Assembly (NCBI RefSeq): GCF_009730915.1
Contig: NC_052474.1
Coordinates: 20,309,501 to 20,373,500 of the forward strand
Source of the DNA: Dioscorea cayenensis subsp. rotundata
Lineage: Eukaryota; Streptophyta; Magnoliopsida; Dioscoreales; Dioscoreaceae
DNA: 64,000 bases
Direction: 5' to 3'
How positions within the stretch are numbered: position 1 is the first letter of the stretch; every line of letters starts with the position of its first letter. Shown here piece after piece: positions 1 through 64,000 of the stretch. The notes below the pieces were generated by a model that was not told the origin of the DNA, made no database searches, and worked only from the letters and a program-made list of their open reading frames with translations. A program made the position numbers and the translations under genes.

Positions 1-448
1 CTTTTTTTATCGTTTTAGTATAAATAATGTGTTTTATAATCATAAGTAATTCTAATGAGAGTTTAAAGTTTAATATATATCTAACATATATATATGTAAT
101 TAAATGGTTTTAAACAATTGGAAATAATGATTTTCATACACGTGAGTAATCTTAGTTGGTTCTAAAAAAGTTCACCACAATTTTTAATGCCTAAAAATTG
201 TATAATTGACGAGTAAAAGTATTGAGACCCTGATAAAATAATATTTTCTATGTATGCTTATTTTAAAACTCTTTAAGAAGAGACTGTTTTTTTCTTAAAT
301 AATTTAGCCTACATTTGAAACATTATTAATTAAAGAAAATTATATATTTTATCAAACTTGACACATGCAAATATGTTTTTATGCTTGTAAAAAATTAACA
401 GATATTTGAACTAATTAAAAAGCTGCACCACCGACGATGACTGTCACT

Positions 449-457
449 ATATATTAA
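449..457 (+). promoter_or_regulatory. TATA-like element of R3-MYB copy A
   Basis: A TATATATTA tract sits 213 bases upstream of the copy A start codon. The equivalent place before copy B has TATATAAG (18003-18010) and before copy C TATAAAG (25743-25749), each followed by AGCA-rich sequence, so the element is conserved across the duplication. The rest of 1-661 aligns in patches with the upstream regions of copies B and C. A (GA)n tract at 621-650 lies in the presumed 5' leader, and copy C has a shorter one at about 25890. Confidence 0.5.
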
Positions 458-617
458 GCAGCAAATTTTGTGTGGCCATCACAACAAGAGGATAAAATCC
501 TATTGATCAAAATGGAACCCAAACCACATTTTAAGTACATGAACTGAGTTTTTCAGAACATTGTCAGTTATTCATTTATTGCTATAAAAAATGTGGTAAA
601 GGAGAGGGTTTGATATA

Positions 618-653
<36 letters not shown>

Positions 654-661
654 AGAAGAGA

Positions 662-1952
662 ATGGAAGATGCTAAGGTTCAAGGTACGCAGGTCCTTTAA
701 TTATGTTTAGCTATTTTCATCCATTTTCCTTTCTTCCTCTTGATTTTTGATTTTTGTGTTCAGAGTGCTTTGAAAGGAAATATATATAACTTCTCATCAA
801 TGTCATGCTTGATTCTCAGACCAAAACAGAAAAAGAAAAAAAAACACACACACACACACACACACACAAGCTAGCGAACAATAGTAATAGATCTCTTGCA
901 TTATGATATGTGTATATATATATATATATATATATTTACATTTCCCTTTCTTTCTCTCGATCTTTGTTTTTAGAGTGTTTTGAAGGTAGCTGTTGCATGA
1001 GATGATATGATAATTTATTGATACATTTTTTATTCTCAGAAAAAAAAAATAACCTAGACAAGAACGATACTAATATATCTTTTTCTTTACCATTATTTTT
1101 TCCTTTCTGGTCTCTCTGGCCATGTTTTTAGAGTGCTTTTGAAGATATGCTTTACTTACATGAAATGATGTAATAGTTTTCAAGTGTCTTTTTTTATTTT
1201 AAAAAACACATATACAAAGAACAATAGTAATATATTTCATTATGATAATTTTTTTAATTAAATATTTCCTTTCATTCTGCCCATATTTTGTTTTTGGAGT
1301 ATTTTTGAAGATAAGTTTTACCTGCATGAAATAAATAATAGTTTATTAATGTCTTTTTTATTCTAAAAAAACACAAACAATATTAATATATCTCTTATGT
1401 TCATTTCTTTTTCTTTTTTTTTTTTATCTTTGTTTTAGAGTGTTTTTGAAGGAAATCTTTCCTACATGGTTTATATCTAACATTTCATCAATGTCTTTTC
1501 TAATAAACAAAAATAAAAATATAAACATACTATAAAATATATCTATTGTCTTCATAATTAGGGATGAGAAACATGTCTCCTGAGGAAGAGGACTTGATTC
1601 ACCGGCTTTATCGTCTTTTAGGAGCCAGGTAAATAATTATCTTATTTTATTACAATCAAAATAATAGCCTTTAGTGTCTTCTTTAACACTTTAAGGAAAA
1701 AAAAAATGTTACAATTCGCTGAAAATTAAGAATGATTCTAATGAGCATTTTGTGGAGATTCAAATTATTTAACTTTTCTTATTGGTATGTATTAGATGGG
1801 AATTGATAGCTGGAAGGCTTCTGAACCGAACTTCTGAAGAAGTAGAGAAGTATTGGAAGATGAAGGAGATTGAGATCCTAGAGAAAAATAGAATTTATAA
1901 ACCAATTTGCACCAGACTTAGTCCATCTTTCAAGTTCTCAATGGACAATTAA
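662..1952 (+). CDS. R3-MYB repressor-like protein, copy A (intact)
   Basis: Exons 662-683, 1562-1628 and 1796-1952 join in phase to an 81-residue protein. It is almost entirely one R3 MYB repeat, as in the CPC/TRY/ETC/TCL family of small single-repeat MYBs. Residues 19-38 carry the bHLH-interaction signature [D/E]Lx2[R/K]x3Lx6Lx3R exactly, and the repeat closes with the EKYW segment. Such proteins lack an activation domain. In known families they compete with R2R3-MYBs for bHLH partners in the nucleus and so repress trichome, root-hair or anthocyanin programmes; that role is inferred here. The usual first tryptophan (IEWE in CPC) is missing: the segment before MSPEEEDL has no aromatic residue. 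The C-terminal tail (IYKPIC...PSFKF) is shared with copies B and C. All introns are GT-AG. Intron 1 is built of repeated units (see 762-1440). Confidence 0.85.
762..1440 (+). repeat. Tandem-derived repeats in intron 1 of MYB copy A
   Basis: Intron 1 contains five degenerate copies of one module. Each has a pyrimidine-rich run ending TTTTGTTTTCAG or TTTTTAG, then AGAGTG(C/T)TTTGAAGG, then 'catga..atgatataata..tttattaatgtc' and an A-rich block with AAGAACAATA. The AGAGTG anchors lie near 762, 972, 1130, 1296 and 1437. Introns 1 of copies B (near 18343, 18503) and C (near 26022, 26190, 26320, 26460) hold the same module in different numbers. Every module looks like a 3' splice site followed by a short pseudo-exon. 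Confidence 0.7.
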
Positions 1953-2378
1953 AAACATATATAAGCTATTATATACTATGTTTACTTCTTGTGAACTACT
2001 TATTTTCATCATCTCGTAATTTCATGTATGGTTTGTAATTTAGTTTAGCATTTGTTTTTCGCATGCTATTAGTATTGTTGTTGAATGTATGATTGAGTTT
2101 AAATAGAAAAGAAAGCTAGTTTTTACTACGAGTTTATTAATAAAACATGTGAATGAATTTTTGTCTTCAAAGATATGGACGTATATGAGATCAAACCCTT
2201 GATTTCTCATAGGGAGGAGAAAAATAAAACTTCACTGTGGTTAAAGAAATAATCAATTAGAAGAGATTTTGATGAATTCTGAAAATATATATTTCTCACA
2301 AATTTCCTATCATCGATTATAAAAATAGTTAATTAAAATAATAGGAACTTTTAGCAACAACATTAATCATTAAATAGG

Positions 2379-2890
2379 CACTACAACATTATGTATCTAT
2401 AGCTATGGAAGAAATTGTAGCAAAAAGTACAAAATCTTGTAGCTAAACACCTTAGCTTCAAAGATGAATCTCGTAGTAAGAAATGTCATAGCTAAAAATT
2501 AGCCACATATTTTATGACTTTTGTAGCTAAGTGTAATATATTTTGCTACAACTTTTATTTTTTCATGTCTACAAGAATAAAATATTTTGCCATGAAAATT
2601 TAACTTGGTAGCAAATAATTATTTGTTTTAGCTACATTATATTTATATATATAGCAAAATAGATTTTAGTTACAACAGAGAAACTTTGTGTCTAAAAGTT
2701 TAATTTACTTGCCACAGTGAAATTTTTGTCACAAATATTTTATGATTTAGTTATAAATGTAATATGTCCGTAACTAAATTAAACATTCATTTGCTATAGA
2801 TACTAAAACGTAGCTAAAAAGATAGCACCTTTGTTTCGAAACAAATCAGTTATAGCTGCACACTAAAATATTTTGCTATGAAATAGGAGG
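2379..2890. mobile_element. CACTA-like terminal fragment
   Basis: The stretch begins CACTACAACATT, resembling CACTA (En/Spm) termini. It is followed by about 500 bases dense in the short motif TAGCTACAA / TTGTAGC in both orientations, as in subterminal repeats of that superfamily. No coding sequence and no opposite terminus (TTGTAGTG) were found, so this is a fragment or a degenerate non-autonomous copy. The 1953-2378 stretch before it is the 3' flank of MYB copy A. Confidence 0.4.
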
Positions 2891-3504
2891 CTTGTAACAA
2901 ATTCTACATGAAAACAAGGGTATCATGGACGGAGAAAAGTTAAATTGGAGTCAGATTACGTGATGGTTTTTTTGTGGGATTCAAATTGTTAATTTTGTTT
3001 TGATGCAAATAGCACCTCCTAGTCTTTGTTTACGGCTATTGTAATGGTACTATATACCAACTAACAAATATGTGACAAGTAGTTCTTATTTTTCTTTTTT
3101 TTAAAATATCAATCAAATCATCTAAAGCATATATATTTTTTATTATTACACATCAACAATATATTAGAAAAGAATTGAACTCTCAATCTTCTAAGTTGGC
3201 ATGCTCTACATAAGAATTAAATGTTTTAATCGCTCAATTACTAACGCTATATATGGTGACGGCTACGAATAGTGTTATGTGTGTGACAAGACCAATTACC
3301 TTCTGACGTCTCTTAAATAAATGCATATGCTCTTCTCAATGAAACATTCGTAGATGTAAAATGGGTCCCCATTGTACATCACCCTCACTACCTGCCAGTG
3401 ATGTTTCTCCATGTCATGTGTTAGCCTGCGTTGTCTTGAGTTGATTACTATTCTATTCACAAAAATGTATGTATATGGATAATGTTGTGCTCATAAAATA
3501 TATA
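2891..3504. other. Duplicated MYB-unit flank, no gene
   Basis: No gene seen. Part of this flank matches 30790-31560, downstream of copy C: both carry 'atagcacctcct', a 'ggtactat' segment, and a block around 3340-3450 paralleling 31440-31560 ('atgaaacat', 'aaatgggtc', 'tgccagtg.tgtt'). It is therefore part of the duplicated unit, outside the coding exons. Confidence 0.55.
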
Positions 3505-3825
3505 TGGGTAAACAACGTAAATGATATTTTACTTTTCGTGTGTTTTTATTTTGATCACCCTATTTTAAAAAAATTATTATTTAATTCTCTACTTTTATTT
3601 TTGGTTTAAATTTATGTCATCTGAGCATGCATCGTTAATGGCGATTACATGTGGCATTTGTCAACTCTAAAAAATTGGCATGTAAGATACCACATATGTT
3701 CATCATTAACGATGTATGTTCGAGTGACCAAATTGTAAAAAAAACTAAAAGTGTGGACAAAAATATAATTTTTTAAAATTCAGTACTGAAATAAATATAA
3801 ACACACAAAGAAGAGAATGCCCCAA
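3505..3825. mobile_element. MITE-like inverted-repeat element
   Basis: An AT-rich stretch with opposed arms: 'tcgtgtgtttttattt' on the left and 'aaataaatataaacacaca' on the right, plus an inner pair 'gcatcgttaatg' / 'cattaacgatgta'. No coding capacity. The form fits a non-autonomous DNA transposon. Its exact ends and target duplication are not clear. Confidence 0.4.
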
Positions 3826-3924
3826 ATTAAAACCCTATATATACATGAGGATTCTGGGGGCGTTCCATAATTTAAAAAAGAAAGAGAGAAGGTGGATGAG
3901 AGAGAGAGAGAGAGAGAGAGAGAT

Positions 3925-4294
3925 GGGTGTATAGAAAGTGTGGAACAGTGAACAAACTTAAACTTCTATTTGTGTATATTCATAAATGAAAAGTTACAAA
4001 GCTATTTATACAACTCTTCTGTATTTAAGAAAGAAAGTGAAAATATTGTAGGAGGATTACTGGTATAAAAACATACAATAACATAGCTAAAAATATACAA
4101 AGAATATTTGCTTAAAGATTATGGAAGATATGCTACGAGATATCAATGGAAGGAAATATGTCAAAATATCTGAAAATATAAAAAGTTGATAATGCGTTAT
4201 TATCCCCAACAAGCTTATGGGTGAAGCAATAGTGAGCTTGTCTCAAAGCTAACAAAAAGGATGTAGATGAAAGAGCTTTTGTCATAATATGATC
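3925..4294 (-). mobile_element. Copia element A: 3' LTR remnant and end of RNase H
   Basis: Read on the minus strand, 4196-4294 encodes the C-terminal tail of a Copia RNase H (MTKALS..F motif, 'HKL' near the end). It is followed by a stretch with a TATAAATAGC promoter-like box that looks like a 3' LTR, ending near a (GA)n tract at about 3900. The rest of the same RNase H lies at 6029-6477, because a solo LTR (4295-6028) is inserted within the reading frame. The element is defective. Confidence 0.6.
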
Positions 4295-6028
4295 TGATAG
4301 GAACACAAGTGTACGTGCCGATTGCGTAATAATAGTGTGCTAAAAGCAGAGTGTCGGTCTACAATGAAGAAAATGAATACTGATAGTAACTCTAAATCCG
4401 AAAATTAACCTTAATGATCAAATGTCATGTATGTGAACAATAACAAGTAAAATAAGAAAATACCGGAAATAATGAGACAGAAGTCAAGGAAGAGAGCGAT
4501 GTTCGGGCGTAGCATCCCTATAATGTTATGATGTGTAGGATAAAGGCCATCTAGATATGCAATCCTATTTGACCAGAAAGGTTTTCAGAATTATACTAAA
4601 CCCCAATTTCGAAGGCGAAGAGTAACTAAATAGCTGCAGAGCTGATACAGACACTCTATGAAACCTTATTGTGGGTTAATAACAATCTATTAAGTAGGTA
4701 ATCTCCCCTAAAGAGAGAGATACCTCTAATCCGAATACAAAGCAGAAATGCAATTTCTCCTAAAATCCACTCCACATGATTGCAAAGAGAACGGAGATTA
4801 CCAATAACTCACTCGGGAGAATTGAGAGAGAAAGAGTCTCCAAAGTACCTTATACCCAAGCTAACTTGCAATTCTCTCTAATAACGGCATGTCTATGTGC
4901 TAGGTGGGTATTTCTAGTTATTACGTAGCACATCAAACATAATAGCTATGGCTTTCGCCTCGTTAGCAACCAAGCATTCAAACATGCAATTAGATTCAAA
5001 AAGAAGTGATTACAATTAATAAAAACAATTAAAGCATGAAAGACCCCACAACTAATGTCAAATAAGTAAACTGTAGAGTTCAACTACGCCCAAACAACTA
5101 TAAATTAACGCTCCATTAATGAAGGGAAAACATTCAAGATACAAATAATAGGAGTAAACATGAAATCCATGAAAAACCCCCTTTTCAATTATGCCAATGA
5201 AGAATCGCCGAAGAAACCCTTTGAGAAGCTTCCACGCACGCCGTCAAGATGAGTTGTACGGTTACGATCTTCAATCCCCTTGAGTGTTGAGCCAAATCCC
5301 CCTTGACATTGATCCTTAGATACTGGAGATTCGCCTCTTATCTTCCCTCACTTCACCTCCAAGAATTGCCCAAAAGAAAAGATATTGGATGCCCTAAAAA
5401 TCCTCATTAGGCCTATTTATACCCGATTGCTTACGGCTTGCTTACTGGCTTAAGGACATGATTGGAAGGGTGTTGGAGGAGATGGTCGCGAACCTTACGA
5501 GAATACTTACGGCTGTAAATCATGTCTGTAAGGTTTTCTGTATGTGTTGCAGTCCCGTTTATAACCGTGAGAGCTGGAATGTAAACTTCACTGTTCTGCC
5601 TCTTTTGACTGCCCTTACGGGCGTATGCTATGGTCGTAAGCTCCTCTGCATGGTCCTTACTGGCATCCTTTCAGGCATAAGCCTTGCTTGTAAGGTCTTC
5701 TGAATTGGCTCTGAATCATTATTATGAGCATAATTAAGCATGCTCGCAAGGTTGTCTAAAATTTACTTACTCCCGTAAGGCTGGCCATAACCTACACGTA
5801 ACCTACCCAGTTTGCCTTGTCCTTGTTCTAATGATACCGAAAGAGCTCCAACTTCATCATTTGAGGTCTAAAATGCTTCATTTGTCTCTCTCTCGTCTTG
5901 AAGCATTGACCTAAGTCTGTTAATGGGAAACACACTATATCTAGTATCGAATTCCACAATATGGTTCTAATACATGTCTATTGAGTGTATAAAATGATAT
6001 GAAATATGTGGATATTGTACACTCATCA
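4295..6028 (-). mobile_element. Solo LTR (Gypsy-like) inserted in Copia RNase H
   Basis: A 1734-base unit with TG...CA ends (minus-strand start TGATGAG, end CCTATCA). It is flanked by TGATC (4290-4294) and TAATC (6029-6033), a 5-bp target duplication with one mismatch. Removing it would reconnect the two halves of the Copia RNase H. A second, inverted and 5'-shortened copy lies at 8878-9945 with internal sequence attached. The LTR holds CCGTAAG-type repeats and a TATAAATAG box near 5415. Small ORFs inside it are not genes. Confidence 0.75.
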
Positions 6029-6941
6029 TAATCAACAATCTGATCTTTTGTAGAGATGTGACGAATGAAGAGGGATTTCTTGGCTACCGAGTCTCAAACA
6101 AAATGAATATCAATTTCAATATGTTTCATATGAGCATGGGCGACAAGTTCCGCAGCTAGAAATGTGGCTCCGAGATTGTCACACCATACGGTTGGTTTGA
6201 GATCGGTTAATCCGATTTCACCAAGAAGTGATGTAATCCAACATAATTTAGCAAATGCAAGAGTGATACTCTTATATTCTGCTTCTGTACTAGAATGAAC
6301 AACCGTTAGATTTTTCTTAGAGCTCCAAGAAATGAGATTAGGACCCAAATAGATGGAATAACCATAGGTAGAGAGGTGATCATTGGGACAACCAGCCCAG
6401 TAAACATCAATGTAAGTAGTGAGAGTACGGTTTTGGGCTTTGGTTAAGGAAAGGCTATAGGTGGTGGTTGACCTCAAATACTAAAGAATTCATTTAATAG
6501 TAGTCCAAAACACATCAGTACGGTAATTAAGAAATTGTGAAAAAATTTTAACAATAAATTGAATATCATGATGAGTAAGGAAAAGATATTGCAAGGCTCC
6601 AACAGTATGATGATATTCAGCGGGGTCAGAAATGGGAACTCCATGGTTGTAAGATAGAGGTAGGGTGGGTGTCATGGGAGTAGGCACATGTTTGGAGCTA
6701 TCAAGATGAGTGTGGGTTAAAAGATCTTGTGTGTACTTGGTTTGGGTGAGATATAGGCAATTTAGTGTGAAATGTAGCTTCAATGCCAAGAAAATAATGT
6801 AGAGACCCAAGGTCTTTCAAGGAAAATGTGACATTTAGGTCATTAATAAGAGAAGAAAGAAAAGATTGTGAAGAATCTATAACCAAGATATCATCCACAT
6901 AGACAAAAAGAAAGGTAGTGTTAGTGGGAGTAGTGTGAATG
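6029..6941 (-). mobile_element. Copia element A: reverse transcriptase / RNase H remnant
   Basis: Minus-strand fragments match the Ty1/copia pol C-terminus. At 6701-6941 there is the RT segment with the YVDDILV catalytic motif and SLKDLG..HYFLGIE. At 6490-6810 is the connection region, in another frame. At 6094-6477 is RNase H with DVYWAGCPND, SWSSKK and SSTEAEY motifs and HIEIDIHFV. Frame changes between these pieces and a truncation at 6941, where Copia element B begins, show that it is dead. It sits in the spacer downstream of MYB copy A. Confidence 0.85.
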
Positions 6942-7422
6942 TGTTGTGTATGGATCATATGCACAAGTAAATGAGCAGATGCGGGAACAGTGTGGAGTGG
7001 CGCGACAGCGTCTGTCCTATTGGGGAAGCATCAGTTTGATAGGTTAGGGTGCGGGGTAAACACCCCGTGGTAGGATAGAAGAATAATTTGTATCTGGTTA
7101 GGATTATTATTTGATAATCTTGTACATAGTATCTTAATAGGATTTGTATCCGGATAAGGTTAAAATATGGATATATTTAGGATCCAGATAGGGTTAGGAT
7201 TTGGATAGTTTTGTATCTGGATAAGCTTAATTTTTTTAACCTATAAATTCATGTAACCCTGGTCTTTTGTCTCAACTATGAGAAGAGACGAGTGAATAAG
7301 AGGAATACAGCCGCTCCAATCCTGAGGATGAAGGCACATTGCCGAACCTCTTAAATCTTGTGTATTTTTTATTGTCTCATTGCTCTCTTTATTTCCCCTA
7401 CGGATTTTCTATTTTTCTAACA
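6942..7422 (+). mobile_element. Copia element B: 5' LTR
   Basis: A 481-base LTR starting TGTTGTGTATGG and ending CTAACA. Two bases after its end lies TGGTATCAGAG, the primer-binding site complementary to initiator tRNA-Met. The first bases recur at about 8844 after a purine-rich tract, marking the start of the 3' LTR. The LTR abuts the truncated RT of element A directly, so element B inserted into A. Confidence 0.7.
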
Positions 7423-7424
7423 AG

Positions 7425-7437
7425 TGGTATCAGAGAG
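7425..7437 (+). other. Primer-binding site of Copia element B
   Basis: TGGTATCAGAGAG directly follows the LTR. Its first 11 bases match the usual plant Copia primer-binding site complementary to the 3' end of initiator methionine tRNA. Confidence 0.75.
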
Positions 7438-7453
7438 AGGTTTCGTTGGCAAG

Positions 7454-8843
7454 ATGAACTATGTTACAAGATTCGATGTGGAAAGGTTTGATGGAACTAG
7501 AAATTTCGGATTGTGGCAGCGGGTAAAAGATTTGCTAGTGCAGCAGGAGATGTTGAAAATATTATTAGAGACAAAGCCTCAAGCTTTGGAAGACCAAGTC
7601 TAGTTGGATTTACAAACAAGAGCGACGGCACTTATTCGGTTGTGTTCGACGGATGATGTTATGTATCACGTCATGGATCTCTCATCTCCAGTGGAGACCT
7701 GGAAACAATTGGAGAGTCGATATATGTCAAAATCTCTGACAAATAAGTTGTTTCTGAAGCAGAAATTGTACGACCTAAAGATGAAAGATGGTGCAAATTT
7801 GGTATAATATATCAATTTTTCAATTACACAGTCAGTGATTTACTAATAATTGAGGTTGGGATTAAAGATAAAGACAAAGATATGATTTTGATGTATCCTT
7901 TGTCACCTTCGTATAAGCATCTGGTGACCCCACTCACATGGGGGAAAGACACGCTCAATGTAGATGAGATCACTATGGCGTTGTTGGCCCACAATCAACG
8001 GAAGAAAAATAATGCTGAAGGTTTTCAAACGGAAGCGTTGTAATACTTGCATGTGAAAGTGAACCAGGAAACTAAGAGAAGGCAAGGGAAAGATGGTTAG
8101 CGCAAAAGGAATCCCATAGTCAGAAGATTTATTCAATGTTATAAGTGCCGACATATAAGGCATATTAGAAAAGACTGTCCAAACAAGAAGCAATAGATTG
8201 ATAAAAGGAACAGTAATTTATCTCAGTTTGCTAATGTGATTCAGCGCGGTTATTCAGATTGTAGTTATGGGGATCTTCTTTCAGTTTCATCATGTCAAAC
8301 CTCATATTCATGGATTTTGGATACGGGATGTTAGTTTCACATGACATCGAACAAGGACTAGTTTGATTCATACAAATCAGGGGATTTTTGTTTTGTCTTC
8401 ATGGGAAATAATAAAGCATGTGCTATTGCTGGAAAGGGACAAATCAATTTTCGGATGCATAATTCTGTTGTTCAGACTTTGTGTGATGTTAGACATGTTC
8501 CAGAATTAAAGAAGAATCTGATTTCTTCGGGTACTTTGCATGGAAACGGTTTTAGCTATAAAATCGAAAAGGATTGCATTGCGGTGAGTATGGATAGTTT
8601 GATAGTAATGAAAGGGAAAAGGAGAGCAAGGAATATTTACACGCTGACGAGAAATACAGTTGTAGGTGGAGTTGTTGTTGCAGTTACAAAATTAGATCAA
8701 GGCAATCACTACAGGGAAGTTCAAGCATTACTTGGACTTGATCAATGTCTCTAATGCTAAGGAGACATGGCACTCAACCTGTCCAGATAATGAGGAGCTC
8801 CCTGGTTTATATCTTTATAGGGTATATTTGTCAAGGTGGAGAT
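7454..8843 (+). pseudogene. Copia element B: gag and protease remnant
   Basis: The gag frame starts at 7454 with MNYVTRFDVERFDGTRNF and continues through the UBN2-type gag region, with stops near 7600 and 7805. Around 8140-8180 a CCHC zinc knuckle (CYKCRHIRHIRKDC) is intact. At about 8310-8335 an aspartic-protease DTG motif appears, followed by a stop, and then a pre-integrase-like region (8401-8700). Integrase, RT and RNase H are absent: the sequence passes within about 100 bases to the purine-rich tract AAGGTGGAGAT (8833-8843). The element is an internally deleted, stop-ridden copy. Confidence 0.8.
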
Positions 8844-8877
8844 TATTGTGTATGGCTCATATGCATAAGTAAACGAA
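8844..8877 (+). mobile_element. Copia element B: truncated 3' LTR
   Basis: After the purine-rich tract, 34 bases resemble the start of the 5' LTR (tgtgtatgg.tcatatgca.aagtaaa). The match then stops where Gypsy-like LTR sequence begins, so the 3' LTR was cut by that insertion or by a later deletion. Confidence 0.6.
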
Positions 8878-9945
8878 ATCAGAAGACCTTATGGATGGGG
8901 ATTATGACTGTAAGTCATCCCATAAGGCTCGCGACAATCTTTCCCAGCTCCCTTACGGCCTAGTCCTTACACCCGTAAGTAGCCCGTAAGTAGTCGGGTA
9001 TAAATAGAACTTATGATGATTTCTAGGGCATTCTTTATTCTATCTTTCCATTCTTTTGGGGGCAATTCTTGGAGGCGAGGTTGAGGAAGAAAATGACCGA
9101 ATCTCCAGCACCTTAGGCAAGATTTGGAGAGGGATTTGGCCCGGTATTCAAGAGGATTAAACGTTGTAGCCGTGAGCTCGACTTGACAGGTGCGTGGAAA
9201 CTACCTCAACGTCTCACCATCCTAAGGTTTAACAAGGGGGTTTTTATGGATCTTATGTTCACCTCTATTATTTGTATCTTGAATATTTGCCCTCTGTTAA
9301 TGGACGGCTAATTTGTATATGTTTGGGGGTATCTATAACTTTAGTTGTTGGATTTTTTATGCTTTGATTGATTTCATAGTTGCTTGGGTATAGGGTACTT
9401 TATAGACTCTGTCTCCCTCAATTCTCCCGAGTGAGTTGTTGGCAATCTCCGTGCTATTTGCAATCATGTGGAGTGGATTTTAGGAGAAATCGCATTTCTG
9501 CTCTATGTTCGGATTATGGGTAATCTCTCTGTAGGGAGAGATTATCTACTTAAGAGATTGTCATTAGCTACAGTCAGGTTTCATGGACTGTTAATGCGAT
9601 TGTGTGGATGTCTGTATCAGCACTACACATATTCAGTTACTCTTCACCTGAGAAATCGGCGTTTTGTATAATTCAAATAGGATTACTTGTTTAAACGACC
9701 ATTGTCATGTACTCAACAACCCTAGAGGAATACTATACCCGAACATCGCTTTCTTCCTTAATTTCCCTCATACTATTTCCCATATTTTCTAGTCTTCTTT
9801 TTCTCTTGTTCACACACAAGCACTCCACTATTCAGGCTATTTTTCGGATCTAGAGTTATTACTAGTATTCATTTTTTTCTGTGAACCGACACTTTGTACT
9901 TACGCACACTTTATTACACCATCGGCACGTACACTTGCATTCCTA
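8878..9945 (+). mobile_element. Gypsy-like LTR, inverted partner of 4295-6028
   Basis: This stretch aligns in reverse complement with 4295-5700. Shared landmarks include 'gggtataaatag' near 9000, 'gcaattcttggagg' near 9065, 'aattctcccgag' near 9420 and 'ggcacgtacacttg' near 9925. Its 5' part (about 600 bases present in the other copy) is missing. Unlike the other copy, it continues into internal element sequence at its 3' end. Confidence 0.7.
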
Positions 9946-10200
9946 TCAAGTTTTTTGCGCCATCTGCCGGGGAAGATTAGTGATATTAGGAACACTAGAA
10001 TATATATCATTTTAGCCATTTCTTTTCTTTTTCCTATTTGTTTATATTCTTTTTCTCTTCGATTGTTTTCTGATTTTTTTTTCCCTCTTTGGTTTGATTT
10101 CAGTGTATGCCACCCGAAAGGCATAGCACCAAGACTGGCAGAAGGCGAGAGTAGTGTAGAGAGAGTGGTTCAATTGTAGGGCTAATAGGGCTAGTAGAAA
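9946..10200 (+). mobile_element. Gypsy-like element: primer-site region and gag start
   Basis: Directly after the LTR, TTTTTTGCGCCATCTGCCGGGG resembles the TTTTGGCGCCGTTGCCGGGG junction typical of Athila/Tat-type Gypsy elements. From 10108 a reading frame starts MPPERHSTKTGRRRE, like the basic start of a gag protein. It ends within 100 bases, where MYB-unit spacer sequence resumes. Confidence 0.5.
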
Positions 10201-11093
10201 TAGAGTTTAATTAAATGGTTCATATCAAAATACTATACATCCTATGAACGAGTAAATTTATTGGTACGTCATTGTAAGGTCACGATGAAGATCTTTGGAT
10301 GAAAATTCAATAGCTGATGATTAACATTCGTAAATATTCAATCTAGAAACATTTATAGGTGTCGCGTCCTCTCTGTGTGTGTGGGGCTCACTACTTGTAT
10401 TTGCACGTTACTGTGATGAAGCAAAATAGTGAATACTAAATATGATGTCCAATGTCTGATTAACCTCTGAGAAAGCTGGTTTAATTATTTTGTATGCATA
10501 TTTTAGTTTATCTTCTTTGTTGATTATTCTCCAACGCGTTTTTTTCATGTGCAAGCCTGGCTTCTTTGTTCGTATCCAATGCGTTTTACATGTTTACCCC
10601 TAATGGAATCTCATGCAAAATTTGCATATCTTCCTGGGGAAGGGTGCATAATTGCCTATATACTCATAATCATTTACACCTAACTACACAACAAAATTAT
10701 TGAAGTTTTTTTAAACCCATTTTTTATATTTTTTAAATATTAATACCTGTATTAAATACATCAAATCGTTTAATAAATAGCTAAAACACCCATCTTATTA
10801 TAAAAATTTTGTTAATTATTAAAATTATATATTTAAATAACTAAAAATAGCAAGCAATACCAACAATTTGTCTAAACACTTTTTAGATTTTTTTTATTAT
10901 GATGGTATTTTTTTTTTCCAAATAGATGTTAATAGTATTTAATCAATTCTCTTTTAACTTGTCTTCTTTAACTTAAATAATCAATTCTCTTTTCACTTGC
11001 CACTTTTAACTTATCAATAGTGTCACTCGACTCACTCCCGATCTATTTAAGATAAATTAATTTTTCAATTGATCATTTATGGTAATGCATGAC
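10201..11093. other. Duplicated MYB-unit spacer, no gene
   Basis: No gene seen. The part at 10380-10620 parallels 31970-32700 downstream of copy C (ttgcacgttactgtgatgaagcaaaa, then 'ttttacatg.ttaccc'), so the retroelement complex at 3.9-10.2 kb is an insertion into a unit that copy C lacks. The 10920-11090 part parallels 22300-22400 after copy B. Confidence 0.55.
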
Positions 11094-11710
11094 TAGGGTT
11101 GTAAATGAATCAATGTGTTTATTAAAAGCTCAAAGGCTCAGCTTGTTAAGGGCTCGCGTGGCTCATTTATTAAAGCTCGTCAATTAAACAAGCCGAGTAT
11201 GAACACCACCAAACTTGGCTCATTAAAGCTCGTGAACAACTCATTTATAGTATCATTAAAAACTCGCTTTACAAGAATAGTTAAAATGTTCATTTTATAA
11301 CATCATCAACGAGTTTATTTATAAAAAAATATTAATATAATTATTTATATATCATCAACAACCTCATTTATGTAAAGTATTTATAGAAACTTTTATAGTA
11401 ATATTTAACATCATCTATGGGATCATTAATAATAATGTATTGCAAAAATATTACACTAAGTTTTAAGTATAAATTTAAGAATTATTATAAAAAGTTCAAT
11501 AATAATTTTAAAACAATATTTTTTTTCAATAATATTAATTATAATGATGTATTACTTATAAAAAAAAATGGCCCATCCTTATCAAGCAAACGAATTGAAC
11601 TTGAAAGCTTTACTATTTATCAATCAAATGAGTTGAACTTGAAAGCTCTACTATTTATAAAGCAAACGAGTTGAACATAGCCAAGCTCAGCCGGCCCATT
11701 TACACCCCTA
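11094..11710. mobile_element. hAT-like non-autonomous element
   Basis: 617 bases with terminal inverted repeats TAGGGTTGTAAATGAA and TAGGGGTGTAAATGGG (right end, complement). It is flanked by TGCATGAC and TCCATGAT, an 8-bp duplication with two mismatches as expected for an old hAT insertion. The interior repeats 'agctcg..gagttgaac..aaagct'. The corresponding place after copy B (about 22405-22415) has no insertion, giving an empty site. A related but inverted element is at 27528-27890. Confidence 0.6.
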
Positions 11711-13121
11711 TCCATGATAATTATCCCAACATCTTTTGTAGTATATTGTTTTTTAGTCACTCAACATTTTAACCTATATATATAAATGGCTTGCATTTGC
11801 TCCCTCCACCTCATTATAGAATTCAACTTCTACAAGCTTTCCATGTTTCAAATTATCTATCCACGTATCTTATTTAAGTATTAATTTTTAAAATATTATT
11901 TTTTTTAAAACAAATAATTTATTTGTTTAAAAAAAACTTCAAGATTATCATCCCACTTGATAATCCAACATAATCATCTATTTTGGTAATAATAGAATTA
12001 ACAAAGTTTTTTTGGTAATATTCTAAAATTAGTAATCACATATTATTATAATATTATCACCACTATCAATTAAAATGTGGTAATTTAAAAAAATTATCAT
12101 GTAACAAATACTAATGTGAAAATATTACCGCAAACTAAATGTCTTCCCTAATGTACAACCGTATTATAATATTACCACCACTATCAATTAAAATGTGGTA
12201 ATTTGAAAAAAATTATCACGTAACAAATACTAATGTGAAAATATTACCACAAACTAAATGTCTCCCTAATGTACAACCGTCATGCATGGAGACAGAGATG
12301 AGTAAAATAAGAAAGATAAACTAAATTAAAATGGATATTTTTCATGGGACAAATAAAAGTATTTTATGAAAACTGTAAGAGCTATGCTTTGATCACATAT
12401 AATATATTAAAAAAATATTTATATACACTCTCCAACTAGTACACAATTTCCCATGAACTGAAATTTAAAAATTTTATTATATTTTATTTAATAAATGGTT
12501 TTTCCTCGAGTACTTTTGACCCAATAACAATGGAGACATTGCAAGTGGTGCCTCCTGGAAAAAGAAATCATATCATAATATATATACAAACAAAGACTAT
12601 TGATTGAAGAAACAAATGTGTATATTCCTATGTATATAAGTGCCAACAATCAAATTGCAAGGATTCCAAGGGCCCGTGCTCACGTGAATCCAAACAATGA
12701 GACTTTGATCACGTGGAGAGTGCCCACGTACCAGTGCTCCCAAACCTAGATTTTCTACATTAAGTAATAAATAGTTATATATAAATTATTATTTATATAT
12801 ATACACACACATTTGGCAAATATAGATAAACTTTCTCTATTTTAGAGAAATTCTAATATTTTGAATTTCGATTAAGAAGAAAAATAAAATATTAACTATT
12901 TTGTTAAAAAATAATAAATTATTATATATTTATAAATTTTGAGATAAAAAAACACTTGTTCATTTGGACTCTATGAAGATAGGGACCAATGTGATGTGGT
13001 TAAAAAAATAAGATATTTTTAAAATTTTATAATTTAAAAAAATTAATGGAATGACCAAACGTCAAGTGTAAGTTATAAATTATCGCAATTTTGAGTATGT
13101 AAGTTCATATTGTTTAAATTA
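11711..13121. other. Spacer with conserved non-coding block
   Basis: No gene seen. 12045-12290 holds a direct duplication of about 118 bases (repeat of cactatcaattaaaatgtgg). 12528-12765 matches 23346-23610 after copy B at high similarity (gcaagtggtgcctcct, gtgccaacaatcaaattgcaa), with two CACGTG boxes in this copy (near 12691 and 12711). The rest is AT-rich. Confidence 0.5.
12045..12290. repeat. Direct tandem duplication, about 118-bp unit
   Basis: Two near-identical units in tandem, the second starting about 118 bases after the first. Both contain GTGGTAATTT and AATATTACC(G/A)CAAACTAAATGTCT and end ATGTACAACCG. The GGTAAT/ATTACC motifs resemble those of the MITE at 53935-54299, so the unit may derive from a related element. 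Confidence 0.65.
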
Positions 13122-13344
13122 GGGAAAATTTCAAAAATAAACTTTGTGGTTGTCGGATTTTGCAAAAAAGGGACAAAAAGAAAAAAAATTTTTGATTTAC
13201 TGCATTGTGATTTCTCTGCGTGGCAAAAAGGGGAAAAACCGTGACAACTGTTTGTTCTTGCTTACATGGCAAGGGCAAAGTCGACATTTGATATAAAAAA
13301 ACATATTTTCCTATGAGTTGGCACCTCATCTCGGTTTTAATGTA

Positions 13345-14290
13345 CTGTGCTAACTAATTTGGTAATTAAGGTCCTGTAAACTCTACCATCAAACATGAAC
13401 TCATACACGAGAAGCTTCTTATCAGGAGCGTAGTAATAAGCTTTGAGGGAAATGAGATTCGGGTGCTAGATCCGGCCAAGAATAGCCATTTGTTGCTCGA
13501 ATTCACGTTTACCAAAGCCTGATCCCGTCTCCTGAAGACATTTCACAGCAACGACGTTCTTGTCTTGAAGCACGGCTTTATAAGCGGTGACGTAACCATC
13601 CTTGCTAGAGGAGAAGACAATCTTCTCGCCTTCTTGGAGGTGATGAGAGGGAGGTTTGGATCCGATCTTGGGCCAGAAGTAGAGGAAGAGGATCGTGAAG
13701 GTGATGAGGAGAGCTGCTAGGTCACCGGTGATGATAGCTATCAGGGAAGCGTGGTTCATTCCTAAGAGGTGGATGCCCTGATCTAGTTTGGATCTTGGGG
13801 ATGAGAAGATCGTGGTGATGGTGGGAGATCCGGTGGGGAGGGTGGGATTTCCGATGTTGAGTTCATCTCCCCTGGTTCTAGCTAGAACCAGAGAATACAC
13901 TGGTTCCAGCCTATCATATTCTAACACGTGTCTCATGTGATGTTATTATATTTTTTTAATTATGATTGAGGACACGTGTCAGATTTTAATAGGCTGGAAC
14001 CAGGATATTTCCTGGTTCCAGAACTAGGGGAGATGAATTCGGAATTTCCGGCGAATGATGCCAGTGGGAAAGAGGAGAGTGAGGGTGGGATAGGACCGAT
14101 GAGGGAATTTGAGGAGAGGTTCAGGTCTTGTAGATTAGGGAGGGTGATGACGAGGATTGGGCCGAAAAGGTTGTTGGAGTTGAGACGGAGGGTGAGGAGA
14201 TGGGGTAAGTGGTTCAAGGAGAGAGGGATCTGGCCAGAGAGGAGGTTGAAGGAGAGATCGGGGCAGTAGAGGGAGGAGAGATGCCAACTC
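13345..14290 (-). pseudogene. Captured LRR receptor-like kinase fragment
   Basis: On the minus strand, 14290-14035 encodes leucine-rich repeats (LSFNLLSGQIPLSLNHLPHL and LNLSSNSLIGPIPPSLSSFP) ending FAGNSEF. After the MITE (13865-14034) the frame continues from about 13860 with a hydrophobic transmembrane span (IIAIITGDLAALLITFTILF-like) and the start of a kinase domain (VTAYKAVLQDKNVVAVKCLQ; REFEQQMAILGRI). A TAG stop then precedes HPNLISLKAYYYAPDKKLLV. The pattern fits an LRR-III type receptor kinase. The N-terminus and most of the kinase are missing; it lies entirely between the MULE arms and is a captured fragment, not a gene. Confidence 0.8.
13865..14034. mobile_element. MITE nested in the captured kinase fragment
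   Basis: 170 bases with near-perfect terminal inverted repeats (ATCTCCCCTGGTTCT and ATCTCCCCTAGTTCT), containing the paired segment CTGGTTCCAGCCTAT and an ACACGTGTC box in each arm. The flanks GAGTTC and GAATTC may be a 6-base or longer target duplication with one change. It interrupts the receptor-kinase frame. Confidence 0.75.
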
Positions 14291-14414
14291 ATAGGAATAT
14301 ATGTTTTTTTTTATGTCAAATGTCGATTTTGCCCTTGCCACATAAGCAAGAACTAATGGCCGTCACGGTTTTTTTCTTTTTTTGCCTCGCAGAAAACCTT
14401 AAGGTAGTAAATCA

Positions 14415-14600
14415 AATTTTTGTTGAGAAAGGCGACAAGCGCCGGAATCTAGGGATGAACACGTGGGGGAGCAGGCCACCACCCGAACTGCCCCTCACCT
14501 TGCGCGAGATGGGGATCGAACTCGGGAGAGCCACGCTCGACACTCGAGTCGAACACCCTACACAAAGGACCTGATGCCAATAGACCATATGGTCATTGGC
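14415..14600 (-). mobile_element. tRNA-derived SINE in the MULE right arm
   Basis: On the minus strand it begins GCCAATGACCATATGG and has a B-box-like GAGTTCGATCCCC about 70 bases in. It resembles the SINE at 28163-28403 (GCCAACGACCAAATGG start). It splits the right terminal repeat of the MULE: the sequences at about 14400-14420 and 14601-14620 pair with adjacent positions of the left arm. Confidence 0.65.
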
Positions 14601-14675
14601 ATTTTTTTTTTCTTTTGTCCCTCATTTTCAAAACTCGACAACAAGGTTTATTTTTGAAAATTTTTCTTTAAATTA

Positions 14676-15560
14676 TTCATATAAAAAGCATAAAATTAAA
14701 TAGAAAACATCTATTTCTTCATGGATTAAAACTAGTACTTTTTTGCTTTAAGAGTTCAACAACAAATTATTTTTTTTTAGTTTATAAATAATTAATATAT
14801 ATTAACAAAAATGCATGATATTATATTTACATCGATCGGCCGGAAAAAGACTAGTTTTAAAGATGGTTATTGTTTGAATGGTTGTGTGTGTGTTCAATTT
14901 TTTTTTTTTATTTACCAATAACTCATGAACTGTATAGTTTTCATCTTTTTATCCAATGTTAATTATATCTTCAAGTACTTTTCTTTTTCCTCATGCATCT
15001 CTAAGCACACAAATAAAGGAAAGTACAAGCTCTGTAGGCCATTTCTTTCTCATTCTATAAATATGACAAATAACTTTATTTTTATTTTTATTTTTATCGT
15101 TATATTGACTAAAAAATACTATTTTATATGTGTTATTGTCAAAATCGGATCAAATTGGAACTGCCATTTCTATCAGTTGAACCGGTGAACTTGTGAACCA
15201 GTCATGAAACTAGTCTAATTTTATAATTAACTCATAATTGCATTTGACCTGGAATGAACCGTATTGAATCATCAATTTTATTACAAATTTGTTGAACCAC
15301 CCAGTTTTTTATGAACAAGATCGATATTATAAACTCTTAAAATAACATTATTGTCTCTAATAGTTTATTTATATATTAAAAAAATCAGGGTCTTTTATGT
15401 TATTTTAACTATAAAAAATAATTTTTTTAAAAAAAAAAACTTACCACTAATAAGTTTGTTGTCACATCACCTGGATGGAATTGAAATATATGTGTTGATA
15501 TTTTGTGGATTTTTAACATTTTTTCAATTTGTATGTTTTATAATTTAAGTTTGTTGTTCC
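14676..15560. other. AT-rich spacer and left part of a possible DNA element
   Basis: No gene seen. From about 15135 (caaaatcggatcaaattgg) to about 16950 (ccggtccgattatgatat, complement aatcggaccgg) the ends look like degenerate inverted repeats with repeated 'aaccggtgaa' words, suggesting an old non-autonomous DNA transposon into which the solo LTR at 15561 later inserted. Confidence 0.35.
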
Positions 15561-16688
15561 TGTTAGTTCCTCTTAAGTAACACTTAAGCACTCATAGAAG
15601 TCTCACACAAACCAATAAAGAAAGAGCAAACAAACAAACACAAGGAGACACACAACATTGGTAACCCGGCTCAAGGCCCACTGCTCACGTCCCGGGGGCC
15701 AAGCCCGGAGATAAACAATCCACTAAAAAGAGGTAAAAATAGATGAGTACAAGCACTTGTCACTCACACTGTCAACAATAAAGATCACTACCCCTCTCTA
15801 GATTGTCTAGTGCTCACACACTCTCCTCAAAGAGTCACCCAAGAGTCACACCCTACAATCTACGAAAGCAATGTAGCTTATATAGACGCCTCAACGCCCT
15901 CAAATATAACACATACCTCTTTTTAGAATCTCCGCTGCTACTAATTTAAAAACCTCGCCGAAATTAGTCATTGCGAACTCCCGTCTGTAACATGAATTGC
16001 AACATGGCCCTCGATCGCGACTTGATTGAGTTCTCGTTACGCTGAGGACGACCTCAAGACCCATCAACCTCCCGGTCATGCTTAGTCCGAGTCGATGCAG
16101 CCCAAATCTCCCGATCCCGATCGCCCAGAATCGGCTTTACCTCTTCGGGTCCTCATCACGCAGTCCCCTCGCAAGGGGCGCACGTCCTTGTGCGTCTTCA
16201 TGAAACTTGCCAAACTTAGTCTTCAATCTCCCAAGTTTGGTCTTCAAAGATTCTCAAAACTTGATCTTCAATTCACCCAAGTTTGGTCCTCAAATCTTGC
16301 CGTTAATGGACTTCAATCAATCTTCATCAAGGATTCTTCAAATCATATCTTCAATTAGTCTTCATTCACCCCATGAATAGGTCTTTCTTTAATTAAGCTC
16401 CACCATATTTAGTCGTCAATCATATCTCTCTAAGTATGGTCTTGATATGATCTTGTCTTCATGTTTCCAAGAATAATTCCACCAAGATTTTCAAGATAAT
16501 ATCCTCCATGTTAGAGACTTACTAAAAATAGCTCCACTAAGATCTTCAAGATATTTGCCTTGCACTCCAAGTCTCCTTGCCATGTCATAATGCTTGTCAC
16601 ATCATCAATTATGCTTTGTCACCTTAGTTGCCATGTCATTTGATCTATGTGTCAAATCATGTCAATAAATAGTGCGATTGCACTAACA
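15561..16688 (-). mobile_element. Solo LTR with 5-bp target duplication
   Basis: 1128 bases starting TGTTAGTTCC and ending GCACTAACA, so the termini form the inverted pair TGTTAG/CTAACA. Flanks are GTTCC (15556-15560) and GTTAC (16689-16693), a 5-bp duplication with one change. No internal region, primer site or second LTR is adjacent. Orientation is judged from the minus-strand start TGTTAGTGCAATCGC. The interior is GC-richer than its surroundings, with 'cccgggggccaagcccgg' near 15690. Confidence 0.7.
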
Positions 16689-18002
16689 GTTACCTATATA
16701 GTTAATAGATGTGTTGATGTTACGTAGATTTTTAATGCCTTTTGTTTTACAATTTTAAGTTTTTGTATGTTGAAAAATAGAGTTTGTTGTTTGTAATATG
16801 TTTATATTTTATATTAAATTAATATTTTATTATTTATTTATAATATAATAATTTATTATTAATATTTATATTGACCTCACATTAACTCTGTGATTGAACC
16901 GGTGAATTAGTGACGAGTGGCTTTGGAAAGTTAATATCCGGTCCGATTATGATATTATTGTTTATATGAATGACATTAACTTACATTTAATACATTTTTT
17001 GTCATTTTGTTAAATAATAAAGCATTCATTGTCTTTGTTTTTCTTAAATAATATTAATATAAATACAGTTGGGCCTGTCCTTAAAATACAACATCTATGG
17101 TTATCAGATTATTTTATACGTTATTCAACATTGGATATAATTTAAAGTTAAATTATGGCATAATTTCGAGTATCTCTGATCTATAACAATTTTTTGTTCA
17201 CATGATGTGTTCCATAATCATAAATAATCCTAGTTAATGAGAGTTTAAAGTTTAATAAATGACAAGCATTCATTTTATATAATTAAATGATTTTAAATAA
17301 TTGAAAGTTATGATTTTCATATGGGAGCAATCTTAGCTAGTTTTGTCGATGTTATTGGACATACACTAATAGTTTTCAACGCCCTAAAAGCTTTAGAACT
17401 AAAAAGGCATAGGAATTTTCTAATGATGATAAAATAATACTTTGTGTATGCGTTTGTATTAAACATCTTTTAATCAAAGAGAATGTTTATTTGTTTGTAA
17501 ATAATTTTAATATACGTTGTAATATAATATTGATAAGGAGAGTTATTTTTTTATAATTTTAAATAAACAAATAAGTGCAACAATTTTTTAAAACAATGAA
17601 CTGATATTTTGATAAAAAAAATACATCATAATTTTTAAAGTAGAGAATTATTGCAAACTTGTCCAGAGGCTTTTTGGTCTAACAGCATTGGTCTCACAGT
17701 GACAAGTGTTGTGTAAAAATTTTGTTGTTTAGATTCAAAATATATTAGATACAATGATGATAATAGTGTTTTGGGTCAAATGTTCACTTTTTAGTTATTC
17801 GTATATCTTTGATTGTATATGCATTTGTTGTGTTTGTCAAAATTAAAAATGCAACAAACTTTATTTACATAGAAACATGTTTTTCATTCATGTAAATAAT
17901 TTAAGAGGTGCTGCCAATGCACATTTGAGCAATGATTTGAACCGATTAACAAAGCTTTGAACTAAGAAACTGTACCACGTGCACAGACAATGACTATGAT
18001 TC
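16689..18002. other. Spacer and upstream region of MYB copy B
   Basis: No gene seen. From about 17160 it aligns with the first 660 bases of the window (cataatcataa.taat, gagtttaaagttta). From about 16970 it also parallels 24885 onward before copy C (aacttacatttaatacatt). This is the 5' part of the duplicated MYB unit. Confidence 0.5.
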
Positions 18003-18010
18003 TATATAAG
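18003..18010 (+). promoter_or_regulatory. TATA-like element of R3-MYB copy B
   Basis: TATATAAG 213 bases upstream of the copy B exon 1 ATG, at the place equivalent to the TATA-like elements before copies A and C. Confidence 0.5.
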
Positions 18011-18526
18011 AGCAAAATAGAGTGGCCAATCATAACAACAAGACAATGAAGTTCCATTCATGATAGAACACGAACCACATTTTAAGTCACAAGCCACATT
18101 TTAAGTTAATTATCCTAATTTTTAGTACAATTCAATCTACTCATTTATTGCTACAAAAGATGTAGACAAGGAGAGAGTTTGATATAGATAAGAGAGACGA
18201 GGGTAGAAGAAGAGAATGGAAGAAGATGAGGTTCAAGGTACTTATATATATATGTTTACCTGTGTGTGTGTGTGTGTGTGTGTTTTTTTTTTTTTTAAAT
18301 ATATGTATCTTTTTGTTTCTTGCACTTGATGATCTTTGTTTTCAGAGCGCCTTTGAAGGATATATTTACTGCATGACTTATGAATCATCTCATCAATGTC
18401 TTCTTTGATTATCAGCGGGGAAAAAAGACAAGAACAATATTAATATATTTCTTAAATTATGATAATTAATTTTTTTTTTTCCCTTGATTAATTTTTGTTT
18501 TTAGAGTGTTTTTAAAGGTAAGCTTT

Positions 18527-18756
18527 GTCAACCATTGGATAGTCTCAATGGTTTGACACAAAGTGTAAAAGGGAGGTCATCGGCTCATATCCCTCCTCCG
18601 CCAAGATCTTGCATTTCCCTCATACTTGCTCACCCGGGATTCTTATATTATTCTCGCATCGTATATACATCAGATATCCGGGCTCCAAGTCATCGCTTTC
18701 AGATCTGTTTATATTCATATAAAAAAGACACTTGTCGTCTATTATTAAAAAAAAGA
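18527..18756 (+). mobile_element. tRNA-derived SINE in MYB copy B intron 1
   Basis: Starts GTCAACCATTGGATAGTCTC (A-box-like) with a B-box-like GGCTCATATCCC about 60 bases later, and ends in an A-rich tail (ttattaaaaaaaag). It is flanked by TAAGCTTT at 18519-18526 and 18757-18764, an 8-bp or longer target duplication. Copies A and C have uninterrupted sequence at the matching intron module. Confidence 0.7.
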
Positions 18757-19247
18757 TAAGCTTTACTTGCATAAAATGATATAATAATTTATTAATGCCT
18801 TACTGATTCTTTTTAGCAAGAGCAATGGCAATATATTTAATTAAAAAAAATTGTATAAATTCCTGAATTTAAATTAAGAAACAAACATTACAAAGGAAAT
18901 ACAATTGAAACATAAACAAAGGGGCTAACCGTCCACTAAAGGTGTATGGGGTATAAACTGCAGCAATTAAAAACTGTACTTCATGGATTCATATCTTGGG
19001 CAATGGTTTTTTTTTTTGATAAAAACAAACAAAAACATAAACATACTAATTAATTAAATGTATTTATCGTCTTCACAATCAGCATGTCTCCAAAGGAAGA
19101 GGATATGATTCACCGGCTTTATTGTCTTTTAGGAAATAGGTACATAATTACTCTCTCATTTGATTACAATCAAAATAATAGTTTTTATTGTTTTCTTTAA
19201 AACTTCACTAAGAAAAACTCTAAAAAAAATAATACTAATGAGCATTC

Positions 19248-19294
<47 letters not shown>

Positions 19295-21726
19295 GTGGAA
19301 ATTGCCAAAAACACCTTGTAAGTTTGCAATATTGCCAAAAACACCCCGTTAGTTTTGCACTCCTCAAAAACCCCTTCTTTTTTAATACAATGATTTTTTA
19401 AACCCCCCAAACATCTAATAGTGATTGATAGAGTTAATTTGGAATTTTTTTGGACTGAAATTGTCCCTTGCGTGGGAAGTTATGGCAAGTGTGACGGGGT
19501 TTCGACTATAACGCCCTTGGAGTACAATGAGTTTCTATTTGAAAATGAAGCTTCTATTTAAAAATATGAGGTATGAGGTTCGCTTTAAAAAAATGAGTTT
19601 CCTGCTTTAAAAAAATGAGTTTTCTATTTAAAAATGAGTTTTTTTGTTTAAAAAAATTGAGTTTTCTGTTTAAGAAATGAGTTTTCTATTTAAGAAAAAG
19701 AGGTTTCTGCTTTAAAAAATGAGGTCTCTGCTTAAGAAATGAGTTTTTCGTTTTAAGAAATGAGGGTTTTGTTTTAAAAATGAGGTCTCGTTTAAGAAAT
19801 GAGTTTTTTGTGGTGTATTTATCACCCCCAAAAATCTCTTTATCTGTAGTTGGATCGGGCCAAATGAGACAAAGCATGCTGCTCACAATCACAGCCACGC
19901 TCGATGAAAAATGGGATTTCATGTTCGGAGAAAAAGTGCAACCTTTCGACGCCTTCGCCCGACGACGAGGGAGCACGCGGTCTTCCCCGAGGTCAACGAC
20001 GAAGAAGATGAAAGAGATGAGGGTCGACGATGCTAGTGGAAGACGATGAAGACGAAGACGAAGACGGCGAGATCGAACCCCTCATCGGCGCCCGCTTCCT
20101 CCCTCCGCTCGTCACACCGACTTAGGCACCATGGATCCAAAACCCCGGAATGATCCCTAACCCTAACCCTATTGCATATCCATGTTATGCGGTCTCGCAA
20201 TCGAGAATGGTTCCGCTCAGTTCAGCTCCGCCTTATCCGACGCCGCCACCAAGACCTCACCACTCCGACCGCCGAGGAACGTCGCCAACCGGATCGCCAA
20301 CGCCCGATAAAGATTTTCTCTTTTAAGACCCCATACGAGCAAAGGCCACCTTCGAGATCGCTCGCCGATCTCGGAGCTCGAAAGACTCTAGCGTCACGGC
20401 GAGATCGCCGACGATGAGATACTCAATGTCCCCTACTCAACGAGGTCTCTCGCTTTAAAAAAATAAGCTCTCTGCTTTAAGAAATGAATTCTCCGCTTAT
20501 ACGCTTGTTTGTCTTTGTTTAACTATCGATGTTTTCGCTTAATATATTGCGCTTACGCTTTAAAAAAAGTGCTTAAATATCGTTGTTTCTATTTAAATAT
20601 GTACGAGTGCAACCTTCGACGCCTTCGCCGACGATCGAGGAGTACGCGGTCTTCCCCGAGGTCGACTTTACTGAAGAAGATGAAAGAGATGAGGTCGACT
20701 GACGTGGAAGACGATGAAGATGAAGACTGAAGACGGCGAGATCGAACCCCTCATCTGCACCGCGCTTCCCTCCCTCCGCTCTCCGCCACCGACTTAGGCA
20801 CCATGGATCCAAACCCCTGAATGATCCCCTAACCCTAACCCTATTGCTATCCATGTTGCGGTCTCCGCAGTCGAGAATGGTTCCGTTCAAGTTCACCTCG
20901 CCATATCCGACGTCGCCATCAAGACCCTCACCACTCCGATCACCGAGGAACGTCCGCCAACCGGATCGCTCAACGCCAATAAAGATTTCTCTTTTAAGAC
21001 CCCACACGAGCACGCCACCTTCGAGATCGCTCGCCGATCCGGAGCTCGAGACTCAGCCGCTCACGCCGAGATCGTCGACGATGAGATACTCAATGTCTCT
21101 ACTCAATGAGGTTTCGCTTTAAAAACGAGGTCTTTGTTTAAAAAATAAGCTCTCCTGCTTAAGAAATGAGTTCTCCTGCTTTATACGCTTGTTTGTCTTT
21201 TGTTTAACTATCGATGTTTCGCTTAATATATTGCGCTTTACGCTTTAAAAAGTGCTTAAATATCGTTATTTCTATTTAAATATGTACTGGTGACCAAGAT
21301 TAATTTGGTTTTTATATCCGGGATTAATTTATCATGTAAATATTTGTTTTTTTCCGTTTAAATATTAATGTTTTTTTGTTTTAAAAATGAGTTTTATGTT
21401 TAAAAAAAATGAGGTTTCTGTTTAAGAAATGAGTTTTCTGTTTAAGAAATGAGGTTTCTGTTTAAGAAATGAACTCTCTGCTTAAGAAATGAGTTCTATG
21501 TTTAAAAATGAGCTCTCTGCTTTAAGAAATGAGTACATGCAAAAAGGAATGCAAAAAAGAATGAAAAAAATGTATGCAAAAAGGTTTAAGGGCAATGATG
21601 GAATTTTATAATGCAGGGGTAAAAAGGAAGTGAAACAATAAAGGAAGGGTTGTCTGAGGTATGCAAAACTCATAGGGGCTGTTTGGGAAGTTTTGAAATT
21701 ATCGAGGGGTAAACAGTAATTTTCCC
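19295..21726. mobile_element. MULE-like element with duplicated GC-rich cargo
   Basis: 2432 bases, left end GTGGAAATTGCCAAAAACACC and right end (complement) GGGAAAATTACTGTTTACCCC, with longer imperfect inverted arms. Flanks are TTATTATTA on both sides; the site is a TTA microsatellite that copy C keeps uninterrupted in its intron 2, so the 9-bp duplication is not independent proof. Inside are A-rich short repeats (TTTAAGAAATGAG...) and two tandem copies of a 670-680 base block (19936-20605 and 20606-21285) that is far GC-richer than its surroundings. The block looks like captured host coding sequence (acidic GAAGA/GATGA-rich part, then CTCGCCGATC-type part), but no family was recognised, and the two copies differ by many indels. 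No transposase seen. Confidence 0.65.
19520..19815 (+). repeat. Short tandem repeats TTTAAGAAATGAG type, left array
   Basis: About a dozen imperfect repeats of roughly 20-23 bases built on (T)TTTAAGAAATGAGTTTTCTG. The same motif recurs at 20450-20500 and in a right-hand array at 21355-21535. They lie inside the MULE-like element and flank the two GC-rich blocks like subterminal repeats. Confidence 0.7.
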
Positions 21727-21902
21727 TTATTATTATTATTTTGGTGTATATCAGGTGGAAGTTAATAGCAGGAAGACTTCCAAACCGAACTGCAGAAGAA
21801 GTGAAAAAGTATTGGAAGATGAATGAGATTGATAACATTGAGAAGAATAAAAATATTTACAAACCAATGTGCATCAAACATACCCCATCTTTCAAGTTCT
21901 AA

Positions 21903-24290
21903 ATGGACAATTAAAAACAAAAGCTATTATTATGTTTTTTCCTATAAATTACTTATTTTTCATCTCTTAGTAATCTTTATGTATAATTTATAATTGATTT
22001 TGGCATTCGATTTTCGCATACTATAAGCATCATTGTTGAATGTATGGTTGAGTAATTCATGTTGGGTTTTAGTACGAGTCAATCAAGAAAACATTATTTA
22101 GATGATTTTTTTTTTAAAATATGGATAAACGTACAAATCCTCACATTTGAAAAGCTTTTAGTTATTCTGATTAAACAATCAATAACAACAATAAATGATT
22201 AATCTATACATTTTTTTAGGTATATTTTTTTTTCCTACAAACCTCACTTGAAAAGCTTTCATTTTCTTTTATGAAGACATTTTTTTATTGTCTAAAACAA
22301 TGTTAATAGCATTTTAATCAATTCTTTCTTAACTTGTCAATAACAAGTGCCATTTCCAAATTTATTTAAGGTAAAATTTTATTTTTTTAATCAATCGAAA
22401 TTCTTGACATTCATATCAATATAATTTATAGTATGTTATTTCATAACCACTTAACATTTAACCAATACATGTAACTAGCTTGCCATTTGCTCCCTCCATC
22501 CCATTATAAATGTCCACTACTAGAAGCTTTCAATATTCTGAATAAGTTATGCACGTACGTACCTAATTTAATTGTTAATTTCTAAATTTAATTTTACCAA
22601 ATTTATTTAAGATAAATTTATTTTTTTAAACAATCTTTTATAGTAATTCTTGACATTCATCTCAATATAATTTGTAGTATGTTGTTTCATAACCACGTAA
22701 CATTTAACCAATACATGTAGCTAGCTTGTCATTTGCTTCCTCCATCTCATTATAAATGTCCACTACTATAAGCTTTCAATATTTTGAATAAGCTATGCAC
22801 TTACATACCTAATTTAAATATTAATTTTTAAATTTAATTTTATCAATTTATTTAAAATGCATTATTCTTCGTCATTATCACTTTGAATGCACAATCTTAG
22901 AATGGGAAAGATAAGCTAAATGCTTATGAAATTTTTAATTACAATGACTAATCTTACACTTCATGAAATATAGTTAAAGTATGTAATTATAATAGGATTG
23001 AGGGAGTATTTTATAAAACATGCATTTTAACCCAAAAGATTTACTGTAATCACATGTAATATAATAAAAAATATTTATAAGAAATTGAGAAGCATAGGTG
23101 TAGAGTTTTTAACTCAACACGCATATGTTCTGAGTTTGTGTGAATTTTGGGATTAAATTTTGGGTCCTCTCCGAAATAAATATTTGGCTTTAAAGATTCA
23201 GTGTCAATAGACCAAAAAACTAACAATCAATTTTAAACTTAGAATATTAAATTTATTATTTGTTAAATTTAAATTTAGAAATTTTATTATTATATTTTAT
23301 TTTATTTAATAAATGGCTTTCCGTCGTGCACTTAAACCCATAATAATGGAGACCTTGCAAGTGGTGCCTCCTCGAAAAAAGAAATCATATCATAAAATAA
23401 ATGCAGACAAAGAGATCATGATTGATTGAAGAAACAAATGTCCTATAAATAGGCCATAATCCTATATATGTATAAAAGTGCCAACAATCAAATTGCAACT
23501 GTTCCAAGGACCCATGTTCACGTAAATCCAAACAATGAGACATTGTTCACATGAAGAGTGCCCACTGCCCACATACCACTGCTCCCAAATTTAGATTTTC
23601 CACATCAAGTAATAACAAGTTACACAAATTATTATTATTATTATTATTATATAGATACACATACACATAATTTCATTAACAGTCTTTCTATTTTTTATAC
23701 TTACTATTTTAATCTTTTTATTTTAAATTATAACTAATTGGTACATTTACAATTTTAATTTAGTCAGTCCCCTAAATCCTAAACTCTAATTCTAAATAAT
23801 CAAAAAAAAGATGGCATGACTCATTTAAACATAATATAGAGACTTAAAAGCTACAATTTAAAATAAAGGATTAAGAAAATAAATTTAAAAATTAAAAAAA
23901 TTATTTAGAAAATTATACATATTGATAAACATCAAATAACTTCCCGTAGAGAGACATTCAATATGTCTTATTAGGCAAGAAAATGAAGTTTCACCTCATC
24001 TATTGAAAAAGAATAAATTATTATGTATTTATAAATTTTGAGATGAAAGCACTAGCCCATTTGTACTCTACGAAGATGGGACCAATGTGATGTGATTAAA
24101 AAATAAAAATATTTTTTTATAATTTTATAATTTTTTTCAAAAAAAATAATGAAATGACCAAACGTCAAGTGTAACTTGTTATAAATTCTCACAATTTTTT
24201 TTTTATTTTAATTGGTGATAAGCGTCTCCATTTTTAAAAATTAAAATTCTCACGATTTCAAGTGTGTAATAATTTTTGAAAAAGTGGATA
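21903..24290. other. 3' flank and spacer of MYB copy B
   Basis: No gene seen. It contains an internal direct duplication (22400-22570 and 22640-22810: ttcttgacattcat.tcaatataattt, then cattataaatgtccactact). 23346-23610 is the conserved block shared with 12528-12765. The remainder is AT-rich. Confidence 0.5.
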
Positions 24291-24880
24291 AACCACTTCA
24301 ATAAAATAAGAGAAAGATAATAACCCCTGGACTCTCCCACAAAAAGGGGAAAGGACACCCAACCACTAGCAGTGGTGCAAAACATCTCAAAACACACAAA
24401 CTTACAGAAACAAAGGAGTACATGCAAGAGAAAGAAAAAGGAGGAGACAGGGCCTCCTCCCCACCTAACAACCCGTAGAGAGGACTACTCTGAATCGCTG
24501 TCCCAGCCTCCCCGGCCATAAGCAACCTCAAGAATCGCCTCGACAGATGTTCCACCTCAAAGACGGGGACCCAAGAACTCCGGATCCTCGAACACTCCTC
24601 ATGGCCTCATCCAGCCCCTTGTCACCCATCGCATGCTTATCGTCATCAGGACAATAATAAATGATCAATTTTAATAATGAGAATATGCACAAAGGCCGAC
24701 ATTGGCATTAAAAATGATATCATTTCTAGCAGTGCCAAATTATCCACACAATAGCTTTTCACTAATAAATCCACAAAAGTCCCTGAAGACTTTGGCAACA
24801 CCGACCCCCTCCACGCGATCCAGAGATCACTCACCGAGAGAGGTGGCTCCGGCAGATTGACCAAATTAACAAAGTAACAT
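24291..24880 (-). mobile_element. LINE (L1-type) 3' end fragment
   Basis: On the minus strand, 24880-24660 encodes a stretch like the C-terminal part of plant LINE ORF2 (zf-RVT region): LWIAWRGSVLPKSSGTFVDL, then KIDHLLLS. The conserved central 'W.IWLERN' part is altered and the frame breaks before a GC-richer 3' untranslated-like tail (24630-24300). Adjacent spacer (24885 on) matches 16968 on, so the LINE lies between two duplicated units. Confidence 0.55.
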
Positions 24881-25742
24881 TTATAAATGTAACTTACATT
24901 TAATACATTTCTTACCATTTTTTTTAATAATAAAGTATTGGTTGTCTTTGGTTTTTAAATATAAATCATACCTCCATTGATACACCTTCAAAGGAATTCT
25001 CATCTACCTCTTCATGGCAACTATGGGATGTAGGAGGTCCAAAGTGTGAGAGAATATATTTCGGACATTCTCAATGATTTTCCAAAGTGAATGAGAGAAA
25101 GAAGGTAAATAAAATGAAGAGGGCTTGCATTTTCCTCGTAACTAAGAGAGTAATTATTTTCATTGACAAGAATAATGTTGATTAACTAAGTATTTTGGTA
25201 AAAAAAATAATTAATGCACTAGATATTTCAGAGAGTGTCTTACAAAAAGATCAAAACCCACTCTTCAAAAGCTTTCTTCATATAGGACCGGAGACAGTAC
25301 TATAACTTTCAAAGTAGAGAAGTGCAGCAAATTTGCTTAAAGGCCTTTGGTATCACAGCAAAATAAGCTATGTGAAATTTTCATTGCTTAGATTCAAATT
25401 ATACGTTGGACATATATAGTAGTGGTAATGGATCCTTGGTTGTAAATGTGGGTTTGTAGTCAAAATCTCTTGTCAGCCGGGTGAAAGCGTATGGGCCGCG
25501 CGTTCACTTCCAGGTTTTGCATATGCCTTGATTATATATGTGTTTATCGTATTCGTAAAAAAAAAATTAAAAAAAAAATTAAAAAAAGTGCATCATACTT
25601 TAATGGCATAGAAATATGTTTCTCATTGAGGTAAATAATTTAGAGGAAATTCCAATACATACACCGTTGAACAGTTATTTGAACTGATTAACAAAGATTT
25701 GAACTAATAACCTGTACCACATGCAATGACTATATATAATTC
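24881..25742. other. Upstream region of MYB copy C
   Basis: No gene seen. Aligns in patches with the upstream regions of copies A and B (ttgaact.attaacaaag.tttgaacta, atgactat). It contains A-rich tracts near 25560. Confidence 0.5.
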
Positions 25743-25749
25743 TATAAAG
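25743..25749 (+). promoter_or_regulatory. TATA-like element of R3-MYB copy C
   Basis: TATAAAG 185 bases upstream of the copy C start codon, followed by the shared CAGCAAA word seen before copy A. Confidence 0.5.
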
Positions 25750-25927
25750 CAGCAAACATAGAGTACGATGGAAGACGAGCCACAATTAATTTTAAGTGAA
25801 TTATATATCTTAGTTTTTAATTAGTACAATGCCAGCTACTCATTTATTGCATAAAAGCTATAGACAAGGAGAGGGTTTGATATAGATAAGAGAGAGAGAG
25901 AGAGAGAGAGAGCTAGGGTAGAAGAGA

Positions 25928-26953
25928 ATGGAAGAAGATGAGGTTCAAGGTAGTTCTTTTCTGTTTATCTGTTTTAATTTTTATCCCTTTTTCCTTTCTT
26001 GCTCTTGATGATTTTTGTTTTCAGAGTGCATGCTCTTGAAGGAAATATTGACTGCATGACTTGATTTATTTAACATCTCATCAATGTCATCTTTAATTAT
26101 CAGCGGAAAAAACAAAAGACAAGAACAATATTAATATATTTCTTACATTATGATCGGTAATTTTTATTTTCTTTCTCTTGATTTTTTTAAGAGTGTATTT
26201 GACGGTAAACTGTACGTACTTGCAAGAAATGATATAATAGTTTATTAATGTCGTTTTTGTTCTCAGAAAGTGGGATCTTTTTTAATAATTTTCTTTTTTT
26301 ATGCTCTCCATCTTTATTTTCGGAGTGTTTTTGAAGATAAGCTTTACTTGCATGAAATGATATAATAATTTATTAATGCATTTTTTATTCTCGGAAAGAA
26401 TAATCTTAATGTATTGTGTTATGATACTATATATATATCTTTCTTTTGATATTTGTTCTTGAGTTTTTTTTTGAAGAAAAACTTCACTGCATGGATTTAT
26501 ATCTTGAGCAATTTTTGATAAACACAAATATACTAAAAAATTAAATATATTTATTGTCTTCATCATCAGAAATAAAAGACATGTCTCTAGAGGAAAAAGA
26601 CTTGATTCACCGGCTTTATCGTCTTTTAGGAGACAGGTATATAACTCTCATTTTATTTCAATCAAAATAATAGTACATATTGTCTTCTTTAAAACTTTAG
26701 GGAAAAAAATTTATACAATGTTGTGAAAAAATAATACTAATGAACATTTTGCAGATATTGGTTTACTTATTATTATTATTATTATTTATATATCAGGTGG
26801 GAGATGATAGCAGGAAGGCTTCCTAACAGAACTGCAGAAGAAGTGGAGAAGTATTGGAAGATGAAAGAGATTGAGAACTTTGAGAAGAATAAAATTTACA
26901 AACCAATTTGCATCAGACTTGGCCCATCTTTCAAGTTCTCCATGAACAATTAA
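25928..26953 (+). CDS. R3-MYB repressor-like protein, copy C (intact)
   Basis: Exons 25928-25949, 26570-26636 and 26797-26953 have the same lengths as copy A (22, 67 and 157 nt) and encode 81 residues. The single R3 repeat spans roughly residues 12-54 (MSLEEKDLIHRLYRLLGDRW through EKYWKM). The bHLH-contact signature is kept except that the last Leu is Met (WEMIAGR). As in copy A, the first tryptophan of a typical R3 repeat is absent. The tail differs from copy A at a few positions and ends FSMNN. Like CPC-type proteins it would act in the nucleus by occupying bHLH partners; the developmental process is unknown. Intron 1 has four copies of the pseudo-acceptor module; intron 2 keeps the TTA microsatellite that in copy B carries a MULE-like insertion. 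Confidence 0.85.
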
Positions 26954-27420
26954 GAACAAATTAAAAGCTATTGTTATGTTTATTCCTTATGAAGGACTTA
27001 TTTTCATCGCTTGGTAATCTTTATGTATGATATATAAATGTTTTTGACATTCAATTTTCGCATACTATTATTATCGTTGTTGAATGTATGATTGAGTTTT
27101 TTTAAAACATCATGTTGGTTTTATTATAAGTTAATTAATCAAAAAAATATTTAGATGATTTCTTTTTTCTTTAAGAAATATGGATACACCATGAGAGCAA
27201 ACCCTCACTTTTGAGTTGGAAGGTAAATGCAATACATAAATTATTAAGCTCATGGCAGAAGGCATGCTGGGATTTCTCTGTATGTATAAGTGAATTAATC
27301 AACGGTTGCACGCACCCCATCATTAATGTAGCCTGACATCCCTTGAATGACGTTTAAGTGGCCTCTTCTATATCCATGTTGCTCATGTTAGGACCACTCA
27401 TTTTGGAATGTCGCAATTTC

Positions 27421-27460
<40 letters not shown>

Positions 27461-27527
27461 CGCTGCTTGTGCTTTGGTTGTGTAGCCTCGGACCACTCTC
27501 TTCTGACAAATAATAAATATTAACCCT
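26954..27527. other. 3' flank of MYB copy C
   Basis: No gene seen. The first 250 bases align with the 3' flanks of copies A and B (ggtaatctttatgta, gttgttgaatgtatgattgagt). A (TA)n tract lies at 27424-27453. Confidence 0.5.
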
Positions 27528-27890
27528 AAGGCTGTAATAGAGCCGAGCCAACTTTTATCATGTTCAAGCTCGGTTTAATACTATTTTAATGGAGCTGAGC
27601 AAACTTCAAGCTTCAGTTGTCAAGTTCGGGCTATGCTAGTTTAACAACAGTAATTAAAAATGATATGTTTAATTTATTGTAGTAACTAACATACTACAAT
27701 ATCAAACTATTTACGAGCTTTAAAAAGCTGAGTTTGGGAGTGTTCAAGCTCAACTTATTTATCTAAGACTTCAAAAATTAGGTTCAGGAATCATTCATTT
27801 AGTTTAATAAACAAATTAAGGCAGCCAAACTCTTAACAAGCCGAGCCTCCAATCTTTAAAATAACGCATTGGTTCATTTACTACCCTAAA
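27528..27890. mobile_element. hAT-like element related to 11094-11710
   Basis: Left end TAAGGCTGTAATAGAGCCGAGCC; right end, read in complement, TAGGGTAGTAAATGAACCAATG, similar to the left end of the element at 11094. The interior has 'gagctttaaaaagctgag' and 'ttcaagctc' words. It is shorter and in opposite orientation. No clean target duplication. Confidence 0.4.
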
Positions 27891-28146
27891 TCTAATTAAT
27901 CCTCCTGATTTAGCGGAAGTCGTTAAGGTTGAGTAATTACATGCACCGTGTGCAAACAGGCCAAAAAGGCTTTGAATTCCTCGATGCTATCCGTTTCAAA
28001 CAAACATGATACAACTGATGAACAACTCTCTGTCACTCATGAAGGATATATTCTCAAGTCTAAGGAGGAGCTTAAGAAGGATATTCACCTTTCAGTGGTC
28101 TTTGGGCCATGCATGTCTTTGAAGATCAAGAGCTGGCCGACGCACA
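27891..28146 (+). other. Unidentified coding-like fragment
   Basis: 27948-28150 is open without stops and reads as a moderately charged peptide (MCKQAKKALNSSMLSVSNKH, later SKEELKKDIHLSVVFG). The composition looks more protein-like than the AT-rich surroundings, but no family was recognised and no flanking exons were found. It could be an exon relic. The SINE at 28163 interrupts the open frame. Confidence 0.2.
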
Positions 28147-28419
28147 AGTTTTGGTTTATAATTTTTTTTTTTGACAAGAGGAATAGATAACCCGAAGGCC
28201 CTGCTAAACCGTTAGGGACGTGCACAAGTCTCGATGGAGCAAGTGGGGGCGGGACCCCCACACACATGGGCGCTGGGACCAACCGCACACAACCACCGCT
28301 CACATCTCCCATAAATGTGCCCTCAGCCGAAAATCGAACTCTCACCACTTGGTGAAAAGCTCTATCGGCGACCCGTATACCAATAGACCATTTGGTCGTT
28401 GGCAGTTTTGGTTTATAAT
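28147..28419 (-). mobile_element. tRNA-derived SINE with perfect 16-bp target duplication
   Basis: The body (28163-28403, minus strand) starts GCCAACGACCAAATGGTC, has an A-box-like ATGGTCTATTGGTA, a B-box-like GAGAGTTCGATTTTC and a poly-A tail (poly-T on the + strand at 28162-28172). AGTTTTGGTTTATAAT occurs at both 28147-28162 and 28404-28419. The identical duplication points to a recent insertion. The SINE at 14415-14600 shares its 5' start. Confidence 0.9.
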
Positions 28420-30295
28420 ATTGATGCAGATTATGTTGGAACTAAAATTAGTCCCATATTGGATGTGATAACAAAGTGTCATGTACATATATAGGATAAG
28501 AAATGATGTAGTCATTGCCTTGAGGGTTTTTTATGAGTAACACATTCTAAGAGAATGTTCATAGATGCACATGAAGACGAGTCCACTTCTTGCAATATTG
28601 GGTCCACAGACTACTGTTGCTAGATCATGATCAATGCAATGTATTTAAACATCAGAAAAAAGATGCATGGACCGTTTTCTCTCTCCAGGCCATTTAGGAA
28701 GATTCTCAGTGAGGTTTATTGATCCATAGTTACTGGAGTTTGGTTTTGTTATTGCAGCAATAGGGCTGTGGCGCTTTAAATCCATCAGCCCCACTTCTTC
28801 ATTGTTGGAATTAGAACACCTTTTTCAACTGTTGTTTTCCTGAGTGAGATGCTTTGGCGGGTACCAAGGTCACTTGACACGTTGAGGCTCTTAATTAAAT
28901 TGTTTGCAATTGAATGATATATACATTTGAAGTTGTCATCTTTGGTTTCACTGGATACCTGAGGATGAACTTCATGTTTTTATCTAAAGATTTTCATGGA
29001 GTTTATTTGTTTGAATGTTTGTATGAGTTTTATGTGATATGTTTACAGGATTTTGTTTTTCTTATGAATACATGCTTAATGTTTTGTCAAGTTCTTTTTT
29101 TCTTTTTGTTCTGTTTGTTGTTTCTGTATTTCTTGATTTGTGTGTGTGTGCGTGAAAAGTTTGAACCAATTGATTTGTCAATCCCATATCACGCATTTCA
29201 TCATATTATATATAGTTCCTGTTCTATGTACTGACTGATGAGTAACATTAATTAAAGCCATTTCTTGATCATCTTAGTTTTTCCTGAGTCATTTCCAAAA
29301 GTAACTGGTATCTACCATCTCTTAGTGATCCACAAATAGAGCATGAAGAGGATATTTCTGAGTGATAACATTGTCAAGAGTGATAAGGATGAATGTCATC
29401 CTCATATCCAAGCATTAGAGATATATATCCTTTTGTGTGATAGGATTGACATGAGTACAGCTCAATCATAATCAAAGAGATAGTTCTAGCTTGATTTGAG
29501 GGATTATAGTCCAAGTTTCAATGTTTATCTCATTTAGTTGTTTCTCTTGTCTTTATATAAATATGATGTACAAGCTCTCCTTGTTGCTCATGTTGACTAA
29601 AAGATAAGTGTAGTTTTTACCAAATTTCTTCTGTATATCCCAGCAGCATCTCTTGTCTTTGGATTAAGTAAGCAAGTCAAATGCATTATGTTTCATCTAC
29701 TTTCTCTTTTTCATTTCGGCTATTACTAACCATTGATCACTGTTTGAGAAGGAAATTAGGAATTAATGCTTATTTTGAATTCTATTTGCTAGTAATTATA
29801 ATGATGAAAAAATGAAGTTGCCTCTAAAATAGCATTGGCTTCACCTTGTAAAATTTTATGATGCACTGTTTTGCTCCAAAATTCTTTGGATTATTTTTAC
29901 TAGTTATAATTAACATCTTGTCTCTTTTTTCTCCTTTCAAACTAATATTTGCATTCAGAGAATTACTTTTCTTCACCCGAGCTCTAACAGCCATATGCAT
30001 ATGCTACTCCTTTTCTTTTATTTTTTTCCCCTACATGTTTCTGTATTGTGTGTGTTTCCTTTCAGTGAAACCCAACGTGGAGAAAACAAAGTTCATGTCT
30101 AGTTATTTATCTCTGTTAGTTCCCCCTCCAAATTTCAGGTTTTCTCATGGTTTTAAGTTATACATCAATAGTATGTGGTGTCCAAATTTTTCTCAACTTA
30201 AATGTTTAATAACATCATATCAAAAGCTGCTTTCCATGAGTCCTTGCCCTGATGACTTTTCTGTTGCGTGTGAGGAAGTACGGAACTAGTGTGTT
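28420..30295. other. Intergenic, no gene recognised
   Basis: Moderately AT-rich sequence without supported exons. Open stretches at 28914-29234 and 29858-30289 encode low-complexity hydrophobic peptides with no family resemblance. No repeats with clear ends were found. Confidence 0.4.
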
Positions 30296-30780
30296 AATTC
30301 GTCGAATAATTGGTGTGTAGTATCACAATACCTAGCAATCACACAATGAATGGGCAATACAAAGATAACATACAACCAATCACACAAGAATAAAATAAAA
30401 GACACCAATTTAACGTAGTTCGGCTAAGAGCAAGCCTACATCCACGGGAGAACAATACTTCACTATATCATGGGGATAATAAGAGTACAAAAAATAGGCA
30501 TAAAACCACAAGAGGATTACTAAGCTCTAAGAACTAGCCTTACCTCAAAAACAAGGGTTTTACCTTGTTTTAATGAGATCAAGCAAAAACAAGAGCTCTC
30601 ATCTACACCACTCTTTTCACTCTCCAAATATAAGAGAACTCACCCTCTCTATCTTTCTCTCTTTTCTTTCATTACACAACACCGAACAAACATAACCCTA
30701 TATAAATAATAGAGCAATCTAGACCGATGGATTAAAAGAGATCAAAATTTTGGCTTTATCACCAAGATATCAAGGTAATA
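30296..30780 (-). mobile_element. Copia-like LTR fragment
   Basis: Contains 'aatttaacgtagttcggct' and 'gcctacatccacggg', words typical of plant Copia LTRs read on the minus strand, with a minus-strand TATATAGGG promoter-like box near 30700 and a CT-rich stretch. No internal region is adjacent and the exact ends are unclear. After 30790 the duplicated MYB-unit spacer resumes. Confidence 0.45.
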
Positions 30781-32867
30781 TTTAACATTTTGTTTGTGAT
30801 TGAAGTTGTTAATTTGTGTTGATGCGTATAGCACCTCCTGCATGGGTTTTATTGATGTTGATTGAATGGTACTATGCTGACTGGTTTATATATATGTGTC
30901 TGCTGGTAATTAATGCTATACCTGTTACATAATCACTATAGTAAAATTTGCCTTTGAGGTTTTGGACCATTGAAATGTCTTTTCAATAAATGCAGATGTA
31001 TTGCTCCACCTACAAAAGATCACTCAAGTGAATAAATTTTGAAGTAATAGCAGTAAGCAGCTGATAGTCCATTAATATTTAGCAAGAACTCAAAATAATA
31101 CATTATCATATTCGAACACATATATTAATTTGCTTAATTTCAAATTTAACCACTTCAAACATTGTTAAAGGCCTGTTGGGATTCAATTTTTCTTTTGCTT
31201 TGTCAGAAGTGCTTCTTGAGTCATGGGCAAAAGCATGAACCCTCAGCACTTCTCAAGTGCTTTATTAATTTTTTTCGTTTCAAAAGTGAATCCAAACAGC
31301 TTTTAACAACAGTGTTCTAAATCATTCTGTGGCTGACAGCAGGAACTCTTGTATCACATGTCTGCTGAATCATTAGACTCTTAACAAATGTCCAATCATG
31401 CAGGAAGGCAACCCTGTTCATGTCTTGAGCTGCTTGTCTCAATGAAACATATTTACTGTTGTTAAATGGGTCACCGTTGTACGTCCCCCACTATTTACTG
31501 CATGCCAGTGGTGTTCCCCTTGGCCTGCATGCAGGCTTTTCCTTGAGTTGATTACTGTTTTAATTAACACAAATTAAGTATTTATATATGGCAATACGTT
31601 CTCTGCTGTGTACGCCCGCACAGAACCATGGGTCACAGTAACACGTAACAATGGCGAAGGTTGTATTGGGCTTAGAAATGGGTTGTTTTGTTAGTTTATA
31701 ATTAAAAAAAGACTTCTGTAGAGAGTACGTGTGGGGTGGCGGTGATTACATGAACACCATTGCATTGTGATCAAATGGTTATGATACAAGAATTGTATGT
31801 ATATCTCGTTTTCTACTGTACATCATCTTTAGTATTAATGACAAATCCTATTCACTCTACTGTTTTATTTTAATGGTGATGTGATATTTAAACGTATGTA
31901 GATTTTTTATTTATGTACATTTGTCAAAGACTGGTCATATTTATATATATATATATATATATTTGATTGGTTGTATTTGCAAGTTACTGTGATGAAGCAA
32001 AAGGAAGAATAATAAATTTGATGTCCATTGTGTAATTATTCTCATTAAGGAAGTTGCCATGTAAAATTGATCAATAGTTTTACCTTGTATATATTTGTTA
32101 ATGAGTTTACAACACACCGGCATCGTGTGCAAAGTTCAAATCCTATTAAATACAGTGATGATAATAGGTTTGTGGTTGTGGATGCGAATTTGCAGCCTAA
32201 ATCTCTTATTGTCGGATTCATAGGAGTGCAAGACCAAAGGAGTGTGAGATGTTCAAATCCCATTGGAAGTCTGTGGCATGGATACAGTTTTGCAGGTCAA
32301 ATCCCATGTCATCAAATAAAGGATTATAGACTAAGTGTGAAAGTTCAAGTCTCGCTGAAATTCCAAACACAGTGGTAGAAACGAGATTTTCCAGTTATGG
32401 GTACAAGCTTACAATCCAAATATTACCAAATAAAAATGCACTGGCCATATTACTAGATTCCAACCACGCATGCTATTGACACACTTGTCGCACTATGTGA
32501 ATTGCTGTGTTTGTCAGGTTTGTCTTCTTTCTGGTTGTCCGATGTGTTTTTATCCATTGCTTAATTGTTCTCCAAAAGAAAGCTTGTTTAACTTGAATAC
32601 ATATCTGTGTGAATTGCTGTGTAAGTACCAGTTTGTCTTCTTTCTTGTTCTCCGATGTGTTTTTACATGATTACCCTCTTGGAAAAGTCTAGGAAATGCG
32701 CATGTACTCCCTGTAGTTAATTCCAAGTGCATTTTACTCGTTGTTTGTGTGTGTGTGTGTGTGATCTGGGGGCTGGGTTTTACATGTTTTAAAGGAAATT
32801 TGCATCTCTTCCTCATTACTAGTGTAGGACTGTTCTTTTCTTGTCTTTCCATGGCCTGATGGATGAA
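30781..32867. other. Duplicated MYB-unit spacer with SINE-like trace
   Basis: No gene seen. 30790-31560 matches 2950-3470 and 31970-32700 matches 10380-10620, both in the copy A unit. 32095-32370 has repeated 'gttcaaatcc' words resembling a degenerate SINE B-box, with related traces at 17690-17780 and 25380-25500. Confidence 0.4.
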
Positions 32868-33315
32868 CTACATGATGTGCAATTTAAACTTTTTTTTTTA
32901 AAAAAAGGATTTATTTTCATAAAAATTATTTTAGAAATTGAACGGAATATCATTGATAACTTAAGAATCCAAAGAGAATTTTGTTTGTAATTATTTTTTT
33001 TGAAAATAAGTGCAATTTAAAATAATTTCATATATTTTTAAACTTTTACATAATGATAGTATTATAAATACTTATAAAATGATAGTATACTCTACATGAT
33101 GTGCAATTTAAACTTTTTTTTTTAAAAAAAGGATTTATTTTCATAAAAATTATTTTAGAAATTGAACGGAATATCATTGATAACTTAAGAATCCAAAGAG
33201 AATTTTGTTTGTAATTATTTTTTTTGAAAATAAGTGCAATTTAAAATAATTTCATATATTTTTAAACTTTTACATAATGATAGTATTATAAATACTTATA
33301 AAATGATAGTATACT
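32868..33315. repeat. Perfect 224-bp tandem duplication
   Basis: 32868-33091 and 33092-33315 appear identical base for base (each starts CTACATGATGTGCAATTTAA and ends GATAGTATACT). No target duplication or inverted ends, so it is a direct duplication rather than a transposon. It lies about 1.6 kb before the assembly gap and may be very recent or an assembly artefact. Confidence 0.85.
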
Positions 33316-34929
33316 TATTTATAGGTGTACCAGTAAATTTAATATGTTTCATATATTGCTATTGTAATATTTATATATTTAATTTTTAAGAAAATTTTCT
33401 AAATATATTTGAATTAAAATCAATTTTTTCATGAAATTTAACTTTTGAACATGAATATATTTTTGTAAATTTAGATAATAAATCTGTTTCCAAATCATAA
33501 AGGGAATTAAAATATGTTCCAAAAAGAAACCCAATCCATTTCTAAATCAACAGAAATTAATTCTATTTTAGAATTAAAATATGTTTTGAAATTTACTAAG
33601 TATGACTGTAGCGAATGTGTTCTAAATAGGAAAATGAATTATAAATCTCTAAAAGTTTCAAAACATTTAAAATAGACGTTTTGACATTTGAATTTATCCA
33701 ATAATTCCTCCTTTTTATGACATTTCAGCCAATGTAACTCACTCTATCCTTCAGTTTATTCAATCTTATAACATGTACTTCCAATTTAAAATGTATAATT
33801 TTTATTTAACATTGCGTGTTTTTGTATAACCATATAAGTTTTTCACTTAAGATATAGTACTTTTTCATTTAATATTTGACATGTCTGTTTAATATTATGT
33901 GTTTCAGCTTAAAAAATTGAGAGATATTTCCGTAAATGTCAGTTATATTTATAACCGAAAGTCAGAAAAATAAACTATCAGAAAAATGAGAGATCTTCAT
34001 TAAATAACTCATAAGGGTTTTTTGTGAATAACCAAACTTCAAAGGGACTATTTTTTTATTATTAGTTCTAAAAATAAATTAAATGACCAAATGTGAGATA
34101 TGTTTTATCACATCAAATGTAATTTATGAATTCTCACAGGCATCAAAATCAATAAATTGAACTTTTTTTTTTATAAAACGGACAAACCACTCACCTCAAA
34201 CAACTTTGTAAAAAAAAAGTTGATCTCTCCGTCACTTTATTTGTAAGAAAAAGAATTATTATCATTTTAATGTGAAGGGGTATGTATAGACGTTGAATTA
34301 ATACCTTAGTGCACATATGTTCTTATCCGTCTCCCAGGCAAAACACAATCACTGCATAGACCTACTCAACTCAAACAATGATCTGCAAAAAAAGTTGATC
34401 ACTTCATTACTCCATTTATAAGAAAAAGAGGTATAATCTTTCTAATATAAAGGGGTATGTATAGATGTGAGTTAATATTTTAACCCGGCCACATGTGCTT
34501 TTACTTGTCTCCTCAACCAGACACAATCAGGGTATAGATCATGTGTTAATAGGCCAAGCGATTGACTTATTTATTTTATCTTATAAAAAATGTACATTCA
34601 TAAAAAAAAAAATATATATATGTATATATACTATTGTCTTTTGTTTTTAGTTTTTCATCTTCTTATCCAATCTTCAAACATTTTTTGTCCGCATACACAC
34701 CCATCCACCAAAAAAATAAAAAAGTTAAAGCTTTGATTCTTTGAAGATCTGTATATCCCTGCATAATGGCAAACAACTTTATCTTTTTTTATTATTTTAG
34801 TTTGGCATCTTATCTGAGTAGCATCAGCCTCGTTATACTTTTATTTTTTTTAATTATTTTATTATAATAAAGCATGCATTGTCAATCTTCATTGGACTCT
34901 ATTGATAAAGCCCCCAAAATAATGCATCA
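33316..34929. other. AT-rich intergenic, diverged direct repeat
   Basis: No gene seen. 34200-34555 contains two diverged copies of a roughly 174-base unit (aaaagttgatc, aaggggtatgtatagacg/tg, cacaatca..gcatagac). The last 300 bases before the gap are low complexity. Confidence 0.4.
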
Positions 34930-35929
34930 NNNNNNNNNNNNNNNNNNNNNNNNNNNNNNNNNNNNNNNNNNNNNNNNNNNNNNNNNNNNNNNNNNNNNNN
35001 NNNNNNNNNNNNNNNNNNNNNNNNNNNNNNNNNNNNNNNNNNNNNNNNNNNNNNNNNNNNNNNNNNNNNNNNNNNNNNNNNNNNNNNNNNNNNNNNNNNN
35101 NNNNNNNNNNNNNNNNNNNNNNNNNNNNNNNNNNNNNNNNNNNNNNNNNNNNNNNNNNNNNNNNNNNNNNNNNNNNNNNNNNNNNNNNNNNNNNNNNNNN
35201 NNNNNNNNNNNNNNNNNNNNNNNNNNNNNNNNNNNNNNNNNNNNNNNNNNNNNNNNNNNNNNNNNNNNNNNNNNNNNNNNNNNNNNNNNNNNNNNNNNNN
35301 NNNNNNNNNNNNNNNNNNNNNNNNNNNNNNNNNNNNNNNNNNNNNNNNNNNNNNNNNNNNNNNNNNNNNNNNNNNNNNNNNNNNNNNNNNNNNNNNNNNN
35401 NNNNNNNNNNNNNNNNNNNNNNNNNNNNNNNNNNNNNNNNNNNNNNNNNNNNNNNNNNNNNNNNNNNNNNNNNNNNNNNNNNNNNNNNNNNNNNNNNNNN
35501 NNNNNNNNNNNNNNNNNNNNNNNNNNNNNNNNNNNNNNNNNNNNNNNNNNNNNNNNNNNNNNNNNNNNNNNNNNNNNNNNNNNNNNNNNNNNNNNNNNNN
35601 NNNNNNNNNNNNNNNNNNNNNNNNNNNNNNNNNNNNNNNNNNNNNNNNNNNNNNNNNNNNNNNNNNNNNNNNNNNNNNNNNNNNNNNNNNNNNNNNNNNN
35701 NNNNNNNNNNNNNNNNNNNNNNNNNNNNNNNNNNNNNNNNNNNNNNNNNNNNNNNNNNNNNNNNNNNNNNNNNNNNNNNNNNNNNNNNNNNNNNNNNNNN
35801 NNNNNNNNNNNNNNNNNNNNNNNNNNNNNNNNNNNNNNNNNNNNNNNNNNNNNNNNNNNNNNNNNNNNNNNNNNNNNNNNNNNNNNNNNNNNNNNNNNNN
35901 NNNNNNNNNNNNNNNNNNNNNNNNNNNNN
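34930..35929. other. Assembly gap of 1000 N
   Basis: Exactly 1000 unknown bases, a round number typical of a scaffold placeholder, so the real distance is unknown. Any apparent reading frame across it is an artefact. Confidence 0.99.
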
Positions 35930-36109
35930 ACAGACAGAAAATTGAACAGGCGAGTTGATAAATAAATATATTTATTAATTATATATTTTTTTATATTAGT
36001 ATTAATAAATAAATACCATTAATCAAAAATTGAAAATTAATTTTAATTAACAATTAATTTACTGGCCAACCAAACGCTATACTTTTTTCGGCCACACGAT
36101 TAACATAAT

Positions 36110-36119
36110 GCCACGTGGC
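36110..36119. promoter_or_regulatory. Palindromic G-box upstream of NYN gene
   Basis: GCCACGTGGC, a perfect 10-base palindrome with the CACGTG core bound by plant bZIP and bHLH factors, 185 bases before the start codon of the NYN-domain gene. The G-box identity is clear; its use is inferred. Confidence 0.5.
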
Positions 36120-36303
36120 GTGCTTTCAATTCACAAGTTATTCCCAAACTAATAATATTTCTAATTTTTTTAACAAAAATTAAAAAAAAAAAATCAGAAA
36201 AAAAGGAAGCTTTTGAAGACGGTGATGAAAACTCCAGTGAAAAGTCGGAACTGGTGAGCTTGAGGGGAGGAGAGATCGATGAGAAGCTTTGAATTTCATC
36301 TCC

Positions 36304-39300
36304 ATGAGAACCGCATCCATCTCACCTCTCCTCCTTGTGGTTCGAAGCAAGAAATCCCAACCCCAAAAGGTCTCTTTTTTGGTTTTTTCACCTCTAATTC
36401 AATTCTATTTAAGTTGCATCTCAAGTGCTTTTAATGCTTCAATGTCAAGGATTTCATCTTGTTTTCATATAATTTTTAGAGAAATTTATGGATTTTGATG
36501 GGTTGTAACCTTGAAAAACTTGCGCTTTTGCATTGTCTGTTGTTTTGGTGTTGAATTCAATGGTGAAGCAATGGATTTTTGTTTGAATTTATATGGTGCA
36601 AGTGATTCAACATCAACACTCTGAGACTAGATGAACTGAATCCAGATGACATTGGATTGTTTGAGTTTTTCCCTCTTTTAGAAGCAAGTTCACATTCTCT
36701 GCTGCTTGCTTGTTGTGCCTGATTATAGTTTGCTGAAATGTTATTTATGGACGAAAATTTGAATGTTAGATTTGATAAATGTTGAAAACACTGCCTCATT
36801 GATCTGTGATTGGTATTCATGAGATACTTACATGTGAGCCGCTAACTTTACAAACAGGACTTTTTTTTTTTAATTAGAAATTTTTGATGAGTTAGTTAAT
36901 TTGAAATATTTGTGCTATTGGAAATGTATTGGAGTTACTATATTTTTCAAACTTCAGCAATTTATCATGAAGTTTGATGGTTTGTGCTATTAGGGACTTG
37001 ATGAAGCGCCACCAAGAATTACATCCAACGTCAAGCAAAATTTGCAGTTTTTAAGGATATGGAGGGTAAGATATTTACTGCTTCAATTGTTCATTCTTCA
37101 CAAGTAGCTGGGGTTTCTTCGTTCATGTCATTAGGCTAAAGGACCTCGTTTTTATAAACAGGCATTACTCGAATGCTAAAAAAAAAATGGAGGTTTCTTA
37201 TATTTTTTTACTCATGTAATTCTTTCTCAAATTTTTGATTTTCATCTAGATTTGTTTGTATGATCATGGCCAAGTGATATGATACTTATATATCTGTTGG
37301 CATGACCAGTGGGAATCTCTCGTTGTCAGTGAACGCAAAATTCAAATTAAATGCTTGCTTTTATATTTGTGGGTTGACCATAAGATGAAATTAATTATCT
37401 AATGAATTTTCTGCAGGAGTTTCAAAAGCGGAAATCAAGTGCACCAAAGCCTACGACTAGGTATCGCAAAAAGAAAGCAGTGAAAGAGGAGCTTCCAGAA
37501 GATACAGAACTTTATCAAGACCCTACTTCAAAACTTTACTAGTCAGCACATCTTTACCTATGTTCAAGATTAATGCCATTTGATGATTTTGATGAATGCT
37601 TTGGAAAACTCAATTTACAAGTTTGTTGTTTAAGATATTTATGTTTCCTTATTTAGCACAAATCAGGGCTTGGAGACAGCTATTCCAGTACTGCTTGTTG
37701 ATGGGTACAATATGTGTGGTTATTGGCCGAAGCTAAAGAAGCATTTCATGAAGGGAAGACTTGATATGGCTCGTCAAAAGCTAATAGACGAGTTGATCAC
37801 ATTTAGTGTAATAAAAGGTGAATTATGTACGTGGCTTTTAACATTTGATTTTGTTCTGTTGTTTGCTTTTGTGAGAGAGCTCAATCAACGAGTAGCCATA
37901 TTGCATTGGGTGGTAAGTTTGAGGACACTGCTGTTTACTAAACAACAGTTGCTTGTAATGTCAATTCGTTTACAGAAATGATGTGTTGCATGTTATACCC
38001 CATCTGTCTACTCTTGCATGTTTATATTATTAGCAGTAAGCATGCATGTACTATATTCCTGGTTGCTAGTTAACATGCATAAAGTGAAAGTATTTTGATG
38101 AGCTGGTAATTTTGATCAAGAACTCATGATCTAAGTTGTTGTTTGATAGTTAAGGATTACCAATTTAACTTTCTGGATATTGTGCAGAGGTAAAAGTTGT
38201 GGTGGTATTTGATGCTATGATGTCGGGCCTAGCAACTCATAAGGAATCTTTTGCAGGGTAGGATTGTTTTCCTGTTCATTGAGCTGGCCGTTTGCAATAC
38301 TAAATCCTCTGAAATAAGTTCTCTTTACCATGTCTGATTCATTTCCTGCTTTCTTGAATCAACTTCAGATTTCCAATTTAGCTTTCTGATTGGACTTCTT
38401 TATCATGACACCTGCTCATTAAATGCTATTAGAATCTTAATATAAATCTTATTTTGGGCTTGCAGTCCAATGTGTTACGGTTCTGGTTATTGAGTTCTTT
38501 GTTGAGATAATTTTTCATTACATTACTTTCTTATCTCCGTCATTTTGTATTTTGTTTACTAGCATGGCTTATTTTGAATATTGCAGGATTGATGTAGTTT
38601 TTTCAGGTGAATCTTGTGCAGATGCATGGATTGAGAAAGAGGCAAGCCATTTTGCTGTTGTGTCATGTAATTATAAATTTGTTTCTTAGAACCATTATGC
38701 AAATTAATCATATTGCAACATTATATGCCACATTATATAGCCTCCAAAACCTTCTCATCTTGTGTGCTTCACCAATAGATTGTGCATATGACAAATTCCA
38801 TTATTTACTGATGGTTGGTCACAGCTTGCTTTGTTCACTTGTACAGGTTGTTGCTTTGAAGGTGGACGGCTGTCCCAAAGTATGGGTTGTGACATCTGAT
38901 TCCGTCCAGCAACAAGCAGCACATGGAGCTGTAAGTGCCTTAATTCAGAGTAGACTCTTGAAATTACTTTCCATTTATTTATTTATTTATTTTACACTTT
39001 CAAAACAATCTTTCCTCCAATTCAGCATTCCCTGTGTGCAACCACATATGCAACTTCCCTTACTGATTAGATGACCTCTTTTCTCTGTATCATCTTACAC
39101 AAGAGTATTCATAGATGCATAGTACACCTACCTTCTAACCACTTGACAAATGCACTATAACTTCATAAGAACTGTCATTTCTTTATAAATGAGGCATCTT
39201 TGTGTTGGTTCTTTTGTCAATGCATGATTGATGCATGGAAAGTAACTAATTTATCTTTTTATAATTAATCTATTTATATTTTCCAGGGTGCATTTGTTTG

Positions 39301-40796
39301 GAGTTGCAAAGCATTAGTTTCAGAGGTAAAGCATACCTTATTGAATCTCTTCGATAAAAGTTGGTTCAAATGATCTCTGATCTCTGATTCAACCATACAG
39401 GATCCAGTTTGCAACAATAATATTTATGGCATTTTTATAATAACTTCTTCATATGCAGCCCTTTTTCTTTTTAACTCTTAGCTGAATGTTGTTAAGCAAA
39501 CTTGCAATATAATGATTTGCCTTCCGAAACATTCCCTTATGCTTTCTTCTTCCGCGATCTCTCAAATTTTTTAATTTTCAGTTGCATGGTAATCTAAAAA
39601 GTTTTAATTAGAGAACTGAAGAACCTGCTGCACTTTTCACAAATTGAACTTGTTAGTTGTGACTCTTGATTCATTTTGCAATCATGCTCATGGATTATTT
39701 CTAAATCAAAATTTAATTTGAAAACTGTTATTATTCATCAGTAATGCCAAAGGTAAGCAAGTTTTTTTTCTAATTTCTATATCCTTCCTTACCGCCTTTA
39801 CCGGCATCTATTAATCATGATTTAAGTGATACTCTCGGTTTATTCGATTTACATCATGTTACATTGTGCTTTTCCTCTGATTCTTCTAACTTCAAATTTA
39901 ATAAATTTCTCATCATGCTTTTTTGTAGATCAAGGCTTCACAAAGAGAGTTCGAACAAATTCTTGATGAACACAGGTTTGATCCTTTCCTAGCCAACATT
40001 ATTTTAATTAATGTGAGATGACAACAGAACATCTTACTTTATTCATCGGCTACCACTTTTTCGATAAATCAAAACAGGAAACATATGATTTAATCAGAAC
40101 TTTTCACTGCTTGCATGATGGAATTGTGATGATACATGCATCAAATTTCATGTGAAAAAATTCTGCAGCTTTATATATGTACACACACACATCTTCCTCA
40201 AGTTTCACATCTCATATGTTTGTTGGAAAACTTTAGACTTTTACATATATGTCATCAAGTCCAATTAATTAACAATTATCATTTTATAATGGAGCAAAGT
40301 TTAGTTGAAATGGCTGTTATATTTACATATTTACCTTTTCACATGATTTATTTTAAATTTGTGAGGGGCAAAAAGGTTTTTTCATAAGACTATTTAAAAA
40401 GAGAAAAGTTATTATCATCATAATTTATTTATTACTGACAAGAGTTAGTAAATTTTTAACTGTTGTTTATCTTATGTAAATTCTTTCCATGATGCAATTT
40501 CCTGGAATACAATTTTCATTTCCCATTGTTCAGAAACCTCATAAATACTCTAAATTTTACATTAATGTTCTTGTATTACTAGTCATGAATGACACTCTAA
40601 TATGTTAATTTTATTTGAATCTTTGTATTTGAGCACTCTTTACTCTTGAAAATTTCATCTGTTCTTTTGTGCATTTTTGTTGATCGTCAGGTCGACATCG
40701 GTGCAAGGAAAACTATTGCAGCATAATTTAGATGCCGAAGTTGTTCTTGCGTTAAAAGATCTCAAGAAAAAGCTGTCGGAAAATGAAGCTAATTGA
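36304..40796 (+). CDS. YacP-like NYN-domain protein, probably plastid
   Basis: Ten exons (36304-36369, 36994-37065, 37417-37541, 37657-37817, 38188-38257, 38587-38641, 38847-38930, 39287-39325, 39929-39975, 40691-40796) join in phase to 274 residues. From residue 97 it is a NYN (PIN-like) nuclease fold of the bacterial YacP/Rae1 type: LLVDGYNM with Asp103 and Asn106, VVVVFDAM with Asp150, ESCADAWIEKE with Asp177 and Glu181, and VWVVTSD with Asp201, which are the acidic positions expected at the metal site. YacP relatives cut RNA, in some bacteria ribosome-bound mRNA. The first 22 residues lack acids and are rich in Ser, Arg and Lys, fitting a plastid transit peptide, and residues 60-75 are strongly basic. 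Intron 6 starts with GC (AAAGAG|gcaagc) and ends AG; the rest are GT-AG. Its Arabidopsis counterpart is, from memory, the single-copy At2g02410. Confidence 0.88.
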
Positions 40797-43700
40797 TAGA
40801 TGAAGTTGCTTGTAATTATATGGGAGTCAAATATCTTTACTGTTTGGTTATTGTAGCGGTGGCATATATACATTTTTTTTAATTACAGTAGAGTTTTTGT
40901 AATATTTTTTTTTATGACATTAGCATGTGATTATTTTGTAATTTTTTTTTACGGATAAAACCCTATAAAACGACAATATTTTCCATCATCACATTTGTAA
41001 CTGATTATATTTGGCCAATTTTATCCCTAATATGAAATTTATTCTTTTATTAATTCACGGATTACTTTTGAAATTTTTTTCTCACATTTTTGTCTTCATA
41101 TATAATCTTATATATGAAATTAAGCTTATATTTTATTTATTTTGAAAAGACAACAAAATATGCATCAATAAGGTTTTGTTGAGGAGGTAGAGATCTGAGG
41201 GGTTTAAATAAAATAATAAATCAATTTATTTTAAATTTTTTTTTAATGGATAAACAACTTAAATAGCCCCTTATTTTTAAAAATTATGATTTGATTTTTG
41301 TTGTTAATTTATGGTGTTAATGGTGATTCTTTTGTATATGTATAAAAAGGAGATAACAAAATATGATTTTTATATAAATATGTATATACACACATATATA
41401 TACATATATGAATTTAGTATGAAACAAGGCTAATTGCTCTGGTAAGTGAGCCAGACGCTCTTTTTTTGTAACAGTTCTCATAACACATGATTCTTCTCTT
41501 ATGTGAAAGGGTAACTATTTTGCAGATTGTTATCATCTCTTTTTTGTATCTTATCGCTCTCTATTTTTTTTATGTTGTTTGTGGTATTTCACTATGTCAC
41601 CATTTCTTTCTTTTTCTTTGTATTCTTTATAATTCTCTTTTGTTATAATATTTTCCATGGTTCATTCAATTTTTAAAAAATAAAAATTTATTAGACATTG
41701 ATATATCATAAATTAAGTTTTATAATTAAAAAAAAGTTAAAATTTTTAAAATTATAATTATAAAGATAAAATAATAAATAAAAAAAATTAAATATAATTT
41801 AAAAAATAAAAATAAAAATAATGGGACCTAAAAAATTATAGGACCTATGCCTAAGGCCGGGCCTGATATGAAATTGTCCTTGTTATTATGTAAACATTAT
41901 TGTTATACAATAATGTTGACAAGTCAATGAAGAAGATAACTCAAGTTTCACAACAAACATTTGGTCAAACACAGACAGTCTAGTCAACATGTTGGTCAAA
42001 CTGTTTTAATTCCTCATTGAAAACGGACGGTGGCGCCAAATGAACCATCCCTTCATAACCTACACCACCGAATGAAATTAATTGCATTTATTTATTTATT
42101 TAATTTTTTATTTGCTGCCTTTTAAATATTGATGTTTGAGTTGAGATTTAAATAATACTTTCATCTTTTTATTATGTAAAATCTATTTTGTAATGCATTT
42201 AAACAATATCAAAATTGCTACTATTTTTTTCATACAAATTTGCTTTGTTAATCAAAGCTTCAAAAAAGATTAGTGTTAAAAAAATGTGAATTTGATTATA
42301 TAATGATTTTTATTACATAAGTACTGATTCTACACTTTTTTAGGCGGCTATTTTTATATGATATAATTATTAATAGATATTATAAAATTTAAGTTCAAAG
42401 ATACAAAGAACTTAGATCCATGATTTCTTATCAATCAAACTTAGTCGGTAATGTGACAAAGACTCATTTTGTTTTTTCTTCTTTTTATTAATCCATAGGA
42501 ATGATAGAATCTAAAGTTAATTTGAATCTAATAATTTTTACCAAATAGTTACGTCATCTCCACTTAATTTGACTATATAAATTCTAGTTTCTTTTTTATG
42601 GACTTAACTTATTAGATTGGATTAAATATCATTGATATATTATTTTCATACCACCCATAAAAATGAATATTACCATAAACAACCTACTAAAAAAGCTCAT
42701 AGATTTTTTTAAAAAAAATATTTGTTATTATATGTCATATATCATACATTAAAAAATTTTCTTATTTTTATTATCTCTATATATTACCTTCAAATAATCA
42801 GTGTAAGAAAAGGTTATTATAATATATTCTTAGATAACTAGGGTTTTAATATAAATGAATATACAATACCTAACCCTAACAACAAACAAATTTGAAAATT
42901 TATCACTAGAAACCTCTAGATTATAACTTTTTTCCACTCTCTAGTAACTTTATTTCTTGATTCTATTAATTAAATATAGGGTAACTTGTCTTTGTCATTG
43001 ACAATTTTGGCAAAGATTTTATAAATTATAGATGTTCTTCAAGTTTCTACAAACCCAAATAAAATAAAAATTAATTGACAAACATTGGTTGAAGTCACTA
43101 ATGTTTTTTTTTTTTTTTAAAAATGAAAAATTACACTTGGTACTTATTTAGGAAACATATATTGAAGTAGGTGATCATAAGTTCTAGACAGATGCATAGA
43201 TTCAAATGCGCTGATTTAGTTATTTGAATAGCAAATTAATTATCACTATTATGACAATCAACATTTTATTTTAATTTATCACGTTTTAGACAATTAGCTG
43301 ACATAATAACTATTTTAAAAAGGACATAATTTTTAAAAATAAAACTAGTTTTTATTTCAAGATTATGATGCGTTTGTCTTTATTATACCTTTTCGAAGGG
43401 TTTGGTGTAACATCTGAAAAATGACTTGGTCTTTTGTGCATGCACCTGCCTTCATGATGATGATACTCCGAGAGTCAAATTTAGCAAGCACAAGTTACCT
43501 ATTTTATCAATATTGATTTATATATATGCTAAAAAAAATCTCAAGTAAAAATAATATTTATTATATTTTTACCTATATTTGTATGTATATCCTTGGGGTT
43601 ATAGAAAGTTGTGATCTTTTAAATTAAACTCTATAATTAACTATTTTTATTACACTATCAAAATATTCTTTGCAAGGTAGTTGCACCAAAATTTTAGGAT

Positions 43701-43808
43701 ATATATGTAAACTCATAATTATTTTTATTTCTCTTTTTCATCTATTGGTTTATCACTATTAATTTTTTTTAACCTCACATGAATAGTTTATTAGCAGTGC
43801 ATGTATAG

Positions 43809-43839
<31 letters not shown>

Positions 43840-44506
43840 AAAGGTATACATATAAATATGTAATTTTTAACTATTATTATTATTTTTATTATATAAATAT
43901 CAACAAATCACAACTTCAACTTTTATTGTGAGAGTGAGAGAAAGTTCAAGTCTCGCCATTTTACTTAGAAAAAAAAATGAGTTACGAGCTTTTTATTGCA
44001 GAGGTGGCTAGTGCTTAATTGTAATTTTTTTTTTATTTTAAACTTTATATTAATTATATATGGTGCAAAGAATAATAGTGCAAAAGATAATAAATAAATA
44101 AATAAATAAAGATAATACAAAAAACCTTATACATATGGTGCAAACAATAATAAGAAATGACATTAACGAAACATAAAGGGTGATTAATATAACTAAACAA
44201 ATTAAAAGAGTGCAGTTTGGTAATTATAAAAACTTTGATAAACATTAAGAGTTAATTACTATATATAAAACAATTAAGGTACAAGAGCTTTGCCTTCCAT
44301 CATCTGCATTAGAAGTGAGGGTGCTTGCAAGCTGTCCTTCTTAAGGTCTCTTTCTCATCTTTAACTCCTGAATGAAGACCCATCTCCATTGACAAGGATA
44401 GAGAAAGAGAAAGACAAAGACAAGCATGCATACTCAAAGCTTTCTTCTTATCTTTTTTTCACCACTTGCTTCCAACTTAAATTTAAAAGGTGGAGTTAAA
44501 AAGCAA
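40797..44506. other. AT-rich intergenic, no gene
   Basis: No supported exon in about 3.7 kb. 41820-41870 carries 'cctatgcctaaggccgggcctg', a word common at ends of plant hAT elements. A (TA)n tract lies at 43808-43836 and an (AAAT)n tract at about 44090-44110. The promoter of the NAC gene must lie in the last part. Confidence 0.45.
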
Positions 44507-44515
44507 ATGAAGTGA
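44507..44515 (+). promoter_or_regulatory. Minimal two-codon uORF before the NAC gene
   Basis: ATG AAG TGA ends 2 bases before the NAC start codon at 44518 and is in another frame. If the leader includes this ATG, ribosomes would terminate just before the main start, so it could lower or condition translation. The transcription start is not known. Confidence 0.35.
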
Positions 44516-44517
44516 TC

Positions 44518-45610
44518 ATGATTCATGATGATAATAATAATAATACGAGTGATGATCCATTAATGGCTCTCCAACTTGCTTTCCATGGAGAAGTTCAAGA
44601 TCATCATGCTGAAGATAACCATCAAGATGACCTTCTCATGCCCGGCTTTCGCTTTCATCCTACCGATGAAGAGCTCATCGACTTCTATCTTCGCCGAAAG
44701 CTTGAAGGAAAGAGCTTCATCATCGACTTCATTCCTTTCATCAATCTTTATAGCTATGATCCTTGGGACCTCCCTGGTATCTATCTATCTATCAATCTAT
44801 CTCTCTCTCTATATATATATATATCCTCATGTATATATATGATAAATATTCTCTAAGTTTATGTGAGTATTGGTTTTTAATGTAATGCATGATATATAGC
44901 ATGGGGCATAATTGGAGACAAGGAATGGTACTTTTATGTTCCAAGAGACCGAAAATATCGAAGTGGTGATCGACCAAATAGAGTGACAAACTCAGGTTAT
45001 TGGAAGGCCACTGGAGCTGATCGAAAAATCAAAGCGGAGAATTCTCGGGAAATCGGTCTAAAAAGGACTCTTGTCTTCTACACCGGCAAGGCCCCGAAAG
45101 GCTCTCGTACTAGTTGGATCATGCATGAGTATCGGTTGCTAAAGATCAAGACCGATCAACTTCATAAGGTACACACACTTATATATATTTACTCAGAAAA
45201 ATTTTAGGGTTTTCGATTACTTATAATGTTTTCCAAACATTATGATCTTTTAGGTTGAGCTTTCTCTTTGTCGAGTTTATAAAAGAGCAGGTGAGAACTC
45301 ACAATGCTCTGATACGGTGTCAACCAAAGTATCCCAATCTACCAGAAGTGCATCAAGCAAAAGATACAAACTGAGCTCAACAACATTTGGAAGTTGTTCT
45401 TCATCATTAGATTCAGAGAAGTTTGTTTGGCACAAGAACAACAACTTCATTGAAGCAAGTACTACTACTACTACTTCTCAAGCTCCATCAATGGGTGATA
45501 ATATGACTCATTTCTTCGATTCTGAAAGCCGAAGTGATCATTGCATTGATGAACTTGGTAGCTTAGTAGGGTTCTATAACCAAAGTTTGCCGAAAGGTGA
45601 AATCATTTAA
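44518..45610 (+). CDS. NAC transcription factor, LOV1/ANAC035 type
   Basis: Exons 44518-44776, 44900-45168 and 45254-45610 encode 294 residues, the usual NAC three-exon plan. The NAC domain runs from about residue 40 to 190: subdomain [21 protein letters not shown] (43-62), B with [10 protein letters not shown] with [21 protein letters not shown] with [13 protein letters not shown] and [18 protein letters not shown], and E with LCRVYKR. The order [15 protein letters not shown] and GxRTSWIM(H/N)EYRL matches the LOV1/ANAC035 group, which in Arabidopsis delays flowering and raises cold tolerance. The C-terminal region is Ser/Thr rich with acidic patches, as in NAC activation domains, and there is no membrane segment. 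The start could alternatively be the in-frame ATG at 44563. The 17 N-terminal residues before it are Asp/Asn rich. It is convergent with the AGPase-like gene. Confidence 0.92.
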
Positions 45611-46356
45611 CTGATAGTCTTGAATGTTCTTACATGTGAACATGAAATAATGGAGTTAAGGTTGACAGAAGGCATGTGATTCTAAGCATTGTATTTTCCT
45701 TTATACCTAGTTCTGATATAATGTTTTATCTTTTAATTAACTTTGTTTTCTCTAATCCTTCAATCATATATATACACACACACATATATATATATATATT
45801 GCCTTCTAAAGTTTATGATTTTGTTCATCTTTCTCCTTTTTGTTTTGGTTAACTAATAGTTTGACAACCTTTAATTTTAAAAATATGAATTCGAATATAT
45901 GAACATTAATTATTTACTCTATATGCTTAAACTTTTGGATGAATTAGATCCATGTAATATATTTGGTTTACATCCAATATGATACCGAAGATTAGTTTGT
46001 TTCCAATGATACACGGCATTGAGATCTTGAAAGCACTAATTCGAGATCTCTTTTGCAATGTATTAGTGATTGCTCTTGACTTTCTCAACATGTCTTTATC
46101 AAAGAATGTTGAATTCATTTCTAACATTATCAAATAAAAAATTACAATAAAACAAACTATCAGTCAATTAATGATTCTCATTGCACACCATCTTGTATAA
46201 ATTTTACTGTTTTATTACATTCAATAACAAATTAAATGAAGCAATATATAAAAGTAACAAAAGAACAAGGGCACATGGTCCCATAAACCATTGCTATGCT
46301 TTATTGATCTTTTTCTTTATTGGTTTTTTAAGAATCTCTATTTTTAAATTAGAGAA
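45611..46356. other. Convergent intergenic region
   Basis: Shared 3' region of the NAC gene (+) and the AGPase-like gene (-). Contains a (CA)n(TA)n tract near 45775-45800. No other feature seen. Confidence 0.5.
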
Positions 46357-48373
46357 CTAAATGATGCTGTTATCAGGGATCACTGCATTCTTCAAAACAG
46401 TAACAATGCCACCAGAGATGATATATCCTTCCACTTCTCTTTCACTTTCTTGGACTCCATTTGAGTTACAAATCTAAAGAAACACAAGAAAAATGCTTGT
46501 TAATGATCATAAAAAAGAAAAATAATAATTCTTGACAAGTATTATAAACTTTATAAGTACCTTGACATTTTTTCCTATGCATGCATTCTTATCGATTATC
46601 GCCTTCCGAATAAGAGTTTGTTCTCCGATCCCGATGGGAGTACATGAACCAAGTTCCTTTTGGTTCTTCAAATCTGTCTATTAATCACAAACAAGAACCA
46701 TTTAAGAAAAGAAAACTAATAAACATATGAAAATGATCATCAAAAAGAAAAAAAAAAATGCATATATACATGATGGAAGTCACCGCCCATGATGAATGAA
46801 TCCTCAATCACAACCCCATCAGCGATAAACGTCCTCATACCAATGATCGAATTGCTTATTTTGCACCTCTATCTTAAAAGAATCAAATAGAGAAAGTTAT
46901 AAGTTTTGAAGTATATATAATTTATAAACAATAATTAATCAAGTTACATACATTTATGATGCAACCATCACCAATTATGCTTTGACTTATATTTGCATGT
47001 GAGATTTGAGTTGGTGGTAAGCACAATGGCATGGTGTAGATTGGAAAGTCTTGACCAATTAAACTACAAACAAGGCAAATATTTTAGTGATAGTTCTAAA
47101 AATTTCGGCAAAAAATACTATCACTTACTTGATTTCCATGCTGGCATGATAAAATGATTCAATGCTATTCATATCCTCCCATTTTCCATCAAACATGTAA
47201 GCTTGAACCTTACATATCAGAAATTTTAAATATTATCAAATTAATTATTGCCAAAAAAGAAATAATCCGAAAGATCGATCGATCATTCACTTAATTACCT
47301 TCATTCCCATCGAAATCGCGCCTTTTATTACCTCATTCTCAAAGTCATTGGCTTTAGGTAGGTACTCCTTCAAAATCTTCACCATTGAATCTTTCTTGAA
47401 TACATATATTCCCATGTTTCTACCACCAATATCCTTATCCCTCAAACATCAATATAATTAATAAAATTCATGAAACTTCAGTAATATTTTTCGTTATACA
47501 AAAAAGTACTAATTCTTACCATACTGGATTCTTCTTTAAATCCAAGAATTCGGCTTTCATTATCTAGTATCAAGAAACCATAGCTTGAAGAACTAGAGTT
47601 AATCTGATATGTAGATGAAACCGACACAGTGATATCTGCTTCACTATCTCTATGAGTCTTTATAAGTTCCCGGTAATCCATATTATAAAGATGATGGCCG
47701 GGAAGTATTAAAAACTCGATCGCCGGATGCTTTTCGAGTAACCACAACCATTTTCGAACCATGTCGACATTTCCCTGTGTTAGACATATATATAAATATA
47801 TAGTAGAATTTACCTTTAATTAAGTATTTGAATTATATTATATTGGATCGAAAACAAAATAAGAGATCGACCTTATACCAACAATGATTTTCGAGGTTTT
47901 GGCAAGCTGCAAGAACATCAATGAAGCCTTCTTTTCCAAGAACTCCAATGTTGGAATAAGCTCTTGAAACATGAGAATTGAGTGAAGTGGAGTTGGTCTG
48001 AGTTAAAGTATATATCTTAGTGATATCACTATTGATGCAATTACTAATAGCAATGTCGATAAGCCGATAACGAGCTCCAATTGGTATTGCAGCTTCTGAT
48101 CTCCTCTTCGTCAATGGATATAGTTTCGACTCTGGCCCGTCTCCTAGTATTAATGCCACAACACTCTACAACAACATATATGCTCTTCAATTAATTAGAG
48201 AAATATAAAACACAATGAAGAACATGAAATAGCATGAAATAACATGCCTGATTCAATGGAGGTATCAATCTAGTGCTATTGTGAGAGGAATTGCTTGAGT
48301 TGCATATAGTTAACCGACGGAAACTTCTCGAAAAGCCATGGAAACAAAGAGTACTGGAATGCAAAACACACAT
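46357..48373 (-). CDS. AGPase large-subunit-like protein, catalytic motifs degenerate
   Basis: Nine minus-strand exons (48373-48248, 48165-47872, 47774-47520, 47433-47299, 47208-47129, 47063-46952, 46868-46770, 46677-46561, 46473-46357) join without stops to 444 residues. Residues 1-42 have no acidic residue and many Ser, like a plastid transit peptide. The nucleotidyltransferase domain (about 44-300) and left-handed beta-helix domain (about 305-444; PIGIGEQTLIRKAIIDKNA, GVQESER..EGYIISGG) clearly follow ADP-glucose pyrophosphorylase large subunits, which supply glucosyl donor for starch in plastids. Key residues differ: the GGGxGTRL loop reads LGDGPESKL, KPAVP reads EAAIP, the metal-binding Asp of SGDHLYRMDY is His (LPGHHLYNMDY, His167), and the sugar-phosphate-binding EKP is EES with about 25 residues missing after it. 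It is also shorter than the usual 500 or so residues. Intron 1 starts GC (AATCAG|gcatgt). Intact frame argues for a non-catalytic or regulatory subunit; young decay is possible. Confidence 0.85.
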
Positions 48374-50892
48374 TGCAAGAAGAGAAGAAAAAAAAAAAAT
48401 TAAAGCCGTCTTTCCGAGTATTGTTTCGGTATACTTATCTTGAAATCAAAGTAGATGAAGGAAGAGAAGAATATTAATATTTAGCTTTCCTTCTTCTTTA
48501 TGATTACATATAGTTACTAAAATAAATTCAGAATTAGTACACATGCAAGTGAGTACTTCAGTTAAGTATAAACTTAAGCTTTTAGTTTTGATTAAAAGAG
48601 TTCAGAGTGATACATTATACACAAGCTAGAGATGGACAAAAAGGAAAAAAGGAAAAGCACAATATTCACATGGTCTGTTACATATGTTGGAAACCAAAGC
48701 TTGTTCAAAAATGACTGATATTAATGATGAATGCAGAATAGAGTGATTATAATTAAAGACAAGCATTCCTTCTCCTTCAATCATGTTTGTTTGTCCTTGA
48801 TTTTCATTGAAAGCCATAAAAGTCCATTAAAGTTCATCAATATTCTTGCCTTCCATCTTGACATATGATCATTTGCAAGCAAATTAACACATTTGAACTT
48901 TAGTATTTTGCCTTTGTTTCATTGGAAGGAAAGGAATTATCCAAAGAGATACGACTGAGAATCAGGCCTAAGAAATGTGAGATATCATATATATATATGC
49001 ACACACACATTAATATTATGGTTTCGTAAGTTTAAAAGAAAATTTACACTGATTTAATTAAAATAAAGGGATATTAATGAAATAAATTTCTCGCTAATGT
49101 GAATCATTTAATTATTAAGTGAAAACAAAGCTCTTTTTTTTTTTATTTGAGATTCATTTTTCATGCACTTTTTGTATTTAGACTAAAGAGTTGCAGTAAA
49201 TCATAAAATACGAGTTTTGTAATTATAACTTATATATGTTACCTCCAATTAAATAATGATCAATATGGCTTACTTTGACCCAAGCTAATATAAATGCTTC
49301 TAAATGCAACTCAACCTGCAAGTGAACTTTATACTATTTGTTATGAATCAGAATCACGTTCAAATCAAATGTTTCAATTAAAAAAAAAAAGATAAAATTA
49401 TCATATATAGAAAGCATTAAATGGTGACGGATTAATTAAACTTTTGGTCTCTATTTGAGGAGAATGAAATACTAAAATTATTAAGTAATTATTCTAGTGT
49501 TTAAAAAGAAACAGGGGGGGGCATGCATCAAATAAAGAAAAAGCACTAACAAATCCAATATATGAGAGAATTGGGAGTACAAAGTATTACAACAATAGTA
49601 GTATTTTAAGAACCTAAGCCATCTTTTCAAGTAGTAATAAGTTCTATTCAAACTTTGAACATATTTATATATATATAACTTAGATTTCGTACAAACTCCA
49701 AATCTCTTTACAGAAAAAGGGCTACAAAGCCTTTATGTTTTTCTCTTTAATTAATTTCTCTCTTACACTCTCGCTGTCATGAAAATCTATACTTAAATTA
49801 TAGACTTGATACAAATTGCAAACTCAATAATAAGAATGCAATTAAAGTGTTTGATTAAAGAGAAAGTGAAAATAAGATCCAGATGTAGCACAGGAGTAGT
49901 CCCTACACCTATCCGACTGATTGACTCGATGATCCAGACGGTTATTCTGTCCAGCCTTTTATCTTTCGCTTTTTCCTCGCTTTCTACATACGTCATTACT
50001 ATGTCTAGTACTTAGCTTTTGTCCTCACCTCCCGGTGAGTGACCGCTCTACATCGATCTTTTGCTATTTCAATAAAAGTGCTGGTTTATCCACATAGGGA
50101 TTTTATACCTTCAAGTGGGGCATCATCTCTCTTTGTTTGTAATGGGAAACCTATTTTCAGTGTTTCACTCTTGAAACTCAGGGTAAAATTTTGTGTTGGA
50201 TTAAAATTGAAAAAAACACAAACACACACACGTCTTTCAAGTTTGACTTTAAAAACACATCCCTGAAGTTCTACTTTAAAAAACACGTCTTTGAAATTTG
50301 AGTAAAAAAAACACACACGTCTTTGAAGTTTAACTTAAAAAAATAATAAATTTTATAAATTTTTTTTGGAAAAGAAACATGCTTTCAAATTTGACTTTTC
50401 AAAGTCTTTGTTTTCAAGTCACACCAATAAAACAAGGTTGAGTTGGAGTTATTCTTGCATAAAATATACTTCCTCCATTCTTTTTTACTTGTCAAATTTA
50501 CCTACTTCACATTTATTAAGAAAATTAGCTAAAGTTATGTAGTTGGCAATCTAAATTTTATAAAAAATTTCATTAATTTCTAAAACTATCCCTATTTAAA
50601 ACTCTATTAAGTTGAGTATATGATTTAATGCTTAGTTGATTGTGATTTATTAAAAATTGTACAAGTACATTAAATTAAAGGGTAAATTTAGAAAAAAATT
50701 ATTTAATGTTGCACAAAATTTCTAATATGGCAAGTAAAAAAAATAAAGAAGAGCTCTAAAATGTGATAAAGAAAAAAACTGAGAGAATAACTATTTGAAT
50801 AAAAAAATATTATTATTCTATTATATATAATAAAATTTATTATTATTTTTTAAAAAAAGATGACTATTATTGTCCCATTAAGGGATTGCTAT
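48374..50892. other. Intergenic, promoter side of AGPase-like gene
   Basis: No gene recognised. 50205-50400 has repeated 'aaacacacacgtctttgaagttt' words, a short degenerate tandem array. The rest is AT-rich. Confidence 0.4.
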
Positions 50893-51791
50893 AGCCACAA
50901 GTGGCAGAATTAGAGACAAAATTTAAAGGGTGCTGAATTCAAATTTTAAAAACAAATTATAAATATTAAATAATTTGATTAATTCAGATTTGAGAAGATA
51001 ATAATCAATATTTCAAAAATATAAAATATACATTCATCTAATAATTTAGATTTAGGTGTAAAAACCCTATCATATTTACATAATTATTAGCTAAGAAGTC
51101 AACTAACTATTAAACACTAATTAACAAATAATACAATTAAAAAAACTTAACATAAATTTAATTATTAATTACAACAATTATTTAAAATATAATCTAATGA
51201 ATAATCAATTAATCACAACAAAAATCTAACAATTTTCACAATAATTTTCATAATAAATAATCAAACAAAGATTTAATGAATATCAAATAAATTTACATAA
51301 CAAATAATCACACAAAAAATTAAGCAAATTAAATTAGATATGAAACAAATTAAAAAAACATAATAAGGCTCTATAATGAAAGATAAAATATACTTGGAAT
51401 AGATTGAGCAAAGAAAAAAAAACTCATCAATCGACACAATTCATGCAATAATTTTTTTTTAGAGATTTTGAGATAACAATTGCAATTTTTTTAAAAAATT
51501 TTTTATTATTATTATTATTATTTATTATTACTATTTATTTATATTAATACCCCAAAAATTATAATTATGTATTAATAAGTTCAATAAAAAACATACCTAA
51601 ATATAAAATTTAAAAACAAAAATATTTGAAGATCTATTTTGGCTAGCGATATTATTTATTATTATCCCAACATCAATTTAATTTAATATAATAATTTTAT
51701 TATTTTTATTTAATTTATTTTTAAATATTGTGGGGGTGGAATTTTGAAAAATAAAGATAAAAAGTGTCCATATAAATTACACTTATTAATA

Positions 51792-51822
<31 letters not shown>

Positions 51823-52202
51823 TCATGGGCAAGGGGTAGATAGATATGATAGTGCATTAGTTACGGTAACTTAATTATCACCTAAAAACTTATTATTAAT
51901 CACCTAGAATTTATTAACTCGGTCGTGAGTCACACTGGGCAATAAAAGTCCTATTACATGTACACACAGAAGATTTTATGAACCAAACCAATCTAATAAA
52001 TTCTCTCTATCATACAACTTGAGGGGAGGGATACAACACTCACATGAGATCCATCAAATCTATTTGAAACAATATCATAAACAATACATGGACTGGGACA
52101 TTACATGAATAGTATTACTACAACAATATTCCCGCACAGGTTTAGGCGGATCTAGAGGGGGGCAAGGGTGTGCTTGAGCACACCCTTGCCCATGAATTAA
52201 TA

Positions 52203-52252
<50 letters not shown>

Positions 52253-53090
52253 GTATTGATAATTATAATTCATATGAAAAGCGATATTCTTTATTTATTT
52301 ATTTTCAAAATTCTACCCACAATATTAAATAAAAATAATAAAATTATTATATTAAATAAAATTGATGTTGGGTGACAATAATAAATAATATGGCTAACCA
52401 AACATGGATCTTCAAAAATTTTTGTTTTTAAATTTTATATTTAGATATATTTTTTTAAGTTAAAATACATAATTATCAATTTTTTAGGATATTAATGTAA
52501 AAATTAGTTAATAATAAATAAAAATAAAACTCTAAAAAAAATGCAATTGCTATCTCAAAATCTCTAAAAACAATCATTGCAGGTTTGTGAGTTTTCTTTT
52601 TTTTTCCAATCTCTTTCAAGTTTGTATTAACTTTCATTATAGGAACTAATTATGTATTTTTTCTATTTATTTTATATCTAATTTTATTTATTTAATTTTT
52701 ATGTGATTATTTGTTGTCTAAAAATATTTGATATTTGTTAAATATTTGTTTGATTAATTTATTACAAAAATTGTTGTAAACTATTAAATATTTGTTAAAT
52801 AATTGTTGGATAAATAAATTTAGATTGTGAGCTTGTGCTAAGTTGTTTTTTAATTGTATTATTTGTTAATTTATTGTTTAACTGCTAGTTGAGATATTTA
52901 CTAATTTTGTAGATATGATAAGTTTTTTACACATAAATCAAAATTTTTAGATGAATGTATATTTTATATTTTTTAAATATTGATTACTATCACCTCAAAT
53001 TTGAATTAATAAAGTTGTTTAATATTTATAAAGTTTTTAAATTTGAATTCAGCACCCTCTAAATTTTATTTCTAATTCCGCCCCGCGCAG
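50893..53090. repeat. Large inverted repeat, arms about 0.93 kb
   Basis: 50893-51835 and 52160-53090 are imperfect reverse complements. Landmarks: GGTGCTGAATTCAAATTT on the left pairs with AAATTTGAATTCAGCACC on the right; 'aaaatatacattcatcta' pairs with 'tagatgaatgtatatttt'; (TA)n near 51798-51822 pairs with (TA)n at 52206-52245; 'ttcatgggcaagggg' pairs with 'cccttgcccatgaa'. The spacer of about 320 bases is unrelated to the arms. The most likely reading is two head-to-head copies of one non-autonomous element. No open frame. Confidence 0.75.
52160..52191. repeat. Perfect 15-bp hairpin at inner end of right arm
   Basis: GGGCAAGGGTGTGCT and its exact complement AGCACACCCTTGCCC are separated by two bases. 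It marks the inner boundary of the right arm; the left arm has only half of it (gggcaagggg near 51827). Confidence 0.8.
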
Positions 53091-53931
53091 GGTCCAAGGG
53101 TTTTAACCCTACATTTTTTGGCCACCCACTATAGGTAACTACTACTCGGCTAACCAATGGTTGTTCTAATAAATTTTTATATAAATATTAATTTTAATTT
53201 GTCGTTACAAAGATGATTTTTAATATTTTGACCAAACATCTACCTAGTATGGCATTATGACTCGATGGTTTTTAGAAACAACAATTTCACCAATTTTTTC
53301 CCTATCAAAAGCACCTGATTTGTGCAAGTGTATGTTTTTTAAAAAGATTTGATAATTGATTTTAAGGGAAAGATTTTTTTCAATGGTCCTAAAAAATGAT
53401 TTTTTTTTTAATACTAAGATCACTTTTTCAATGTTTTGACCAAACGTCTATACGTCTAGATGGTCATGACTCATTCATGTTTAGAAACAATAATTTCACC
53501 CTTTTTTCCGTACCAAAACAAATATAATATATGCAAGCATTTTAAAAAAATAATAATAATTGATGAGCTTTGATTTTAGGGTTGGTTGAAACATAAAAAA
53601 GAAGTTATATTTATATACTAGAGTTTTTTAAATAAATTTTCTGAATAAATTTTCTAAACGACATAGATGCAAAGTTAGTATCTAAATCATCTATCGCGTC
53701 AATTTTTTCCCTAAACTTTAAATTTAAACTATATGAATTCTAAATTCCAAAAATTGTAAAAAATTATAAAAACCTAAATCTAAACTCTAAAATTATAAAG
53801 TTTAAATACTATAAAACTATATATCCAAAATTCTATAACATTAAATCCTAAATCCCAAAATAATAAATACAAAAACCATATATTCAAGATTATAAAACCA
53901 TGAATCCTAAATACTAAATACTAAGTGGCCG
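53091..53931. other. AT-rich intergenic
   Basis: No gene seen. 53150-53300 and 53400-53500 are diverged direct repeats ('ttttgaccaaacgtcta', 'tttagaaacaa.aatttcacc'). 53690-53930 is made of short 'aaattctaaaa' / 'taaatcctaaat' words. Confidence 0.4.
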
Positions 53932-54302
53932 TTTGGTTCGTGGTAATGATATATTACCATGTAACGAGATTACCATGGTAATATGAGTGGGAATGTTATA
54001 TGAGTGGCAATATTGCGGTAATTTAATATAACCATATTTGGTTGGGAACTCTTATTACTTTGGTTTTCATGGCAATCAATTTGTTAAAATATAAAAAATT
54101 ATAAGATTATCATGGTAATCCAAGATAGACACCAAATTTGGTGGTAATAAGATTACCACTTTTTTGGTAATATTTATAAGTTGGTAATGTGATATTACCA
54201 TACAGATTACCACTGATACAATGTCAAATATGATAATATTTTCAAATTACCATGTAACACATGGTAATCTTTTTTACATTACCACAAACCAAACGGCCCT
54301 AA
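53932..54302. mobile_element. PIF/Harbinger-type MITE
   Basis: The body 53935-54299 (365 bases) has terminal inverted repeats GTGGCCGTTTGGTTCGTGG and (complement) GGGCCGTTTGGTTTGTGG. It is flanked by TAA at 53932-53934 and 54300-54302, the 3-bp target typical of PIF/Harbinger. The interior is rich in GGTAAT/ATTACC. Confidence 0.7.
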
Positions 54303-54997
54303 GGGTGTGTTTGGATGACATCAATGATTACCCTACAAGGGTAATCATTGATTACACATTCCCATTGATGTGTTTGGATAACACATAGGGGTAATGATTA
54401 CTCTCTTTTATTACCTCTTGGAGGGTAATCACCATTTTGGGGGGGAATGGAGAAGAGAGAGAAGGGAATGGGTGTCAAATATCTATTTTACCCCCTCTCT
54501 CTATATATTTAAACATTACATTAATTAACATAAATTATTTAATTTAGTTTTGATTTTTTTTTAAAAGTTTTGATTTGTTCAAACTTTCTCCCCTTCCTTG
54601 GACTATACATTAATTCAATTACAAACAATATTATTAAATTATGAGAAATAATCACAACAAGGAACCTGGGTATAATAAGCATTACTCATTTAGTATTGAG
54701 ATTGAGGGGCCTCTAATTCAAGTCTCTTTAACTCGCAATGTATAGGATCCCGTGCGAAAAGTTTGTGTGAGAAACATTCTTTTTTTTTTCCAGAGTTATA
54801 CTATAACATGCCACTTAACTAAGTGGCGATCTTCTCTTTTGTTAAAAAAAAAATAATCATAATTAATTATTAAAAGTTACCAAATTCTTGAGTGATTTAA
54901 AAAATTTCAATAATTTAATTTAACTACTTTAAAAATAAAAATAAAAAGATTCATTTAAATAAGGAAAGAACGCGGGGAAAGCTTTTGGAGGAAGAGG
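54303..54997. other. Second MITE-like stretch and PARG upstream region
   Basis: 54303-54470 holds 'gtgtgtttggat.ac' twice and 'gattaccctacaagggtaatc', resembling another MITE family directly beside the first. 54690-54840 has a SINE-like B-box (aattcaagtctc) and a T-rich end. The PARG promoter should lie in the last 200 bases. Confidence 0.35.
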
Positions 54998-60717
<5,720 letters not shown>

Positions 60718-61307
60718 ATGTCTGAATAACTACTTCTATTTGTGTATTTTCTCAAAGATAAATAAACAATTATTCTAATTTATGTGAATAATAGTTTGAA
60801 AAATAAAATAGTGATGAGTTGAAAAGGATATATATAGACAAAATGTAATAAACACGTATTAAAGATGTGTACAGGTATAGAGCAGGGTCATAAGCACTTG
60901 TGATCTCAAGTCTTTGTTTTAGCGTAATTTTTTTTATATTTAGAATTTTTAATTTTTTCATTGATTTAAACACTGTATCACCAGAATCTAAGGTCAATCC
61001 ATTTATCATTCTCATAACATTTCACTGACTGCATCAAGTAATGGTTATTTGTAAAGGTTAGTTTTTAATATTAACAATACTGTAGGAGCTCTATTTTGAG
61101 AAATTATTTATTTCAATAATATTATTTTTTAAAATTACTAATAAATTTATCAATTTATATAATTAAATAATGTATTATTATTTCATGAATAATAAATTTC
61201 CTCATGAACTAATATGCCCCTCATTGTGGGCCCTTTTATACATAGACCCTATATAATAATGTTGTTATTTCATTTATATAATACTGTGAAAGAGAGAATA
61301 GAATAAC
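60718..61307. other. Intergenic between PARG and MRL7L
   Basis: 590 bases, AT-rich, holding the PARG 3' region and the MRL7L promoter. A TATATAATA motif at about 61250 and 61275 may be the TATA element. No other gene. Confidence 0.45.
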
Positions 61308-63646
61308 ATGGCATTTCTAAACCAACAATTGCCTTTAAAGTGTTCGATGATATGTCTCAAAGACGTTCAAACGCGCATCAAATGTTCGACGATATGCTTC
61401 AGAGAGTCCAAAGCTCTTCAGAGAGCCCAGTCTCATCATCTTCTCAAGCTGAGAGCTTCCAAAGCTCTGGATCTCGTCCTCGGCAACAGAAGCGACGACG
61501 ACGATGACGAGGATAGTAGCGATGACGACGGACCCTTTCTCATGTCCGGTGAGGAGAGGATGGAGCTGAGAAGAAAGATAAGGGAAGTGATGGACTTGCA
61601 CCCAGAGGTAGAGGAAGAGATGGATCCGGAGAAGCTAAGGATGAAGGCGCTGAAGCTGGCGAGAGATTACTCTCTTGTTGTGGATGAGGAGGATCCTGAT
61701 TGGCCGGAGGATGCTGAGGGGAGAGGGTTTAAGCTTGATCAATTCTTTGACAAGTTCTATATCAAAAACGTCAAGAAGGATGATGCGGATGAGGATGATG
61801 AGGAGGAGAAGGAGATTGTTTGGAAGGATGATAACTACATCAAAGCAGTGAAGGATATCACATCCAGTGAGTGGGAGGACACTGTGTTCAAGGATTTCAA
61901 TCCTTTGGTCATCCTTGTTCACCATAGATACAGAAGGTTAGCTCTCTTTCTTTCTCATTCTCTCATTTTGGATTGAAAAAATGAAAAAAAAAGCTAACTT
62001 TTTTTTTTTTTGGTTTAATGTATGTATGATGGATTGTTTTGGTTTTAGATTTAGTTGTAGTGTCATTGAAAGAACAAAATGATATATTTGAGTCATTTAG
62101 GAACAAAAATGAATGTAATTGTGAAATTTGTATATTTAAGAGGGAATCAATGGAAATTGAAATGTGATGATTAGTCTTATGTCTTTATAAGAAAAGTGGA
62201 AGCTTTTCCGGTAAAAAGCCGGAGAAAAAGAATAGGTGAAACTAAAAAATGTTTAACAGATGTAATCTTTTGGTTTTTGATAGAGTAATATGTAAGGGAA
62301 GGACTTACGTAGCCGACCTCAACAAGTTGGGATTAACGGTTTCTTGTTGTTGTGCAATTCGTTCATTTCATATGAATATATATATAAGGCAAAAAGTAAT
62401 CTAGGAAAGTCCCATAGATTACTGTATTTTATGGATATTTGATTTAAAACCGGTGGATCATTATCCAACAGTTTTTTGTTTATATAAATACTATACATCT
62501 TTTACCGTTATGAATACTGTACAATACTATAGTTTATGATAATCAAAGCCGTCGGATGGTAATCCGATGGTTACTATGGATGTCTCTAGATTTAAACATT
62601 TATGGGCGTCTTTAGATTACCAGTCCTCTATATATAAATGAATTTGTAGTTGAGGGATCAAATAAATATGTTTGTGTCATTTAAGAACAAGGATGAATGT
62701 ATGCATAAGTTGGAATGGTTCAACTAAAATAACTCTTTTTTGAGTTTGAGACTGAAATAAACATTTGAATATAGTTCAGGAACTAATCATGGACTTGCTA
62801 ATTTTTTTCCCTAAGATTTGTTGCAATTTGAATCTTAATTATGGTTGTTGAAGATTTAAACTTTCATACAATTTTTTCCCTAAGAACCTTTGTTTTTACT
62901 GTTTTTGTGAGAATTGAATGGTGTTTTACAGGCCAAAAGAGAATGAGAAGGCAAGGATTGAATTAGAGAAAGCAGTGCAGATGTTTTGGGACACTGGATT
63001 ACCTTTCACCCAGAGTAACAACATCAAAAACTTATTGACATTAAAATTAGTCTGTTCTTACAGTTGAGCAATGTTAAACTGTGTTCAATGACTGAATTAC
63101 ATGATCAACAGTGTGTTGCAGTGGATGCTGTTGTTGAAGATGAATTAGCTTCTGTTCTTAAAGTATCCAAGTTCCCTGAGATCATCTTCACTAAAGCCGG
63201 CAAAATACTTCACCGTGATAAAGGTATATGTATAAATATATATATATATATATATATCAAAACATCCTCTGTAGATGTCTACAGATAAAGAAATCTATGG
63301 GTGTCCAATTATCAGTCACTGGATCGTGATCCAATGGCTGGTATTGATAATTCTAAATATTAATTACTGTATTAACTACTATTCATCAATGTTGGTCGTT
63401 GAATCGAGATCTAATGGCTGATAATGAACGCCCATAGATGAATGGTTCTCTATGTATATAAGTTTGGGTCTCTCCTCGTATGGGCTTAAGTTTTAATAGA
63501 TTGGATGTTTGTTTGGTTGATGTTTAGTTGTTCGGAGCGGAGACGAGTGGTCCAAGATAATGGCATTCTTTTATTATAAAGCAGTTAGGCCAGCATGTTT
63601 GGAGAAATCAGCTGGTGAGAACCATGAGAAGATTTCATCCCTTTGA
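61308..63646 (+). CDS. MRL7L-like plastid protein (thioredoxin-like fold)
   Basis: Exons 61308-61936, 62932-63013 (or to 63049), 63112-63223 and 63528-63646. Joined at CAG|TGT the protein has 313 residues. It has a short basic N-terminus, acidic segments (SDDDDDEDSSDDDG; DEDDEEEKE), and a C-terminal thioredoxin-like domain (PLVILVHHRYRR, PKENEKARIELEKAVQMFWD, CVAVDAVVE, FPEIIFTKAGKI, WSKIMAFFYYKA). This is the MRL7/SVR4 family, plastid proteins needed for plastid-encoded polymerase activity and chloroplast development; they lack the CxxC redox pair, as here. The exon 2/3 junction is odd: after CAG the DNA reads AGTAAC, so the only GT there is in the wrong phase. An in-phase GT at 63050 would give a 62-nt intron and add 12 residues (325 total). 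Intron 1 contains a SINE 3' end and a MITE-like stretch. Confidence 0.85.
62283..62360 (+). mobile_element. SINE 3' end in MRL7L intron 1
   Basis: GGACTTACGTAGCCGACCTC followed by AACAAGTTGGGATTAACGG and TTGTTGTTGTG is the well-known 3' end of a widespread plant SINE family. The 5' tRNA-like head is not evident, so it is truncated. Confidence 0.55.
63240..63470. mobile_element. MITE-like stretch in MRL7L intron 3
   Basis: 'ctatgggtgtccaattatcag' near 63297 faces 'ctgataatgaacgcccatag' near 63420, with 'ggatcgtgatccaatggctg' and 'gaatcgagatctaatggctg' between. Intron 1 at 62400-62640 has similar words (gtcggatggtaatccgatgg). A (TA)n tract precedes it at 63238-63256. Probably two members of one short element family. 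Confidence 0.45.
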
Positions 63647-63833
63647 TTGATGTTATGATGATGATGATGATGATGATTACTTGTGTGTATATCTGCAAGG
63701 AGTTGTTAATTTGTGAATTCAATGTCTCAGGAAATGAGCTTCTTCATCTTATTATATCTTTTTACAAGTTTTCTCAGAGGAAAGTTAATTTATATTGACT
63801 CTGGACCATGCCCAAAAATACCCAGGTCTCAGT

Positions 63834-63864
<31 letters not shown>

Positions 63865-64000
63865 AAAAAAACCTACTTATCACTTAGGAATCTGGGGTTT
63901 TAAATTAATCTGGACGAGGTAGTGGGAGTTTTTGTAAGAGAAAAGGACTTCTCTCAATCCAAGTCTCTACTTTATTATTTATTAATATAATAAATTAATA
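63647..64000. other. 3' flank of MRL7L
   Basis: The first 15 bases follow the stop codon; then a (GAT)n tract at about 63655-63675 and a (TA)n tract at 63835-63859. No gene seen to the end of the window. Confidence 0.5.

Follow-up and report, generated by a model that had tools for sequence, protein, structure and literature searches.

An AGPSII-like paralogue of the AGPase small subunit with an open frame and a broken catalytic pocket in Dioscorea cayenensis subsp. rotundata

An AGPase-like gene in a stretch of 64,000 nucleotides of the yam genome (C4:20309501-20373500, referred to as the window) very probably belongs to the AGPSII (APS2-type) paralogues of the AGPase small subunit. The best explanation of its features, and the one that we consider probable, is a non-catalytic pseudoenzyme retained for a non-catalytic role. 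The computed basis of this reading is fourfold: small-subunit ancestry, an open nine-exon frame, a broken catalytic pocket, and better preservation of conserved sites and of sites in the beta-helix.

Gene structure and small-subunit ancestry

The gene lies on the minus strand between positions 48373 and 46357, where nine exons, with junctions chosen by homology and splice dinucleotides, join in frame to encode 444 residues (Table 1). The frame of 1335 bp contains no stop and no frameshift. The N-terminal 42 residues from exon 1 include 9 Ser and 4 Arg, are devoid of Asp and Glu, and are thus transit-peptide-like by composition. The eight introns measure 65-97 bases each. Seven begin with GT and one with GC (intron 1), and their 3′ ends are TAG or CAG in six cases and AAG in two (introns 3 and 4). 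Owing to the GC start of intron 1 and the AAG ends of introns 3 and 4, splicing of the predicted introns is plausible only. A preliminary description of the locus had considered all nine exons open and spliceable; the open frame holds, and spliceability is reduced to plausibility.

Table 1. Positions of the AGPSII-like gene and of other features in the window
Feature	Positions	Strand	Content
Exon 1	48248..48373	-	start codon, N-terminal 42 residues
Intron 1	48166..48247	-	GC-AG, CAG|gcatgt ... tgtag; donor otherwise consensus
Exon 2	47872..48165	-	nucleotide loop LGDGPESKL; SEAAIP replaces AKPAVP; R41 and R53 kept; R83 changed to Ser
Exon 3	47520..47774	-	GNVDMV replaces GTADAV; LPGHHLY with His167 at Asp145; EES replaces EKP
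Exon 4	47299..47433	-	remainder of transferase domain; 22 residues lost around 5′ junction
Exon 5	47129..47208	-	WEDM; Asp280 kept
Exon 6	46952..47063	-	beta-helix domain begins; 8 residues lost at 5′ junction
Exon 7	46770..46868	-	beta-helix
Exon 8	46561..46677	-	beta-helix; D403 and K404 kept
Exon 9	46357..46473	-	beta-helix end; K441 kept; stop codon
NAC transcription factor gene	44500..45207	+	two NAM domain pieces; convergent with the AGPSII-like gene
YacP-like NYN domain gene piece	37634..37981	+	
Poly(ADP-ribose) glycohydrolase gene pieces	56762..60356	+	PARG N and C domains
Run of unread bases	~34920..35930		assembly gap or withheld bases
Open stretch	6094..6480	-	Copia-type retrotransposon-like by eye
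Open stretch	8362..8754	+	Copia-type retrotransposon-like by eye

Among the neighbouring features, the frame of the NAC gene apparently continues to about position 45610. The open stretch on the minus strand at 6094 gave no Pfam match at 0.001, and a tRNA scan of the window found none.

The preliminary description had called the gene large-subunit-like, a classification that is contradicted by scores, diagnostic sites, introns and trees. In phmmer comparisons, the protein reached 435.7 and 431.8 bits with plant small subunits (1YP2 and 9xuk chain A) and 320.8 bits with a plant large subunit (9xuk chain B). Across the 148 columns that distinguish those small and large subunits, the small-subunit state is found at 54, the large-subunit state at 20 and neither at 74. 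Derived states common to the yam protein amount to 9 of 31 for the small subunit and 4 of 54 for the large subunit.

The search of the genome (584 Mb, 2249 contigs) revealed a small-subunit gene (AGPS-I) on C3, which is open over 449 modelled residues, the transit-peptide part lying outside the model, and identical to APS1 at 412 of these 449. Four large-subunit loci, on C15, C17, C19 and C20, cover 404-434 of the 434 residues of APL1. Order and phases (0,0,0,0,2,0,0,0) of the eight introns in the window gene are the same as in the C3 gene, and six of the eight occupy the identical alignment column; the third and fifth introns adjoin the two deletions, which leave their exact column uncertain. 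PMC5259687 counts 12-15 exons in large-subunit genes and, for most species, 9 in small-subunit genes, with 8 in Arabidopsis and 11 in T. urartu as exceptions.

When the window protein was used as the query, the genome search yielded 18 matches among the best candidates scored. Nine are its own exons, and the other nine belong to the C3 gene, a relic on C19 and the large-subunit loci, so that one copy of the AGPSII type was seen. The relic (C19:19091912-19092151) derives from a small-subunit gene and spans about 78 residues, which align with residues 17-94 of APS1 at 74% identity. Over 68 codons the match is open, and a longer match has three stops; further exons were not found within the 9.5 kb examined.

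Phylogenetic trees were calculated without and with AtAPS2, for which a provisional sequence was used, so that the shared-state and clade results, like all comparisons with APS2 presented here, are provisional. The main trees comprised 11 of 80 cyanobacterial rows as well as rows from the yam genome. In these, the window protein grouped with small subunits, the support being 97/90 when APS2 was left out and 97/91 when it was included, and not with the large-subunit APL genes with which the preliminary description had proposed to compare it. It fell within the small-subunit clade but outside AGPS-I, on a long branch adjoining the latter, and formed a clade with APS2 at 100/100, based on this single provisional sequence. 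Forcing the protein to the large subunits cost 5.0 and 5.2 log units, respectively. The corresponding AU p values of 0.0735 and 0.0674 mean that the large-subunit grouping is disfavoured, yet not formally rejected. A first, poorer tree with long branches contained 14 of the 80 cyanobacterial rows and one large subunit, the yam rows being absent. Without APS2, it joined the window protein to small subunits at 93/80 and did not reject a grouping with the large subunit (p 0.38). With APS2, window protein and APS2 grouped at 99/96 and the large-subunit grouping was rejected (p 0.026), under a constraint that also parts the window protein from APS2.

Neither clade nor gene structure, as judged from scores, sites, introns and trees, assigns the gene to the large subunits. 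The view that it is a divergent large subunit turned regulatory pseudoenzyme draws on the AU tests, including that of the poorer set, and on large subunits known to have lost catalysis (APL3 and APL4; PMC4136846), but is most improbable given nine exons as opposed to 12-15 (PMC5259687) and the scores, diagnostic sites, introns and trees that indicate a small subunit. What survives from the regulatory pseudoenzyme of large-subunit type envisaged in the preliminary description is a pseudoenzyme with an intact frame, in keeping with the lack of stops and the non-neutral patterns described below; the large-subunit origin does not.

Catalytic pocket and effector sites

The yam protein contains both domains of the AGPase fold, an NTP transferase domain (PF00483, 130.9 bits against a cut-off of 21.2) and a GLGC left-handed beta-helix (PF25247, 152.7 bits against a cut-off of 27). 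It missed the curated GlgC equivalog profiles with 421.5 against a cut-off of 537 and 308.5 against a cut-off of 424.9. Active-site residues, numbered as in 1YP2, were compared with 84 AGPases that were assumed to be active: 80 from cyanobacteria (the best 80 of at least 490 confirmed matches), three plant small subunits and one plant large subunit. In one cyanobacterial row (L035), the loop deviates at position 32.

R33, K43, D145 and K198 are each invariant in 84 of 84 compared AGPases, and all four are changed in the yam protein. His167 takes the place of Asp145, presumably the catalytic residue, Glu66 that of Lys43 (KPAVP), and Glu222 that of Lys198 (EKP), which we take to be a sugar-phosphate residue. 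Of the residues with roles in catalysis or substrate binding, R33, K43, Q118, T120, D145, K198 and S229 are altered, and D280 and E197 are kept. Moreover, the exon 3/4 junction lacks 22 residues (204-225) and the exon 5/6 junction 8 (295-302), and small gaps occur at 90-91 and 385. An overlooked exon carrying the lost 204-225 stretch was considered and rejected, as inspection by eye of the intron 3 frames disclosed nothing like it. The LGDGPESKL loop and the three substitutions mentioned in the preliminary description were thus recovered, and its deletion of about 25 residues corresponds to the 22 missing close after K198.

His167 at Asp145 and Glu222 at Lys198 speak against a catalytic AGPase. 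That the enzyme is active by means of an atypical catalytic site, to which the retention of Asp280 and Glu197 might point, is hardly credible in view of the change of all four invariant residues and the loss of 22 residues shortly after K198.

Effector-site residues present a mixed picture. In maize, R107, R119, D469, K470 and K507 constitute the first sulfate site (PMC6109180). With a constant offset of 66, they map to R41, R53, D403, K404 and K441 of 1YP2, and all five are kept in the yam protein, a retention that is not significant by itself (approx. 0.16, given that 97 of 140 sites are kept overall). In the second sulfate site, three of five residues are changed (R83, Q314 and R316) and R53 and H84 are kept; at position Q314, Arg is found in 80 of 84 compared sequences.

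A non-catalytic, retained small subunit would be produced and fold as an AGPase subunit in plastids, and would be incapable of ADP-glucose synthesis. Such a dead subunit, still able to fold, might be imported, perhaps assemble and bind effectors. It would then most likely serve other AGPase subunits, or a different plastid protein, as a partner in binding or assembly.

Selection or decay

Sequence conservation is unevenly distributed over the protein. The 84 sequences have 152 invariant columns, of which the yam protein keeps 70 of 121 in the catalytic domain (12 gapped, 39 changed) and 27 of 31 in the beta-helix, the latter bearing out the well-kept beta-helix of the preliminary description. 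At aligned sites where three small subunits agree, the small-subunit residue is retained in 97 of 140 cases if the site is invariant, in 47 of 81 if it is strongly conserved, in 18 of 38 if intermediate and in 28 of 97 if variable; retention in the first two classes together (144/221) differs from that at variable sites (28/97) with a p value of 2.6e-9.

Window protein and C3 small subunit are identical at 204 of 417 residues. The two genes differ at 29% of the 0-fold sites (228 of 786) and at 63% of the 4-fold sites (46 of 73). The NG86 method returned a dN of 0.41 and an undefined dS, the synonymous sites being saturated. Simulated neutral decay to 49% identity, in which indels were not simulated, introduced a mean of 13.8 stops and left 0 of 400 runs stop-free. 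In simulations to lesser divergence, likewise without indels, frames were still open in 23 of 400 runs at 90% identity, 3 of 400 at 80% and 0 of 400 at 70%. As no frame stayed open in the simulation to 49% identity and 0-fold sites differ less than 4-fold sites, a fresh pseudogene is unlikely. A recent decaying duplicate, one of the outcomes that the preliminary description had named as fatal to its proposal, was rejected on account of the low identity to the C3 small subunit, the saturated synonymous sites and the neutral simulations. These results favour selection on a folded protein during a large part of its history; the conserved-site gradient may in part be older than the loss of catalysis.

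A different fate would be that of an old AGPSII copy that was recently freed from selection in this lineage and is decaying, its frame being open by chance. K43, Q118, T120, K198, S229 and R316 are lost in the yam protein though the provisional AtAPS2 sequence keeps them, and the 22-residue deletion and the GC donor fit this picture as well. In addition, AGPSII genes were reported to be weakly expressed and possibly to turn into pseudogenes (PMC5133247, PMC4136846), and a short neutral phase is compatible with the 23 simulated frames open at 90% identity. We nevertheless regard such decay as rather unlikely in the face of 1335 bp without stop or frameshift, the rarity of open frames in the simulations at 80% and 70% identity, and the contrasting state of the C19 small-subunit relic, a single fragment with stops. 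The observations that weigh against retention as a non-catalytic subunit, our preferred explanation, are the low expression and possible pseudogenization just mentioned, the reported lack of functional complexes with APS2, the GC donor and the AU p value of 0.07.

The AGPSII group and related subunits

AGPSII is a published group, to which the window gene very probably adds one member; the group's representative in Arabidopsis, APS2, lacks activity (PMC5133247). The preliminary description, which held that the changes go beyond the known ones, had overlooked this inactive protein. According to the literature, AGPSII genes show little or no expression in banana, tomato and Arabidopsis and are possibly becoming pseudogenes, and absence of enzyme activity and low expression are reported for AtAPS2 and others (PMC5133247, PMC4136846). 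APS2 was described as being in the process of pseudogenization (PMC4136846) and is considered incapable of forming functional complexes (PMC3207819). An Ulmus gene named APS2, possibly of the AGPSII group, was reported to be salt-induced at one time point (PMC8122946). Six APS2-like sequences were set aside in another published study.

The divergence of the yam protein from AGPS-I and the loss of further catalytic residues besides the D145H exchange accord with AGPSII membership. Its identity to the provisional AtAPS2 sequence is 51.5% over 396 columns. Of 71 states otherwise unseen in the 84 AGPases, 25 are common to both proteins, including the exchange of Asp145 for His; 5000 shuffles gave a mean of 4.5 and a maximum of 13.

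It is conceivable, albeit tentative, that AGPSII has been a conserved non-catalytic subunit of non-grass angiosperms since before the monocot-eudicot split, for which PMC5259687 quotes an age of 140-150 million years. The group, the yam protein included, might then supply a metabolite-sensing or assembly partner in which the effector pocket (R41, R53, D403, K404 and K441) has outlived the chemistry, as opposed to the dying gene suspected in the literature. A limited literature search, with few subscription papers in reach, found no description of AGPSII as a functional pseudoenzyme. The group has been called a possible pseudogene in print, and the pattern in the window gene suggests selection as a protein after the loss of catalysis. 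Retention of a catalytically dead small subunit would have implications for the regulation of AGPase.

Comparison with related subunits places the yam protein as follows. AGPS-I (APS1, potato 1YP2 and the C3 copy) shares its domain order and its intron order and phases, whereas all checked catalytic residues are kept there. Bacterial GlgD is an AGPase-like subunit with a regulatory instead of a catalytic function; the window protein is distant from it (147.8 bits, below the curated cut-off of 236.6). For the plant AGPase subunits APL3 and APL4, loss of catalysis has been described as well (PMC4136846). They differ from the window gene in subfamily and gene structure. The AGPSII proteins (APS2 At1g05610, potato AGPS2 and banana MaAGP3) resemble it in small-subunit ancestry, high divergence and lost catalysis. 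In contrast to the provisional APS2 sequence, the yam protein lacks the six residues named above that APS2 keeps, and its gap is the larger one, extending over 204-225 as compared with 213-217.
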